Below are positions 1-64,000 of a DNA stretch of 64,000 bases, one piece after another. Both the position numbers and the translations under genes were made by a program. Under the pieces are notes generated by a model, which made no database searches, was not told the origin of the DNA, and was given only the letters and a program-made list of their open reading frames with translations. This DNA is from Saccharopolyspora gregorii. Its GTDB lineage: Bacteria; Actinomycetota; Actinomycetes; Mycobacteriales; Pseudonocardiaceae. The first letter of the stretch is position 1; every line of letters begins with the position of its first letter. The stretch spans positions 4,650,001-4,714,000 of the forward strand of contig NZ_CP059556.1 in the NCBI RefSeq assembly GCF_024734405.1. The letters run 5' to 3'.

Positions 1-133
1 CGGAGCCCGGTCCGCGCCGGGTTGCGCGGATCCGGGATCTTTTGGGCGGACACTGTGGAATCCGCCGCCAGGGCCACCGTTTTCGCTGGTCAGGAGCATT
101 CACTGTGAACGGTCCGCGTCGAACCGGCCCGAG

Positions 134-1033
134 TCACCGCACGTCGGCACCCGCGGAACCGGGCCGGGTGGTCCCGGTCGCCGCTGCCGCCCAGCTCGTG
201 ATCCAGTCCGCCAGCACCCCGCTGGTGTACACCCACGCGTAGTGGCCGAGCTTCGCCGCGCCCGCCACCTCGCAGGAGTAGTGCCGCCGGGTGCGCGGCG
301 CCGCCACCGCCTTCGCCGCCAAGTGATCCACTGAGGACGCGGGGGCCAGCTCGTCGCCCTCGACGCTCACCGTCAGCAGCGGGACGTCCAGCTCCCGCAA
401 CGCCCGCTCGTAGTCGAAGTCCGACCCGCCGAGGCGGTAGCGGCCGGTGCGCCCCTGGCGGGCCCAATCCGCCATGATCCCGGCCGGCTGGCGGCCGCCG
501 AACCCGAGCCGCTCCCCCGGCCAGAAGCCGAGCAGCGAACTCACCGCGGCGACGAACTGGGTCGCCACCAGGTTCTTCCAGCCCTGCACTCCGGCGAAGC
601 TGCGGAACCACACCGAACCGGAGGCCAGCAGCGTCACCCCCCGCACCCGGCTCGGGTCCGCGGCGGCGAGCAGCAGCGCGATCTGCCCGCCGAGGCTGTG
701 CCCGACCAGGAAGCGCGGCGCGGCGGGGAACTCGCGCGCCACGAGGTCCACGACGGCGGCGGCGTCGTCCACCAGGTCCTGGTACCCGAAGCGGATCTCG
801 CGGTCGGCGCGCGGCGGCGCGGTGCCCTGGCCGCGCCAGTCGACGCTCACCACCGTGCAGCCGCGCTCGTGCAGCTCGCGCAGGAACGGCGGGTAGTAGG
901 AGGCGGGGACGCCCATCGCGGGCAGCAGGACGACGGCCGGGGCGGCCGGGTCCTCGGCGGCGCAGGCGCGGACGGTCAGCCGGTGCTCGCCCACGGGCAG
1001 CTCGCCCAGCTCGGTCAACATCAGGTCGGCCAT
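134..1033 (-). CDS. alpha/beta-fold hydrolase
   Basis: A 299-residue cytoplasmic alpha/beta hydrolase, substrate unknown. The nucleophile elbow GHSLGG lies near residue 113, an acid follows in the EGDELAP stretch, and a late LGHYAW supplies the likely catalytic His, so the Ser-Asp-His triad looks complete. There is no signal peptide or membrane segment. The ATG has a GGAG about 7 bases upstream. The gene is convergent with nothing on its left edge and follows the acetyltransferase gene in the same direction with a 131-base gap, so it may be transcribed alone. Esterase, lipase or haloalkane dehalogenase-like activity cannot be told apart by eye. Confidence 0.85.
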   Translation of the reverse strand: MADLMLTELGELPVGEHRLTVRACAAEDPAAPAVVLLPAMGVPASYYPPFLRELHERGCTVVSVDWRGQGTAPPRADREIRFGYQDLVDDAAAVVDLVAREFPAAPRFLVGHSLGGQIALLLAAADPSRVRGVTLLASGSVWFRSFAGVQGWKNLVATQFVAAVSSLLGFWPGERLGFGGRQPAGIMADWARQGRTGRYRLGGSDFDYERALRELDVPLLTVSVEGDELAPASSVDHLAAKAVAAPRTRRHYSCEVAGAAKLGHYAWVYTSGVLADWITSWAAAATGTTRPGSAGADVR

Positions 1034-1164
1034 TCCGGAGCTCCCGTCCTCGCGTCCACGGCGCGCACAGAATAACGGTACGGATGAGTCTCGGAGAGGT
1101 GGGCGCCGGGAGTCAGGCGCGCGATCCGCGATCCCGTCCCGGACCCGCGTGCCCCGCCGCGGAA

Positions 1165-4100
1165 TCAGCGCAGCCTGCGCGGACCCGTGTCCGGCACCGC
1201 GGCCGAACGCCCCACGCTGATCCGCGCTCCCGTCACCCGCACGCCGAGCGCCGAGGCCAGCACCGGCTGCAACGTCAGCTCCCGCACCTCCGGCAGGTCC
1301 TCCACCAGCGTCGCCACCCGCAGCACCAGGTCCTCCAGCGCCGCCAGGTCCGCGGGCTCATCACCCCGGTAGCCCGCCAGCAGCGGTGCCGCGCGCGGCG
1401 AGCGCACCAGCGCCGCCACGTCCACATCGGTCATCGGAACCGCCCGGTACGCCTTGTCCCCCAGCAGTTCGCTGGCCACACCGGACAGTCCGAACGAGAC
1501 CAGCGTGCCGAACGACGGGTCGTCCATCAGGTCGATCACGCAGGAATGCCCGCGCCCTGCCATGTTCTGCACGTACACCTCCGCGGTGTCCGACACCCGC
1601 AGCAGGTCCGCGTACGCCGCCCGCACCGCGTCCGCGTTCACCAGGTCCAACCGCACGCCCACCAGGTCCGCGCGGTGCCGCAACTGGTCGTCGGCGGCCT
1701 TCAGCACCACCGGGAAACCGAGCTCGGTCGCCGCGGCCACCGCGTCCGCCTCGTTGCACACCCGGCGGAACGGCACCAGCTCGATCCCGTAGTGCCCCAG
1801 CAGCTCCACCGACTGCTCGTCGCTGAGCCGCACCTCACCGTCCCCGAGCGAGGCCTCCACCAGCCGCCGCGCCCGCTCCGGCGCGATGCCCTCCGGCCGG
1901 GCGAAGTGCCCCTGCGGCGCGGCCCGCCACCGCGCGTAGCGCGTCGCCCTGGCCAGCGACAGCACCGCCCGCTCCGGGCTCGGGTAGGACGGCACCGAAC
2001 CCCAGCCGGCCGAACCGTCCGGCCCGGGCACCGCCAGCTCGTCCGGGACGCCCTCGGCGGCCAGGAACGTCGTGACCACCGGTTTCGTCGCCGCGACCTC
2101 GGCCTCCTGCAAGGCCTCCCGCAACGCCCTCGCGTAAGCGGTGCCCGGCACCGCGACCGGCGGCACGAACACCGTCACCAGCGCGTCCACGTCGTCGGAG
2201 AGCGCGGCCGCGCGCACCGCGGCGGCGAACTCCTCCGGGCTCGCCGACGCGCCGACGTCCACCGGCTCACCCGCCAGCCGCAGGCCCTCCGCCTGCGCGA
2301 CGTCCGCCGCCAGCATGCCCAGCGCCGAGGAGTTGCCGACGATCGCCACCCGCTCCCCCGCGGGCAGCGGCTGGTGGGCCAGCAGCAGCGCCGTGTCGAA
2401 CATCTGCGCCACCGACTCGACGCGGATCACCCCGGCTTGCTCGAACAGCGCCTGCACGCTCGTCTCGTCCACCTGCACCGACGTGGCCGCGAGCCCGGGG
2501 CGCACCGCGTTGCGGCCCGACTTCACCACCACGATCGGCTTGGTCCGGGCCAACCGCCGGGCCAGCCGGGCGAACTTGCGCGGGTTGCCGAAGGACTCCA
2601 GGTACAGCAGCACCACGTCCGTCGCCGGGTCCGTCTGCCAGTACTGCAGCAGGTCGTTGCCCGAGACGTCGGCGCGGTTGCCCGCCGAGACGAACGTGGA
2701 CAGGCCCAGGCCCCGCTCGGTCGCGGTCGCCAGGATCGCCACGCCCAGCGCCCCCGACTGGCAGAAGAACCCGGTGCGCCCGGACCCCGGCAGCCGCGGC
2801 GCCAAGGTCGCGTTGAGCCGGTAACCGGCATCGGTGTTGACCACGCCCAGCGCGTTCGGGCCGACGACCCGCATGCCGTGCACCCGCGCCGCGCGGACCA
2901 TGCGGCGTTCGATCGCGCGACCGTCCGGTCCCGACTCGCTGAACCCGGAGCTGACGATCACCAGCGCCTTCACGCCCTTGGCCAGGCAGGCGTCCAGCAC
3001 CTCGTCCACGCCCGCCGCCGGGATCGCCACCACCGCCAGGTCCACGTCGTCCGGGATGTCCAGCACCGACGGGTAGGCCCGCACGCCGCGGACCGCCCGG
3101 TGCTCCGGGTTCACCGGGTACACCGGGCCGGCGAAGTCCGCGGTCAGCAGGTTGACGAGCACCGCGTGCCCGATCTTGCGGTGGTCGGTGGAGGCGCCGA
3201 TCACCGCCACCGACCGCGGGTGCAGCAGGTTGTGCACGCTGCGCGCCTCCGCAGCCTGCTCCCGGGCCCTGGCCACCGCCAGCGACTCCTCGGTGGGGTC
3301 GATGTCGAACTCCAAGTGCACGACGCCCTCTTCCATCGCGCGCCGCACCTGGTAGCCGGCGTCCCGGAAGACCCGTACCATCGCCGAGTTCTCCGCGAGG
3401 ACCTCCGCGACGAACCGGCGCAGCCCGCGTTCCTGGGCGGCCGCCGCCAGATGCTCCAGCAGGATCGAACCGAGGCCGCGGCCCTGGTGCTGGTCCTGCA
3501 CCACGAACGCCACCTCGGCCGAGTCCTGGTCGTCGAGCCGGTCGAAGCGCCCCACCGCCACGATGTCGTCGCCCAGCAGCGCCACCAGCGCCACCCGGTC
3601 CCGGTGATCGACGGTGCTGAACCGCTCCACGTCCCGCTTCGGCATCCGCGGATACGGGCCGAAGTAGCGGAAGTACCGGGTGCGGTCGCTGAGCCTGCTG
3701 TGGAACGAGATCAGCTGGTCGGCGTCGTCCGGTGAGATCGGCCGCAGGTGCACGGTGCCGCCGTCGGAGAGCACGACGTCGGCCTCCCAGCTGCGCGGGT
3801 ACGGCTTGCCGTCGCCGGTGGGCGGCGCGTCCGGCCGGTCCGAGTCGCCTCGCTGACCCGCGCGGGGCGGCTCGCTCGGCCGGGCGGGCTGGCCGGACGG
3901 GGCGGCGCCGGCCGCCGAGGCGGGGTGGCCGGCTGGGCGCGGCTGGGCGGGCTGCTCCGCCCGGCCGGGCTGGTCGGGCGATCCGGGTTTGCCGGGCTGG
4001 TCGGGCTTGCCGGGCTGGTCGGGCGGGGTGCGCTGGTCGGCTGAGCCGGACTGGTCGGGCTCGGACTGGTCCGGCCGCTGGTCGCCCGTCCCGAGGTCCG

Positions 4101-4188
4101 CCCGCCGGCCGGGCTCCGGCCGAGCACCGCCCCGGTCCGCGGCCGCACGACCGCCGCCGCTCGTCCCGCGTCGCTTCGACCCGCCCAT
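1165..4188 (-). CDS. Pat-type protein lysine acetyltransferase (GNAT + NDP-forming acyl-CoA synthetase domains)
   Basis: Likely protein N-lysine acetyltransferase of the Pat/Pka class, about 1007 residues. The first ~130 residues are a low-complexity Pro/Gln/Asp-rich segment with repeated PDQPGK-like units. A GNAT domain follows, with the acetyl-CoA loop QHQGRGLGS, then a CoA-binding Rossmann domain (VIGAS), succinyl-CoA-ligase-like domains and a C-terminal ATP-grasp-like segment (FPVVLKAADD). GNAT-first order is the one described for Streptomyces PatA, as opposed to the GNAT-last order of Salmonella Pat. I chose ATG 4188 over the upstream in-frame start at 4236 because GAGAGGG precedes it by about 9 bases. 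The AcuC-type deacetylase gene lies immediately upstream on the same strand, suggesting paired control of acetyl-CoA synthetase-like targets. Confidence 0.85.
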   Translation of the reverse strand: MGGSKRRGTSGGGRAAADRGGARPEPGRRADLGTGDQRPDQSEPDQSGSADQRTPPDQPGKPDQPGKPGSPDQPGRAEQPAQPRPAGHPASAAGAAPSGQPARPSEPPRAGQRGDSDRPDAPPTGDGKPYPRSWEADVVLSDGGTVHLRPISPDDADQLISFHSRLSDRTRYFRYFGPYPRMPKRDVERFSTVDHRDRVALVALLGDDIVAVGRFDRLDDQDSAEVAFVVQDQHQGRGLGSILLEHLAAAAQERGLRRFVAEVLAENSAMVRVFRDAGYQVRRAMEEGVVHLEFDIDPTEESLAVARAREQAAEARSVHNLLHPRSVAVIGASTDHRKIGHAVLVNLLTADFAGPVYPVNPEHRAVRGVRAYPSVLDIPDDVDLAVVAIPAAGVDEVLDACLAKGVKALVIVSSGFSESGPDGRAIERRMVRAARVHGMRVVGPNALGVVNTDAGYRLNATLAPRLPGSGRTGFFCQSGALGVAILATATERGLGLSTFVSAGNRADVSGNDLLQYWQTDPATDVVLLYLESFGNPRKFARLARRLARTKPIVVVKSGRNAVRPGLAATSVQVDETSVQALFEQAGVIRVESVAQMFDTALLLAHQPLPAGERVAIVGNSSALGMLAADVAQAEGLRLAGEPVDVGASASPEEFAAAVRAAALSDDVDALVTVFVPPVAVPGTAYARALREALQEAEVAATKPVVTTFLAAEGVPDELAVPGPDGSAGWGSVPSYPSPERAVLSLARATRYARWRAAPQGHFARPEGIAPERARRLVEASLGDGEVRLSDEQSVELLGHYGIELVPFRRVCNEADAVAAATELGFPVVLKAADDQLRHRADLVGVRLDLVNADAVRAAYADLLRVSDTAEVYVQNMAGRGHSCVIDLMDDPSFGTLVSFGLSGVASELLGDKAYRAVPMTDVDVAALVRSPRAAPLLAGYRGDEPADLAALEDLVLRVATLVEDLPEVRELTLQPVLASALGVRVTGARISVGRSAAVPDTGPRRLR

Positions 4189-4272
4189 CAGCCAGCACCC
4201 TCTCAACCGCACCGGCGTCGAGCAGGCCGGGCGCACTGCGCCGCCGGTGCGGGTGCGCGTGCGCCGCCGAGG

Positions 4273-5448
4273 TCAGTCGCGGACATCGGCCGGGTCCAGA
4301 CCGTGCAACGGGAACAACGCGTGCCGCGCATCCCGGATCGCAGTGTCCACCGTGGACTCGGTCACCCCGGTCCAGGGTACGAAGGTCGGGTCCTCCCCAT
4401 CCGTCAACGATGTCGGCAGCGGAACGTTCCCCGCCACCCGCAGGGCGTGCGCCAGCCACTCCGGCGGCAACGCCGTCGCCGGATCCAGGTCCCGGTCCAG
4501 CGCGGTCGCCAGCAGGTGGGTCCAGCTGCGCGGCACCACCCGGTGCAGCGCGTAGCCACCACCACCGAGCGCCACCCACTTGCCACCGGCGCACCGCTCC
4601 GCCAGGTCCCGCAGCGCGCGGTAGCTCTCGCGCTGGCCGTCCACCGACATCGCCAGGTCCGCGAGCGGGTCCTCCCGGTGCGCGTCGGCTCCGGCTTGCG
4701 TGACCAGCACCTGCGGGCGGAATTCATCCAGCAGCGACGGCACCACGGCGTGGAACGCCCGCAACCAGTCCGCGTCTCCCGTACCCGGCGGCAGCGCCAC
4801 GTTCACCGCGGTCCCCTCCGCCCCGGGGCCGCCGGTCTCGGTGGCGAAGCCGGTGCCCGGCCACAGCGTGATCGGGTGCTGGTGCAGCGAGACGGTCAGC
4901 ACCCGCGGGTCGTCGTAGAACGTCTTCTGCACCCCGTCGCCGTGGTGCACGTCCACGTCCACGTAGGCGACCCGCTCCACGCCCTGGTCGAGCAGCCAGG
5001 CGATGGCCACGGCGCAGTCGTTGTAGACGCAGAACCCGGCGGCCCGCTCCGGCATCGCGTGGTGCAGCCCGCCGGCGAGGTTCACCGCCCGGTCGGCCTT
5101 CCCGGACAGGACCTGCTCGGCCGCGGTGATCGACGCTCCGGCCACCAGCGCCGAGGCCTCGTGCATCCGGTCGAAGATCGGGTTGTCCTCGGTGCCGAGC
5201 CCGTACCCGATGTCCCAGGCCGCGGTCGGTGCGGCGCGCACGGCCGCCAGGTAGTCCGGGCGGTGCACGCGGAGCAGCTCCTCGTCGGTGGCCGGCCGCG
5301 GCGGCACCGGCGTCACGCCGTCCAGCACCCCGAGCGACCTGGCCAGCCGCATCGTGAGGTCCAGCCGGATCGGGTGCAGCGGGTGCTCACCACCGAGGTC
5401 GTAGCCGAGGACCGACTCGTCCCACACCACCGCGCACTGGTTGCCCAT
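4273..5448 (-). CDS. acuC: AcuC-type histone deacetylase family lysine deacetylase
   Basis: Zinc-dependent class I/II-like deacetylase, 391 residues from ATG 5448. The family residues are visible: the HH pair in GGLHHAM, the zinc-binding DVDVHHGDG segment, and a second Asp in the VTQAGADAH stretch. No export signal is seen. In Bacillus, AcuC removes acetyl groups from acetyl-CoA synthetase that were added by AcuA. Here the gene precedes a Pat-type acetyltransferase with an 84-base gap on the same strand, so an acetylation/deacetylation pair is likely. An in-frame extension to 5592 exists, but the conserved MGNQCAVVWDES start fits the family better. The acetoin name is historical and does not imply acetoin growth. 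Confidence 0.88.
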   Translation of the reverse strand: MGNQCAVVWDESVLGYDLGGEHPLHPIRLDLTMRLARSLGVLDGVTPVPPRPATDEELLRVHRPDYLAAVRAAPTAAWDIGYGLGTEDNPIFDRMHEASALVAGASITAAEQVLSGKADRAVNLAGGLHHAMPERAAGFCVYNDCAVAIAWLLDQGVERVAYVDVDVHHGDGVQKTFYDDPRVLTVSLHQHPITLWPGTGFATETGGPGAEGTAVNVALPPGTGDADWLRAFHAVVPSLLDEFRPQVLVTQAGADAHREDPLADLAMSVDGQRESYRALRDLAERCAGGKWVALGGGGYALHRVVPRSWTHLLATALDRDLDPATALPPEWLAHALRVAGNVPLPTSLTDGEDPTFVPWTGVTESTVDTAIRDARHALFPLHGLDPADVRD

Positions 5449-5531
5449 GCGCCGGACGCTACCCGGCCCGTGGCGGCGCTCACAGTGTCCCGGGACACAC
5501 CGCGGCACCGCCGTGCTCGCCGTCCCGGACG

Positions 5532-6383
5532 TCAGCCCGGAGCGTCCCCCGTCTTCGCCGGCCGGTTCGGGTCGGACGACCAGTGCGACCACGAACCCGC
5601 GTAGAGCGCGGCCGGATTCCCCGGCCCGCTCAGCCCCGCGTGCTCCAGGGCGAGCAGGGCGGAGCAGGCCGTGATCCCGGAACCGCAGTAGGCGCCGACC
5701 GGAGTCTCCCGGTCCACCCCGAGCTCGCCGAACGAACGCGCCAGCTCCGCCGGCGTCCGCCAGGTCCCGTCCGCGGTCACGTTGTCGGCGAACGGGGCGT
5801 TGCGCGCCCCGGGGATGTGGCCGGGCCGCGGGTCGACCGGTTCCACCTCACCGCGGTACCGCTCCGGGGCGCGGGCGTCGAGCAGCCGCCCCTCCGCGGC
5901 CAGCCGGGCCGCCTCGTCGGCACCGATCACCGGCAGCGAATCCGGCACCACCTCATAGTCGGTGGGCACCACCTCCGGCACCTCGGCGGTGACCGGGTGG
6001 CCGCCGTCGACCCACACCCGGTACCCGCCGTCGAGCACCCGGACCCGCGGGTGCCCGGCCCAGCGCAGCAACCACCAGGCCCGCGCCGCCGCGGAACCGT
6101 CCGCGGCGTCGTAGGCCACCACCTCGCGGTCCGCGGTGACCCCGGCCCGCCGCAGCACCACCTGCAGGTCCGCGGCGGCGGGCAGCGGGTGCCTGCCGCC
6201 GGGGCCGGGAGGGGCCGCGAGTTCGGTGTCCAGGTCCACGAACACCGCGCCCGGCAGGTGGTCGCGCTCGTAGTCCTCCCGGCCGGGTGGCCCGAGCAGG
6301 CTCCACCGCACGTCCAGCAGCACCGGTGGGCGCGTGCCCGCCAGCGACTCGGCAAGATCATCTGCACTGATCAGCGGATCCAT
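5532..6383 (-). CDS. sseA: 3-mercaptopyruvate/thiosulfate sulfurtransferase (tandem rhodanese)
   Basis: Two-domain rhodanese of 283 residues, the usual family size. The N-terminal non-catalytic domain begins with LLDVRW, and the C-terminal catalytic domain carries the active-site loop CGSGITA with Cys233. The CGSG(I/V)T loop is typical of mercaptopyruvate sulfurtransferases, whereas classical thiosulfate rhodaneses have CRKGVT-like loops, so mercaptopyruvate is the likelier donor. The ATG at 6383 follows a perfect AGGAGGT ribosome site. Upstream ORF extensions across the intergenic region are spurious. It is divergent from ideR, sharing a 150-base promoter region. Confidence 0.9.
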   Translation of the reverse strand: MDPLISADDLAESLAGTRPPVLLDVRWSLLGPPGREDYERDHLPGAVFVDLDTELAAPPGPGGRHPLPAAADLQVVLRRAGVTADREVVAYDAADGSAAARAWWLLRWAGHPRVRVLDGGYRVWVDGGHPVTAEVPEVVPTDYEVVPDSLPVIGADEAARLAAEGRLLDARAPERYRGEVEPVDPRPGHIPGARNAPFADNVTADGTWRTPAELARSFGELGVDRETPVGAYCGSGITACSALLALEHAGLSGPGNPAALYAGSWSHWSSDPNRPAKTGDAPG

Positions 6384-6533
6384 CGGACCTCCTGGACTGC
6401 TCGGGGACGGAACGGCTCGGGAAAGGGGCCGAAAGCATGCTCCGGCGGCGGAAACGCCTGCTCGGAAGCCACCGACCGGCGGTACGGCACCGGGACTAGA
6501 ATCACAGGTGGGACCGCAAATCGGGGAGCCAGC

Positions 6534-7232
6534 GTGAACGATCTCATCGATACCACCGAGATGTACCTTCGCACCATTTACGACTTGGAGGAGGAGGGCG
6601 TCGTCCCGCTGCGCGCCCGCATCGCGGAACGCCTGGAGCAGAGCGGGCCGACCGTGAGCCAGACCGTGGCCCGGATGGAGCGCGACGGCCTGCTCACCGT
6701 TGCCGAGGACCGGCACCTGGAGCTCACCGAGGCAGGCCGCACCCGCGCCGTCCGCGTGATGCGCAAGCACCGGCTCGCCGAACGGCTGCTCGTCGACGTG
6801 ATCGGCCTGGAGTGGGAACACGTGCACGACGAGGCGTGCCGCTGGGAGCACGTGATGAGCGAGGCGGTCGAGCGCAAGCTGGTGGCGCTGCTCGGCAACC
6901 CGTCCACCTCCCCGTACGGCAACCCCATCCCCGGCCTCGAAGAGCTCGGTGCCGAACCGGCGACCGCGGCGATCGGTGAGTCCGACCTGAAGCGGGTCGA
7001 CGAGATCGCCCGCAACGGTGGCGGCCAGGCCGTGGTGTGCCGGATCGCCGAGCACGTCCAGCTGGACCCCGACGTGATGAGCGAGCTCAAGGAAGTCGGC
7101 CTGATGCCCTCGGAGAACATCGAGATCGTGCCGGTCACCGGCGTGAACAAGCCGATCCAGGTGAACGGCCCCAAGGGCAGCACCCAGCTCGCGCCCGGCA
7201 TCGCCCACGCCGTCCTGGTCCGCGCCCGGTGA
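6534..7232 (+). CDS. ideR: Iron-dependent transcriptional repressor, DtxR/IdeR family
   Basis: Iron-sensing repressor of 232 residues with winged helix, dimerisation and SH3-like domains. The metal ligands match DtxR numbering: Met10, Cys102, Glu105 and His106 for the primary site and His79, Glu83 and His98 for the ancillary site, with Glu173/Gln176 from the SH3-like part. Cys102 argues for an iron-type DtxR rather than a manganese MntR. It starts at GTG 6534 after GGGGAG. A -10-like TAGAAT at 6497-6502 lies about 30 bases upstream. Its stop overlaps the galK start by 4 bases (GTGA), so repressor and galactokinase are translationally coupled. Confidence 0.95.
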   Translation: MNDLIDTTEMYLRTIYDLEEEGVVPLRARIAERLEQSGPTVSQTVARMERDGLLTVAEDRHLELTEAGRTRAVRVMRKHRLAERLLVDVIGLEWEHVHDEACRWEHVMSEAVERKLVALLGNPSTSPYGNPIPGLEELGAEPATAAIGESDLKRVDEIARNGGGQAVVCRIAEHVQLDPDVMSELKEVGLMPSENIEIVPVTGVNKPIQVNGPKGSTQLAPGIAHAVLVRAR

Positions 7233-8407
7233 GCCCCGCCGAGACCGCCGCCGAGGCCTTCACCGCCGAGCACGGACGCGCTCCCGAGGTCGCCTGGTCG
7301 GCACCCGGCCGGGTCAACTTGATCGGCGAGCACACCGACTACAACGACGGGTTCGTGCTGCCGATCGCGTTGCCGCACCGGATCGCCGTGGCCGCCGCGC
7401 CGCGCACCGACGGAGTGCTGTCGGTGGCCACGCTGGGCGACGACGGCGTGCTGCACCGGGCCGAGCCGACCCCGCTGGACGCGCTCGCGCCGGGCGCGCA
7501 GACCGGGTGGGCCGCGTACCCCTCCGGCGTCGCGTGGGCGCTGCGCGGGCAGGGCGTCGAGGTACCCGGGGCGGACCTGGTCATCGCGGGCGACGTTCCC
7601 GCCGGGGCCGGGCTGTCGTCGTCGCACGCGCTGGAGTGCGCGGTGGCGCTCACGCTGCTCGACCTGGCCGGGCGCCCCGCCGACGGGCCGGAGGCCCCGG
7701 CGACCGCCGACATCGCCCGCTGGGTGCAGATCTCGGAGAACGACTTCGTCGGCGCCCCCACCGGCCTGCTGGACCAGACCGCCTCGTTGAGCTGCACCGA
7801 ATCGCACGCGCTGTTCTTCGACGTGCGCTCCGGCGAGCTGGAGCAGATCGCGTTCGACACCGCCTCCGTCGGCCTCGAACTGCTCGTGATCGACACCCGC
7901 GCCAAGCACTCGCACAGCGAATCCGGCTACGGCGAGCGCAGGCGCGGCTGCGAGCACGCGGCGGACCTGCTCGGGGTCAAGGCGCTGCGCGACGTGTCGA
8001 TCGGGGAACTCGACGGCGCGCTCGAGGTGTTGCCGGAGGAGCTGCGGCCCCTGGTGCGCCACGTCGTCACCGAGAACGAACGGGTGGTGTCCACCGTCGC
8101 CGCGCTCGACGCCGGGGAGCTCGCCTCGATCGGACCGCTGCTGACCTCCTCGCACGTGAGCATGCGCGACGACTACCGGATCTCCTGCCTGGAACTGGAC
8201 GTGGCGGTGGACGCCGCGCTGGAGGCCGGTGCGCTGGGCGCCCGGATGACCGGCGGTGGTTTCGGCGGCTCGGCGATCGCGCTGGTGCGCGCGCAGGACC
8301 GGGAGGCGATCGGGCAGGCCGTGCTGGACTCCTACGCCGAGCAGGACCTGCCGGCGCCGCGGCTGTTCACCGCGATTCCGGCCGCCGGAGCGGGCCGCGA
8401 CCGCTGA
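7229..8407 (+). CDS. galK: Galactokinase
   Basis: GHMP-family kinase of 392 residues that phosphorylates galactose to galactose-1-phosphate in the Leloir pathway. The galactokinase signature GRVNLIGEHTDYNDGFVLP sits near the N terminus. The ATP-binding PAGAGLSSS motif lies at about residue 125 and the C-terminal GHMP motif GARMTGGGFGGSA near residue 340. It begins at GTG 7229 inside the last codons of ideR. galE follows 60 bases on, separated by a hairpin. No galactose-1-phosphate uridylyltransferase (galT) is seen in the window. Confidence 0.95.
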   Translation: MSPAETAAEAFTAEHGRAPEVAWSAPGRVNLIGEHTDYNDGFVLPIALPHRIAVAAAPRTDGVLSVATLGDDGVLHRAEPTPLDALAPGAQTGWAAYPSGVAWALRGQGVEVPGADLVIAGDVPAGAGLSSSHALECAVALTLLDLAGRPADGPEAPATADIARWVQISENDFVGAPTGLLDQTASLSCTESHALFFDVRSGELEQIAFDTASVGLELLVIDTRAKHSHSESGYGERRRGCEHAADLLGVKALRDVSIGELDGALEVLPEELRPLVRHVVTENERVVSTVAALDAGELASIGPLLTSSHVSMRDDYRISCLELDVAVDAALEAGALGARMTGGGFGGSAIALVRAQDREAIGQAVLDSYAEQDLPAPRLFTAIPAAGAGRDR

Positions 8408-8410
8408 TCC

Positions 8411-8432
8411 GGCCCCGCGGCACGGCGGGGCC
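8411..8432 (+). terminator. Hairpin between galK and galE
   Basis: Perfect 8-base inverted repeat (GGCCCCGC / GCGGGGCC) with a 6-base loop, starting 3 bases after the galK stop. There is no long U tract, so it may be an attenuator or RNA-stability element between galK and galE rather than a full terminator. Confidence 0.5.
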
Positions 8433-8467
8433 TTCGAGTTGGACGTACCAGGAAAGGCAGAACCTCC

Positions 8468-9430
8468 GTGAAGCTCCTCGTCACCGGTGGTGCGGGATAT
8501 GTGGGCAGCGTGTGCGCGGCACGGCTGCTGGAGAACGGTCACCAGGTGACCGTGGTCGACGACCTCTCGACGGGACACGCCGACGCGGTGCCGCCGGGCG
8601 CCACCTTCGTGCGGGCCGACATCGCGGAAGCGGCCGGTGATCTGCTGGCCGAGGGGTACGACGGCGTGCTGCACTTCGCGGCGAAGTCGCTCGTCGGCGA
8701 GTCCATGGAGGACCCGCACAAGTACTGGCAGGGCAACGTGGTCACCTCGCTGCGCCTGCTGGAGGCGGTCCGCGAGCACGGCACACCGCGGCTGGTGTTC
8801 TCCTCCACCGCCGCCACCTACGGCGAGCCGGACGTGGTGCCGATCCCGGAGGACGCCCCGGCCCGGCCGACGAACACCTACGGCGCGACGAAGCTGGCCA
8901 TCGACCACGCGATCAGCTCCTACGCCACGGCGCACGGACTGGGCGCGGTGAGCCTGCGCTACTTCAACGTCGCCGGCGCGCACGGCTCGTTCGGCGAGCG
9001 GCACGCCGTGGAGACGCACCTGATCCCGATCGTGCTGCAGGTCGCACTGGGCAAGCGCGAGCAGGTGCAGATGTACGGGACCGACTGGCCCACCGAGGAC
9101 GGCACCTGCGTCCGCGACTACATCCACGTCACCGACCTCGCCGACGCGCACCTGCTGGCGCTGGAGAACGCGCGGCCCGGCGAGCACCGGATCTACAACC
9201 TGGGCAACGGCACCGGCTTCTCGGTGCAGCAGGTGATCGAAACCTGCCGCGAGGTGACCGGCCACCCCATCCCGGCGGCGGTGGCACCGCGGCGCGCCGG
9301 TGACCCGGCGACGCTGGTGGCCGCCAGCGACCGCGCCCGCGAAGAACTGTCCTGGAAACCGAAGCTGGCCGACCTGTCGGTCATCGTGCGCGATGCCTGG
9401 GAGTTCACCCGGGCCCGCGAGCAGAGCTGA
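8468..9430 (+). CDS. galE: UDP-glucose 4-epimerase
   Basis: Extended short-chain dehydrogenase/reductase of 320 residues interconverting UDP-glucose and UDP-galactose, which feeds galactan and exopolysaccharide synthesis as well as galactose use. The NAD-binding TGGAGYVGS lies at residues 6-14, the catalytic Ser in FSSTAA near 112, and the YxxxK pair is Tyr138/Lys142 in TYGATK. It starts at GTG 8468, preceded by AGGAAAGG. It is the last gene of the ideR-galK-galE run and is followed by a strong terminator. The dtxR-galE linkage is also known from Corynebacterium. Confidence 0.95.
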
Positions 9431-9435
9431 CGCCC

Positions 9436-9470
9436 GCCGGTGCCCGGTCGCCGCACGATCGGGCACCGGC
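9436..9470. terminator. Hairpin terminator between convergent galE and DUF4192 gene
   Basis: Perfect 11-base inverted repeat (GCCGGTGCCCG / CGGGCACCGGC) with a 13-base loop, 6 bases past the galE stop. It sits between two convergent genes and probably serves both directions, though no U tract is present. Confidence 0.7.
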
Positions 9471-9519
9471 CGGCCCGGCCGCGGGCGCGCCGCCGAGCGG
9501 TGCCGGGTCGCGGCGCTCA

Positions 9520-10650
9520 TCAGGACTCCTCCGCTTCGATCATGAGCTGGGCATCGCTCATCGCGTCCTTGGCCACTTCAGCCAGTTCCTTCGGTGAAAT
9601 GCCCCGTTCGAGGGCCTGCCGCAGCAGGGACCCCAGGGAGTGCTCGGGCCGGGCGGCCTCCACGCGCTCCAGCGCGACGCTCGCCAAGGCCCCCTCGCCG
9701 CGCAGGTAGGCGGAGAAGGCCAGCAGCGCGGCCACGTCGGCGACCTCGGGTTCCGGTGCCTTGCGCACCAGGCTCAGCCACAGCTGCTCCGCGGCCATCG
9801 CCTGCTCGCCCAGCGCCACGCCGAGGCACAGGTCGCGCACCCGCTGGTCGTTCAGCGCGAGCAGGATCCTCAGCTGGTCCTCCTCGGTCAGCGCCTCCCC
9901 CGCCGCCGTCCGGCGGATCCCGGCGAGCGCGGTGGCCACGTCCTCGTGCACGTCGCCCCCGTCCCGCTCGGAGTCGTCGAGCATGCCGTTCAGCCGGGCC
10001 GACCAGCGGGCGGTCGTCCGCTCGGATTCGGGGGCGACCAGGCCCTGCAGCTCGTGGCGGCTGTCGAAGGTGACCGAGCCGGACGCGGCCATCGCGGCGC
10101 CGAGCGCGGTGCGCTTCGGGTCCGGTACCTCGCCGCGGCAGGGCGGATCGTCGTAGCAGCGCCACGGGCTGCCCGCGACGAGCCGGTCGGTCCAGATCTC
10201 GTGCAGCACGTCGATGCCCGCCGCGGCGAACCCGTCCCGCAGCAGCAGGATCAGCTCGCGGTGCGGGACCGCTTCGTCCACTTCGGACCCCGACAGGGCT
10301 CGCGCGCCGCCGTCCGGTTCGGGGCCCGCGTCGGCGGCGGACGGCTCGGCTTCACCGTCCGGCGGGCCGTGGCCACCTCCCCCGCCCGGTCCTACGGCCA
10401 CGACGATGACGCGGGTCGCGCCCCGCCGCACCATCGGACCGGCCGAGAGGTATTCGATCACCGACCTGCGGTGTTCGGGCGGTGGCAGGTCGATCCGCAG
10501 CGTGAGGCAGAACGTCCCGGTGTCTCCCTCGGTGCGCAGGCCCAGCAGCACCAGGGAATCGGTGGGCGTGAACCCGAGCAGGTGGGGAACGGCGGCGAGG
10601 ATCTCGCCCGCGTCGCCGAGGTGGATGCGTGCGTTCAGCGGAGTGGTCAT
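9520..10650 (-). CDS. DUF4192 domain protein
   Basis: A 376-residue soluble protein of the actinobacterial DUF4192 family, function unknown. The N terminus (HLGDAGEILAAVPHLLGFTPTDS) and the following FCLTLRIDLP segment are typical of the family. There are no membrane segments and no signal peptide. The central part has an acidic insert around residues 105-130. It starts at ATG 10650 without a clear ribosome site. It is convergent with galE, and the next gene upstream on the same strand is the large secreted phosphoesterase, 104 bases away. DUF4192 genes in other actinobacteria often lie near sigma-factor or DNA-repair genes, but nothing here assigns a role. Confidence 0.75.
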   Translation of the reverse strand: MTTPLNARIHLGDAGEILAAVPHLLGFTPTDSLVLLGLRTEGDTGTFCLTLRIDLPPPEHRRSVIEYLSAGPMVRRGATRVIVVAVGPGGGGGHGPPDGEAEPSAADAGPEPDGGARALSGSEVDEAVPHRELILLLRDGFAAAGIDVLHEIWTDRLVAGSPWRCYDDPPCRGEVPDPKRTALGAAMAASGSVTFDSRHELQGLVAPESERTTARWSARLNGMLDDSERDGGDVHEDVATALAGIRRTAAGEALTEEDQLRILLALNDQRVRDLCLGVALGEQAMAAEQLWLSLVRKAPEPEVADVAALLAFSAYLRGEGALASVALERVEAARPEHSLGSLLRQALERGISPKELAEVAKDAMSDAQLMIEAEES

Positions 10651-10754
10651 ACCCAGAACATCGGGAGACCCGGCGCGGCCGCCGCAGGGTGGATTTCAGA
10701 TCTGTGGACGAACCGGCGCCCTGTGGAAGAACTCCCCGGCAGAGCGGGAGAAAC

Positions 10755-13700
10755 TCACCTCCGGGTGACAGCGAATACGGTGGACTTCTTCACCCCGTTG
10801 ATCATCACGCTCAGTTCCGCCCGCCCCGGACGCAGCCCGGTGAGCACCCCGGTGCCCGGATCGAACGCGGCCACCGCACCCGGCCCCGCCTCCGCGGCAG
10901 GTCCGATGTGGACGGACCGGCCCGACCAGTCCGCGCTCACCGGGTACCGGACGGGCACCACCCGGTCCTCCTGCAGCAGCGTGGCCGCCACCGGCGCCGC
11001 ACCACCCGCCACCACCGGCGGCACCGGCAGCTCGATCCGGTCGACGCGCGGCCTGGTCTCCCAGCGCACCGGGCCGCGCCGGTCGCCGGGATCGATCCGC
11101 AGCAAGCTCCACCCGGTGAAACCACCCGCGTCCGGGGCCGTGGCGGGCCGCTTGCCCGCATTGCCGTTCACCTGCCGCGGCACCCCGTCCACGGTGGAGG
11201 AGTGGAAGGTGCCGGCATGTCCGGCCACCAGCACGGCGGGCTTCCCCGAATCCCGCCGGAAATCGGCCAGCCACCGGCCGAGCAGCTCCGCCTCCTTCGG
11301 ATCCTCCAGCTGGGAGGCGTCCGTCGGGCCCGGATCGCGCGGCGGGTGGTGCAGGAACACCGCCACCGAACGCACCGCCGGATCCCGCGCAGCCTCGTCC
11401 AACGCCGACCGCAGCATCCGCACCTGGCCAAACCCGCCGCCCAGCAACGAGCCCGCCGACGAATCCAGCAACACCGCCCGAGTCCCGGCCACGTCCGCCA
11501 CCTGGTGGGTGGCCCCGAACTCGGCGGCGAACTCGCGCAGGTCCCCCGGCCCCGAGGCCTCGTGGTTCCCCGGCACGTAGTACCAGGGAACCCGATCCCC
11601 CACCTCCGACTCGATCACCCGGCGGGCCAGGTCGAAATCGGCCGCGGTCCCCCGATCCACCAGATCACCGTTGATCACCAGCGCATCCGGCCGCGCCGCC
11701 ACCGCCTCGCGCAACGAACGCCGCGCGGCCGCCACCAGCGGACCGTCCGGCTCGTCGGCGGTGAACTGGGCGTCGCTGACCACCGCGATCCGGGACGCGC
11801 CCGGCACAGGCGGCAACGTCCCGTCCCGCACCACCGACGGGTCCTGCGGTTCCGCGTCGACCGGCACCTGCACCTCCGGAGCGACCAGCGCGGTCAACTC
11901 GTCGAACACCAACCGCCCCGAGTACTGCCGCGCACCGTCCGGCTCGACCGCGTAGATCCGCTGCAACCGGAGCGATCCGGACACCCCGGCGGGCAGCGGT
12001 GCCTCGACGTAGCGCCACCCCGTCCAGTCCACGTTGCGCGCCCAATCCACCGTCGTGACCACCCCAGCGGAATCGACGACGGAACCGCGCAGCCACGCGC
12101 CGCGGCCATCGCCGTTCACCCACATCCCGAGCCGCTGCGTTCCCGGTCGCAACGGGAGCTGCTCGGTGGCGTTCACGTACGCGGCTCGGGTCGTCGTGGC
12201 GCCCGTCAACGCGTAGTCCAAGGCCAGACCGGGAGTGCCCGCGTGCCCCGGTGCCTCGTGCAGCGACGCCGCCACCTGCTGCGGGAACACCGACACCTCC
12301 CACCCCCCGGGACCGTCCAGCGGCGCCAGCGGCTCCGGTCGAGAACCGGTGGTGACGCCGAGGTGCGCGGTCAGGTCACCGACGCGGACGGTCACCACCG
12401 AAGTCGCCGAGTCCGACAGCGCCGTCACCGCGAACCCGGCACCGTCCGGTTCGATCCGCACCGCGTCGCGGTCGTAGTCCAACCGCACGTCCACCGGTTC
12501 CACCCAGGTCCGGAAGCCCTCGGCGTCCTGGCCCAGCACCTGGAAACGCCCCCGCGCGCCCGCGTCCGGCAGCTCCACCCGCCGCACATCGGTGCTGATC
12601 GACGCCGGCGGGCCCAAGACGGTCAGCTCCGCCGAACCGCGTGCGCCGGGAGCGCTCGCCGTCACCGTGGCCGTGCCCGGGTGCCCCGCGCGCAGCACTC
12701 CCCCGTCCACCCGGCCGGCCGCGGCCGGCGACACCGACCACTCGGGGTCCGCGGCTACCGGTGCCCCGGTCTCGTCGTGGCCGTGCGCCGCCACCGCCCT
12801 GGACAGCCCGGACAACACCCGTTCCTCATCGGGCTCGACCCGGAACCCGCGCAACCGGCCGCTGCCCGCGGCGGTCGCGAACCCGATGCCGTTCGGCACC
12901 GGGCGCAGCTCCCCGTCCGACGGCGCGTTGCGCACGTCCGCCTCGTCCGCGCCGCGCTCGCGCGCCAGCAGCGTCGACGAACCACCGCCGTCCAAGTTGA
13001 TCGCGTCCGACGCCCCCAGCGCCCGCAGCCGTTCGGCCAGTTCCCGCTCCGTCGCACCGCGGCTGTCGGCCTGCCTACCATCGATGGTGACCAGCCACAT
13101 CCGGGTTCCGTCAGCGGAGAAACCCGCCGCGGTGCGGGGGTGCAGGGCGGTGTCGTCGACGGGCTGCACCTCCCCGTTCCGCAGCAGCACCTCGTTGCCG
13201 CCGATCGCCACGTCCACCGGGCCGTCCGTCCGCGGCCGGTACCGCACGGAGACCCGATCGCCCGGCCGCAGCGAGCCGAGCGCGGCGGCTCCGGCGCCGG
13301 TGCCGAGCAGCCGCACCGCACCCGGCGGCACCGGCCCCTCCGCCGGGGCGGGTCGCACCTGGGCCACCACGTCGCCCGCGAGCTCCACCTCCAGCACCGG
13401 CGCCGAACCGTCCACTGCGGACTTCCGGGACGCCGCGCCCCAGTACGGCGTGTAGAGACCGATGCCGCCGGTGGCGACGCGCGGGGAGTTCAGATCGGTG
13501 ATCGGCACTGTCCCGCCGTCCGGGCGGGTCAGCTCGGCGGCCAGGAACACCTGCATCAGGCGCCCCGCCGAGCCGCCGACCGCGGCGACGTCGTTGTGCC
13601 CGCCGGACGGCGCGGAGAGCAGCTCACCACCCGACATCGCGGCACCGAGCGGAGCTCCGGACGCGTCGATGTCGAAGAAGTCCCCGTTCACCCCGGCGAC

Positions 13701-14084
13701 CGCGCCGCCGAGCTGCTCGGTCAGCGGAGCGCGCGCCGATGCCGAACCAGGGCTCAAGTACTCCGGTCGCAACCCGGACCCGGCCAGGTCCGCGGCGAGC
13801 ACGTCACCGCGCACCCAGCCCTCCGGCTCGTACCGGTCGAACTCGGTCAACGTGAGCCCCGGGGCCACCTCGGACGTCTCCCGCGACGTGTCGAAACCGT
13901 CCGGGCCCGCCGCCCTCGCCGTGGCGGAGCGGACGCTGACCGGGCCGCGTTCGGTCGTGGACGCGCCGGGAAGGTCCTCCACCGGTGGTGGACCCAGCAG
14001 CGGCGCACCGCTCGCGGCAGGTGCGGTCAACGCACCCGCCAGCACCGCACCGGACAGCCCCAGCACCAGACCGCGCGACCTCAT
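10755..14084 (-). CDS. Secreted phosphodiester glycosidase (NAGPA) / calcineurin-like metallophosphoesterase fusion
   Basis: Exported 1109-residue protein. A signal peptide occupies residues 1-28 (hydrophobic core ending APAASGAP). Next comes an NAGPA-type phosphodiester glycosidase domain with the family segments GVNGDFFDID and NLDGGGSS, then an Ig-like repeat at about 430-490 and a jelly-roll-like region at about 590-740. A metallophosphoesterase domain covers about 765-1000, with metal-site motifs VVSDAQ, NGDLVDRG, PGNHE, LHHPP and AGHAG. The C-terminal ~100 residues are another Ig-like domain. The ATG follows GGGAGGG. Both catalytic domains act on phosphodiesters or phosphomonoesters, so remodelling of a phosphate-containing wall glycopolymer is plausible but unproven. 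It is divergent from the small membrane protein at 14279. Confidence 0.85.
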   Translation of the reverse strand: MRSRGLVLGLSGAVLAGALTAPAASGAPLLGPPPVEDLPGASTTERGPVSVRSATARAAGPDGFDTSRETSEVAPGLTLTEFDRYEPEGWVRGDVLAADLAGSGLRPEYLSPGSASARAPLTEQLGGAVAGVNGDFFDIDASGAPLGAAMSGGELLSAPSGGHNDVAAVGGSAGRLMQVFLAAELTRPDGGTVPITDLNSPRVATGGIGLYTPYWGAASRKSAVDGSAPVLEVELAGDVVAQVRPAPAEGPVPPGAVRLLGTGAGAAALGSLRPGDRVSVRYRPRTDGPVDVAIGGNEVLLRNGEVQPVDDTALHPRTAAGFSADGTRMWLVTIDGRQADSRGATERELAERLRALGASDAINLDGGGSSTLLARERGADEADVRNAPSDGELRPVPNGIGFATAAGSGRLRGFRVEPDEERVLSGLSRAVAAHGHDETGAPVAADPEWSVSPAAAGRVDGGVLRAGHPGTATVTASAPGARGSAELTVLGPPASISTDVRRVELPDAGARGRFQVLGQDAEGFRTWVEPVDVRLDYDRDAVRIEPDGAGFAVTALSDSATSVVTVRVGDLTAHLGVTTGSRPEPLAPLDGPGGWEVSVFPQQVAASLHEAPGHAGTPGLALDYALTGATTTRAAYVNATEQLPLRPGTQRLGMWVNGDGRGAWLRGSVVDSAGVVTTVDWARNVDWTGWRYVEAPLPAGVSGSLRLQRIYAVEPDGARQYSGRLVFDELTALVAPEVQVPVDAEPQDPSVVRDGTLPPVPGASRIAVVSDAQFTADEPDGPLVAAARRSLREAVAARPDALVINGDLVDRGTAADFDLARRVIESEVGDRVPWYYVPGNHEASGPGDLREFAAEFGATHQVADVAGTRAVLLDSSAGSLLGGGFGQVRMLRSALDEAARDPAVRSVAVFLHHPPRDPGPTDASQLEDPKEAELLGRWLADFRRDSGKPAVLVAGHAGTFHSSTVDGVPRQVNGNAGKRPATAPDAGGFTGWSLLRIDPGDRRGPVRWETRPRVDRIELPVPPVVAGGAAPVAATLLQEDRVVPVRYPVSADWSGRSVHIGPAAEAGPGAVAAFDPGTGVLTGLRPGRAELSVMINGVKKSTVFAVTRR

Positions 14085-14278
14085 GCGCCCTCCCGATCAC
14101 CCCGGAACCTCAGCGCACCAGCAGACCGCACCGGCACGACCGGGGGCGAGCGCCGAGCTGAACAGCACTCGAACAGCCCACACCGATCACCGGACCAGGT
14201 TCCGGCGACGATCCGTCCCGGGCACGTCCGCCGGTAGAGTCGGCGCACGACGATCCGGACCAGCAGGAGGATTCGGCC

Positions 14279-14578
14279 ATGCGCAGCGTTCCGCCCGCCC
14301 TGCTCAGCTCAGCCGGGCTGATCGGCGGCTTCGCCGTCACCCGGGTGCAGCGGCACCGCTCGTGGAGCGGACTGGTCGCCGGGGCCGGCGGGCTGGCCGC
14401 GGTGGAGAGCTGTCGACGGCGCGGCGGTGCCGGTCGCGCGCTGCTGCTCGGCGGTGCCTACGCCGCCGGGCTCGCCGGGTCGCACCCGTTGGCCCGGCGC
14501 ATCGGGGCCTGGCCCGCGGTCCTCACCGCGACCGCGGGAGTCGCCGCCGCGGCGCACCTGCTCTCCCGCCACGGCTGA
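14279..14578 (+). CDS. Small hydrophobic membrane protein, unknown function
   Basis: A 99-residue protein rich in Gly, Ala and Leu with two or three short hydrophobic stretches (about 5-20, 55-70 and 78-95) separated by Arg-rich turns. It is probably a small integral membrane protein. The start is well supported: AGGAGG lies about 8 bases before ATG 14279. I do not recognise a family. It stands alone between the divergent phosphoesterase gene and the convergent nrdJ. Confidence 0.7.
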   Translation: MRSVPPALLSSAGLIGGFAVTRVQRHRSWSGLVAGAGGLAAVESCRRRGGAGRALLLGGAYAAGLAGSHPLARRIGAWPAVLTATAGVAAAAHLLSRHG

Positions 14579-14610
14579 GTCCGGAACCCAGCCGCTCGTA
14601 CGCGCGAAAA

Positions 14611-14639
14611 GGGTGGCCCGGCATCGCGCCGGACCACCC
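14611..14639 (-). terminator. Intrinsic terminator of the nrdR-nrdJ operon
   Basis: A 12-base stem with one G-T wobble (GGGTGGCCCGGC / GCCGGACCACCC), 5-base loop, followed on the minus strand by TTTT. It lies about 50 bases beyond the nrdJ stop and is the clearest U-tailed terminator in the window. Confidence 0.8.
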
Positions 14640-14689
14640 TCCGCGTCGGTGAGGCGCCGCTACCGGCAGGTCGGCACCCCGTCACGAGG

Positions 14690-17518
14690 TCAGCTGCACC
14701 CCGAGGTGGAACCGCAGCCCTCGCACAGGTAGCAGGAACCGGACGGACGCATCTTCGTGCCGCAGGTCATGCACAGCGGCGCGTCCGCGGCCTTGCCCAG
14801 CCGCAGCTCCAGCAGCTCGGTGGAGCTGCCCGCGCGGGGCTCCTCGTCCTCGCGCCGCGACTCGGCGACCGAGGAGTCCACCGTGGACCGCATGGTGTCG
14901 AGGTCGACCTCACCACCGCCGGTGGAACCCGAGTCGTACTCCGCGGTCTGCGCGGTGCGCTCCTCGGAGGTGAAGATGCCCAGCTGCGCGCGCTTCTCGT
15001 AGGGCAGGTAGTCCAGCGCCAACCTGCGGAACAGGTAGTCGAGGACGCTGCCCGCCATCCGCACGTCCGGGTCGTCGGTCATGCCCGCCGGCTCGAAGCG
15101 CAGGTTCTGGAACTTCGAGACGTAGAACTCCAGCGGGATGCCGTACTGCAGACCCACCGAGATCGACATCGAGAAGGCGTCCATCACGCCCGCCAGCGTC
15201 GAGCCCTGCTTGCCCAGCTTCACGAAGATCTCGCCGAGACCGTCGTCCGGGTACGAACCGGCGTGCAGGTAGCCCTCGGCACCGCCCACGGTGAACGAGA
15301 CCGTCTGGCTCGGGCGCTTCTTCGGCAGGCGCTTGCGGACCGGGCGGTACTCGATCTGCTTCTCGACGGCCTTCTCCGCGGTGCCCTTGTCGCCCTTGCC
15401 CGCGGACAGCGGCTGGCCGACCTTGCAGTTGTCCCGGTAGATCGCCAAGGCCTTGAGGCCGAGCCGCCAGCCCTCGAAGTAGATCTCCTCCACGTCGGCG
15501 ACCGAAGCGGCCTCCGGCATGTTCACCGTCTTCGAGATGGCGCCCGACAGGAACGGCTGCACCGCGGCCATCATCCGCACGTGGCCCATCGGCGCGATGG
15601 AGCGCTCACCCATCGCGCAGTCGAACACCTCGTAGTGCTCGGGGCGCAGGCCGGGCGCGTCCACCACGTGGCCGTGCTCGGCGATGTACTCGACGACCGC
15701 CTCGATCTGCTCTTCCTGGTAGCCCAGCGCCTTCAGCGCGCGCGGGACCGTCTGGTTGACGATCTGCATCGAGCCGCCGCCGACCAGCTTCTTGAACTTC
15801 ACCAGCGCGAGGTCCGGCTCGACCCCGGTGGTGTCGCAGTCCATCATCAGGCCGATGGTGCCGGTCGGGGCCAGCAGCGAAGCCTGCGCGTTGCGCCAGC
15901 CGTTGCGGGCACCGAGTTCCAGGCCGTCCTGCCACACCTTGGTGGCCAGCTTGTGCACGGCCACGTCGTTGCGGTGGTAGGTGCGGACCAGGTCGTTGGC
16001 CGCGGCGTGCTTGCGCATCACGCGCTGGTGCGCGTCGGCGTTGCGGGCGTAGCCCTCGTACGGGCCGACGGCGCCGGCGAGCTCCGCCGAACGCTTGTAC
16101 GCGGTGCCGGTCATCAGCGAGGTGATCGCCGCCGACAGCGCGCGCCCGCCGTCGGAGTCGTAGGCGTGCCCGGTGGCCATCAGCAGCGCACCCAGGTTCG
16201 CGTACCCGATGCCGAGCTGGCGGAACTTGCGGGTGGTCTCGCCGATCGCCTCGGTCGGGAAGTCCGCGAAGCTGATCGAGATGTCCATCGCGGTGATGAC
16301 CAGCTCAACGGCCTTCTCGAACAGTTCCGCGTCGAAGGTCAGGTCCGAGCGCAGGAACTTCATCAGGTTCAGCGAGGCGAGGTTGCAGCTGGAGTTGTCC
16401 AGGTGCATGTACTCCGAGCACGGGTTGGAGGCCGAGATCCGGCCGCTCTCCGGCGCGGTGTGCCAGTCGTTGATCGTGCCGTCGTACTGGATGCCCGGGT
16501 CGGCGCTCTCCCACGCCGCCTTGGCCATCTTCCGGAACACGTCGCGGGCCTGCACGGTGTCCACGACCGAGCCGTCGGTGCGGGCGCGCAGGTTGAACGG
16601 CCCGTCGCTCTCCACGGCGCGCATGAACTCGTCGGTGACGCGCACCGAGTTGTTCGCGTTCTGGTACTGCACCGAGGACATGTCGGCGCCGCCGAGGTCG
16701 ACGTCGAAGCCCGCGTCGCGCAGCGCGCGGATCTTGCCCTCTTCCTTGGACTTGGTCTCGATGAACTCCTCGACGTCCGGGTGGTCCACGTCGAGGATGA
16801 CCATCTTCGCCGCCCGGCGGGTCGCACCGCCGGACTTGATGGTGCCCGCGGAGGCGTCCGCACCCCGCATGAACGACACCGGGCCCGAGGCGGTGCCGCC
16901 GGAGGACAGCAGCTCGCGGGAGGAGCGGATCCGGGACAGGTTCAGGCCGGCGCCGGAACCGCCCTTGAAGATCAGGCCCTCTTCCTTGTACCAGTCGAGG
17001 ATCGACTCCATCGTGTCGTCCACGGACAGGATGAAGCAGGCGGAGACCTGCTGGCGCGAGCTGGTGCCCACGTTGAACCACACCGGCGAGTTGAAGCTGA
17101 ACACCTGGTGCAGCAGCATCCAGGTCAGCTCGTGCTCGAAGATCTCCGCGTCCGCCTCGGTGGCGAAGTAGCCGTGCTCGACGCCGGCGCGCACGTAGGT
17201 GTGCACGACCCGGTCGATCAGCTGCCGCAGGCTGCTCTCCCGCTGCGCGGTGCCCTGCGCCCCCCGGAAGTACTTGCTGGTCACGATGTTGACCGCGTTC
17301 AGCGACCAGAAGTCGGGGAACTCGACCCCGCGCTGCTCGAAGTTGACCGAACCGTCGCGCCAGTTGGTCATCACCACGTCCCTGCGCTCCCACGACACCT
17401 CGTCGTAGGGGTGCACCCCCTCGGTGGTGTAGACGCGCTGCACCCGGATGCCCTCGGTGCGGGCATCTGAATCCGGCTCCCCCGCGGCGCCGGCCGGGCT
17501 GCCCACGGTCTCTGTCAT
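14690..17518 (-). CDS. nrdJ: Adenosylcobalamin-dependent (class II) ribonucleotide reductase
   Basis: Class II ribonucleoside-diphosphate reductase of 942 residues that makes deoxyribonucleotides with coenzyme B12 and needs no oxygen. The conserved active-site loop NPCSE lies near residue 360, with the thiyl-radical Cys in the middle. The C terminus ends in a four-Cys zinc-ribbon-like tail (CMTCG ... CEGCG) usual in actinobacterial NrdJ. ATG 17518 is chosen over the longer frame because homologous sequence begins at MTETVG and a GGAAGAGGGA stretch precedes it. No intein is present. It lies 124 bases downstream of nrdR in the same direction, as in Streptomyces nrdRJ. No B12 riboswitch is recognisable upstream. 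Confidence 0.96.
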   Translation of the reverse strand: MTETVGSPAGAAGEPDSDARTEGIRVQRVYTTEGVHPYDEVSWERRDVVMTNWRDGSVNFEQRGVEFPDFWSLNAVNIVTSKYFRGAQGTAQRESSLRQLIDRVVHTYVRAGVEHGYFATEADAEIFEHELTWMLLHQVFSFNSPVWFNVGTSSRQQVSACFILSVDDTMESILDWYKEEGLIFKGGSGAGLNLSRIRSSRELLSSGGTASGPVSFMRGADASAGTIKSGGATRRAAKMVILDVDHPDVEEFIETKSKEEGKIRALRDAGFDVDLGGADMSSVQYQNANNSVRVTDEFMRAVESDGPFNLRARTDGSVVDTVQARDVFRKMAKAAWESADPGIQYDGTINDWHTAPESGRISASNPCSEYMHLDNSSCNLASLNLMKFLRSDLTFDAELFEKAVELVITAMDISISFADFPTEAIGETTRKFRQLGIGYANLGALLMATGHAYDSDGGRALSAAITSLMTGTAYKRSAELAGAVGPYEGYARNADAHQRVMRKHAAANDLVRTYHRNDVAVHKLATKVWQDGLELGARNGWRNAQASLLAPTGTIGLMMDCDTTGVEPDLALVKFKKLVGGGSMQIVNQTVPRALKALGYQEEQIEAVVEYIAEHGHVVDAPGLRPEHYEVFDCAMGERSIAPMGHVRMMAAVQPFLSGAISKTVNMPEAASVADVEEIYFEGWRLGLKALAIYRDNCKVGQPLSAGKGDKGTAEKAVEKQIEYRPVRKRLPKKRPSQTVSFTVGGAEGYLHAGSYPDDGLGEIFVKLGKQGSTLAGVMDAFSMSISVGLQYGIPLEFYVSKFQNLRFEPAGMTDDPDVRMAGSVLDYLFRRLALDYLPYEKRAQLGIFTSEERTAQTAEYDSGSTGGGEVDLDTMRSTVDSSVAESRREDEEPRAGSSTELLELRLGKAADAPLCMTCGTKMRPSGSCYLCEGCGSTSGCS

Positions 17519-17642
17519 GACCTGTCCCTCTTCCCTGTTGCTCGCTCGTGCGTTCCCGGCGTCGTCCGGGGTGCTCCCCGGGCGGCGCTGGTGCATCCCA
17601 CCCGCATTCGACGGCTCGCGCCTGACGTGCCGCCGCTTCGAC

Positions 17643-18134
17643 CTAGCCACCGGTGCTCCCCTCGGCGACCTGCGGGACCGCGCCTGCGCCGGCGGCGGCC
17701 CGGAGGTCGGCGATCTCCTCCTCGAAGTCCTCGACGGAGGAGAACGCCCGGTACACGCTCGCGAACCGGAGGTACGCCACCTCGTCGAGCTCCCGCAGCG
17801 GCCCCAGTATCGCGAGTCCCACCTCGTGGCTGGACAACTCCGACACACCTCGGGAGCGGACCGCGTCCTCGACGCGGTGGGCGAGCTGCTGCAGCGCGTC
17901 CTCCTGCACCGGGCGGCCTTGGCAGGCGCGCCGCACGCCCCGCACCACCTTCTCGCGGCTGAAGGGCTCGGTGACGCCGGAGCGCTTCACCACCGACAGC
18001 ACGAGTTCCTCGATCGTGGTGAACCGGCGACCGCACGACGAGCAGGATCGCCTGCGCCGGATCGCCTGGCCCTCCTCGACCTCGCGCGAGTCGACCACTC
18101 GCGAATCATCGCCCCGGCAAAACGGGCACCGCAT
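17643..18134 (-). CDS. nrdR: Ribonucleotide reductase repressor NrdR
   Basis: Zinc-ribbon plus ATP-cone repressor of 163 residues that senses the dATP/ATP balance and represses ribonucleotide reductase genes. The N-terminal zinc ribbon has CPFC and CSSC pairs at residues 3-6 and 31-34. The ATP-cone follows from about residue 45 ([16 protein letters not shown]). ATG 18134 is the family start; the in-frame extension to 18218 lacks homology. It is co-directional with nrdJ and probably autoregulates the pair. The position next to the lexA region matches M. tuberculosis Rv2718c. Confidence 0.95.
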
Positions 18135-18407
18135 CGGACTCACCCCCTCCCCGGCATCATCGTCATCCACACCATCGAGCTCACCGGCGCGACTCACGGT
18201 CCGTGGATGCGCGAACACTCCGCGATCCCAACCCGTAGAGTAACTACACCGGCGTAACTACTAGATGTTGTGGTCGACTCTAATCCGCCCCCACACGGGA
18301 AGCAAACCGACCCACCCCGTCTTCCCCGGTCGAGTGACACCGAACCCGACGACCTGCGGAAGCCCTCCCGGGACGCCCGCGAACCACCCTCGAACGCGCC
18401 CGGGCGG

Positions 18408-18866
18408 TCAGCCCCGCTGCGCCGGCACGACGAGCGCGCCACCCAACGCGGGCGCCGCCGGGTCGAGCCGGTTCAGCTCCACGATCCGGTCAACGACCGC
18501 ACCCTGGTCACTGTCCGGAGCGAACCGGGCGGCCATCGACCACAGCGTGTCGCCCTCGGCCACCCGCACGACCGCAGTGGCGTCCGGCACCGGCCGCGCA
18601 CCCGAGTCCAGCGCGAGCAAGCCGAACAGGAGGACCCCGACGAACGCGCAGGCACCCACCGCGGCGAGCCAGGCGCACTCGCGGGCCAGGCGGAACCACC
18701 GCGCCCGCGCGGCCACGAGGACCGGGGCGGACGGGGCCGCCGCCACCTCGACGGGGAGCACCGCATCCCCGCGCTCCGCGCGCGGCCGACCGATCGGAGC
18801 CGCGGACGGCTCCATCGTCGCAGCGCCGGATCGCGACCGGGACACCGCACCGGACATCGCCACCAT
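18408..18866 (-). CDS. LysM-domain SOS cell-division inhibitor, ChiZ/DivS-like
   Basis: A 152-residue membrane protein with a basic N-terminal cytoplasmic part, one transmembrane helix at about 62-88 and a C-terminal LysM peptidoglycan-binding module (VVRVAEGDTLWSMAARF). It is divergent from lexA, exactly as M. tuberculosis Rv2719c (ChiZ) and Corynebacterium glutamicum divS, which are DNA-damage-induced proteins that suppress septation. A LexA-type box at 18918 lies 52 bases upstream. GGAGG sits 5 bases before ATG 18866; GTG 18872 and ATG 18857 are alternatives. The function is inferred from synteny and architecture. Confidence 0.85.
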   Translation of the reverse strand: MVAMSGAVSRSRSGAATMEPSAAPIGRPRAERGDAVLPVEVAAAPSAPVLVAARARWFRLARECAWLAAVGACAFVGVLLFGLLALDSGARPVPDATAVVRVAEGDTLWSMAARFAPDSDQGAVVDRIVELNRLDPAAPALGGALVVPAQRG

Positions 18867-18917
18867 GAGCACCTCCAGACACCAGGACCTCGGGACGGCC
18901 TGGTGATCGTTCCATGA

Positions 18918-18933
18918 TCGAAAAGGTGTTCGA
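18918..18933. promoter_or_regulatory. LexA-type SOS box (division-inhibitor side)
   Basis: TCGAAAAGGTGTTCGA matches the actinobacterial SOS consensus TCGAAC-N4-GTTCGA except at one position in the left half-site. It is 52 bases upstream of the ChiZ/DivS-like start and about 150 bases from lexA. Confidence 0.85.
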
Positions 18934-18997
18934 TCGAACCTGCGTGCGATTGTGTACCAGCAGCGCCGGAAAAGGCCAGAGCCGCGGCCAAATTAAC

Positions 18998-19013
18998 TCG
19001 AACAGGTGTTTGA
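18998..19013. promoter_or_regulatory. LexA-type SOS box (lexA side)
   Basis: TCGAACAGGTGTTTGA matches TCGAAC-N4-GTTCGA with one mismatch. It overlaps the -35 element of the lexA promoter at 19010, so bound LexA would block its own transcription. Confidence 0.88.
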
Positions 19014-19038
19014 TCTTCCACTTCAGCCCGTCTACTGT
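19010..19038 (+). promoter_or_regulatory. lexA promoter
   Basis: -35 TTGATC at 19010-19015 and -10 TACTGT at 19033-19038 with an exact 17-base spacer. The predicted start of transcription is about 40 bases before the GTG start codon. Confidence 0.7.
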
Positions 19039-19086
19039 GGAAATCGGAGTCACGAGCAGTCCCGTTCACGAGGACAGGAGGCAGTG

Positions 19087-19872
19087 GTGGTCAGCAACAC
19101 GACCGAATCGATCAACGGCGAACTCGGCGGCACGTCCGGCGACGCCGGGTCGGCGAACGGTTCTCGCGGCGCGGAGGCGATCGTGACCGACATCAAGGGC
19201 GGCATCGCGGCGGAGTCGACGAGCGCCCCGGCGGTCCCCGAGCAGCCCGGTACCGACGAGCTCAGCGACCGGCAGCTCAAGGTGCTCGAGGCGATCCGCA
19301 GCTGGATGCGCGAGCACGGCTACCCGCCGAGCGTGCGGGAGATCGGCGACGCGGTGGGCCTGACGTCCACCTCGTCCGTCGCCTACCAGCTGCGGGTGCT
19401 GGAGCGGAAGGGCTTCTTGCGGCGCGACCCGCACCGCCCGCGCACGGTCGGCGTGCTGGTGGCCGATTCCGAGCAGACCGAGCTCGCCGGGCGCCCCAAG
19501 CCCGCCTACGTCCCGGTGGTGGGCCGGATCGCCGCGGGCGGCCCGATCCTCGCCGAGGAATCGGTCGAGGACGTCTTCCCGCTGCCGAAGGAGATCGTCG
19601 GCGAGGGCTCGCTGTTCCTGCTCCAGGTGGTCGGCGACTCGATGACCGACCTGGCCATCACCGACGGCGACTGGGTGGCGGTGCGCCAGCAGCCGGACGC
19701 CGAGAACGGCGACGTGGTAGCGGCGATGATCGATGGCGAGGCCACGGTCAAGACCTTCAAGCGGACCGACGAGCACGTCTGGCTGGTGCCGCACAACGAG
19801 GCCTACCAGCCGATCTTGGGCGACGACGCGACGATCCTCGGCAAGGTGGTCGCGGTGCTGCGCCGGCTCTGA
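19087..19872 (+). CDS. lexA: SOS repressor LexA
   Basis: Master repressor of the DNA-damage response, 261 residues. An unusually long Ser/Gly/Ala-rich leader (about 55 residues) precedes the winged-helix domain ([16 protein letters not shown], residues 63-78). The self-cleavage site is Ala150-Gly151 in GRIAAGG. The catalytic pair is Ser185 (GDSM) and Lys222 (TVKTF). GTG 19087 lies 5 bases after GGAGG; GTG 19084 is also possible, and later starts would remove part of the leader. The gene is divergent from the ChiZ/DivS-like gene with two SOS boxes between them. Confidence 0.95.
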
Positions 19873-19926
19873 TCCGGGGCGCCGTCCGGCCGGTGGACCG
19901 CCGGGCCGCGGGCCCGAGACGGGTTG

Positions 19927-21033
19927 TCAGCGGCGGCGCATCCGGACCAGGAAGTACAGCAGCAGGGCGGCCAGCCCACCGGCGACGACGAGCGCGGGGG
20001 CGGTGGAGAGCACGGACCCGTCCGCCGCGTCGTCCGGTTCGGGAGCCGGTTGTTCGCCCTCGGCGGGTTCCGAAACGCCGGGGGCGGGTGTCCCGGGCGC
20101 CGTGGAGGGGTCGGGTTCGGCACCCGTCGCCAGCAGGGACGCGGCCCCGGGCAGCACGTACACCGGTTGAAGTCCTTCCGAACTCGTCACGAGCGACCCG
20201 TCCGGATCCCACGCGATCGCCTCGCCCTGCGGTTCCGACGGCAGCCGCAGAGCCACCGGCGGGCGCCGCAGCGCCGCGGGCACGTCGCCGTCGGGTGCGT
20301 GGAACAGGTAGGCCTCGGTGTAGGTGCGCAGCGCGATCAACGTGCCGTCCCGGCTCACCGAACCACCCGTCACCAACCGGGTGCCGATGCCCTTGATCGG
20401 GCCGTCCGGGGAGTCGGTGGTGGGCAGCGCGAGCTCCCCGACCCGCTCCCACGGCACCGTCCCGCCGGCGACCAGGGGCTCTGCCGGGCGGTACACGAAG
20501 GCCATGCCGAACGGTTCCTTGGTGACCACGTGCGGTGTCCCGGCCCGGTCCAGCAGGAGCGCCTCGGCGTCGTGCGGACCGTCCGGGTAGCTCAGCCGGT
20601 ACAGCTGCGAGTCGCCGTCCGCCGTCAACCGGTGCAGGGCCACGGTGGAGCGAGCCCGCCGGTTGTCACCGGTGTCGGCCAGCCACGCCGCACCGTCCGG
20701 GGCCAACGCCAAGTCCTCGACGTCGTAGGGGTCGGTCGGCGAAGTCCACTCCGCCCCCACCTCGCAGCTGTCGCGGTCGAGCAGGGCGACCCGCAACGAG
20801 CTGCCGCCATCGTCGACCGCGTACCAGTACCGGCCGTCCGAGGCCAGGCCGGACAACTCGGTCAGTCCCGGGTCCGTCACCCGGCAGCGCTGCACGGGAG
20901 CAGGCAGCTCCGGTGCCGCGGCCGCACCTGGAGCCCCGGTGCCGAGTCCGCACAGCACCACGACCGCGGCCAGTGCGCTCCCCCGCCGCACCGACCGGGC
21001 CGGGGCTCGGCGCCGCCGACGCAGGCCGCTCAC
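19927..21033 (-). CDS. Secreted beta-propeller-like protein with C-terminal membrane anchor
   Basis: A 368-residue exported protein of unknown function. The N terminus has an Arg-rich region followed by a hydrophobic stretch and AAAAPE, a possible Tat or Sec signal. The middle has repeated blade-like segments (WYAVDDGG, DVEDLALAPDG, GEAIAWDPDG) suggesting a beta-propeller. A Pro/Glu-rich spacer precedes one transmembrane helix (ALVVAGGLAALLLYFLV) and a short basic tail. The reading frame is open to 21348, into hflX; GTG 21033 is my choice but no good ribosome site is visible. It sits where M. tuberculosis has Rv2721c, convergent with lexA, but homology is not established. Confidence 0.75.
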   Translation of the reverse strand: MSGLRRRRRAPARSVRRGSALAAVVVLCGLGTGAPGAAAAPELPAPVQRCRVTDPGLTELSGLASDGRYWYAVDDGGSSLRVALLDRDSCEVGAEWTSPTDPYDVEDLALAPDGAAWLADTGDNRRARSTVALHRLTADGDSQLYRLSYPDGPHDAEALLLDRAGTPHVVTKEPFGMAFVYRPAEPLVAGGTVPWERVGELALPTTDSPDGPIKGIGTRLVTGGSVSRDGTLIALRTYTEAYLFHAPDGDVPAALRRPPVALRLPSEPQGEAIAWDPDGSLVTSSEGLQPVYVLPGAASLLATGAEPDPSTAPGTPAPGVSEPAEGEQPAPEPDDAADGSVLSTAPALVVAGGLAALLLYFLVRMRRR

Positions 21034-21097
21034 CGCACGGGTGGGGTGAGCCGCACCGCGAGCACGCGGCCGCGGGCGGAAGCCGGCCGCACGCCGC

Positions 21098-22684
21098 TCA
21101 TCCGACGGCCACGAACGGCTGCAGCGCTCCCGCCAGGTCGGGCCGGACCTTGGCCCGCACCCTGGTGCCGTCGGCCGTGTGCTCCTCGGCCACCAGCTCG
21201 CCTTCGGCGTGCACCCGGGCGACCAGCTCACCTCGGGTGTACGGCACCAGCGCGTCGATGAACACGTCCGGCCTCGGCAGCCGGTCGGAGATGATCTCGC
21301 GGAGTGCGGCGATGCCCTCGCCGCTGTGCGCCGAGACGAACACCGCACCGGGCAGCAGCTGTCGCAGTTCGGCGAGGCGGGTGGCGTCGACCTGGTCGAC
21401 CTTGTTCACCACCAGCAGCTCCTCCGGCACCGGAGCGCCGTGTTCCTCGGCGATGTCGGAGACGACGGTGCGCACCGCCGCGACCTGCTCGTGCGGCTGC
21501 GGTTCGGAACCGTCCACCACGTGGACCAGCAGGTCGGCGCCGGTGACCTCCTCCAGCGTGGAGCGGAAGGCCTCCACCAGCTGGTGCGGCAGGTGCCGGA
21601 CGAACCCGACGGTGTCGGTCAACGTGTAGGGCCTGCCGTCGGGGGTCTCGGCCCGGCGGGTCGTCGGGTCCAGGGTCGCGAACAACGCGTCCTCGACGAG
21701 CACTCCGGCACCGGTGAGCGCGTTGAGCAGGCTGGACTTGCCGGCGTTGGTGTACCCGGCGATGGCCACGCCCGCCACCCGCTGCGCCTCGCGCCGCCCG
21801 CGCTTGGTGCTGCGGATGGTGCTCATGGCCTTGAGCTCGTTGCGGAGCTTGCTGATGCGCTTGTGGATCCGCCTGCGGTCGGTCTCCAGCTTCGTCTCAC
21901 CGGGACCGCGGGTGCCGACGCCGCCGTTGGCACCACCGGCACGACCGCCCGCCTGCCGGGACATCGCCTCGCCCCAGCCGCGCAGCCGCGGCAGGAAGTA
22001 CTGCAGCTGGGCGAGCTCGACCTGCGCCTTGCCCTCCTTGGAGCTGGCGTGCTGGGCGAAGATGTCCAGGATCAGCGCGGTCCGGTCGATGACCTTGACC
22101 TTCAGCTTGTCCTCCAGCTGGCGCAGCTGGCCCGCGGAGAGCTCGCCGTCGCAGATGACGGTGTCCGCACCGGTGGAGATGACGACTTCGCGCAGCTCCT
22201 TGACCTTGCCGGAACCGACGTAGGTAGCCGGGTCGGGCCGCGGCCTGCGCTGCACCAGCCCGTCCAGGACTTCCGAACCTGCCGTCTCGGCGAGGCGGGC
22301 CAGTTCGGCCAGCGAGCTCTCGGCGTGCTCGGCGTCGCCTTCGGTCCACACCCCGACCAGCACCACGCGCTCCAGGCGCAGCCGCCGGTACTCGACCTCG
22401 GTGATGTCCGCGAGCTCGGTGGACAGCCCGGCGACGCGGCGCAGCGAGTTGCGCTCTTCGAGCTCCATCTCACCCGCGGACGGGTCGTCGGAGTAGGAGT
22501 CGGCGGTGAAGTCGACCTCACCGTCGTCGAAGCGGTCGTCGAACGGACCGTCGTCGAAGGAGTCGAAGTGGCCGCCGTCGTAGCGGGAGTCCTCGGGGAG
22601 GTCGTCCCGCCCGACGTCGGATGCCGTGCGAGCGTTCCCGTCGCGGGTGCCCGCCTCATGTGACCACAGTGCGGATTTCTTCAT
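21098..22684 (-). CDS. hflX: Ribosome-associated GTPase HflX
   Basis: HflX-type GTPase of 528 residues that binds and splits stalled 70S or 50S ribosomes. The N-terminal HflX domain (TYVGSGKVKEL, CDGELSAGQLRQLE) is followed by the GTPase domain with G1 GYTNAGKSS, G3 DTVGF and G4 NKVD. The first ~70 residues form an acidic, Asp/Phe-rich extension that is probably disordered and is not needed by the family. ATG 22684 and GTG 22723 are both possible starts; neither has a convincing ribosome site. It lies downstream of miaA and dapF in the same direction, matching Rv2725c. Confidence 0.95.
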   Translation of the reverse strand: MKKSALWSHEAGTRDGNARTASDVGRDDLPEDSRYDGGHFDSFDDGPFDDRFDDGEVDFTADSYSDDPSAGEMELEERNSLRRVAGLSTELADITEVEYRRLRLERVVLVGVWTEGDAEHAESSLAELARLAETAGSEVLDGLVQRRPRPDPATYVGSGKVKELREVVISTGADTVICDGELSAGQLRQLEDKLKVKVIDRTALILDIFAQHASSKEGKAQVELAQLQYFLPRLRGWGEAMSRQAGGRAGGANGGVGTRGPGETKLETDRRRIHKRISKLRNELKAMSTIRSTKRGRREAQRVAGVAIAGYTNAGKSSLLNALTGAGVLVEDALFATLDPTTRRAETPDGRPYTLTDTVGFVRHLPHQLVEAFRSTLEEVTGADLLVHVVDGSEPQPHEQVAAVRTVVSDIAEEHGAPVPEELLVVNKVDQVDATRLAELRQLLPGAVFVSAHSGEGIAALREIISDRLPRPDVFIDALVPYTRGELVARVHAEGELVAEEHTADGTRVRAKVRPDLAGALQPFVAVG

Positions 22685-22756
22685 ATCGACACCATTGTCC
22701 CACGGCACGCGAGTGGTTTTCACCCTTCGACCGGGGTGACCGCGTCCGGATGCGGA

Positions 22757-23608
22757 TCAGCCGCCCGCGAGCTGCCGCCACCAGCCGGCGTCGATCCGGC
22801 CGCCGCCGACGAGCACGGCGGGCCCGGTGAGCAGGGTCGTCACGCCGGTCACCTCGACCTGCACGGTGCCGCCGGGGACGTCGACGGTGCGGCTCCCGGT
22901 CGTCTCGCCGTCGGCGCGGAGGGCGGCGACGGCGGCCGCGACGGTGCCGGTGCCGCAGGAGCGGGTCTCGCCGACGCCGCGCTCGTGCACCCGCATCCGC
23001 ACCCGCCCGGGCCCGGTGGGGCGGACGAATTCCACGTTGACGCCGTTCGGGAACACCTCGGAGTCGTGCGCGGGGCTTTCGGCGAGGTCGAGCGCGTCGA
23101 GGTCGGCGTCGGTGACGCACGCCAGGTGCGGGTTGCCGAGGTCCATGGCCAGACCGGAGAAGTCCCGCCCGGCGAGGGTCGCGGCGGACTCGCCGAACAC
23201 GTTCGCGGCGCCCATGTCGACGGTGCTGCCGCCGTCCGAGTGGGTGCGGACCTGCCGGAGCCCGGCGCGGGTCCCGACGGGGAACTCGGTGCCGGTGACC
23301 AGCCCGGAGTCGACGAGGTACCGGGCGAAGACGCGGACCCCGTTGCCGCACATCTCGGCGATCGAGCCGTCCGCGTTGCGGTAGTCCATGAACCACACGT
23401 CCGGGTGAAGGTCGGCGGGTGCGTCCGGGATGGCGGCGGTGGGGACGACGCGCAGCACGCCGTCGGCTCCGAACCCGCGGCGCCGGTCGCAGAGGGCGCG
23501 CACGTGCGCGTCGGTGAGCTTCAGCTCGCCGTCCGGGTCGGGCAGCACGACGAAGTCGTTCTGCGTGCCGTGGCCCTTGGCGAACTCTGGTCCTTCGGAA
23601 AATTGCAC
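22757..23608 (-). CDS. dapF: Diaminopimelate epimerase
   Basis: Converts LL- to meso-diaminopimelate for lysine and peptidoglycan synthesis; 283 residues, cofactor-free. The two catalytic cysteines are Cys87 in EMCGNG and Cys218 in SCGTG, both in conserved context. It begins at GTG 23608, 10 bases after the miaA stop, so the two genes are probably co-transcribed and hflX follows 72 bases downstream. Confidence 0.96.
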
Positions 23609-23618
23609 GTCGACGAGT

Positions 23619-24536
23619 CTACGTGCGCAGCAGTGCGCGGACGGCGGACACCGCGCTCGCCGGTTCGGGCGCCAGCCACCGGATGCGGTCGTCGCGCCGG
23701 AACCAGGAGCGCTGCTTGCGCACGAACCGGCGGGTGAGCCGGGCGGTCTCGGCGGCGGCCGCGGCCATGTCCCCGGAGCCGTCGAGTTCGGCGAGCACCT
23801 GCTGGTAGCCGAGGGCGCGGGAGGCGGTGCGCCCGTGGCGGAGGCCCTGCTCGCAGAGTTCGCGGACCTCGGCGGCCAGCCCGTCGTCGAACATGCGGGT
23901 GACGCGCCGGTCCACCCGGTCGTCGAGTTCCGCGACGGGCCGGTCCAGCCCGACGAGCACGGTGCCGTAACGCGGTGGTCCGGGCACCGGCAGGTTCGCG
24001 GAGAACGGTTCGCCGGTGATCTCGATGACCTCCAGCGCCCGCACCAGGCGTCGCCCGTTGGAGGCGAGGATGGCTTCGGCGGCGGACGGGTCGAGCTCGG
24101 CGAGTCGGCGGTGCAGCGCGTCCGGCCCGCGTTCGGCGAGTTCGGCCTCCCAACGCGCCCGCACCTGCGGGTCGGTGCCGGGGAACCGCAGGTCGTCGAG
24201 CACGGCCTGCACGTACAGCCCGCTGCCGCCGACGAGCACCGGGGTGCGGCCGCGGGCGAGGACGTCCTCGACGGCGGCGCGCGCGTCCCGCTGGTAGGCG
24301 GCCACCGAGGCGGCTTCGGTCACGTCCAGCACGTCGAGCAGGTGGTGCGGAACGCCGTGCCGCTCCCCCGGCGGGAGCTTCGCGGTGCCGATGTCCATGC
24401 CCCGGTAGAGCTGCATCGCGTCGGCGTTGACGACCTCACCGCCGAGTTCGGTCGCGACCTCGACGGCGAGGTCGGACTTGCCGGTGGCGGTGGGCCCGAC
24501 GATCGCCACCGGTCGAGCTGGGGATGCGGCGGACAC
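23619..24536 (-). CDS. miaA: tRNA dimethylallyltransferase
   Basis: Adds a dimethylallyl group to A37 of tRNAs that read codons beginning with U; 305 residues. The P-loop GPTATGKSD lies at residues 14-22, and the [15 protein letters not shown] segment supplies the conserved Asp and substrate-binding loop. Starts at GTG 24536. It forms a run with dapF and hflX, and its product is the substrate for MiaB, encoded about 3 kb away. Confidence 0.96.
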
Positions 24537-24578
24537 GGTGGGGACTGTAGTGCCACCGGCCGGGGTCGCGGCGGGCCG

Positions 24579-25289
24579 TCAGCCGGTCCGGGTCCAGACG
24601 CCGACGTGGTAGGTGATGCCCAGCGGCGTGTCGGAGTACAGCGGTTCGGACTGCCAGGTCCCGCGCGCGGCGGCCCCGGCGGCGACCTGCCACGCGGCGC
24701 GGCTGTGCACGCCCAGCTCGGCGCATTCGCCGGGGTCGAGGCCCAGCAGGGCGGCGCGGTCCACGTCGCGCAGCGCGCGGCGCAGCACCTCGTCGAGGAC
24801 TTCGGCCCGCGGGTCCGGCGGGTGCGGGGAACGCTCGTCGCGGTGGCTGCCGCCTTCGGCCAGCACCAGCAGCGCGGTCTCCGTCCCGGCGGCGTCCAGC
24901 CGTTCACCCAGTTCAGTGGCCTGCTCGGCGGGCGCGTCGGGATCCAGCAGGCGCATCCGCACGGACCGGGCCCCGGCTTGCGCGCGCAGCAGTCCGGCGA
25001 CGAGCGCCGGCAGCGGCAGGTCCGGGTCGGGGGTGGTGCGCTCGCTCTCGTGCAGCGAGACCGGGACGTCGACGCCGTACCCGGCGAAGGTGCCCGTCGT
25101 GCCCGGCCCGAGTTCGGGAGGACCGGAACGATCTACCCCGACCGCCACCCATTCGGTTGCGGATTCGGTCAAAATGGTGGTGGCGCGCAGGCACGCGTTC
25201 CGCACGGGCTCGATCACCGAAGTGGACCGCACGGTCAGTTCGGGGACGAGCAGCGGCGGGTAGGGCACCACGGCGATGCGGGTGATCAC
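24579..25289 (-). CDS. Class III extradiol dioxygenase-like protein (Rv2728c-type)
   Basis: A 236-residue soluble protein resembling the LigB/MEMO extradiol-dioxygenase fold (start ITRIAVVPYPPLLVPEL, later LVLAEGGSHRDERSPHPP). The classic metal-binding His residues of true dioxygenases are not obvious near the N terminus, so it may lack that chemistry. GTG start at 25289 without a clear ribosome site. Its position directly upstream of miaA matches M. tuberculosis Rv2728c. Function unknown. Confidence 0.75.
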   Translation of the reverse strand: MITRIAVVPYPPLLVPELTVRSTSVIEPVRNACLRATTILTESATEWVAVGVDRSGPPELGPGTTGTFAGYGVDVPVSLHESERTTPDPDLPLPALVAGLLRAQAGARSVRMRLLDPDAPAEQATELGERLDAAGTETALLVLAEGGSHRDERSPHPPDPRAEVLDEVLRRALRDVDRAALLGLDPGECAELGVHSRAAWQVAAGAAARGTWQSEPLYSDTPLGITYHVGVWTRTG

Positions 25290-25567
25290 ACCCGTGCACG
25301 GTAGAGGTCACGGTCAGCGGTGAGCGGAGCAGGCATCCGATCGGCGGAGGCGGGCGTTCGAGGCACCCGCCGGCGGCCGCTCCGCGCGACCGGGCGAACC
25401 GCGCGGAGGAACGCCGGAATTCCGGCGCGGGTGCCGACCTGTTTGAATGCGCCAGCGGAGATCGGACTCGTCACCCGGGTCCGGATCGCCGCGCACCGGC
25501 CCCGCACGTGCGGGGCGCCCGTGCCCGGCACGGGCACCGAAGCGGGTACCCGAGGAGGATTCCGGTC

Positions 25568-26896
25568 ATGACGCACCAGGACACGACCCCCGACAGCACT
25601 GCGGGCGCCACGCCCGACGCGGCCGCGGCCGCCGCTGGGACCGGGTCCACCTCGACGGCCCCCTCCGTCCCGACGGCGTCGACGCACCCGGAGCGGTGGG
25701 GTCGCGTCGACGAGGCGGGCACCGTGTGGGTGCGGACCGCCGACGGGGAGCGCGAGGTCGGTTCCTGGCAGGCCGGCGAGCCCGCCGAGGGCTTGGCGCA
25801 CTTCGCGCGGAAGTTCGACGACCTGCGCACCGAGGCGGAACTGCTGGAGAACCGGCTCAACAGCCGGTCCGGGGACGCGAAGCAGTCGCTGACCAGCGCC
25901 AAGCACCTGCGCGACGGCTTGCCGGACGCCGCCGTCGTCGGCGACTTGGCCGCGCTGGGCGCGCTGGCGGAGCACCTCGTGCAGCACGCCGAGCAGGCGG
26001 TCGAGGAGGCGAAGGCGCACAAGGAGCAGGCCCGCACGGACGCGGTGGCCCGCAAGGAGGCGCTCGCCGCCGAGGCCGAGGAGATCGCCGCGGAGGCCAC
26101 GCACTGGAAGTCCGCCGGTGACCGGCTGCGCGCGATCCTCGAGGAGTGGAAGTCGGTGCGCGGCGTGGACCGCAAGACCGACGAGCAGCTGTGGCGCCGG
26201 TTCTCCAAGGCCCGCGACGCGTTCAACCGCAGGCGCGGTTCGCACTTCGCCGACCTGGACCGGCAGCGGGCCGCGGCGAAGGCCCGCAAGCAGGAGCTCG
26301 TGGAGGCCGCCGAAGCGCTCACCGAATCCACCGACTGGGGAGCGACGGCGGCGCGCTACAAGGAGCTCATGGCCGAGTGGAAGGAGAGCGGCCGGGCACC
26401 GAAGGACAGCGACGACGCGCTGTGGCAGCGGTTCCGGACCGCGCAGGACGCGTTCTTCGCCCGCCGGTCGGCGGCGTTCTCCGAGCGCGACGCCGAGTTC
26501 GCCGAGAACGCGCGGCACAAGGAAGCGCTGCTGGTCGAGGCGGAAGCGATCGACCCGGGTGCCGACCTGAACGCGGCGCAGGCGCAGCTGCAGCGCATCC
26601 AGCAGCGCTGGGACGAGATCGGGAAGGTCCCGCGCGAGCGGATGCGGGAGCTGGAGGGGCGGCTGCGCACGGTCGCGGACCGGGTGCGGTCGGCTTCGGA
26701 CGCGCAGTGGCGGCGCACCGACCCGGAGGCGCAGGCGCGCGTCGACCAGTTCCGGGAGCGCGTCGAGCAGTTCGAGGCGCAGGCGGAGAAGGCGCGCGCC
26801 GCGGGCGACGCGAAGCGGGCGAAGAAGGCCGACGAGCAGGCCGGCCAGTGGCGGGTGTGGCTCGCCGCTGCCGAGCAGGCGCTGGCCGATCGGTGA
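25568..26896 (+). CDS. DUF349 coiled-coil protein
   Basis: A 442-residue acidic, Ala/Glu/Arg-rich helical protein. After a Thr/Ala/Ser-rich N-terminal 45 residues it contains about three repeats of the DUF349 unit, each with a W-(R/K)-x(n)-LW-x-RF pattern (EEWKSVRGVDRKTDEQLWRRF, AEWKESGRAPKDSDDALWQRF). Long coiled-coil stretches follow to the end. AGGAGGA lies about 9 bases before ATG 25568. It is divergent from the dioxygenase-like gene and sits where M. tuberculosis has Rv2731. Function is unknown; DUF349 proteins have been linked to division and nucleic-acid handling, but nothing here proves either. Confidence 0.85.
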   Translation: MTHQDTTPDSTAGATPDAAAAAAGTGSTSTAPSVPTASTHPERWGRVDEAGTVWVRTADGEREVGSWQAGEPAEGLAHFARKFDDLRTEAELLENRLNSRSGDAKQSLTSAKHLRDGLPDAAVVGDLAALGALAEHLVQHAEQAVEEAKAHKEQARTDAVARKEALAAEAEEIAAEATHWKSAGDRLRAILEEWKSVRGVDRKTDEQLWRRFSKARDAFNRRRGSHFADLDRQRAAAKARKQELVEAAEALTESTDWGATAARYKELMAEWKESGRAPKDSDDALWQRFRTAQDAFFARRSAAFSERDAEFAENARHKEALLVEAEAIDPGADLNAAQAQLQRIQQRWDEIGKVPRERMRELEGRLRTVADRVRSASDAQWRRTDPEAQARVDQFRERVEQFEAQAEKARAAGDAKRAKKADEQAGQWRVWLAAAEQALADR

Positions 26897-26902
26897 GGTC
26901 GG

Positions 26903-26929
26903 CGCCCGCCCCGATCAGCGGGGCGGGCG
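26903..26929. terminator. Hairpin terminator after the DUF349 gene
   Basis: Perfect 10-base inverted repeat (CGCCCGCCCC / GGGGCGGGCG) with a 7-base loop, 6 bases past the DUF349 stop, between convergent genes. Confidence 0.7.
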
Positions 26930-27051
26930 GACACCCGGGCAGCGGTTCCGCCTCGTCAACGGCAGGACCGCCGCACCGCGGACCACCTGATCCCGGGAGC
27001 AGTGCTCAGGCACCGCCGCTCCGGGCGCCGGCCCGCACTCGATCCCCCACC

Positions 27052-27645
27052 TCACGGCCGGGTGAGGACGACCCGGAGCCACTGGATCGCCAGCACCACC
27101 ATGCACAGCGCCGCGAGCACCAGGCCCCAGGACGGGCCACCGGTGGGCGCGGTCTGCCGCGACCAGATGGCGATCATGCCTTCGAAGGACACGATGATCG
27201 CGGCCATGCCCGCGACCCAGGCGACCGCCCAGCGGCGGGTGACGAGCGCGAGCGCGCCGATGAGCACGCCGACGATGGTGGCGTTGATCGAGAACAGCCG
27301 GGGCAGCAGCCCGACCTGCAGCACGGGGTCGGCGTGGCCGAGCAGGATCTGCAGCCCGGTGGCGTCGCCGATCCACGGCAGCAGCGAGCTGGCGATCAGC
27401 ACGAGGATGACGCCGGCGATGGTGACGGCGGTGCTGCCGGGGTCGATGCGGCGCAGCAGGTCGCGTTCGGCCTGGGACAGCTGCCGCCGGTCGGCCTGCT
27501 GCTCGGGGGCGTTCACCGGGTCGGTCGGTTCGGCGCGCTGCACGTCGGTCCCTTCTCGCGGGTCCTGGTCCCGTCCGGCCTCGTCGGGGCCGGGGGTGTC
27601 GTCCGGTTCGGGGCGCGGGCGCTCGTCGTCGCTCAACAGCCGCAT
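27052..27645 (-). CDS. Four-helix membrane protein (Rv2732c-like)
   Basis: A 197-residue protein with a charged, Pro/Asp/Glu-rich cytoplasmic N-terminal ~65 residues, then four transmembrane helices ([63 protein letters not shown]). ATG 27645 lies inside the end of miaB, overlapping it by 13 bases, so translation is coupled. The position matches M. tuberculosis Rv2732c. Function unknown. Confidence 0.8.
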
Positions 27646-29123
27646 CCTCGTTCGGCGGCGGGCTGCGCCGCGGGGGCTCCGAAGGAGGGCAGTCCGAGGC
27701 TGACCCCGGAGGTCTTGGGCTTGCGGCCCTCTTCCCAGTGGTCGCCCGCCCGGGTGCGCCGGTGCGCGGTGATCTCGCCGTCGGCGACGAGGTGGTGCGG
27801 GGAGGCCTGGGTGATGGCGGTGTGCACGATGTCGCCGGGCCGGATCTCGCGGTCGATGGCGCCGCCGGGGTGGAAGTGCACGAGCCGCCCGTCGCGGGCG
27901 CGGCCGGAGAGCCTGCGGGTCGCGGTGTCCTTGCGGCCTTCGCCTTCGGCGACGAGGAGTTCGACCTCGCGGCCGACGAGTTCCTTGCCGAGCTCCCAGG
28001 ACATCTCGTTCTGCAGCGCGACGAGCCGTTCGTAGCGCTGCTGGACGACCTCCTTGGGCAGCTGCCCGGGGAGGTCGGCGGCGGGTGTGCCGGGCCGCTT
28101 GGAGTACTGGAAGGTGAACGCGGAGGTGAAGCGGGCGCGGCGGACGACGTCGAGGGTCGCTTCGAAGTCCTCCTCGGTCTCGCCGGGGAAGCCGACGATG
28201 ATGTCGGTGGTGATAGCGGCGTCGGGCATCGCTTCGCGGACCTTGCTCAGGATGCCGAGGTAGCGCTCGGAGCGGTAGGAGCGGCGCATCGCCTTGAGCA
28301 CCCGGTCGGACCCGGATTGCAGCGGCATGTGCAGCTGGTGGCAGACGTTCGGGGTCTCGGCCATCGCGTCGATGACGTCGTCGGTGAAGTCGCGCGGGTG
28401 CGGCGAGGTGAACCGGACGCGTTCGAGCCCGTCGATCTCGCCGCAGGAGCGCAGCAGCTTGCCGAACGCGTAGCGGTCGCCGAACTCGGCGCCGTAGGCG
28501 TTGACGTTCTGCCCGAGCAGGGTCACTTCGAGCACGCCTTCGTCGGCGAGCGCCTGCACTTCGGCGAGCACGTCGCCGGGCCTGCGGTCCTTCTCCTTGC
28601 CGCGCAGCGCGGGCACGATGCAGAACGTGCAAGTGTTGTTGCACCCGACGGAGACGGACACCCAGCCGGAGTAGGCGGATTCGCGGCGCGCGGGCAGCGT
28701 GGACGGGAAGGTGTCGAGGGCTTCGAGGATCTCGACCTCGGCCTCCTCGTTGTGCCGGGCCCGTTCCAGCAGCGTCGGCAGCGAACCGAGGTTGTGGGTG
28801 CCGAACACGACGTCGACCCACGGGGCGCGGCGGACGATCTCGCTGCGGTCCTTCTGCGCGAGGCAGCCGCCGACGGCGATCTGCATCCCGGGGCGTTCCT
28901 GCTTGGCGGGCCGCAGGTGACCGAGGTTGCCGTAGAGCCGGTTGTCGGCGTTCTCCCGGACCGCGCAGGTGTTGAACACGACCACGTCGGGGTCGTGGTC
29001 CTTCGCGGCGCGCACGTAACCGGCGTCTTCCAGCATCCCGGACAGCCGCTCGGAGTCGTGCACGTTCATCTGACACCCGTAGGTGCGGATCTCGTAGGTC
29101 CGGGAAGTGCTCGTCGTGCTCAC
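27633..29123 (-). CDS. miaB: tRNA-2-methylthio-N6-dimethylallyladenosine synthase
   Basis: Radical-SAM methylthiotransferase of 496 residues that adds the methylthio group to i6A37 made by MiaA. The N-terminal UPF0004 domain carries the three auxiliary-cluster cysteines ([21 protein letters not shown]). The radical-SAM cluster CNNTCTFC lies near residue 155, and a TRAM domain ends the protein. The C terminus is extended by a Pro/Ala-rich tail ending GCGC. GTG 29123 is used; upstream open frame has no homology. It shares codons with the membrane-protein gene downstream. Confidence 0.95.
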
Positions 29124-29766
29124 CCCGCCACCATATCGGCTGCTCAGGACTGGTCGGCGAGTACCCGGAGGCGAGGGCGGCGACCTGGCCGGAGATCGTC
29201 GCCGGGCGCTCGCGGCCGTGGGCCGGGCACGGCGGGCCGCTTGCGGCGTTCGGCGGACCGGATGCGGCCGTCCGGACCGGTGCCCGGAATCCGGATGAAC
29301 GGCATTCGGTGATTCTTCTCGAGCAGTCGAGTCGAATCGAGCGAAACCGCGTCCGCGATCGGTCCGGCTCATTCATGGTGGGCATTCGCCGGTGCTCGCG
29401 GGATGGGCGGGAACGGCGCGAGAACACCGCGGAGGTGCACGTGGCACGACCCGAAGGCGTTACTACGGGTCACACCCAGACGGTCCATCCGGGCGGGGCC
29501 GAGCGGGCACCGACACGGACGGTCACCCCTCGGGTGCGCGCCGCGGAGGTCGCCGGAAAGCGGCGAACTCCCCTACCAGAACGGGTTCGCGCAGTTGGGA
29601 GGCCGATCGGAGTCCGTCGTGGCAATGGGGAAGCCCCCCACCGACCCTCCGATCCACCCGCGTAACCGAGTTGCAACCTGAGTTGACCCGCACCATATGG
29701 ACTAATCGGTACGAGCAGCTTAAATTTTCGCCATCAGATCCGGACATTCTCGGGCTAGGAGTGTGC
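29124..29766. other. Long intergenic region upstream of gluA
   Basis: A 643-base gap between the divergent miaB and gluA genes. No open frame in it has convincing actinobacterial codon use or recognisable product. It holds a short inverted repeat GACCCG/CGGGTC (about 29449-29471) and a cluster of TCGA-containing repeats near 29320-29345. The last 100 bases before gluA are notably AT-richer, with TTGCAA and TTGACC candidates for -35 elements, but no well-spaced -10. It probably contains the control region of the glutamate transporter and the miaB promoter. Confidence 0.5.
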
Positions 29767-30522
29767 ATGACCGCCGGTTCCCCGGATTCGCCGATGATCC
29801 GCATGTCCTCGGTGGACAAGCACTTCGGTTCCCTGCACGTGCTGCAGGACGTGGACCTCACCGTTCCGCCCGGCCAGGTCGTGGTGGTGCTCGGGCCGTC
29901 CGGCTCGGGCAAGTCCACGCTGTGCCGCGCGATCAACCGCCTGGAACCCATCGACTCGGGCACGATCGAGATCGACGGCAAGCCGCTGCCCGCCGAAGGA
30001 CGCGCGCTCGCCGAGCTCCGCGCCGACGTGGGCATGGTGTTCCAGCAGTTCAACCTGTTCGCGCACAAGACGATCCTCGAGAACGTGCTGCTCGGGCCGA
30101 TCAAGGTGCGCAAGACCGACAAGGCCACCGCCGAACGCGAAGCGCTGGCCCTGCTGGAGCGGGTGGGCATCGCCAACCAGGCGGAGAAGTACCCCGCGCA
30201 GCTCTCCGGCGGGCAGCAGCAGCGGGCGGCGATCGCCCGCGCCCTGGCGATGAAGCCCAAGGTCATGCTGTTCGACGAGCCCACCTCGGCGCTCGACCCC
30301 GAGATGGTCAACGAGGTGCTCGACGTGATGGCCGGGCTCGCCGCCGAAGGCATGACGATGCTGGTCGTCACGCACGAGATGGGCTTCGCCCGCCGCGCCG
30401 CGCACCGGGTGCTGTTCATGGCCGACGGACGCATCGTCGAGGACTCGACGCCGAACCGGTTCTTCGACGAGCCGGAGAGCGCCCGCGCCCAGGACTTCCT
30501 CAGCAAGATCCTCACCCACTGA
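29767..30522 (+). CDS. gluA: Glutamate/polar amino acid ABC transporter, ATP-binding subunit
   Basis: ATPase of a polar amino acid importer, 251 residues. Walker [11 protein letters not shown]-loop FQQFNLF, signature LSGGQQQR and Walker [13 protein letters not shown] are all intact, and [10 protein letters not shown] carries the switch His. AGGAG lies 5 bases before ATG 29767. First of four same-strand genes (ATPase, binding protein, two permeases) in the order of Corynebacterium gluABCD, which also lies beside recX-recA. Glutamate is the likely substrate on that basis; glutamine or aspartate remain possible. Confidence 0.92.
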
Positions 30523-30535
30523 CCTCCCTCGCGTC

Positions 30536-30557
30536 GTCCCCGCACCCGCGCGGGGAC
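30536..30557 (+). terminator. Hairpin between gluA and gluB
   Basis: Perfect 8-base inverted repeat (GTCCCCGC / GCGGGGAC), 6-base loop, 13 bases past the gluA stop. It lacks a U tract and lies inside an operon, so RNA stabilisation or partial attenuation is more likely than full termination. Confidence 0.45.
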
Positions 30558-30593
30558 GCAGGAGCCGTACACCTCCAGAGAGGGGCATCCGAG

Positions 30594-31487
30594 ATGAAAG
30601 CGCGCAGCGTGCGCTGGGGCGTGCTGGCGGCGTCGATGGCGCTGGCGCTGACCGCCTGCGGGGGCAACAGCGAGAACCGCCTCGAAACCGGCACCGACGT
30701 GCCCGTCGACCCGAACGCGCAGTTCGAGCCCGGCACCACGATGGCGAAGCTGAAGCAGTCCGGCACGATCCGCATCGGCACCAAGTTCGACCAGCCGCTG
30801 TTCGGACTGAAGGGCCTCGACGGCAACCCGCAGGGTTTCGACGTCGAGATCGGCAAGATCGTCGCCGCCGGGCTCGGCCTCCCCGCCGACCGGATCGAAT
30901 GGGTGGAGGCGCCGAGCAAGACCCGCGAGGAGCTCATCGAGCAGGGCCGGGTCGACATGGTCGTGGCCACCTACACGATCAACGACAAGCGCAAGCAGCG
31001 GATCAGCTTCGCCGGCCCGTACTACGAAGCCGGCCAGGACCTCATGGTCTCCGCCGACGACGACACGATCACCGGCCCGGAGTCGCTGCGGCCCACCGGC
31101 GCCAAGGTCTGCTCGGTCACCGGCTCCACGCCCGCCGAGCAGATCAAGCAATACGTCGACCCGGAGAACCTGACGTTGTTCGACGTCTACTCCAAGTGCG
31201 CCGACGCGCTGCGCACCGGCCAGGTGCAGGCCGTCACCACGGACAACGTGATCCTGATGGGCCTGGTCCAGAAGGGCAACGGCCGGTTCAAGCTCGTCGA
31301 CCGGCAGTTCACGAAGGAGCCCTACGGCGTCGGCGTCAAGAAGGGCGACACGGCGTTCTGCCGGTTCATCGACGACACCCTGACCCGAGCCGAGGCCGAC
31401 GGCCAGTACGCGAAGTCCTGGGGAGCCACCGCGGGCAAGGTCTCGCCGGAGACCCCACCGCTGCCGCAGCTGGACCCCTGCAGTTGA
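30594..31487 (+). CDS. gluB: Glutamate ABC transporter substrate-binding lipoprotein
   Basis: Type II periplasmic-binding-fold lipoprotein, 297 residues, anchored outside the membrane. The signal peptide ends in the lipobox LTAC (Cys about residue 21). Both lobes are present: lobe I with FGLKGLDGNPQGFDVEIGK, lobe II with the AKVCSVTGSTPAEQ segment, and a return to lobe I at YGVGVKKGD. Its gene is flanked by hairpins on both sides, which could raise its message level over the permeases, as binding proteins are usually needed in excess. Confidence 0.92.
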   Translation: MKARSVRWGVLAASMALALTACGGNSENRLETGTDVPVDPNAQFEPGTTMAKLKQSGTIRIGTKFDQPLFGLKGLDGNPQGFDVEIGKIVAAGLGLPADRIEWVEAPSKTREELIEQGRVDMVVATYTINDKRKQRISFAGPYYEAGQDLMVSADDDTITGPESLRPTGAKVCSVTGSTPAEQIKQYVDPENLTLFDVYSKCADALRTGQVQAVTTDNVILMGLVQKGNGRFKLVDRQFTKEPYGVGVKKGDTAFCRFIDDTLTRAEADGQYAKSWGATAGKVSPETPPLPQLDPCS

Positions 31488-31494
31488 TCGCCTC

Positions 31495-31531
31495 CCGGTG
31501 CGGGGCGCCCTCCAGCGGCGCCCCGCACCGG
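31495..31531 (+). terminator. Perfect 15-bp hairpin between gluB and gluC
   Basis: Fifteen-base perfect inverted repeat (left arm 31495-31509, right arm 31517-31531) with a 7-base loop, 7 bases past the gluB stop and ending about 30 bases before gluC. There is no U tract. Likely a 3' stabiliser or partial terminator that favours gluB over gluCD. Confidence 0.65.
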
Positions 31532-31561
31532 ACCTCCCTGTCCGCAGAGCCGGAGAGAACC

Positions 31562-32212
31562 GTGCACGTCATCACCGACAACCTGCCCCTCTACCTGAGC
31601 GGGCTCCTGCGAACGCTGCAGATATGCCTGTACGCCGGGCTGATCGCGCTGGTCCTGGGGACCGTGATCGCGGCCTTCCGGGTCGCACCGCTGCCCCCGC
31701 TGCGCGCCACCGGGACCTCCTGGGTCACCGTGTTCCGCAACTGCCCGCTGACCGTGGTGCTGTTCTTCATGGCCTTCGGGCTGCCCGAACTGGGCCTCAA
31801 CGGCTCCTACTTCTGGTTCGGCACCATCGGGCTCGCCCTCTACACCTCCGCCTTCGTGTGCGAGGCGATCCGCAGCGGCATCAACGCCGTGCCGCCCGGC
31901 CAGGCCGAAGCGGCCCGCGCCATCGGTCTCGGCTTCGGCCAGGTCCTGAGCCTGGTCGTGCTCCCGCAGGCGATCCGCACCGTGGTGCCGCCGCTGGGCA
32001 ACGTCTTCATCGCGATGATCAAGAACTCGGCGATCGTCGGCGCGTTCGGCGTCGGCGGGGACCTGTTCGCCGTCGGCGACACGCTGACCTCGGCGCGCGG
32101 CGAGGCCGTGCTGCCGGTGCTCATCGGCGTGGTGCTCGGCTACCTGGTGATCACGATCCCGGCCGGGCTGCTGCTCGGCGCCCTGGAGCGGAAGGTGGCG
32201 ATCGCCCGATGA
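31562..32212 (+). CDS. gluC: Glutamate ABC transporter permease
   Basis: HisM/GlnP-type inner-membrane permease of 216 residues with about five transmembrane helices. The cytoplasmic ATPase-contact loop is visible as EAARAIGLGFGQVLSLVVLPQA. Starts at GTG 31562 after GGAGAG. Its stop overlaps the gluD start (ATGA), so the two permeases are made together as a heterodimer. Confidence 0.9.
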   Translation: MHVITDNLPLYLSGLLRTLQICLYAGLIALVLGTVIAAFRVAPLPPLRATGTSWVTVFRNCPLTVVLFFMAFGLPELGLNGSYFWFGTIGLALYTSAFVCEAIRSGINAVPPGQAEAARAIGLGFGQVLSLVVLPQAIRTVVPPLGNVFIAMIKNSAIVGAFGVGGDLFAVGDTLTSARGEAVLPVLIGVVLGYLVITIPAGLLLGALERKVAIAR

Positions 32213-33075
32213 CGAACTCCGTGCTCTACGAAGCCCCCGGGCCCGCCGCCAAGCGGCGTTCCCTCCTGCTCAGCGTCGCCGTCGGCGTCGTGCTGGCCGC
32301 GGTGCTGGCCTGGGTGCTCTACACCCTCGGCGCCAACGACCAGCTGACCGTCGACAAGTGGGGTCCGCTGATCGACCCGACCGACGGCACCTTCGCCCCG
32401 CTGTGGACGTTGATGGGCGTCGGGCTGGGCAACACGCTGCTGACCGCCGTGCTGGCGATGGCGTTTTCGCTGCTGGTCGGCACGCTGCTGGCGGTGTCCC
32501 GCATCGTCGCGGCCCGCTGGTACCGGTGGGCCGTCGTCGGCGTCGTCGAGCTGCTGCGCGGCGTGCCGGTGGTCATCGCGGTGTTCTTCGCCAGCCGGGT
32601 GCTGCCCTCGTTCGGGCTGGACATGTCGGTGATGTGGTACCTGGTCATCGGCCTCACCGCGTACAACTCGGTGATCATCGCCGAGATCGTGCGGGCCGGG
32701 ATCCAGTCGTTGCCGCGCGGCCAGGGCGAAGCCGCCTACGCGATCGGGATGCGGCGCTCGCAGGTGCTGCGCACCGTGCTGCTGCCGCAGGCGTTCCGGG
32801 CGATGCTGCCCGCGCTGATCAGCCAGCTCGTGGTGATCGTGAAGGACACCTCGCTGGGCTTCATCATCTCGTACGTCGACGTGGTGCGGCAGGGGCAGAT
32901 CGTCATCCAGAACCTGAACAACCCGATCCAGACGTACTTCGTCATCGGCGTGCTGTTCGTGGTGCTCAACTACGCGCTGAGCCGGGCGGCGGTCTACACC
33001 GAGCGCAGGCTCAGCCAGGGCCGCAAGGGTGGCGGCACCGCCGCCCGCGCCGCCCAGGCCCAGGCCGCGGAGTGA
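32209..33075 (+). CDS. gluD: Glutamate ABC transporter permease
   Basis: Second permease of the importer, 288 residues. A cytoplasmic N terminus and first helix (LLLSVAVGVVLAAVLAWVL) precede the conserved permease core. The ATPase-contact loop is GEAAYAIGMRRSQVLRTVLLPQA. The C terminus has a basic, Gly/Ala-rich tail. ATG 32209 overlaps the gluC stop by 4 bases. It is the last gene of the operon and is followed by a GC-rich bidirectional hairpin. Confidence 0.9.
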   Translation: MTNSVLYEAPGPAAKRRSLLLSVAVGVVLAAVLAWVLYTLGANDQLTVDKWGPLIDPTDGTFAPLWTLMGVGLGNTLLTAVLAMAFSLLVGTLLAVSRIVAARWYRWAVVGVVELLRGVPVVIAVFFASRVLPSFGLDMSVMWYLVIGLTAYNSVIIAEIVRAGIQSLPRGQGEAAYAIGMRRSQVLRTVLLPQAFRAMLPALISQLVVIVKDTSLGFIISYVDVVRQGQIVIQNLNNPIQTYFVIGVLFVVLNYALSRAAVYTERRLSQGRKGGGTAARAAQAQAAE

Positions 33076-33081
33076 TCCGGT

Positions 33082-33117
33082 CCCGCCCCGTCCCGCCTCA
33101 GCGCGGGGCGGGGCGGG
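33082..33117. terminator. Bidirectional hairpin between gluD and the orphan lipoprotein gene
   Basis: Fourteen-base inverted repeat with one mismatch (left arm 33082-33095, right arm 33104-33117), 8-base loop. It overlaps the last codons of the convergent lipoprotein gene and begins 6 bases past the gluD stop. Confidence 0.65.
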
Positions 33118-33727
33118 CCTGCACGCCCTCCGCCGCGAGGGTCTCGTCGTAGGCGCGCTGCCAGGTGCCGTCGCGCACCGCGGCGTCGAGCGCGGCGGTG
33201 ATCCGGTCGTGCAGCGCTTCATCGCCGGACTTGATGCCCAGGTAGTGCTCGGTCCCGTCCGCGGTCACCGCGTACGGGCCGACCGCGTCGACACCCGACT
33301 CGCCCGGTTCGGCACCGCCGACCAGCAGGTCCACCTCGCCGCGCGCCAGCGAACCGTCGCGCAGCGTCGGCGGCAGCATCCGGTAGGAGATCTGGGTCCG
33401 CGGGTCCAGGCCCAGCCCCTGCGCCACGAGCTCGGCCACCTCCACGTCGAAACCGCGGTAGCGGCTGCCGTCGCGGGTGGCGAACCGGGGTTCCTCGGCG
33501 CGCAACCCCACCAGCAGCGAGCCGCGCTGGCGCACCTCCTCCAGCGTCGCCGAGCCGCCCAGCTCGACCGGCGGCGGGGGTGCGGCGCCGGGCCGCGGGG
33601 ACGCGGCCGGCGGGGCCACCGGGGCGGGAGCGCTCGGCGGCGGCTGCTCCGGTTCACCGGTGCCCGCCGAACATCCGGCCAGGGCCATTCCGCCAGCGAG
33701 CACCACTGCCACCACTCCCGTGCGCAT
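33098..33727 (-). CDS. Orphan glutamate-binding-like lipoprotein lacking most of lobe II
   Basis: A 209-residue lipoprotein: signal peptide with lipobox LAGC (Cys near residue 18), then a Pro/Ala-rich spacer of about 35 residues, then a solute-binding fold. It parallels GluB through lobe I (ATLEEVRQRGSLLVGLR, YRGFDVEVAELVAQGLGLD, GEVDLLVGGAE, AVGPYAV). It then jumps directly to the equivalent of GluB YGVGVKKGD (HYLGIKSGDEAL) and the C-terminal helix. About 80 residues, essentially all of lobe II, are missing, so a normal clamp for a ligand seems impossible. ATG 33727 follows AGGA by about 8 bases. It is convergent with gluABCD. A sensor, a decoy or a decaying duplicate are all possible. Confidence 0.8.
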   Translation of the reverse strand: MRTGVVAVVLAGGMALAGCSAGTGEPEQPPPSAPAPVAPPAASPRPGAAPPPPVELGGSATLEEVRQRGSLLVGLRAEEPRFATRDGSRYRGFDVEVAELVAQGLGLDPRTQISYRMLPPTLRDGSLARGEVDLLVGGAEPGESGVDAVGPYAVTADGTEHYLGIKSGDEALHDRITAALDAAVRDGTWQRAYDETLAAEGVQARPAPR

Positions 33728-33946
33728 GCGCACCATCCTGCCAGCCGAGCGGATCACGGCGGGACGCGTCGGCGAACGCGCCGCCACTCGTCCGAGGCGC
33801 TGGGGAAAACCCCAGAACCCGGTTCGGGACGGCGGGGCGACGGGGCCTGCCGGGTGCTCCGGCAGCACTGCCACGCGGTGTGGAGCACCGCAGCTCAACG
33901 GCACAGCGAACGGTGAGTACATCCGCTAGTCATCCGAACGACAGGT

Positions 33947-34009
33947 AGTGTTCACACTCGCAACGAATTCTGGATCGGTTTTGACTTCCCCGTCACACCC
34001 GTTAGTGTG
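33947..34009. promoter_or_regulatory. Paired inverted repeats, candidate operators of edd
   Basis: AGTGT-TC-ACACT at 33947-33958 and CACAC-N6-GTGTG at 33994-34009, centred 49 bases apart. The second overlaps the -10 element of the edd promoter, a position suited to repression. The regulator is unknown. Confidence 0.4.
33981..34008 (+). promoter_or_regulatory. edd promoter
   Basis: -35 TTGACT at 33981-33986 and -10 TAGTGT at 34003-34008 with a 16-base spacer, about 70 bases before the edd ATG. Confidence 0.55.
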
Positions 34010-34083
34010 GCTGCCGTCACGAAGGCGCCAACGTCGTCGCCCCGCACAGCGCTCATCAGCACTGATCGCTCAGGAGGCGAGGA

Positions 34084-35943
34084 ATGGCGACGCACGCGGC
34101 CATCCATCCCGTCGTTGCTCGGGTCACCGAGCGCATCGCGCAGCGCAGCGCGCGCACCCGGCGCGAGTACCTCGAACGCATCGACTCCGCCGCCGCTGAC
34201 GGCCCGACCCGTGCCGGGATGCCCTGCAGCAACCTGGCCCACGGCTTCGCGGGCTGTAGCGGCGCCGACCGGATCGCGGTGCGCGGCGAGACCAAGCCGG
34301 GCGTGGCGATCGTGTCGGCGTACAACGACATGCTCTCCGCGCACCAGCCCTACGACGAATACCCCGCGTGGATCAAGGACGCGGTGCGCGACGCGGGCGG
34401 CGTCGCCCAGTTCGCCGGCGGTGTCCCCGCCATGTGCGACGGCATCACCCAGGGCCGCGCGGGCATGGAACTGTCGCTGTTCTCCCGCGACGTGATCGCG
34501 ATGGCCACCGGAGTCGCGCTCTCCCACGAGATGTTCGACGGGGCGCTGCTGCTCGGCGTGTGCGACAAGATCGTGCCCGGGCTGCTCATCGGCGCACTCG
34601 CCTTCGGGCACCTGCCGACGATCCTGGTGCCGGCCGGGCCGATGCCCTCCGGGCTGCCCAACGGCGAGAAGAGCCGCGTCCGGCAGCTGTTCGCCGAGGG
34701 CAAGGCGACCCGGGAAGACCTCCTCGAAGCCGAGTCGGCCTCCTACCACTCCCCCGGCACCTGCACCTTCTACGGCACCGCGAACTCCAACCAGCTCGTC
34801 GTCGAAGTGATGGGGCTGCACCTGCCCGGCTCCAGCTTCGTCGCGCCCGGCACCCCGCTGCGGCGTGCCCTCACCGACGAGGCCTCGCGGCGCGTCGTGC
34901 AGCTCGCCCGCGGCGAGGAGCGCACCCCGATCGGCCGGTTGCTCGACGAACGAGCCCTGGTCAACGGCGTCGTCGCGCTGCTCGCCACCGGCGGCTCCAC
35001 CAACCACACGCTGCACCTGCCCGCCATCGCCGCCGCCGCGGGCATCGAACTCACCTGGGACGACTTCGCCGAGCTCTCCGCCGTCGTGCCCTCCCTGTCG
35101 CGGGTCTACCCCAACGGCTCCGCCGACATCAACCACTTCGCCGCCGCCGGAGGCGTGCAGACCCTCATCGGCCAGCTGCTCGACGCCGGACTGCTGCACC
35201 CCGACGTGCACACCGTCGCCGGGTACGGACTCGACCGGTACCGGCAGCAGCCGTTCCTCGAGGACGGCGAGCTGGTGTGGCGCGATGCCCCCGCCGAGAG
35301 CCTCGACCCGGACGTGCTGCGCGGCGTCGACGACCCGTTCGCGCCCGACGGCGGGCTGCGCGTGCTGCGCGGCAACCTCGGCAGCTCGGTCATCAAGGTC
35401 TCCGCGGTCAAGCCGGAGCACCGCGTCGTCACCGCGCCCGCGCGCGTCTTCGACGACCAGCACCGGTTCACCGAGCTGTTCCGCACCGGCGAACTCGACC
35501 ACGACGTCGTGGTCGTCATCCGCAACCAGGGGCCGCAGGCCAACGGCATGCCCGAGCTGCACGGGCTCACCCCCGCGCTCGGCGTGCTCATGGACCGCGG
35601 ACACCAGGTCGCGCTGGTCACCGACGGACGCATGTCCGGGGCCTCCGGCAAGATCCCCGCCGCCATCCAGCTCACCCCCGAAGCCACCGCGGGCGGACCG
35701 CTCGCGCGGGTGCGCGACGGCGACATGGTCCGGCTCGACGCCGAGAACGGCACCCTCGAAGTGCTCGTCGGCGACGACGACTTCGCCGCCCGCGAACCCG
35801 CCCCCGGCGCCGCCGCCACCCAGCACGGCACCGGCCGCGAACTGTTCGCCGCCTTCCGCCACGCCGTCGGCCGCGCCGACCAGGGCGCTAGCGTGTTCGC
35901 ACCGCAGCAGCGCACCGACGCGCCGAGCGACCTGCCCGTCTGA
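34084..35943 (+). CDS. edd: Phosphogluconate dehydratase (Entner-Doudoroff)
   Basis: IlvD/Edd-family iron-sulfur dehydratase of 619 residues that turns 6-phosphogluconate into 2-keto-3-deoxy-6-phosphogluconate. Cluster-type cysteines lie in [20 protein letters not shown] and VCDKIVPG. The Edd-specific N-terminal region ([20 protein letters not shown]) favours Edd over dihydroxyacid dehydratase, and the neighbouring KDPG aldolase gene confirms it. AGGAGG lies 6 bases before ATG 34084. The downstream eda is 82 bases away on the same strand. Confidence 0.95.
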
Positions 35944-36025
35944 TCCGCCCGTCCGAAGGACCGCGGGCGGCGCCGGACGACCGACCGCCTGCACCGGCGC
36001 TTACCGAGAACAGGTGAACACCGCC

Positions 36026-36649
36026 ATGAACACTGCCTCCGAAGTGCTCGAGCTCAGCCCCGTCGTGCCCGTCGTCGCCCTCGACGACGTCGCCCACGCG
36101 GTGCCGCTCGGCCAAGCCCTGCTGCGCGGCGGCATCCGCACCATCGAAGTCACCCTGCGCACCCCCGCGGGCCTGCCCGCCATCGAACGGCTCGCCGCGG
36201 AAGTTCCGGAGATCGTCGTCGGGGCGGGCACCATCACCGAGGTCGGCCAGGCCGACAAGGCGCGCGAAGCCGGCGCCCGGTACATCGTCACGCCCGGCGC
36301 CACCGACCGGCTGCTCGACGACGTGGACGCCACCGGACTGCCCTACCTCGCGGGAGTCAGCACCGTCGCCGAGGCGATGCGGCTCGCCGAGCGCGGGGTC
36401 ACCGCGATGAAGTTCTTCCCCGCCGAACCCAGCGGCGGGGTGCCGTACCTCAAGTCCATCGCCGGGCCGCTGCCGCAGCTGCGGTTCTGCCCCACCGGCG
36501 GCATCAGCGTCGACAACGCGGGCCGCTACCTGGCGCTGCCCAACGTGGGCTGCGTCGGCGGCTCGTGGCTGGCGCCGAAGCAGCTGCTCGCCGCCGGGCA
36601 GTGGGGACAGGTCGAAGCGCTGGCGCGGCAAGCCGCGGCGCTGGGTTGA
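36026..36649 (+). CDS. eda: KDPG aldolase (Entner-Doudoroff)
   Basis: Class I aldolase of 207 residues that splits 2-keto-3-deoxy-6-phosphogluconate into pyruvate and glyceraldehyde-3-phosphate. The conserved Glu is in TIEVTLRTP, the phosphate-site region in VGAGTITE, and the Schiff-base Lys in [11 protein letters not shown] 36026 is preferred over GTG 36014 because AGGTGA lies 8 bases before it. It completes the ED pathway with edd. Its last codons form the first copy of a 20-base tandem repeat. Confidence 0.95.
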
Positions 36650-36697
36650 TCCGGTCGGCGCTGGGTTGATCAGGTCCGCGCTGGGCTGATCCGGTCG
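36638..36697 (+). repeat. 20-bp tandem repeat, three copies
   Basis: Three head-to-tail copies of a 20-base unit (GCGCTGGGTTGATCCGGTCG and two variants differing at 2-3 positions). The first copy contains the eda stop codon, and the repeat continues into noncoding DNA. Confidence 0.85.
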
Positions 36698-36753
36698 CCT
36701 CGGGGCTCGGGTGCTGATCCGGTCGCCTCGGGGCGGCTCTGGTGCTGGTCCGG
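36698..36753 (+). repeat. 28-bp degenerate tandem repeat, two copies
   Basis: Two adjacent 28-base units beginning CCTCGGGG and ending near GTGCTG(A/G)TCCGG. They share the TGATCCGG core of the preceding 20-base repeats, so the whole tract probably arose by stepwise slippage or duplication. Confidence 0.65.
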
Positions 36754-36916
36754 CGCCGCAGCGATCCGTGGCCGGGGCCGATCCGCCCGGGACGTCCCCG
36801 CCGACCGGCGCGGTCCTCCCGCGAACGCGGTAGCCGCCGTCCCCTCCGCAGGCGATCCGGTCCGCCCGCGGCGGCTCGTAGCGTCGGGAGGACCTCGACG
36901 CTGGGACGGTCACCGA

Positions 36917-38317
36917 ATGCACCTGCGCGCCAACCGACACCGCTCGCCGGAGCCGCACCGCCGGCCCCGGCGAGCGCTCGGCGCCCTGCTGCTCGCCGCG
37001 CTCCTCGGCATCGCCGGGGCCAGCCCCGCCAGCGCCGAACCGGACCGCACCCCCGGCTCGGGGACCGTCGTCAGCTTCACCTTCGACGACGGCAGCGTCT
37101 CGCAGACCTCCGGCGCCGAAGTGCTGCAGCGGCACGGCATGCGCGGCACCTTCTACATCATCTCCGGCGCCATCGGCAGCCCCGGCTACCTCGGTCACGA
37201 CGAGCTGCGGCGGATCGCCGACGCCGGACACGAGATCGGCGGGCACACCGTCACCCACCCCGACCTCACCTCCGTCAGCCCCGACGAGATGCGCAGGCAG
37301 ATCTGCGACGACCGGGCCAACCTGGAGCAGTGGGGCTACCAGGCCACCTCGTTCACCACGCCGTTCAACGAAACCGACCAGAACGTGCGGAAGGCCGTGC
37401 AGGACTGCGGCTACAACAGCGCCCGCACCATGGGCGGTCTGCGCGCGCCCGGCGACTGCGCCGACTGCCCCGCCGCCGAATCCACCCCGCCCGCCGACCC
37501 GTACGAGATCCGCTCCCCCGGCATGATCCGGCGCGAGACCACCGTCGACGACCTCAAGGAGGCGGTGACCCGCGCCGATGACGCAGGTGGCGGGTGGGTA
37601 CCGCTGGTGCTGCACCAGACCTGCGAGATGTGCGGGCCCCTCGGGCTCAACCCCCGGGTCCTCGACGAGTTCGCGGGCTGGCTGCACGACCGCGGGACCC
37701 CGGTGCGCACCGTGCACGAGATCGTCGGCGGCCGGGTCGCACCCGTGCACCGGGCGTCCCCGCCGCAGGACCGGGACCGGCCGGTCAACGCGTCGCTCGA
37801 ACACGCCGGGCCGGACGGGCTCCCGATCGGCTGGGAGACCGGCGGCTGGGGGACGAACACGCCGGTGTGGACCAGGACCCGCGACGCGCACGAAGGGCGG
37901 TGGGCGCAACGCCTGGACATGACCCGGTTCACCGACGGCGACGCGAAGCTGATGTCGACGCTGGACCTCGGCGAGTACTCGCTGCCCGCGCACACCGGGC
38001 ACAACTACACCCTCAGCACCTGGTACAAGTCGACGGCGCCCACCCAGCTCGCCGTGTACTACCGGGACCGGGTCGGGCAGTGGCGCTACTGGGCGGCCGG
38101 ACCGACCTTCGCGCCCGCCGAGCAGTGGTCGAGGGCGCACTGGACGACCCCGCCGGTTCCGAAGGAGGCGACCGGGCTCAGCTACGGGCTCGCCCTGTTC
38201 TCGCCGGGTTCGGTCACCACCGACGACTACCAGGTGCGGGTCGACGCGAAGGCCACCAACGAGAGCTCCTGCCGCGAACTGGACTGGTGGGTCCCGCGGC
38301 GGTGGCTGTGCCCGTGA
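36917..38317 (+). CDS. Secreted polysaccharide deacetylase (NodB domain) with C-terminal carbohydrate-binding-like domain
   Basis: Exported carbohydrate esterase family 4-type enzyme of 466 residues. The signal peptide follows a basic start (core LGALLLAALLGIAGASPASA). The NodB domain has the metal Asp in TFDDGS and the HxxxH pair in GGHTVTHPDL, and continues to about residue 275. After a short linker the last ~170 residues look like a jelly-roll binding domain (LEHAGPDGLPIGWETGGWG ... YTLSTWYKSTAPTQL). It probably removes acetyl groups from peptidoglycan or another polymer. The next gene encodes an exported lipoprotein only 26 bases downstream. Confidence 0.88.
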   Translation: MHLRANRHRSPEPHRRPRRALGALLLAALLGIAGASPASAEPDRTPGSGTVVSFTFDDGSVSQTSGAEVLQRHGMRGTFYIISGAIGSPGYLGHDELRRIADAGHEIGGHTVTHPDLTSVSPDEMRRQICDDRANLEQWGYQATSFTTPFNETDQNVRKAVQDCGYNSARTMGGLRAPGDCADCPAAESTPPADPYEIRSPGMIRRETTVDDLKEAVTRADDAGGGWVPLVLHQTCEMCGPLGLNPRVLDEFAGWLHDRGTPVRTVHEIVGGRVAPVHRASPPQDRDRPVNASLEHAGPDGLPIGWETGGWGTNTPVWTRTRDAHEGRWAQRLDMTRFTDGDAKLMSTLDLGEYSLPAHTGHNYTLSTWYKSTAPTQLAVYYRDRVGQWRYWAAGPTFAPAEQWSRAHWTTPPVPKEATGLSYGLALFSPGSVTTDDYQVRVDAKATNESSCRELDWWVPRRWLCP

Positions 38318-38343
38318 CCGGCCGGGGAACGGGGTGAGCCCGC

Positions 38344-39087
38344 ATGCCGCTGCCCCGGACGCGCGCGGTGGCGGCGCTGACCGCGGCCCTGATCACCGCT
38401 TCCTGCGCGGGAGGTGAGCAGGTGCCCGGCCGCCAGTACCCCTGGCACACCGGCATCGTGGCGACCACGTTCTGGGTCGGTGAAGTGCTCGACCCGGACG
38501 CCTCCGACGGCAGCCAGGTGATCTCCACCTACGACGCGGCGTGGCAGGAGCACTACGGCGGCTGCGACGGGGTGCTGGTCGACGGGCGGTGCGAGACGGA
38601 GCCGCGGACGGCGCACAACGGGTACTTCCCGACCCGGATGGCACCGCGGGAGAACCCGTTCTACCTGGACCTGCCGTTCGACGACCTGAACGATCCGATC
38701 GCCTTCGCGCAGCGCGCCGACGTGGTGCCGTGGAGCCGCGATCCGGGCTACGCCGGGCGCGAGCGGGACCGCGCGTTCAGCTACCTGAAGAACCGCTGGG
38801 TGCAGCTCACCAGGGGCGACGCGGTCTGCTACGGGCAGGTGCAGGACGCGGGGCCCGCCGAGTACCACGACGCCCGCTACGTGTTCGGGCCCGACGACGC
38901 GCGACCGGTGAACACCCGGTTCAACGGGGCGGGACTGGACGTGTCGCCCGCGTTGAACGGCTGCCTCGGGTTCACCCGGCTCAACGGCGCGCAGGACCGG
39001 GTGAACTGGCGCTTCGTGGAGGAGTCCGACGTGCCCGGCGGACCCTGGCGGCGCATCGTCACGACGTCACCGCCGACGCTGTACTGA
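38344..39087 (+). CDS. Secreted lipoprotein, possible double-psi beta-barrel
   Basis: A 247-residue exported protein with a signal peptide ending in a lipobox-like TASC (Cys near residue 21). The mature part has paired cysteines (GGCDGVLVDGRC and VCYGQV ... NGCLGF). A GDAVCYGQVQDAGP ... LDVSPALNG segment resembles double-psi beta-barrel (RlpA/expansin-like) folds; this is a pattern impression only. A weak GGGGTGAG precedes the ATG. It is probably co-transcribed with the polysaccharide deacetylase and may act at the wall. Convergent with the HAD gene. Confidence 0.7.
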   Translation: MPLPRTRAVAALTAALITASCAGGEQVPGRQYPWHTGIVATTFWVGEVLDPDASDGSQVISTYDAAWQEHYGGCDGVLVDGRCETEPRTAHNGYFPTRMAPRENPFYLDLPFDDLNDPIAFAQRADVVPWSRDPGYAGRERDRAFSYLKNRWVQLTRGDAVCYGQVQDAGPAEYHDARYVFGPDDARPVNTRFNGAGLDVSPALNGCLGFTRLNGAQDRVNWRFVEESDVPGGPWRRIVTTSPPTLY

Positions 39088-39109
39088 CCGGCGTGCGACC
39101 CGACCGGGG

Positions 39110-39793
39110 TCAGGCGGCGAGCTCGTCGGTGATCAGGGCGAGGGCGTCCGGGATGGAGTCGACGACCGGCACCCCCGCCGGTTCCAGCGCGGACCGGCTC
39201 ATCACGCCCGTCGTCACCAGCACGCAGCCGGTGCCGACCTTGTCGGCGGCGAGCGCGTCGTCGAGGACGTCGCCGATGAGCACCACGTCCGCCGGCCGCA
39301 ACCGCTGCGCGGTGAGGTGGTGGTCCAGGTGCTCGGCCTTGGCGCCGCCGCCCACCTCGGTGCGCAGCCCGTCGACGCGCTCGAACAGCGGCAGCAGCTC
39401 CAGCTCGGTGATCAGCGGGACCAGTTCGTCGTGGAACCACATCGACAGCAGCGACTGGGTGCGCCCGGCCGCCGACCAGCTGTGCAGTTCGTCCGGCACG
39501 CCCGGGGCGAGCCGCGCCGTGTGCAGCAGTTCCCGGTAGTGCTCGTGGTAGAGCACGTCCAGCTTGTTCCAGTCCGCTTCGGTCAGCGGACGCTCCAGCA
39601 GCCGCTCGTAGCACTGCTGCAGCGGGCGGCTGAACACCGTCCGCCAGTGCTCCAGGTCGATCGGGTCCCTGCCGAACTCGGCGCAGACCGCGTTCACCGC
39701 CGCGACCACGGCGTCGTTGTCGTCGAGCAACGTGCCGTTCCAGTCCCACACGATGTGCCGTGCCGCCGTTCCCGCGCCACCACCGACTCGCAT
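39110..39793 (-). CDS. HAD-family hydrolase (phosphoglycolate phosphatase-like)
   Basis: A 227-residue haloacid-dehalogenase phosphatase. Motif I is DWNGTLLDD near residue 17, with a Trp in place of the usual residue between the two Asp-region positions. The cap domain covers about 30-95. Motif IV is in LIGDVLDDALAA near residue 170. The substrate is unknown; the family includes phosphoglycolate and pyrophosphate phosphatases. It lies upstream of nothing co-directional except after recX, 127 bases away, and could be transcribed with recA-recX. Confidence 0.85.
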   Translation of the reverse strand: MRVGGGAGTAARHIVWDWNGTLLDDNDAVVAAVNAVCAEFGRDPIDLEHWRTVFSRPLQQCYERLLERPLTEADWNKLDVLYHEHYRELLHTARLAPGVPDELHSWSAAGRTQSLLSMWFHDELVPLITELELLPLFERVDGLRTEVGGGAKAEHLDHHLTAQRLRPADVVLIGDVLDDALAADKVGTGCVLVTTGVMSRSALEPAGVPVVDSIPDALALITDELAA

Positions 39794-39919
39794 GTCACCC
39801 CTGTCGATCGACTCCGGACGTCCGAGCGGGCAGCCTAGCGAAGACCGGTGATCTCCGAATCCACCCGCCGGGCGCGTGCTGCGTCAGCTCAGGTGCCGTC
39901 CGGACCTGGCCGCCCCCGC

Positions 39920-40786
39920 TCAGGACAGGTCCGGGTCGTCCGCTCGCCCGAGTTCGTCCTTCGCGACCCGGAAGGCGAGGCCTTCGGAGTAACCCTTGCG
40001 CGCGAGCATGCCGACGAGCCGGCGCAGCAGCTTCTCCTGGTCGTCGACCCGGGCGGAGCGGAGCTTGCGGCGCACCAGTTCCCGCGCCCGCTCCTCCTCG
40101 GCGTCCGGGTCCACCGCGGAGAGCGCCTCGGCGACGAGGTGCTCCTCGACGCCCTTGCGGCGCAGCTCGTAGCCGAGCGCCTTGCGGCCCAGGCCCTGGT
40201 TGCGCTGGCGCTCGTTGACCCAGGCCTCGGCGAACTCGGCGTCGTCGACCAGGCCCGCGTCGACGAACTTCTGCAGCACCGCGTCCGCGACGTCCTCGTC
40301 GATCTCCTTGCGCAGCAAGGCGTTCCGCAGTTCGGACCGGCTGCGGGCGCGCACCGCCAGCAGCCGGTACACGATGTCGCGGGCCGAGGCCTCCGGGGAC
40401 TGCGGCACGCCCGGCGGACGTTCCTCGCGGCGCTGCCCGCCACGCCGACCGCCACGCCGACCGCTCGGTGCGGGTTCGGGTTCGCCGGGTTCGGGTTCGC
40501 CGGTGGTCAGCTCGCTGCGGCGACGGCGTTTGCCGGTGCGCGCGGCGGAACCGTCCGCCGACACGAACTCGGCGGACGCGCCGGTGTCCGGCGAGCGCGC
40601 CGCACCGGAGCCGGATTCCGCGGCATCGTCCGGCGAACGGGGCGCGTGGTCCGTGCTGCGCCACACACCTCGCCCGCCGGAACCGCTGCGCCGTCGAGCC
40701 ACCGAGCCGGCCCGCTGCCCGCGGGAACCGGCCCGGGAGGACTCGTCGCCCCAGGGCGAATGGGCGGAGTCGTCGTCTTCCGGCAC
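39920..40786 (-). CDS. recX: RecA regulator RecX with long basic N-terminal extension
   Basis: RecX modulates RecA filaments. The conserved three-helix repeats occupy about residues 130-288 (RDIVYRLLAVRARSRSELRNAL, LVDDAEFAEAWVNERQ, GRKALGYELRRKGVEEHLV). The first ~125 residues are an unusual disordered extension rich in Arg, Ser, Gly and Pro, with no counterpart in short RecX proteins. GTG 40786 lies 8 bases past the recA stop, so recA and recX are one transcription unit. A shorter internal start would give a standard-length protein, but no internal ribosome site stands out. Confidence 0.9.
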   Translation of the reverse strand: MPEDDDSAHSPWGDESSRAGSRGQRAGSVARRRSGSGGRGVWRSTDHAPRSPDDAAESGSGAARSPDTGASAEFVSADGSAARTGKRRRRSELTTGEPEPGEPEPAPSGRRGGRRGGQRREERPPGVPQSPEASARDIVYRLLAVRARSRSELRNALLRKEIDEDVADAVLQKFVDAGLVDDAEFAEAWVNERQRNQGLGRKALGYELRRKGVEEHLVAEALSAVDPDAEEERARELVRRKLRSARVDDQEKLLRRLVGMLARKGYSEGLAFRVAKDELGRADDPDLS

Positions 40787-40794
40787 GAGCGGGC

Positions 40795-41838
<1,044 letters not shown>

Positions 41839-41988
41839 CGGGGGTCCACCTCGGTCAAGTCGGACTTCGTCGTGTGCGCACGACGCTACGGGTTGGGACC
41901 GACACTCCGGTGGATGCCCTGGCCACCCGGTCGCCCGTTCTCCGGCGACGGGGCCCGGTCGAACACCGAGGTCCGGTCCGCGCATCCG

Positions 41989-42011
41989 ATCATAGGCGAA
42001 CGGATGTTCGA
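41989..42011 (-). promoter_or_regulatory. recA promoter with LexA-type SOS box
   Basis: The 16-mer GCGAACGGATGTTCGA at 41996-42011 has a perfect CGAAC-N4-GTTCG core. Just downstream on the minus strand is a consensus-like -10 TATGAT (41989-41994). The box lies over the -35 to -10 spacer, so LexA would block polymerase directly. Confidence 0.85.
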
Positions 42012-42061
42012 TCACCGGGCCGACACGCCAACCTCGTCACCCTTGCGTGTGAAGAACGGGT

Positions 42062-42256
42062 TCAGCGGCGCGCGGCCGGGACCTCGAAGACGTCGCACAG
42101 CGCCAGCCACACCTGCTTCGGCGAGTACCCGGCCTCCAGGGCCTGGTCCGCGGTGCGGCCGCCGAGCGTCGACAGCACGTGGTCCTCGGCGAGCATCTCG
42201 GCGCGCAGCCTGCCGAACTCCTCGGCCATGCGTTCGCGGAAATCGGTGTGTCGCAT
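42062..42256 (-). CDS. DUF3046 protein
   Basis: A 64-residue acidic protein of the DUF3046 family (start MRHTDFRERMAEEFG, later GGRTADQALEAGYSPKQVW), matching M. tuberculosis Rv2738c next to recA. It is soluble and probably helical. Function unknown. The SOS box at 41996 lies just downstream of its stop, so it is not itself an obvious LexA target. Confidence 0.85.
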   Translation of the reverse strand: MRHTDFRERMAEEFGRLRAEMLAEDHVLSTLGGRTADQALEAGYSPKQVWLALCDVFEVPAARR

Positions 42257-42307
42257 CGCGACCAGCCTACCGAGCGCACCGCCGGGTACCGTCGAGGTGT
42301 GCTGCCG

Positions 42308-42424
42308 ATGCAAGCGGATCCGACCGGCCTCTCCAGCCCGCTGGGCCAGCTGGTGATCGCCGCGATGCTGCTGGTCGCGATCGTCGTCACCCTCCGCTGG
42401 CTCTGGCAGAACCGCCGCCGCTGA
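42308..42424 (+). CDS. 38-residue single-span membrane microprotein
   Basis: A short ORF with a polar N terminus (MQADPTGLSSPLG), one transmembrane helix (QLVIAAMLLVAIVVTLRWLW) and a basic tail (QNRRR), giving a likely N-out, C-in topology. AGGT lies 9 bases before ATG 42308; GTG 42299 is an alternative. It sits between the divergent DUF3046 gene and lhr, 55 bases before lhr, and may be co-transcribed with it. Family not recognised. Confidence 0.6.
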   Translation: MQADPTGLSSPLGQLVIAAMLLVAIVVTLRWLWQNRRR

Positions 42425-42479
42425 GGCCCCCGCGCGGCGACCGGCGCCGGCTGTCGGTCCGCTGGTCCAGCATGGAGGG

Positions 42480-47069
<4,590 letters not shown>

Positions 47070-47205
47070 TCACCCGTCGGATCGTGGCGGGCGGCGGAGC
47101 CGGCGAGGCGACCGCTGCGGTCCCGCCGGCCGAGCCCCGCGCGGGAAGGCGGGCGGGACGGTTCCGCCGCCTGCCCCGCCGCGCGGGACGAGCCCGCGCA
47201 CGCGG

Positions 47206-47988
47206 TCATCGCGTCGCCAGGCGGAGCAGTCCCCAGAGCTGGGCCACGGCGTCCTGGTCCCCCGATGTCGTGATCTCCCGGTCCGGCAGCCGTCCCCACA
47301 GCCACAGGTAGAGCGCTTCCGGGTCGCCGCCGAGCACCGCGTCCGCGGACACGTGCGCGCCGGGACCGGTGCGGTGCACGACGGTGCGGTTCGGTTCGGC
47401 GTGCACCGACCAGTCGGCGCCGGTGGTGGACACGCCCAGCACGCACGGCCGGGTGGCGTGGATGCCGAGCGCGTGCAGCCGGTAGCCGAGCCACAGCCGC
47501 AGCGCCTCGTCGATCCCGTCGAGCGCCACGTCCGCGTCGATGCCGGTGCGCGGCACTCCGGCCGCGCCCTGCACGTCGACCCGGTGCACCGCCGTGGCGT
47601 GCAGCATCCGGCGGATCCAGAACCGCACCGAGTGCTCCTCCGGCCACCAGGTGGGACAGGCGTCGCCGGGTGGCCGGGTACCGAACTCGGCGAGCAGTTC
47701 GGCGAGGCGGGCGGTGAAGCGGCCGGTGACCTCGCGCAGGCTCGCCGGATCGGGCACCACCCAAGCGCTCGCGTCCTGCTCGGAGGCCCCCATCCAGGTC
47801 AGCGCGTCCTCGCACTGGCCGCCGAGGAACCAGATCGTCTCGGCCACGGTCCGGCCGGAGGCGCCGGGCACGCGCGCGTCCGGGTGCACGTCGTGGGTGG
47901 CGGCGGTGAGCAGCTGCCCTTCCACCCCGATGAGCTCCAGCATCCGGCCGGTGTCGATCGAGAGGTCCGCTGGCGGGCGCAGGGTCAT
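47206..47988 (-). CDS. DinB-fold (TIGR03083, mycothiol-dependent isomerase-like) protein with degenerate metal site
   Basis: A 260-residue protein resembling the TIGR03083 / mycothiol-dependent maleylpyruvate isomerase group. The N-terminal four-helix DinB-like bundle covers about 15-165 and a C-terminal domain covers 175-260. Family members bind metal through an early His and a HE-x3-H element. Here the first His region reads TIWFLGGQ and the second reads HATAVHRVD, so two of the three expected ligands appear lost (His to non-His, Glu to Ala). Catalysis is therefore doubtful. ATG 47988 overlaps the stop of the upstream HEPN gene (ATGA). The operon has a LexA-type box at its promoter. Confidence 0.8.
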   Translation of the reverse strand: MTLRPPADLSIDTGRMLELIGVEGQLLTAATHDVHPDARVPGASGRTVAETIWFLGGQCEDALTWMGASEQDASAWVVPDPASLREVTGRFTARLAELLAEFGTRPPGDACPTWWPEEHSVRFWIRRMLHATAVHRVDVQGAAGVPRTGIDADVALDGIDEALRLWLGYRLHALGIHATRPCVLGVSTTGADWSVHAEPNRTVVHRTGPGAHVSADAVLGGDPEALYLWLWGRLPDREITTSGDQDAVAQLWGLLRLATR

Positions 47989-48521
47989 CGGGCGGCTCCG
48001 GACACGCCGCGTTCGACGACGCCGACGAACTCGGTGGCGTGCCGCAGGCAGATCTCGGCTTCGCCGGGGCTGATCCCGGGACTGCCCGCCTCGGCCGCGG
48101 CGCGGCGCAGCGAGCCCGCGGTGAAGTGGGCGGCCCATTCGCGCAGTTCGGGGGCGACCTCGGTGAGCTGGAGCCACACGCTGCCGGAGAGCCGGGCGCG
48201 GTGCCGCCAGGACCGGGCGAGGACGACCGCGGTCGCCGCCCGCAGCGCCGCGAGGTGCGCGAACACGTAGCGCTCGGCGGCCTTGGTGGAGTCCTGCGCG
48301 TCGAGCAGACACCCCTTGGCCTGCGCCAGCAGGGAACGAGCACCCGCGGGCGCGGGCGGGGCGGTCACCGGCAGCCAGTCGTCGCCGTCCTTGCGCCGGT
48401 CGCCGCGACGCGCCGGGTTCGGCTCGCACCGCCGGCGCAGCGGCGCGTCGGCCGGGCGCCGCTGCGCCGGGATGGGCAGCGGTCCGCGCCGGTACCGGGA
48501 GGTGGGCAGGTGCTGGGACAT
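47985..48521 (-). CDS. SAV_6107-type HEPN-domain protein
   Basis: A 178-residue protein with an Arg/Pro-rich N-terminal ~50 residues and a C-terminal all-helical domain (SLLAQAKGCLLDAQDSTKAAERYVFAHLAALRAA...) like the actinobacterial SAV_6107 HEPN family. An RYVFAH stretch fits the Rx4H spacing seen in HEPN nucleases, but it sits in an early helix, so RNase activity is not supported. GGAG lies about 8 bases before ATG 48521. The gene is followed with a 4-base overlap by the DinB-fold gene. About 200 bases upstream lie a strong promoter and a perfect LexA-type palindrome. Function unknown. Confidence 0.8.
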   Translation of the reverse strand: MSQHLPTSRYRRGPLPIPAQRRPADAPLRRRCEPNPARRGDRRKDGDDWLPVTAPPAPAGARSLLAQAKGCLLDAQDSTKAAERYVFAHLAALRAATAVVLARSWRHRARLSGSVWLQLTEVAPELREWAAHFTAGSLRRAAAEAGSPGISPGEAEICLRHATEFVGVVERGVSGAAR

Positions 48522-48708
48522 CGGTGTTCTCCGCTCGGTCACGACGGTGCCGGTCCGGAGCCGGAGCGCGCCGGACCGCGGTGGGACGTGGTGAGCCGGG
48601 GGGAAGCCGGCCGTCCGGTGACGAGGTGCTTCCCCCACCCCGCCACCGGACGTGACGTGCGAACCGAAGTCCCGCGAGTCCGGTACCCGTGGCGCGGATC
48701 CGACGGAC

Positions 48709-48724
48709 TCGAACCTCAGTTCGA
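48709..48724. promoter_or_regulatory. Perfect LexA-type SOS box upstream of the HEPN/DinB-fold operon
   Basis: TCGAACCTCAGTTCGA is an exact TCGAAC-N4-GTTCGA palindrome, better than the boxes of lexA or recA here. It lies 8 bases downstream of the minus-strand -10, at the expected transcription start. Confidence 0.85.
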
Positions 48725-48732
48725 CTGGCTCC

Positions 48733-48761
48733 AGACTAGACCGGCGCGGCGGCGCGCTCAA
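48733..48761 (-). promoter_or_regulatory. Promoter of the HEPN/DinB-fold operon
   Basis: On the minus strand, -35 TTGAGC (48756-48761) and -10 TAGTCT (48733-48738) are spaced by exactly 17 bases. Confidence 0.7.
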
Positions 48762-48908
48762 GGACCGAGCCGTAGATCACCTGTTCGAGTCACGTCCAGC
48801 GCGCCCCGCCCACCAGCACCGACACCGGAACCCCTGCGCACCGAGCCCGGCGCCGCCGAGCAGGACCGCACACCACCGGGCCTTGCCCGACCCTCTAGTG
48901 TTCGGCTC

Positions 48909-49484
48909 GTGACAGCCGCGCCCTCACCGCACATCGACCGCATCGTCGAGCTGACCGCCGACCAGCTCAGGGCACGCCTGGCCGAAGCGCTACAGGTCTA
49001 CGTGGACGCGATGGGCTACCCGCCGTCCACCGCGCAGCAGCGCGCCCCCATGTGGTCGGCGCACATGATGCGGGCGGGCTGGCGCTGCGTGGCCGCGTTC
49101 GACCAGCAGGACGAGCTCGTCGGCATCGGCTACGGCTACCTGGGCGTGCCCGGGCAGTGGTGGCACGAGCAGGTGTTCCGCGGCATGCTCACCGTCACCC
49201 CGCGCGCCGAGGCCGAGCAGTGGATGCGGGACTACTTCGAACTCACCGAGCTGCACGTGCGCCCGGACAGCCAGGGCGGCGGGCTCGGCGAGACGCTGCT
49301 GCGCAGGCTGCTCGACGGGGCGCCCGGCAACGCCGTGCTGCTGTCCACGCCGGAGGGCCCGACCCGGGCGTGGAAGCTGTACCGACGGGTCGGTTTCGGC
49401 GACGTCCTGCGCCACTACCGGTTCACCGGCGACCCGCGCCCGTTCGCGGTCCTGGGCCGCAGCCTTCCCCTGGAGACCGCCTGA
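48909..49484 (+). CDS. GNAT-family acetyltransferase (Rv2170-like)
   Basis: A 191-residue GCN5-related N-acetyltransferase. The acetyl-CoA loop is SQGGGLGETLL near residue 120, and the C-terminal strand segment RAWKLYRRVGFGDVLRHY is typical. GTG 48909 has no ribosome site but lies 7 bases after TAGTGT, suggesting a leaderless transcript. Its place before lppM matches M. tuberculosis Rv2170. Substrate unknown. Confidence 0.85.
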   Translation: MTAAPSPHIDRIVELTADQLRARLAEALQVYVDAMGYPPSTAQQRAPMWSAHMMRAGWRCVAAFDQQDELVGIGYGYLGVPGQWWHEQVFRGMLTVTPRAEAEQWMRDYFELTELHVRPDSQGGGLGETLLRRLLDGAPGNAVLLSTPEGPTRAWKLYRRVGFGDVLRHYRFTGDPRPFAVLGRSLPLETA

Positions 49485-49692
49485 CCGATCCGGGCGGCGG
49501 CGGAGCCGCTGAGCCACCGGCCACCCGAGCGGCAAGACCACCCGCGGGTTCTCCGCGGTTCCCCCACGAGGACGGCGGTGTCGCTGTGCACGGACCACCG
49601 ATCCCGCAGCGGGGTTGCCACCCGAGCGCTCCGCAGCTGAAGGCGGTCCCGCCACCACGGTGCCCCGCGGCACGAGCTTCGGGGGCAGGCGG

Positions 49693-51372
49693 TCAGAGCG
49701 CGGCGAGCTGCTCCCGGAGGGTGTCGAGGCCCATCGACCCCAGCTCCAGCGCTCGCCGGTGGAAGTCCTTCGAGTCGAACTCCGCCCCGTAGCGCGCCCG
49801 CGCGTCGTCCCGCGCCGCCCGCCACAACCGCTCGCCGATCTTGTAGGACGGCGCCTGCCCCGGCCAGCCGAGGTAGCGGTCGATCTCGTCGTGCACCTGC
49901 GCCGGTTCGGCGACGGTGCGGGTGAGCATGAACTCCGCGCCGAGCTGCGGCGTCCACCGCTCCCCTTCGTGGAAGCCGGTCCCGGCGGGGATCTCCAGCT
50001 CCAGGTGCATGCCGATGTCCACGATCACCCGCGCGGCCCGGAACAGCTGGTCGTTGAGCATGCCGAGCAGGTCGCCGTCGTCGCCGAGGTAGCCGAGCTC
50101 GCGCATCAGCCGCTCGGCGTAGAGCGCCCAGCCCTCGGCGTGCCCGGACACCACGCAGGCCAGCCGCTGGAACTTGTTGAGCCGCTCGGCCTGGTGCACG
50201 GCGGTCGCGATCTGCAGGTGGTGGCCGGGAACGCCCTCGTGGTAGACGACGGTGGTCTCCCGCCAGGTGGGGAACTCCTCGCGGTCGGCGGGCACGGACC
50301 ACCACATCCGGCCCGGCCGGGTGAACCCGTCGGTGGGTCCGGTGTAGTAGGCGCCGACGCCGCCACCGGGCGGGGCGATGCGGCATTCCAGCGCCATCAG
50401 CTCGTCGGGGATGTCGAAGTGGGTGCCGCGCAGGTCGTGCAGCGCCTGGTCGGACAGCCGCTGCATCCACCGCTGGAGGCCGTCCTGGCCGTGCACCCGG
50501 TAGCGCGGGTCGGCGTCGAGCTGCGCGGCGGCTTCGGCGAGCGTGGCGCCGGGGCGGATGCGGTCGGCGACCTGCTTCATCTCGGCTTCGATGCCGGCGA
50601 ACTCGGCCCAGCCCCACTCGTAGGCCTCGCGCAGGTCGAGGGCGGCGCCGGTGAAGTAGCGGGACCACAACCGGTACCGCTGCTCACCGACGGCGTCGGC
50701 CTGCGGCGCGCGCGGCGCGAGTTCGGTGCGCAGGAAGCCCGCGAGCTCGGCGTAGGAGCGGGCCGCGCCGGTGGCGGCGGCGTCCAGTTCGGACCGCAGC
50801 GCGTCCGGGACCTCGGCGCGGCCGACGAGGCTCGCGAAGTAGGAGTCGCGGCCGTTCGCGCCCGCCCAGGTCTCGCACTGCTCGGCGACCTTGGTGACCT
50901 GGCGGATCGCGGCGACGCGCCCCTGCGCGGCCGCTTCGGCGAGTCCGGCGCGCAGGTTCGCCACCGCGGCGGGCATCCGCTCCAGGCGTCGCGCGATGGT
51001 GCGCCACTGCTCGGGGGTGTCGGTCGGCATCAGGTCGAAGATCTGGCGGAGGTTCTGCACCGGGCTGGCGATCACGTTCAGCGAGGCCAGGTCCTCGCCC
51101 GCCTCGTGCAGTTCCACGTCGAGCCCGATGCGTTCCAGGAACACGGCCTTCGCGGCCCGCTCGCCCGCGTCGGCCGGTTCGGCGGCGGTCATCTCCGCGA
51201 GCGCCCGGCGCGCCAGCTCGCCGCGAGCGCGGTGGCCGTCGGGCGAGTAGTCGGTCAGCAGTTCATCACCACCCGGAAGGCCGAGGGCCGTCGCCTCGAT
51301 CGGGTCCAGTTCGGCGAGTTCGTCGACGAAGCGGTCGCTGATCTGGTGGACGCCAGTGCGCTCGGATGCCAT
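49693..51372 (-). CDS. DUF885 family protein, putative metallo-carboxypeptidase
   Basis: A 559-residue soluble protein of the DUF885 family. The zinc-protease-like motif YHEGVPGHHLQ lies near residue 380, with a downstream GHAEGWALYAERL supplying a further Glu, as in related gluzincin-type folds. No signal peptide is present. ATG 51372 has no clear ribosome site. It is divergent from lppM and convergent with the GNAT gene. It is absent from the equivalent M. tuberculosis interval, so it looks like an insertion in the conserved block. Peptidase activity is inferred. Confidence 0.85.
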   Translation of the reverse strand: MASERTGVHQISDRFVDELAELDPIEATALGLPGGDELLTDYSPDGHRARGELARRALAEMTAAEPADAGERAAKAVFLERIGLDVELHEAGEDLASLNVIASPVQNLRQIFDLMPTDTPEQWRTIARRLERMPAAVANLRAGLAEAAAQGRVAAIRQVTKVAEQCETWAGANGRDSYFASLVGRAEVPDALRSELDAAATGAARSYAELAGFLRTELAPRAPQADAVGEQRYRLWSRYFTGAALDLREAYEWGWAEFAGIEAEMKQVADRIRPGATLAEAAAQLDADPRYRVHGQDGLQRWMQRLSDQALHDLRGTHFDIPDELMALECRIAPPGGGVGAYYTGPTDGFTRPGRMWWSVPADREEFPTWRETTVVYHEGVPGHHLQIATAVHQAERLNKFQRLACVVSGHAEGWALYAERLMRELGYLGDDGDLLGMLNDQLFRAARVIVDIGMHLELEIPAGTGFHEGERWTPQLGAEFMLTRTVAEPAQVHDEIDRYLGWPGQAPSYKIGERLWRAARDDARARYGAEFDSKDFHRRALELGSMGLDTLREQLAAL

Positions 51373-51502
51373 GGGGCGAAGGTTATCGCGCCGGGGTGCG
51401 CGCCCGGCCACCTTCGGTGTTCGACGGGTGATCGCGGGCGACCGCGGAACGCGGCGATCAGTCCCGGCCGGTGCGAGCATCACCGGCGTGCGAGGCGAAA
51501 CG

Positions 51503-52168
51503 ATGCGCGCCGGCCGCCGAGCCGGTCTGGGTCTGCTGCTGGTGCTGGTCGGCACGCTGCTGAGCGGGTGCCTGCACACCACGGCGTCGGTGGCGCTCAC
51601 CGAGGACGACAAGACCTCCGGAGAGCTGGTGCTGACCACCGACACGCCCGACGGCCAGGTGCCGTTCCGGCTGCACCCGCCGGACGACCTCGCCGACCGG
51701 GTGCAGGTGGCGCCGTTCGAGGAGCAGGGCCGGGTGGGTTCGCGGCTGTCGTTCCAGGACTTGGAGTTCGAGGAGCTGGAGCGGCTCAGCAACGCGCTGA
51801 GCCCCTCGGAGTCCCGCTACCAGCTGCACCTGGAGCGGCGGGGGTCGCTGGTGGAGTTCACCACGATGCTGGACCTGACGCCGCTGGCCGACACCGACTC
51901 CGCGGTGCGCATCGAGCTGACCGCTCCGGGCGAGATCACCTCCACCAACGGCAAGGAGACCTCCGGGGTCGTGACGTGGGCGCCGGAACCGGGCGAGGTC
52001 AACCAGCTCAACGCCACCTTCCAGTACGCGGGCACCGGGATCGGCGTCGGCTGGATCTGGACGATGGTGCTGGCGGCCGTGGTGCTCGGCGCCGTGGTCG
52101 TCATCGGGCTGCTCGCGCAGCGCACGCACGAGCGGGACCGCGCCGAAGCCGGTGATCGCGTCCGGTGA
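51503..52168 (+). CDS. lppM: LppM-like lipoprotein
   Basis: A 221-residue exported protein like M. tuberculosis LppM (Rv2171). The signal peptide ends in lipobox LSGC (Cys near residue 22). A folded extracellular domain (VALTEDDKTSGELVLTTD ... FTTMLDLTPL) is followed by a C-terminal transmembrane helix (WTMVLAAVVLGAVVVIGLLA) and a charged tail, so it could be held by both lipid and helix. LppM has been linked to phosphatidyl-inositol mannoside binding and phagosome control in mycobacteria. ATG 51503 is used; GTG 51488 is in frame. Its stop overlaps a possible early start of the prenyl synthase gene. Confidence 0.88.
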   Translation: MRAGRRAGLGLLLVLVGTLLSGCLHTTASVALTEDDKTSGELVLTTDTPDGQVPFRLHPPDDLADRVQVAPFEEQGRVGSRLSFQDLEFEELERLSNALSPSESRYQLHLERRGSLVEFTTMLDLTPLADTDSAVRIELTAPGEITSTNGKETSGVVTWAPEPGEVNQLNATFQYAGTGIGVGWIWTMVLAAVVLGAVVVIGLLAQRTHERDRAEAGDRVR

Positions 52169-52236
52169 CCGGTGGTCGCGCCGGGCGCCCGGCCCCGTGC
52201 GCCGACCTGCCGGGCGCGTCGCGCAGGATGGTGCCC

Positions 52237-53376
52237 GTGCCCATCAAGGAATCCGCACCGCAGCTGAACACCCCCGCGGACACGACCACCGAGGACGCCG
52301 TGGACTCCGATCTGCCCGGTCAGGTGCACCGCACCCTCGCCGAACACCTGGAATTCCGGCTCGCCGAGTGCACCGAGCTCGACGGCGGGTTCGCCACCGC
52401 GGCGCGGGAGGTGAGCCGCTTCGTGCTCGGCGGTGGCAAGCGCATCCGCCCGACGTTCGCGTGGTGGGGATGGCGGGCGGCCGGCGGTGCCCCGGAGGGC
52501 CCGGCGGCCGAGGCGATGCTGCGGGCCGCGAGCGCGCTGGAGCTCATCCAGGCCTGCGCATTGGTGCACGACGACCTGATCGACGAATCCGACACCCGCC
52601 GCGGCCGCCCGACGGTGCACCGCGAGTTCGCCCGCGCCCACCACCGGGAGCGCTGGGCCGGAGGTGCCGCCCAGTTCGGGATGAGCGCGGCAGTGCTGCT
52701 CGGCGACCTGGCGCTGGCCTGGGCCGACGACATGCTGCACTGCGCAGGGCTCCAGCCGGAGCAGCTGGCCCGCGGGCTGCGGCCGTGGCGGGCGATGCGG
52801 ACCGAGATGCTCGCCGGGCAGTACCTCGACGTGTTCAGCCAGGTCCGCGGGGACGAGACCCCGGAGGCGGCGCTGCGGGTCGCGGAGCTCAAGTCCGCGT
52901 CCTACACCGTGGCCAGGCCGCTGCAGCTGGGCGCGGAGATCGCGGGAGCGGACGCCGCGGTACTGGCGGCGCTGGAGAGCTTCGGGCACGACATCGGGGT
53001 GGCGTTCCAGCTCCGCGACGACCTGCTCGGCGTGTTCGGCGACCCGGCGGTCACCGGCAAGCCCGCCGGGGACGACCTGCGGGAGGGCAAGCGCACGCTG
53101 CTCGTCGCGGAGGCGCTGCGGGTGGCCCGCGAACGGGGTGACGAGGAGCGGGCGGCCGAGCTGCGCGCGGTGCTCGGCGACCCGGACGTCTCGCCGGAGC
53201 GGATCGACTCGGCCCGCGAGGTGCTGGTGCGGCTGGGCGCGCAGCAGGCCGTGGAGGACCGGATCGCGCAGCTCACCGCCGCCGCGCACCGCACGCTGCG
53301 CGAGGCGGACCTGGCCGAACCGGCCGCGACCCGGCTCGCGGAGCTCGCCGAGGCCGTCACCGACCGGACCCACTGA
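52237..53376 (+). CDS. Polyprenyl (geranylgeranyl) diphosphate synthase, IdsA-like
   Basis: Trans-prenyltransferase of 379 residues making a C15-C20-type chain from IPP and allylic diphosphate. The first Asp-rich motif is HDDLIDES, the second is RDDLLGVFGD, and GGKRIRP binds diphosphate. GTG 52237 follows AGGA by about 7 bases; ATG 52228 and GTG 52165 (overlapping lppM) are alternatives. The position matches idsA2 (Rv2173). Its stop overlaps the desaturase start by one base (TGATG), so GGPP for carotenoid is a plausible product. Confidence 0.9.
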   Translation: MPIKESAPQLNTPADTTTEDAVDSDLPGQVHRTLAEHLEFRLAECTELDGGFATAAREVSRFVLGGGKRIRPTFAWWGWRAAGGAPEGPAAEAMLRAASALELIQACALVHDDLIDESDTRRGRPTVHREFARAHHRERWAGGAAQFGMSAAVLLGDLALAWADDMLHCAGLQPEQLARGLRPWRAMRTEMLAGQYLDVFSQVRGDETPEAALRVAELKSASYTVARPLQLGAEIAGADAAVLAALESFGHDIGVAFQLRDDLLGVFGDPAVTGKPAGDDLREGKRTLLVAEALRVARERGDEERAAELRAVLGDPDVSPERIDSAREVLVRLGAQQAVEDRIAQLTAAAHRTLREADLAEPAATRLAELAEAVTDRTH

Positions 53377-54839
53377 TGCGCCGCGTCCCGGGCCGCACCG
53401 AGCACGTCGTCGTCGTGGGCGCCGGGCTCGCCGGCCTGGCGTGCGCGCTGCACCTGGCCGGTGCGGGCCGTTCGGTCACGGTGGTGGAGCGGGAGCCGTT
53501 GCCGGGCGGGCGCGCGGGCCTGCTGGAGCTGGACGGCTACCGGGTGGACACCGGTCCGACGGTGCTGACCATGCCGGAGCTGGTGGACGAGGCGCTGGCC
53601 GCGGTGGGTTCCTCGCTGGCCGAGCGGCTGGAGCTGATCCCGCTGCACCCCGCGTACCGGGCGCGGTTCGCGGACGGCTCGGCGCTGGACGTGCACACCG
53701 ACGGCGCGGCGATGGAGCAGGAGGTGCGCCGGTTCGCGGGCCCGGCCGAGGCTGCCGGGTACCGGCGGCTGCGGCACTGGCTCACCGAGGTGCACCGGGC
53801 CGAGATGGGCCGGTTCATCGACGCGAACTTCGACTCGCCGTTGGACCTGGTCGGGCCGGAGCTGGGCAGGCTGGCCGCACTGGGTGGTTTCGGCCGGCTC
53901 GGCCCGGCCATCGGGAGCTTCCTGCGCGACGAGCGGCTGCGGCGGGTGTTCTCGTTCCAAGCGCTGTACGCGGGGCTGGACCCGCGGCGGGCGCTGGCGC
54001 TGTACGCGGTGATCTCGTACATGGACACGGTCGGCGGCGTGTGGTTCCCGCGCGGCGGCATGCACGCGCTGCCGACCGCGCTGGCGGACGCCGCGGCCGC
54101 GGCCGGGGTCCGGTTCCGCTACGGCGCCGAGGTGCGGCGGCTGGAGCGGCGCGGCGACCGGGTGGTGGCGGTGCACGCCGGGCAGGAGCGGATTCCGGCG
54201 GACGCGGTGGTGCTCACCCCGGACCTGCCGGTGGTGCACCGGCTGCTCGGCGGGCGGCAGCGGCGGCGGTTGCGCTGGTCGCCGTCGGCGGTGGTGGTGC
54301 ACGCGGGGACGACGCGTTCCTGGCCGGGGACCGAGCACCACACGATCTCGTTCGGCGCGGCCTGGGAGCGCACCTTCACCGAGATCATCCGGGACGGCCG
54401 GTTGATGAGCGATCCGTCGTTGCTGGTGACGCGGCCGACGGCGAGCGATCCGGGGCTGGCCCCGGCGGGCCGCGAGCTGCACTACGTGCTGGCCCCGTGC
54501 CCCAACCTGCGCACCGCCGGGTTCGACTGGGAGCGGATCGGCCCGGCTTACCGGGACGAGCTGTTCGCGGTGCTGGAGGCGCGGGGCTTCGACGGGTTCG
54601 CCGACTCCGTCGAGGTGCAGCGCGTCGTCACGCCCGCCGGGTGGGCGGCGCAGGGACACGCGGCGGGCACCCCGTTCTCGGCGGCGCACACCTTCGCCCA
54701 GACCGGGCCGTTCCGGCCGCGGAACCTGCTGCGCGATCCGGAGAACGTGGTGCTGGCCGGGTCGGGGACGACGCCGGGGGTGGGGGTGCCGCCGGTGCTG
54801 ATCTCCGGGAAGCTGGCCGCGCGGCGGATCACCGGTTGA
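53376..54839 (+). CDS. Phytoene desaturase-like (CrtI family) FAD oxidoreductase
   Basis: A 487-residue carotenoid desaturase/isomerase-type flavoprotein. The FAD-binding motif VVVGAGLAGLACALHLAGAG lies at residues 11-30 with the acidic residue of VVEREPLPGGRAG after it, followed by VDTGPTVLTMPEL. The C-terminal FAD contact is VVLAGSGTTPGVGVPPVL. It is translationally coupled to the prenyl synthase. No phytoene synthase (crtB) is in the window, so the exact carotenoid step is open. The lppM-prenyl synthase-desaturase run is probably one operon. Confidence 0.88.
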   Translation: MRRVPGRTEHVVVVGAGLAGLACALHLAGAGRSVTVVEREPLPGGRAGLLELDGYRVDTGPTVLTMPELVDEALAAVGSSLAERLELIPLHPAYRARFADGSALDVHTDGAAMEQEVRRFAGPAEAAGYRRLRHWLTEVHRAEMGRFIDANFDSPLDLVGPELGRLAALGGFGRLGPAIGSFLRDERLRRVFSFQALYAGLDPRRALALYAVISYMDTVGGVWFPRGGMHALPTALADAAAAAGVRFRYGAEVRRLERRGDRVVAVHAGQERIPADAVVLTPDLPVVHRLLGGRQRRRLRWSPSAVVVHAGTTRSWPGTEHHTISFGAAWERTFTEIIRDGRLMSDPSLLVTRPTASDPGLAPAGRELHYVLAPCPNLRTAGFDWERIGPAYRDELFAVLEARGFDGFADSVEVQRVVTPAGWAAQGHAAGTPFSAAHTFAQTGPFRPRNLLRDPENVVLAGSGTTPGVGVPPVLISGKLAARRITG

Positions 54840-54942
54840 TCTCGGCGGCTCCCGCCGCGCATTCCGCGTGATTCCCGCGAATTCCGCTCGAACGCCCGCC
54901 GATTCGCGGTGCGGAATTCCGGCGCGCCGATTCGGCGGCGCA

Positions 54943-55542
54943 TCACCGGGCGTACTGCGGCCGCAGCGCGTGCCGTGCGCGGACCGGGCGGGCCGCGGTG
55001 AGCGTCCGCGGCAACCGGCCCCACCACGGCCGGGTGACCAATGCGCCGAGCAGCGCGCCGGAGGCGTTGAGCAGCACGTCGTCGGCCGACACCACCCGCC
55101 CGGTGAGCACGGTGTACTGCAGGAACTCGATGCCGCAGGTGACCGCCAGCGCACCCGCCGCGATCCGGCCCCAACCGCCGAACCAGGACACCCGCACCGG
55201 CACCAGCGCACCGAACGGCGCCAGCAGCAGCAGGTTTCCCACCAGCTGCAACCACGGCAGCAGGTCCCCGGGCGAGGCCTGCAGCGCCGCCCCCAGGTCG
55301 GTTCCGGGCACCAGCCGCACCGCGACGCCCGCGGGAGCCGGTTGCGGCGCCGCCACCAGGTAGCCGACGAGGAAGAGCGAGTACAGCAGCACCGCGTCCA
55401 CGGCGGAGACCAGCAGCGCGGGGACGACGGTGAACCTGCGACTGCGCACGACCACCGCGAACAGGGCGGCGGAGATGGTGAGCAGCAGGTACGAGGACGC
55501 TGCCGGGATCAAAGCGCTCCAGACCGTGGTGAACGGGCGCAA
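54943..55542 (-). CDS. VanZ-like membrane protein
   Basis: A 199-residue VanZ/RDD-like integral membrane protein with about five helices (YLLLTISAALFAVVV, AVLLYSLFLVGYLVA, LVGNLLLLAPFGALV, IAAGALAVTCGIEFLQY) and the VanZ hallmark GNLLLLAPFG ... IEFLQ ... DDVLLNASGALLG. I chose TTG 55542 because AGAGGAGG lies 11 bases before it and no ATG/GTG is in frame nearby; the frame is open to TTG 55662 without a ribosome site. VanZ proteins can raise teicoplanin resistance, but most actinobacterial homologues are of unknown function. Confidence 0.82.
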   Translation of the reverse strand: MRPFTTVWSALIPAASSYLLLTISAALFAVVVRSRRFTVVPALLVSAVDAVLLYSLFLVGYLVAAPQPAPAGVAVRLVPGTDLGAALQASPGDLLPWLQLVGNLLLLAPFGALVPVRVSWFGGWGRIAAGALAVTCGIEFLQYTVLTGRVVSADDVLLNASGALLGALVTRPWWGRLPRTLTAARPVRARHALRPQYAR

Positions 55543-55868
55543 CTGCTTGCCTGCCTCCTCTTTCCGGGCGCGCCCGATCGCCGCGGCTGCACGGGAGCGG
55601 GCGCGGCGATGCGATCCGAGTTCTCCACCATGAGAACATCCGAATGTGAAATCACGTTTCAATCACGGGGCCCATCAGGTGAACGAACTCCAGGGCCCTC
55701 CGACGTGTTCCACCGCGGAGCCCTCGCACTGCCCTGCGAGAACGACGATGCCGGGCCGCTCGTGGGAGCGACCCGGCATCGGAGTGGAACGGGTGTCGGC
55801 TGTGGTCGATCTCTCCGGACGCCGACGGTCCGGAACGCGCGGGGGCCGGTGGCGCCCGCGGCGGCGGC
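55543..55868. other. Intergenic region between VanZ-like and Rv2175c-like genes
   Basis: A 326-base gap. It holds the terminator hairpin at 55746-55781 and the presumed promoter of the VanZ-like gene. No gene is supported. Confidence 0.5.
55746..55781 (-). terminator. Terminator hairpin of the Rv2175c-like gene
   Basis: A 10-base perfect outer stem (CGATGCCGGG / CCCGGCATCG), one mismatch and a 5-base inner stem (CGCTC / GAGCG) closed by GTGG, about 90 bases past the stop of the Rv2175c-like gene. Confidence 0.7.
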
Positions 55869-56234
55869 CTAGAAGCCCATCGCCTGCGCCCTCCGCTTCA
55901 CCTCGCGACCGCGGTCGCCGCGCAGCGCCTCGATGGGCGTGCCGGGGAGCGAATCGTCGGGGGTGAACAGCCAGGTGAGGATCTCGTCCTCGTTGTAGCC
56001 GTTGTCGCGGAGCAGGGTGATCGTGCCACCCAGCCCCTTCACCACCGCGGTCTCGGTGAGGAACGCGGCGGGGACGACGAGGATGCCGTCGCGACGCATG
56101 GCGAGCAGGTGGCCGTCACGGATCAGCTGGTGCACCCGGGTCACCACCAGGCCCAGACGTTCTGCGACGTCGGGCAGCGGTGTCATCTCCACATCTGGAG
56201 CAAGCACATCCGGGGCAGCGGGGATAGCACTCAC
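55869..56234 (-). CDS. Rv2175c-like DNA-binding protein, probable PknL substrate
   Basis: A 121-residue winged-helix-like regulator. The start region (IPAAPDVLAPD) and the end (EALRGDRGREVKRRAQAMGF) strongly resemble M. tuberculosis Rv2175c, as does the middle GYNEDEILTWLFTPDDSLPG. In M. tuberculosis Rv2175c binds DNA and is phosphorylated by PknL, encoded next to it; here the kinase gene is divergent and its start codon is about 170 bases away. The usual Thr substrate near the N terminus is not obvious here, though MTPLPD has a Thr-Pro. GTG 56234 is my start; ATG 56261 is possible. Confidence 0.9.
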   Translation of the reverse strand: MSAIPAAPDVLAPDVEMTPLPDVAERLGLVVTRVHQLIRDGHLLAMRRDGILVVPAAFLTETAVVKGLGGTITLLRDNGYNEDEILTWLFTPDDSLPGTPIEALRGDRGREVKRRAQAMGF

Positions 56235-56401
56235 CCCGAACACGATGCCACAACGGCCCATCGGGAGCGTGCCCCGGAAGGGTCATCATCGATCCGGTGA
56301 CCGGCGCGGCGCGCCGTAGCCCACCGGGCGGCGGCGCGGTCCGCGAGCCCTGGAACAATCGTCGCAGGCAAGCGGACATCCCTGCGGTTGGCGGACACAC
56401 C

Positions 56402-58408
56402 ATGACTCCTGGAACACGACCCGGCGGCGGCTCGGAGCTCGTCGGAGCCATGCTGGAGCGCCGCTACCGGGTGGACTCGGTGATCGCGCGCGGCGGCATG
56501 TCCGTCGTCTACCGCGGGCTGGACACCCGGCTGGACCGGCCGGTCGCGCTCAAGGTGATGGACTCGCACTACTCGGCGAACCCGTCGTTCGTGGAGCGCT
56601 TCGAGCTGGAGGCGCGGTCCGCCGCCCGGCTGCACCACCCGTCCGTCGTCGCCGTCTACGACCAGGGCGTGGACCGGGAGGTCGACGGCGACCGGGTGTA
56701 CCTGGTGATGCAGCTCGTGGAGGGCTGCACGCTGCGCGAAGTGCTGCTGGAGCAGGGCGTGCTGCCGCTGCCGATGGCGGTGAGCGTGCTGCGCCCGACG
56801 CTCTCGGCGCTGGCCGCCGCGCACCACGCGGGCATGGTGCACCGCGACATCAAACCGGAGAACGTGCTGGTCGGGCTGGACGGTTCGGTGCGGGTCGCCG
56901 ACTTCGGCCTGGTGCGGGCGACCGCATCGGCGGGCAGCACCACCGGCAACGTCATCCTCGGCACCGTCGCCTACCTGTCCCCGGAGCAGGTCACGACCGG
57001 GGACGCGGACGCGCGCACCGACGTGTACTCGGCGGGCGTGGTGCTCTACGAGCTGCTGACCGGGCGCCCGCCGTTCGCCGGGGACACCGCGCTGTCGGTG
57101 GCCTACCAGCACGTGAACGCCGACGTCCCGCCGCCGAGCGAGATCACCCCGGAGCTGCCGCCCGCGATCGACGACCTGGTGCTGCGCGCCACCCGGCGCG
57201 ACCCGGCGGGCCGCCCGGACGACGCCGCGGCGTTCCTGCGCGAGCTGGAGCGGATCAGCGCGGAGCTGGGGCTGCGCCCGGTACCGGTCCCGGTGCCGGT
57301 GTCCGAGCAGCGCACCGAGATGGTCTCGGCCGACCCGGGCGGGCCGCCGACCGAGCGGATCGCCCCCATCACCGAGGCCTCGGTGCCCGACGCCTACGGC
57401 CCCTCCGGCGGGCCGCGCGGGACTCGCGCCATGCCGCGGCCACCCGAACCCGAGGAGACCACGCACGAGATCGCGGCGGTGCGCCCGTCGCCCGCCGAGC
57501 TCCACGAGCAGGAGCGCAGGCGCGGCGGCCGCCGGTTCGCGCTGATCACGCTGGCGATCCTGGTGGTCGCGGGCCTGCTCGGCGGCACCGCCTGGTGGAT
57601 GGGCAGCGGCCGCTACATCCAGGTGCCGCGGGTCGTCGGCGAAACCGAGGAGGTCGCCCAGCAGGTGCTGCGCGGCGCCGACCTCAGCGCCGAGATCACC
57701 CGGCAGCTCGACGACGAGGTGCCCGCGGGCACCGTCATCAGCTCCTCGCCGAAGCAGGGCGCGCGGATCCTCAGCGGGCAGTCGGTGGACCTGGTGGTGT
57801 CGCTGGGCAGGCCGAAGGTGCCGGACATCGCCAAGGGCACCGAGCTGGAGCAGGCGGAGCAGGCGCTGCGCGACGCGTCGCTGCGCCCCGAGCGGGACTC
57901 CTCCGCCGACCAGTACGACACCGAGGTCCCGGAAGGCGCCGTGCTCAGCGTCGACCCCGGCCCGGGCACCCAGCTGCCGATCAGCTCGACGGTGCGGATC
58001 GTGGTCAGCAAGGGCCCGCCGCCGGTGCCGGTGCCGGACGTGACCGGGGCGAGCAAGGACGAGGCGTTCGCCGCGCTCGCCGCCGCCGGGTTCGAACCGT
58101 ACGAGGCGGGCAGGCAGTTCGACTCCAACGTCGAGGGCGACCACGTGATCACCACCGATCCGGCGCCGGAGACGGTCGTGAAGCTCTCCGGCAAGCCCCG
58201 GGTGGGCGTGGTGCTGTCGAACGCGGTGACCGTGCCCGACCTCAACGGCAAGCGCACCGAGGACGCGAAGCAGGAGCTGGCGGCGCTGGGCCTGACGCTG
58301 GAGGTGCACTCGTTCTTCGAGCGCCCCGACAGCCTGATCCTGGGCCAGCTGCCGCTCGCGGGGAGCAAGGTGGAGCCGGGCTCGACGGTCGGCGTCACCG
58401 CGCTGTGA
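56402..58408 (+). CDS. pknL: Ser/Thr protein kinase with four PASTA domains at the pknL locus
   Basis: Membrane receptor kinase of 668 residues. Kinase domain about 20-285: glycine loop ARGGMSVVY, ATP Lys51, catalytic HRDIKPEN with Asp149, and DFG 167-169; the activation loop is Ser/Thr-rich (TASAGSTTGN). A Pro/Glu-rich juxtamembrane part leads to a transmembrane helix at about 378-398. The extracellular part has four PASTA repeats (about 403-668), each starting with a VPD/VPRV-type motif. PASTA domains sense peptidoglycan or lipid II. Mycobacterial PknL lacks PASTA repeats, so the domain content here is closer to PknB. The synteny with Rv2175c supports the pknL position. Confidence 0.92.
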   Translation: MTPGTRPGGGSELVGAMLERRYRVDSVIARGGMSVVYRGLDTRLDRPVALKVMDSHYSANPSFVERFELEARSAARLHHPSVVAVYDQGVDREVDGDRVYLVMQLVEGCTLREVLLEQGVLPLPMAVSVLRPTLSALAAAHHAGMVHRDIKPENVLVGLDGSVRVADFGLVRATASAGSTTGNVILGTVAYLSPEQVTTGDADARTDVYSAGVVLYELLTGRPPFAGDTALSVAYQHVNADVPPPSEITPELPPAIDDLVLRATRRDPAGRPDDAAAFLRELERISAELGLRPVPVPVPVSEQRTEMVSADPGGPPTERIAPITEASVPDAYGPSGGPRGTRAMPRPPEPEETTHEIAAVRPSPAELHEQERRRGGRRFALITLAILVVAGLLGGTAWWMGSGRYIQVPRVVGETEEVAQQVLRGADLSAEITRQLDDEVPAGTVISSSPKQGARILSGQSVDLVVSLGRPKVPDIAKGTELEQAEQALRDASLRPERDSSADQYDTEVPEGAVLSVDPGPGTQLPISSTVRIVVSKGPPPVPVPDVTGASKDEAFAALAAAGFEPYEAGRQFDSNVEGDHVITTDPAPETVVKLSGKPRVGVVLSNAVTVPDLNGKRTEDAKQELAALGLTLEVHSFFERPDSLILGQLPLAGSKVEPGSTVGVTAL

Positions 58409-58436
58409 CCCGGATTCGACCGCGCGTTCACCGGCG

Positions 58437-58465
58437 CCCGGTTGATCACGAAGTGGTCAACCGGG
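58437..58465. terminator. Hairpin between pknL and the mannosyltransferase gene
   Basis: Eleven-base inverted repeat with one G-T pair (CCCGGTTGATC / GGTCAACCGGG), 7-base loop, about 30 bases past the pknL stop and 38 before the next start. It may terminate pknL or act as an operator. Confidence 0.5.
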
Positions 58466-58502
58466 CCCGGTCCCGCCCGGCGGCGGATCACCGTGTGGAA
58501 AC

Positions 58503-60212
58503 ATGGAGCGCACGATGCCCCCGAGTCCGACCACCCGACCGGGCGCCGCGGCCGAGGCCCACCGGGCCCGACGCGGTGCCGGATCCCCAGCCCCGAGCAC
58601 TGATCGCCCCACCGGCGAGGCAGCGCGCGACCTGAGCGCCCGCAGCGGCCGATTACCGCTGCGGACCATCGCCCTCGGGACGATCGGTTCGCTGCTGCTG
58701 CTGGCCGGTTCGTTCGGCGGCGCGGGCGTGCTCGTCCACGATCCGATCCTCGGTTCCGGTCCGCTGTCGGCGATGCGCTACGGCCACGGCCGGGACCTCG
58801 CGCTGGCCGTGCTCTACACCGGTTTCGGGGTGCTGGTCTGGGCGTGGGTGCGGCTGGGCCGCGGGGTGCTGGCGAAGCTGGTGGATTCCCGGGGCGTGCT
58901 GGCGGCGACGGCCGCGTGGATCCTGCCGATGCTGATCACGCCGCCGCTGTTCACCAGGGACGTCTACAGCTACCTGGGCCAAGGGCTGCTCGCGCTGCAC
59001 GGCATCGACCCCTACGCGGTGGGGCCCTCGACGCTGACCGGGCCGATCCCGGACAACGTGCACCCGACGTGGCAGACCACCCCGGCCCCGTACGGGCCGC
59101 TGTTCATGGGCATCGCCAAGGGCGTGATCCTGATCGCCGGCGACGGCATGATCTCGAGTGTCATCGTGATGCGCCTGGTGCTGCTCTGCGGCCTGGTCAT
59201 GTTGATCTTCGCATTGCCGGGTCTGGTCCGCGAACTCGGGGGCCGGTTGCCGGTCGCGCTGTGGCTCGTCGCCGCCAGCCCGATGACGGTCGTGCACCTG
59301 GTCGGCGGCCCGCACAACGACATGCTCATGATCGGCCTGCTGGCGATGGGCGCGCTGCTCGTGCTGCGCGGCCGGCACGCGGGCGGGATCGCGCTGGTCA
59401 CGCTGGCCATGGCGATCAAGGCGACCGCCGGGGTGGCGCTGCCGTTCCTGGTGTGGATCTGGGCGGCGCGGCTGCCGGGCAACCGCTGGCAGCAGCTGCT
59501 GCGTGCGGGCACCGCCTCGGTCGCGATCTTCGTGCCGGTGTTCGCCGCCTGCATGGCGCTGGCCAAGGTCGGGTTCGGCTGGCTGCCCGCGCTCTCCGCG
59601 CCCGGCATGATCGTGAACTACCTGTCCGCGCCGACCGGCATCGGCCAGGCCGTGCACAGCCTGGTGTCGCTGTTCGTCGAGGTGGACCGCGGGCCGTTCG
59701 TCGAGGTCGGCCGCACGCTCGGCTCGCTGGCGCTGGCCGGGGTGCTGGTCTGGCAGTGGTGGCGCGCGCAGGAAGGCGGCACCACCGCGGTGCGCCGGGC
59801 CGCGATCGCGCTGCTCGCCGCCGCGCTGCTCTCGCCCGTGGTGCTGCCGTGGTACCTGACCTGGGGGTTGGCGCTGGGCTGCGCGCTGCGGTGGACGCCG
59901 CGGGCGCTGTCCTACGTGGTGGGCTCCTCGGTGGTGCTGGTGCTGGCCTACTACCCGGACGGCGAGCAGGCGATGTACAACTGGCCGTTCGTCGCGGTCG
60001 GGGTCGGCGCCGCGGTGCTCGCCGGGCTGTCGCTGGTGCGGTTCGACCCGCTGGGGCTGAACCGCTTCCGGCGCGGGTCCGGGCCGGCGGACCCGCCGGA
60101 GCAGGACCGCGCGGACCGGGAAGCGGGCCGCGGCCGGACCGCGCAGGTGACCCAGGTGGACGTGATCGCGCCGCCCGAGCGCCGCTCCCCCGCCGCGGAC
60201 TCCACGCCCTAG
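58503..60212 (+). CDS. GT-C polyprenol-phosphate-mannose mannosyltransferase (MptA/MptB-like)
   Basis: Integral membrane glycosyltransferase of 569 residues with about 12 helices. The first loop carries FTRDVYSYLGQG, the acidic GT-C motif of the alpha-1,6-mannosyltransferases that use polyprenol-phosphate mannose to build lipomannan and lipoarabinomannan. A Pro/Ala/Arg-rich cytoplasmic N terminus (~60 residues) and a charged C terminus (~55 residues) flank the core. mptA (Rv2174) lies in the same neighbourhood in M. tuberculosis. MptA and MptB cannot be separated by eye. ATG 58503 is used; ATG 58515 is possible. Confidence 0.85.
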   Translation: MERTMPPSPTTRPGAAAEAHRARRGAGSPAPSTDRPTGEAARDLSARSGRLPLRTIALGTIGSLLLLAGSFGGAGVLVHDPILGSGPLSAMRYGHGRDLALAVLYTGFGVLVWAWVRLGRGVLAKLVDSRGVLAATAAWILPMLITPPLFTRDVYSYLGQGLLALHGIDPYAVGPSTLTGPIPDNVHPTWQTTPAPYGPLFMGIAKGVILIAGDGMISSVIVMRLVLLCGLVMLIFALPGLVRELGGRLPVALWLVAASPMTVVHLVGGPHNDMLMIGLLAMGALLVLRGRHAGGIALVTLAMAIKATAGVALPFLVWIWAARLPGNRWQQLLRAGTASVAIFVPVFAACMALAKVGFGWLPALSAPGMIVNYLSAPTGIGQAVHSLVSLFVEVDRGPFVEVGRTLGSLALAGVLVWQWWRAQEGGTTAVRRAAIALLAAALLSPVVLPWYLTWGLALGCALRWTPRALSYVVGSSVVLVLAYYPDGEQAMYNWPFVAVGVGAAVLAGLSLVRFDPLGLNRFRRGSGPADPPEQDRADREAGRGRTAQVTQVDVIAPPERRSPAADSTP

Positions 60213-60360
60213 CCGCACCCCGGGCTCCGGGCCTCGTGGTGAGCGCGGCAGGGCCTGCGACGGCCCCGCCGTCAACGCGGCCGTGAACGGCCCGTTCGCG
60301 GGTGCGGGCCGCTGGGCCGTCCACCCGGTGGGCCCGCGTGCGCGGACCCGGTGTCCGCCG

Positions 60361-60391
60361 CCGCCCGGCCGGACGGGGGTGGGCCGGGCGG
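60361..60391. terminator. Hairpin between convergent mannosyltransferase and dehydrogenase genes
   Basis: Perfect 10-base inverted repeat (CCGCCCGGCC / GGCCGGGCGG), 11-base loop, 12 bases beyond the dehydrogenase stop on the minus strand. Confidence 0.65.
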
Positions 60392-60403
60392 TGGCGGAAG
60401 CCA

Positions 60404-61405
60404 TCACTGCGAGGGCAGGACCAGCGTCTTCAGACCGGTGCCGGTGCGGAACTCCTCCAGCGCGGCGGCGTAGTCGTCCAGGCCCGCGGTGTTCGTGATC
60501 AGCGCGTCCGAGTCGATCGCGCCCGCGACCAGCAGGTCCCGCGCCCGGTCGAAGCTGTTGTGCACCGCCATCGAACCGACGATGGTGATCTCCTCGTTGT
60601 AGACCTTGAACGGGGAGAAGTTCGCGGTCTTCGCCGCGTCCGCGACGCCGAACTGCAGGAACGTGCCCGCCTTGCGGACCCGGCCCAGCCCGTCCTCGAT
60701 GGCGGCGATGACGCCGGTGGCGTCCACCACCAGGTCCCAGCCCTCGGCCGCCTCGTCCAGCGCGGAGGCGTCGGTGGCGATCGCGCTCACGCCCATCGAC
60801 TCGGCCACCGCGAGCCGGTCCTGCCTGCGGTCCACGACCGACAGGCTACGCACCCCGGCGCGCTTGAGCAGCTGCGCCAGCAGCAGCCCCATCGTGCCCG
60901 CGCCGTAGATCAGCACGTCGTCGGTGAGGTCGTGCGGAGCCTTGTCCAGCCCGTGCACCGCGCAGGACAGCGGCTCGATCAGCGCCGCCGCGGTGGGCGA
61001 GATGCCCTCCGGCAGCGGGTAGCACTTCTTGGCCTGCACCTGGACGTACTCGGCCGCACCACCGGGCGAGCTGATGCCGATCGCCTGCCACGGCTCGCAC
61101 AGGTTGCCCTTGCCCTTGCGGCAGTACCGGCACTCCCCGCAGGGCAGCGACGGGTCCACCGCCACGGCGTCGCCCTCGGCGAGGCGGGTGACCTCGCTGC
61201 CCACCGCGACCACCCGGCCGGCCAGCTCGTGGCCCGGGGTGATCGGGTAGTTCACCACCGGGATCTCTCCGTCCACCAGGTGGAGGTCGGTGCCGCAGAG
61301 CCCGCAGGCATCCACCGCCACCACGACATCGTTCGGGCCCGGGGTGGGATCGGGCACCGTGGTGACCGTGATCTGACCGGGTCCTTCGACGACGACCGCA
61401 CGCAT
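60404..61405 (-). CDS. Zinc-dependent polyol/alcohol dehydrogenase
   Basis: Medium-chain dehydrogenase of 333 residues. The catalytic zinc site is seen in CGLCGTDLH and the GHELAGRVVAVG segment, and the structural zinc cysteines in CGECRYCRKGKGNLC. The NAD-binding motif is YGAGTMGLLLAQ near residue 165. Sorbitol-, mannitol- or threonine-dehydrogenase-like specificity is possible; the neighbouring sugar/polyol transporter favours a polyol. ATG 61405 follows AAGGA by 8 bases; ATG 61414 is the alternative. Two hairpins separate it from the transporter genes upstream. Confidence 0.88.
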   Translation of the reverse strand: MRAVVVEGPGQITVTTVPDPTPGPNDVVVAVDACGLCGTDLHLVDGEIPVVNYPITPGHELAGRVVAVGSEVTRLAEGDAVAVDPSLPCGECRYCRKGKGNLCEPWQAIGISSPGGAAEYVQVQAKKCYPLPEGISPTAAALIEPLSCAVHGLDKAPHDLTDDVLIYGAGTMGLLLAQLLKRAGVRSLSVVDRRQDRLAVAESMGVSAIATDASALDEAAEGWDLVVDATGVIAAIEDGLGRVRKAGTFLQFGVADAAKTANFSPFKVYNEEITIVGSMAVHNSFDRARDLLVAGAIDSDALITNTAGLDDYAAALEEFRTGTGLKTLVLPSQ

Positions 61406-61519
61406 GCCGGCCATCCTTTCCTCTCGCCTCTCCCCGAACGGGCGGGCGCGCCCGTTCGCTCCTTGCACCGAGGTGCCCGCCCCGCTTCCCGACCAGGCCG
61501 GGGGACCGGGGCCGCACCT

Positions 61520-61541
61520 CCGCCGGATCGCGATCCGGCGG
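61520..61541. promoter_or_regulatory. Perfect 22-bp palindrome upstream of the dehydrogenase gene
   Basis: CCGCCGGATCG directly followed by its reverse complement, about 115 bases upstream of the dehydrogenase start. A palindrome without a loop is more suggestive of a protein-binding operator than of a terminator, though it could fold as a 9-bp stem with a 4-base loop. Confidence 0.5.
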
Positions 61542-61594
61542 TCATGCCGGAGCGGGCCGAGGTGGCGCCTGCCGCCTCGCCCCGCTCCGTCTGC

Positions 61595-61617
61595 CGGTTC
61601 ACCGGAGGTGAACCGGT
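61595..61617 (-). terminator. Hairpin just past the ABC permease stop
   Basis: Perfect 10-base inverted repeat (CCGGTTCACC / GGTGAACCGG) with a 3-base loop, 4 bases beyond the permease stop. It probably ends or attenuates the transporter transcript before the dehydrogenase gene. Confidence 0.65.
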
Positions 61618-61621
61618 CCGA

Positions 61622-62440
61622 TCACTTGAGGGCGCCCATGGACAGCCCGCGCACCAGCTGGCGCTGCGCGATCCAGCCGACGATGACGACCGGCAGCACC
61701 GCCAGCGTCGCCGCCGCCGACAACCGCGCCCAGTACAGGCCTTCGCTGGTGATGAAGCCGACCAGGAACACCGGCACCGTGGGTGCGTTGATCGCGGTCA
61801 GGTTCACCGCGAAGAAGAACTCGTTCCAGGCGAAGATCGCGCAGATCAGCGCGGTCGCGGCGATGCCGGGGGCCACCATCGGCAACAGCACCCGGGTGAG
61901 TTCGGTGCGCAGCCCGGCACCGTCCACCTTCGCCGCCTCCAGCACCTCGGAGGGCACCTCCTGGAAGAACGAGCGCATCATCCACACCGCGATCGGCAGG
62001 TTCATGCCCGTGTAGAGCAGGACCAGCGACCAGACGTTGTCCAGCAGGTGCATGTTCTGCGCGGCCACGAAGATCGGCACGATCGCCGCGACCACCGGCA
62101 GCATCTTGGTGGAGATGAAGAAGAACAGCGCGTCCTTGGTGCCCTTCACCGGCCGGATGGACAGCGCGTAGGCCGCCGGAACGGCCAGCGCCACCACCAG
62201 CAGGCACGAGATCACCGTGGCGATCAGCGAGTTCAGCAGGTACGGCCCGAGGCCCCCGTCGAACACCAGCCGGTACTGGTCCAGCGTCGGGGTGAACAGG
62301 AACTTCGGGTCGTCGGTGTAGGCGTCGGCCTCCTGCTTGAACGACGTCAGCACCATCCAGAACACCGGGAACACGAACACGATCCCCAGCGCCCAGGCGA
62401 TGATCGTCAGTGCGGTCCCTCCCGCCGTACGGCGCTTCAT
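61622..62440 (-). CDS. Carbohydrate/polyol ABC transporter permease (MalG type)
   Basis: Inner-membrane permease of 272 residues with six helices. The cytoplasmic coupling loop is EVLEAAKVDGAGLRTELTRVLLPM. The start ALTIIAWALGIVFVFPVFWMVLTSFK is typical of MalG-like subunits. ATG 62440 is preceded by AAGGAGG and overlaps the stop of the other permease (ATGA). Sequence style recalls sorbitol/mannitol (SmoG/MtlG) transporters. No ATPase gene follows, so one lies outside the window or a shared MsiK-like ATPase serves it. Confidence 0.9.
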   Translation of the reverse strand: MKRRTAGGTALTIIAWALGIVFVFPVFWMVLTSFKQEADAYTDDPKFLFTPTLDQYRLVFDGGLGPYLLNSLIATVISCLLVVALAVPAAYALSIRPVKGTKDALFFFISTKMLPVVAAIVPIFVAAQNMHLLDNVWSLVLLYTGMNLPIAVWMMRSFFQEVPSEVLEAAKVDGAGLRTELTRVLLPMVAPGIAATALICAIFAWNEFFFAVNLTAINAPTVPVFLVGFITSEGLYWARLSAAATLAVLPVVIVGWIAQRQLVRGLSMGALK

Positions 62441-63360
62441 TCCGAAACCTCCTTGCCGGAAATGGCGGTGAAGATCGCGCGCAACGCGAAGGTGGCCACG
62501 ATGATGGTCAGGATCACGACCACGACGCCGAGCGCGGCCGCCTGGCCGACGTCGAAGCCCTGGAAGACCCGCTGGTAGAGGTAGTACGGCAGGTTGGTGG
62601 TGGCGATGCCGGGACCGCCCTGGGTCATCATGAAGATCTCGTCGAACGTGTTGACCACGTAGATCGAGCCCAGCAGCCCGGCCAGCTGGATGTAGCGGCG
62701 CAGGAACGGCAGCGTCATGAAGCGGAACGTCTGCCAGTGCGTGGCGCCGTCCATCTTGGCGGCCTCCAGCACGTCGCGCGGCTGGCTCTGCAGCCCGGCG
62801 AGCACGATCAGCATCATGAACGGCGTCCAGCGCCACACCAGCGCGGCCAGCACCGACACCATCGGGTGTTCCCCGACCCAGTCGATGCCGCCCAGCCCGA
62901 TCGGGCTGAGCACCGCGTCCACCAGCCCGTAGGTGGGGTTGAGCATGCTCGTCTTCCACAGCAGCGCCGAGGCGACCGGCATGATCAGGAACGGGGTGAT
63001 GAGCATGGTGCGCACCACGCCGCGCCCGAAGAACGGCCGGTCCAGCAGCAGCGCCAGCCCGACGCCCAGCGCCAGCGACACCAGCACGCAGCCGACGGTG
63101 ATCACGACGGTGTTCAGCGCGGCGGTGTAGAACTCGCTGTCGGTGAAGACGTCGACGTAGTTCGACAGGCCGATGAAGCCCCACGAACCGGGGTTGAGCA
63201 GGTTCCACGAGTGCAACGAGTAGAAGATCGTCGCGAGGAACGGAGCCTGCGTGATGATGATCGTGAAGATCAGCGCGGGCAGCAACGGTCCCCGGCGGGA
63301 CCACTTCTCCTTGCGGCTGAGGGTCGCGCCCTTGGCCGCGGTCATCTCCGCAGTGCTCAT
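62437..63360 (-). CDS. Carbohydrate/polyol ABC transporter permease (MalF type)
   Basis: Partner permease, 307 residues, six helices, coupling loop DVLEAAKMDGATHWQTFRFMTLPF. The segment TQGGPGIATTNLPYYLYQRVFQGFDVG resembles sorbitol/mannitol permeases (SmoF/MtlF). ATG 63360 overlaps the stop of the binding-protein gene (ATGA), so the three transporter genes are translationally linked. Confidence 0.9.
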   Translation of the reverse strand: MSTAEMTAAKGATLSRKEKWSRRGPLLPALIFTIIITQAPFLATIFYSLHSWNLLNPGSWGFIGLSNYVDVFTDSEFYTAALNTVVITVGCVLVSLALGVGLALLLDRPFFGRGVVRTMLITPFLIMPVASALLWKTSMLNPTYGLVDAVLSPIGLGGIDWVGEHPMVSVLAALVWRWTPFMMLIVLAGLQSQPRDVLEAAKMDGATHWQTFRFMTLPFLRRYIQLAGLLGSIYVVNTFDEIFMMTQGGPGIATTNLPYYLYQRVFQGFDVGQAAALGVVVVILTIIVATFALRAIFTAISGKEVSE

Positions 63361-64000
63361 GGCCGGTAGTTCTCCCCCACGGTGTCGGCGTAGCGCTGCG
63401 CCTGCTCCAGCGCTTCGTCAGCGGTCTTGCTCCCGGCGATGGCCGCGGACATCTGCTGGCTCACGCGGGTGCCGAGGTCGACGAACTCGGGGATGCGCAC
63501 GAACTGCAGGCCCTGGTAGGGCGTGGGCTGGGAGCTCGGGGTGGTCTGGTCGACGCGGCTGATGCCGTGCAGCGTCTGCTGCCCGAACGCCGCGGCGGCC
63601 TTCTCGTACTCCGGCATCTCGTAGGTGGACTGGCGGCTGCCCGGGGGCAGGTTCTGCCAGCCGAGCCGCTCGCCGACGGTCCGCAGGTACTGCTTGGAGG
63701 TGGACCAGGCGATGAAGTCGAACGCCTCGTCGGGCATCTCGGTGGTCTTCGGCACGCCCAGCGCCCAGGTGTAGAGCCAGCTGGCGGGCTTGCCGCCGGG
63801 GCCGGTCGGCGCGTTCGCGTAGCCGATCTTGCCGGAGACGGTGCTCTCCTTCGGGTCCTCCAGCGTGCCCGCCGAGGACGTCGAGTCGAACATCATCGCC
63901 GCGTTGCCCTGGCCGAACTCGGTGAGGCATTCGGTGAAGCCGCTGCTGGAAGCGCCGGGCTCGCCGTGGTCGCGCACCAGGTCCACGTAGAAGTTCACCG
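63357..64000 (-). CDS. Extracellular sugar/polyol-binding protein, C-terminal part
   Basis: Partial gene whose 5' end lies beyond the window; about 214 C-terminal residues are seen. Segments such as GNAAMMFDSTSSAG, WALGVPKTTEMPDEAFDFIAWSTSKQYL and LEQAQRYADTVGENYRP fit the extracellular solute-binding protein family 1 of polyol or sugar importers. The lipoprotein signal would be upstream, off the window. It is the first seen gene of the transporter operon. Confidence 0.85.
   Translation of the reverse strand, partial: VNFYVDLVRDHGEPGASSSGFTECLTEFGQGNAAMMFDSTSSAGTLEDPKESTVSGKIGYANAPTGPGGKPASWLYTWALGVPKTTEMPDEAFDFIAWSTSKQYLRTVGERLGWQNLPPGSRQSTYEMPEYEKAAAAFGQQTLHGISRVDQTTPSSQPTPYQGLQFVRIPEFVDLGTRVSQQMSAAIAGSKTADEALEQAQRYADTVGENYRP

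What the first reader, a model, noticed from the sequence alone, without database searches (positions are those of the whole stretch)
47206..48761. Candidate SOS-inducible HEPN/DinB-fold operon of unknown function
Seen: a promoter with TTGAGC-17-TAGTCT (48733-48761) faces two overlapping genes, and a perfect TCGAAC-N4-GTTCGA palindrome lies 8 bases downstream of the -10. This box is a better match than those of lexA and recA in the same window. Known: that motif is the LexA operator class of actinobacteria. Inferred: the HEPN protein and its coupled DinB-fold partner are made after DNA damage. Neither is a textbook SOS gene, so this could be an uncharacterised damage-response module.
Basis: partly seen in the sequence, partly recalled or inferred. 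Interest (0 to 1): 0.72.

Follow-up and report, generated by a model that had tools for sequence, protein, structure and literature searches.

The report
Overlooked DNA-damage operon in actinobacteria
Two neighbouring bacterial genes of unknown function sit behind a DNA-damage switch that is kept in most of the actinobacteria examined, often next to error-prone repair polymerases and often behind a folded RNA leader for which we found no description.

Summary
A perfect TCGAAC-N4-GTTCGA box lies 8 bp downstream of a TTGAGC-17-TAGTCT promoter facing a HEPN gene (PF18726) and, overlapping it by 4 bp, an MDMPI/DinB-fold gene. It is one of two perfect boxes in this 6.34 Mb genome; the other precedes imuB-dnaE2. 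Outside the window's family the HEPN gene lies in translesion-polymerase operons in 50 of 79 loci. New here: a leader hairpin with loop GGGGAAG and compensatory stem changes; in 35 of 51 a complementary CUUCC[CU]C follows. No Rfam family matches. Best reading: a LexA-controlled operon whose HEPN product helps translesion synthesis. LexA control is a strong inference; the protein role is about even odds; nothing was tested at the bench.

The parts
48709..48724 (.). Perfect LexA-type (SOS) box TCGAACTGAGGTTCGA
   Evidence: at most 1 mismatch in 103 of 111 loci
48773..48788 (-). Second, imperfect site TCGAACAGGTGATCTA, 64 bp upstream of the box; identical in 6 of 6 genus loci at the same spacing, one base different in 3 loci of other genera
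   Evidence: role not tested
48756..48761 (-). -35-like element TTGAGC
   Evidence: sequence; pattern at 64 of 91 perfect-box loci
48733..48738 (-). -10-like element TAGTCT
   Evidence: sequence
48612..48652 (-). Leader hairpin H1, 17-bp stem, loop GGGGAAG at 48629-48635
48595..48611 (-). Leader hairpin H2; loop part CUUCCCC (48600-48606) complementary to the H1 loop (putative 7-bp kissing contact)
   Evidence: contact inferred
47985..48521 (-). HEPN_SAV_6107 protein, 178 aa (P0001)
47206..47988 (-). MDMPI_N/MDMPI_C (DinB-fold) protein, 260 aa (P0002), overlapping the HEPN stop by 4 bp
   Evidence: model pLDDT 90.9, Foldseek match 2nsf, TM 0.60 by query length
48909..49484 (+). Divergent GNAT acetyltransferase sharing the intergenic region; a relative lies upstream on the other strand within 3.2 kb in 32 of 32 family loci

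Best explanation
This is a LexA-repressed SOS operon. In undamaged cells LexA sits on the perfect box just downstream of the -10 (perhaps also on the upstream imperfect site) and blocks the promoter. After damage RecA inactivates LexA and a transcript is made that begins with a structured leader (hairpin H1, in the window also H2, with complementary loops) and encodes a HEPN protein coupled to an MDMPI/DinB-fold protein. The HEPN protein is most likely a helper, probably non-catalytic, of the SOS translesion polymerases (DnaE2, ImuB or DinB), next to which its gene lies in most loci outside this family; in this family the gene stands apart from dnaE2 and has the MDMPI partner, which acts on its own. 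The leader probably tunes expression after transcription. SHOWN: sequence elements, class-wide conservation of the box, gene neighbourhoods, covariation of the hairpin stems, predicted folds. INFERRED: LexA binding, damage induction, the polymerase-helper role, the loop-loop contact and the leader's function. Separate estimates: LexA control 0.92; H1 a structured RNA 0.9; HEPN as translesion helper 0.5.
For: Box: perfect in 90 and one mismatch in 13 of 111 loci within 1 kb upstream; downstream control 0 of 109 with 0 or 1 mismatch. Promoter geometry at 64 of 91 perfect-box loci against 0.4 expected. Own genome: the only other perfect box is about 1.7 kb upstream of imuB, followed by dnaE2. Neighbours: translesion polymerase downstream in 50 of 79 loci outside the family, DUF6504 upstream in 26 of 79. 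HEPN family in 142 of 197 class genomes, one copy each except one genome with a second match below the cut-off. HEPN fold. The R-x4-H at 127-132 of the window protein is not conserved, and PMC3710099 lists SAV_6107 as lacking the motif (passage). Leader: 13 of 14 H1 pairs with compensatory changes in 35 sequences; covariation score above all 500 shuffles in two alignments; G-U against A-C cells in H1 32:4 and 20:4, which points to RNA of the coding strand; 42 of 50 hits of model R1 in 60 family genomes lie upstream of the HEPN gene.
Against: No LexA binding or induction data. Streptomyces-like loci: 0 of 14 with at most 1 mismatch; 4 of these 14 are in the 111, the other 10 were fetched later, and with them the count is 103 of 121. 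In the window's own family 0 of 32 loci have a translesion polymerase next to HEPN, and 29 of 79 others showed neither such a polymerase nor MDMPI (many loci reach only about 3.5 kb downstream, and L137 does have ImuB). Another R-x4-H, R84 to H89 in helix 2, is fairly conserved (R in 98, H in 76 of 110), so loss of catalysis is not proven. H1 is absent from 13 of 51 order loci and was seen in only 13 of 60 class-wide loci; 16 of 51 H1 loci lack the complementary motif. The count of further pair types is reached by 83 of 500 shuffles. For H2, G-U against A-C cells are 0:2 (A3) and 6:3 (A5). The window leader as a whole folds only slightly better than shuffles (z -1.54; 14 of 200 at least as good). 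Loci are related, so counts are not independent events. DUF6504 could not be shown to be ImuB-C (hhalign P 0.21).
Confidence: 0.6

Rival explanations
1. SOS-inducible toxin module: HEPN is a ribonuclease toxin released after damage and the MDMPI protein is its antitoxin, by analogy with HepT/MntA.
Against: The partner is not an MNT protein. The His of 127-132 is present in only 8 of 110; the catalytic motif of HepT lies near the C-terminal helix (recalled), not in helix 2, and PMC3710099 lists SAV_6107 without the motif. HEPN has no MDMPI gene directly downstream in 79 of 79 loci outside the family (L128 has an MDMPI-like gene 0.7 kb upstream), and MDMPI is kept without a detectable HEPN in 5 of 5 family genomes examined (chosen because they have the leader hairpin; 2 further genomes without HEPN were not looked at). 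Single copy with a conserved neighbour.
Confidence: 0.1
2. The HEPN and MDMPI proteins are general genotoxic-stress detoxifiers (thiol-transferase type), and HEPN only rides along with polymerase genes because both are SOS genes.
For: MDMPI relatives include mycothiol-dependent enzymes (2nsf; 8fx9 also listed); other DinB-superfamily genes are induced by genotoxic stress through SiwR in M. smegmatis (PMC10693628, passages incl. abstract).
Against: In the window's MDMPI two positions aligned with the putative metal-site His and Glu are Phe54 and Ala131; His is present in 24 and Glu in 22 of 29 rows (counted by eye). HEPN lies directly before DnaE2 in 26 of 79 loci outside the family, more than riding along predicts.
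Confidence: 0.25
3. The conserved hairpin H1 is a target of a trans-acting RNA such as 6C RNA, whose C-rich loops could pair with its G-rich loop.
For: 6C RNA is present in this genome with C-rich loops, and it is cited as rising about two-fold on mitomycin C in C. glutamicum (PMC6789036, passage).
Against: The 6C loops of this genome have runs of C but no CUUC to match the invariant GAAG (by eye). In 35 of 51 H1 loci the complementary sequence lies in cis.
Confidence: 0.1
4. H1 is a DNA element (cruciform or protein-binding palindrome), not an RNA.
For: In the 38 order-level loci it lies 20-196 nt behind the LexA box, close to the promoter.
Against: G-U cells outnumber A-C cells 32:4 and 20:4 in H1 on the coding strand, and the loop is the invariant part.
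Confidence: 0.08

Closest known systems
Actinobacterial LexA/SOS regulon (S. venezuelae LexA regulon, PMC9380542)
   Same: Same box class; lexA, recA, dnaE2 and dinP are targets there (abstract and section 7 read)
   Different: Its Table 1 of selected targets has no HEPN gene (the full supplementary lists were not seen); in Streptomyces-like genomes the HEPN box is degraded or gone
ImuA-ImuB-DnaE2 mutasome and DnaE2B variants, including 'DnaE2B linked only to ImuB-C' exemplified by Arthrobacter alpinus (PMC12926913, passages and sections 20 and 22 read)
   Same: Small accessory genes beside dnaE2; the DUF6504-HEPN-DnaE2 loci here look like that variant
   Different: HEPN has 0 occurrences in that paper (listing); here it lies between the small upstream gene and dnaE2
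SOS-associated ImuB-C and SRAP families (PMC3765255, passages read)
   Same: Found by the same kind of neighbourhood argument
   Different: HEPN has 0 occurrences in its main text
HEPN-M (SAV_6107) family (PMC3710099, passages)
   Same: The protein belongs to it; listed as actinobacterial and without the catalytic motif
   Different: That table row gives no gene context; here SOS and translesion context is added
SiwR-controlled DinB-superfamily genes of M. smegmatis (PMC10693628, passages)
   Same: DinB-fold genes induced by genotoxic stress
   Different: Activated by a WYL regulator, not LexA; DinB_2/DUF664 families, not MDMPI
Mycothiol-dependent maleylpyruvate isomerase (PDB 2nsf)
   Same: Predicted fold over most of the chain (TM 0.60)
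   Different: Putative metal-site His and Glu positions are changed in the window protein

Membership tests
Actinobacterial LexA (SOS) regulon | LexA box at the promoter | tested here: met
   Perfect box 8 bp after the -10
Actinobacterial LexA (SOS) regulon | Box conserved upstream of orthologues | tested here: met
   103 of 111 loci with at most 1 mismatch; control 0 of 109; Streptomyces-like loci 0 of 14
Actinobacterial LexA (SOS) regulon | lexA and recA present in the genome, with boxes | tested here: met
Actinobacterial LexA (SOS) regulon | LexA binding and damage induction | not testable with these tools
   bench work needed
HEPN_SAV_6107 (PF18726) | Pfam score over the curated cut-off | tested here: met
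   86.3 bits against 27.2
HEPN_SAV_6107 (PF18726) | HEPN fold | tested here: met
HEPN/MNT toxin-antitoxin | MNT nucleotidyltransferase partner | tested here: not met
   the overlapping gene is MDMPI
HEPN/MNT toxin-antitoxin | Catalytic R-x4-6-H | tested here: inconclusive
   R-x4-H at 127-132 not conserved (H in 8 of 110); R84-x4-H89 in helix 2 fairly conserved (R 98, H 76 of 110), position unlike HepT (recalled)
MDMPI | Pfam MDMPI_N and MDMPI_C over cut-off | tested here: met
   27.1 against 24.2 and 35.0 against 29.5
MDMPI | NCBIfam TIGR03083 over cut-off | tested here: not met
   33.5 against 50
MDMPI | Metal-site His/Glu/His (ligands recalled for the C. glutamicum enzyme; an H52A entry, 2nsg, is listed) | tested here: not met
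   window has Phe54 and Ala131 at the aligned positions; His135 kept
Translesion mutasome component | Gene next to DnaE2, ImuB or DinB | tested here: inconclusive
   50 of 79 loci outside the family, 0 of 32 in it
Translesion mutasome component | Physical contact with polymerase, RecA or clamp | not testable with these tools
Any Rfam RNA family (leader) | Match to a covariance model | tested here: not met
   none in window 47000-49000 at E up to 1; none at the hairpins of L060, L066, L113, L118

The most novel reading that the evidence does not exclude
A HEPN protein is an overlooked subunit of the actinobacterial SOS mutasome (the DUF6504-HEPN-DnaE2 system), and its operon carries a new class of kissing-hairpin leader RNA that ties expression of error-prone repair to a second signal besides LexA.
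Probability: 0.3. Interest if true: 0.87.

Novelty: new variant of a known kind. Interest (0 to 1): 0.7.

Why it matters
Induced mutagenesis through DnaE2 is studied as a source of drug resistance in mycobacteria (PMC10421592, start of abstract in the listing), the genus from which this gene appears to be absent; the box is degraded or gone in the Streptomyces-like genus. A gene that is SOS-linked across most of the class, often next to the error-prone polymerases, would change the parts list of actinobacterial translesion synthesis. A structured leader directly behind LexA promoters would add a post-transcriptional layer to the SOS response. Both can be tested in harmless laboratory species.

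Tried and rejected
tRNA T-arm as source of the palindrome: rejected, no tRNA in the window. Known RNA family for the leader: none in Rfam (the single hit is a 19-nt sub-threshold match on another stretch). 6C RNA as an exact partner of the H1 loop: its loops here are runs of C without CUUC. Toxin-antitoxin reading: thought unlikely on partner and retention pattern, with the motif evidence mixed; on checking I raised its odds from 0.08 to 0.1 because of R84-x4-H89. DUF6504 as ImuB-C: hhalign places it on the C-terminal end of ImuB but without significance, so it is not claimed. Sequence search of the PDB with either protein found nothing up to E 1. The names Mycobacterium and Streptomyces are inferences: g38 has 1 to 106 PE matches per genome, 72 or more in 3 of 9, but 4 of 5 genomes of other genera of that family also have 1 or 2 and the control rang in E. 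coli; g72 has chaplins in 14 of 14 genomes and none of the 14 control genomes rang. PafBC-like TTGTCGGTGG motifs in several promoters were recognised from recall and not tested. Foldseek rows for the MDMPI model include alkylsulfatases and sterol-carrier proteins, which I did not follow.

Rows set aside: of 52 genomes with HEPN (own included), G048 (a partial match) was not fetched, leaving 51 loci; of 142, 60 new ones were fetched and 10 more from the Streptomyces-like genus later, which are not in the 111. L035/L037 (same contig) and L040 were left out of the RNA alignments, and L044 out of A2 and A4. The class-wide H1 count (13 of 60) was made by eye. Alignments A1, A3 and A5 hold only loci selected for a CUUCC[CU]C or CUCCCCA downstream, so the loop pairing there is by selection; the unselected figure is 35 of 51 against 0.94 expected from block shuffles.
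Full report
WHAT IS THERE. The window belongs to a Saccharopolyspora-like genome: the one named relative found is Saccharopolyspora sp. NFXS83, and the window lies at 4,650,001-4,714,000 of a 6,344,421-base contig. The HEPN protein is a member of PF18726 (HEPN_SAV_6107) and the partner carries MDMPI_N and MDMPI_C. The ORFs overlap by four bases (ATGA), so coupled translation is likely. lexA and recA are in the same window and have weaker boxes.

IS THE BOX REAL. In this genome there are two perfect boxes. The second lies about 1.7 kb upstream of imuB (IMS family), which is followed by dnaE2, in locus L149; an ORF between box and imuB may be imuA' (by eye; no informative Pfam hit). In an order-level sample 52 of 60 genomes (own included) have the HEPN family; 51 of these 52 loci were read. 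Of the 51, 46 have a perfect box within 1.5 kb upstream, 4 have one mismatch and 1 has two. All 46 perfect sites in the 50 relatives' loci (one locus has two) lie within 1 kb upstream of the HEPN domain, none in the rest of 778,736 bases, and none of 179 permuted half-sites occurs. In a class-wide sample 142 of 197 genomes have the gene; 60 further loci from 32 families were fetched, of which 45 have a perfect box within 1.5 kb, 9 one mismatch, 3 two mismatches and 3 none. Over all 111 loci and a 1-kb limit: 90 perfect, 13 with one mismatch, 5 with two, 2 with three, 1 with four; in a downstream control of the same length no locus of 109 has fewer than two mismatches. Ten more loci of the Streptomyces-like genus, fetched because that genus had stood out, have none with at most one mismatch; with them the figure is 103 of 121. 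The promoter pattern ends 2-14 nt before the box in 64 of 91 perfect-box loci, 29 of 31 in the family, against 0.4 expected.

A SECOND SITE. 64 bp upstream of the box lies TCGAACAGGTGATCTA (48773-48788), identical in the six loci of the genus at the same distance, and with one base different (TCGAACAGGTGAGCTA) in three loci of other genera. G257, in which no HEPN gene was found, has a similar pair 65 bp apart. It may be a second LexA site; this was not tested.

NEIGHBOURS. In the window's family (f1) the HEPN gene is followed by MDMPI in 31 of 32 loci and has a GNAT gene upstream on the other strand in 32 of 32, within 3.2 kb. Outside the family MDMPI does not follow it in any of 79 loci (one, L128, has an MDMPI-like gene 0.7 kb upstream), and a translesion polymerase follows in 50 of 79: DUF6504-HEPN-DnaE2, HEPN-methyltransferase-DinB-DUF3040, or HEPN-(ImuA'?)-ImuB-DnaE2. 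DnaE2 is directly next in 26 of 79 and DUF6504 precedes HEPN in 26 of 79. The 50 is a lower bound, since the class-wide loci reach only about 3.5 kb downstream, and L137, counted as a miss, has ImuB. PMC12926913 (sections 20 and 22 read) reports a DnaE2B group 'linked only to ImuB-C', exemplified by Arthrobacter alpinus; the DUF6504-HEPN-DnaE2 loci here may be that group with a further, unreported gene. That DUF6504 is ImuB-C is plausible but was not shown here (hhalign P 0.21).

WHY IT MAY HAVE BEEN MISSED. All nine listed genomes of genus g38 lack the gene; g38 has 1 to 106 PE-family matches per genome and is probably Mycobacterium, though PE matches also occur, at 1 or 2, in 4 of 5 genomes of sister genera. 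In genus g72, probably Streptomyces (chaplins in 14 of 14 genomes), 0 of 14 loci have a box with at most one mismatch, while 8 of 14 keep a two-mismatch site at -272 to -293. The S. venezuelae LexA study (abstract and section 7 read) has no HEPN gene in its table of selected targets. Searches of the paper library: SAV_6107 or HEPN (10 of 2,340 listed), LexA/SOS/Streptomyces/ChIP-seq/HEPN (11 of 11), DUF6504 (no paper), HEPN/DnaE2/SOS/actinobacteria/LexA (15 of 210), HEPN/translesion/DnaE2/ImuB/mutasome (15 of 147). None of the rows seen links this family with SOS or translesion synthesis. Subscription papers, for example on the C. glutamicum LexA regulon (recalled), are mostly not held, so prior mention there is not excluded.

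THE LEADER RNA. Between box and start codon lies a hairpin (H1) with the loop GGGGAAG (the loop was the search key) on a stem of 7 to 23 pairs by the script's count: 38 of 51 order-level loci and, by eye, 13 of 60 class-wide loci. RNAalifold on 35 sequences gives 14 pairs, 13 with compensatory changes. Counted on given structures there are 34 double-changed cells against 8.9 in shuffles (family type) and 71 against 23.9 (wider type). No shuffle of 500 reaches the observed values in four of five measures (the fifth, further pair types, is reached by 83) and in all five; sliding the partners abolishes most of the signal. In H1, G-U cells outnumber A-C cells 32:4 (A2), 20:4 (A5) and 26:4 (A3) on the coding strand, as expected for an RNA; for H2 they are 0:2 (A3) and 6:3 (A5), which says little. 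In 35 of 51 H1 loci CUUCC[CU]C follows within 92 nt, against 0.94 expected, in the aligned cases as the loop of a second hairpin H2 whose stem covaries (5 of 6 pairs change on both sides, 3 of 6). A 7-bp loop-loop contact is therefore likely; being almost invariant (one position G-C to G-U in 3 rows of A5) it has no covariation of its own. The element is specific: one hit in the own genome; of 50 hits of model R1 in 60 family genomes, 42 lie 109-1000 nt upstream of the HEPN domain, 3 elsewhere in genomes with HEPN, and 5 in genomes without HEPN. All five of the latter have a box (four perfect, one with one mismatch), H1 and the MDMPI gene in a row; two other family genomes without HEPN (G010, G260) have no hit and were not examined. 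Of the three 'elsewhere' hits one (G022) is the leader of an imuB operon behind a perfect box, one (G031) is an H1 behind a one-mismatch box before an unknown gene, and one (G268) has no box with at most two mismatches and looks like chance. For the wider model R2 in 197 class genomes, 16 of 24 hits and 14 of the best 15 are upstream of HEPN. The window's whole leader folds only 1.5 sd better than shuffles, so the case rests on comparison, not on energy.

HOW IT MOST LIKELY WORKS. LexA repression and damage induction: strong inference. HEPN as a helper of translesion polymerases: inferred from neighbourhood, co-regulation and single copy; about even odds. MDMPI: a second, independent SOS product, since it stays where HEPN is not found; in this genus perhaps no longer a metalloenzyme. 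Leader: a cis-acting RNA that modulates expression after promoter release; what it senses is unknown. A trans-acting partner such as 6C RNA is possible for loci without H2 but would explain only the G-run.

WHAT WOULD BE NEW. I found no earlier report of this HEPN family as an SOS gene or in polymerase operons within the searches named above, and no Rfam family for the leader. The parts (LexA box, HEPN, mutasome genes) are known kinds; the combination and the RNA are, as far as these searches go, not described, hence 'new variant of a known kind'.

Noticed in passing
window 48773-48788: Second imperfect LexA-like site exactly 64 bp upstream of the box, identical in the genus and nearly so in three loci of other genera; may serve the divergent GNAT gene or cooperative LexA binding.
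   Followed up: partly
L163 (G022, imuB operon): The imuB operon leader of this genome also carries a perfect box followed by an H2-like hairpin (loop GCTTCCCCA), so the leader RNA may not be limited to the HEPN operon. In the own genome the imuB leader gives only a weak R1 match (L149 781-850, E 0.095).
   Followed up: partly
L158 (G031:C38:172432-172503): A second H1 hairpin 22 nt behind the start of a one-mismatch box, before an unknown gene.
   Followed up: no
L151-L154, L164: Five genomes without a detectable HEPN gene keep box, H1 and MDMPI; in L151 a short ORF stands where HEPN would be.
   Followed up: partly
promoters of L058, L065, L067, L072, L073, L075, L078: TTGTCGGTGG-like motifs upstream of the -10 resemble the PafBC (RecA-NDp) motif (recalled), suggesting dual control in some genera.
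   Followed up: no
L107, L108, L167, L168, L170, L171, L172, L175: Two-mismatch box at -272 to -293 in 8 of 14 Streptomyces-like loci, CCGAACN4GATCGA in seven of them: a relic or a changed LexA site.
   Followed up: partly
window 18918-19013: Three one-mismatch boxes in front of lexA.
   Followed up: no
window 42480-47069: Lhr-type helicase gene (1529 aa) ends about 140 bp from the operon's end, on the opposite strand; a relative is on the fetched locus in 25 of 32 family loci.
   Followed up: no
L155 (G102:C15:172954-173025): H1-like hairpin without a box of fewer than two mismatches, before an unidentified gene; the best-scoring R2 hit that is not upstream of HEPN.
   Followed up: partly
L059 (G024): No H1, but an H2-like sequence (GCCGGCTTCCCCACGGC) directly behind the box, so H2 can outlast H1.
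   Followed up: no
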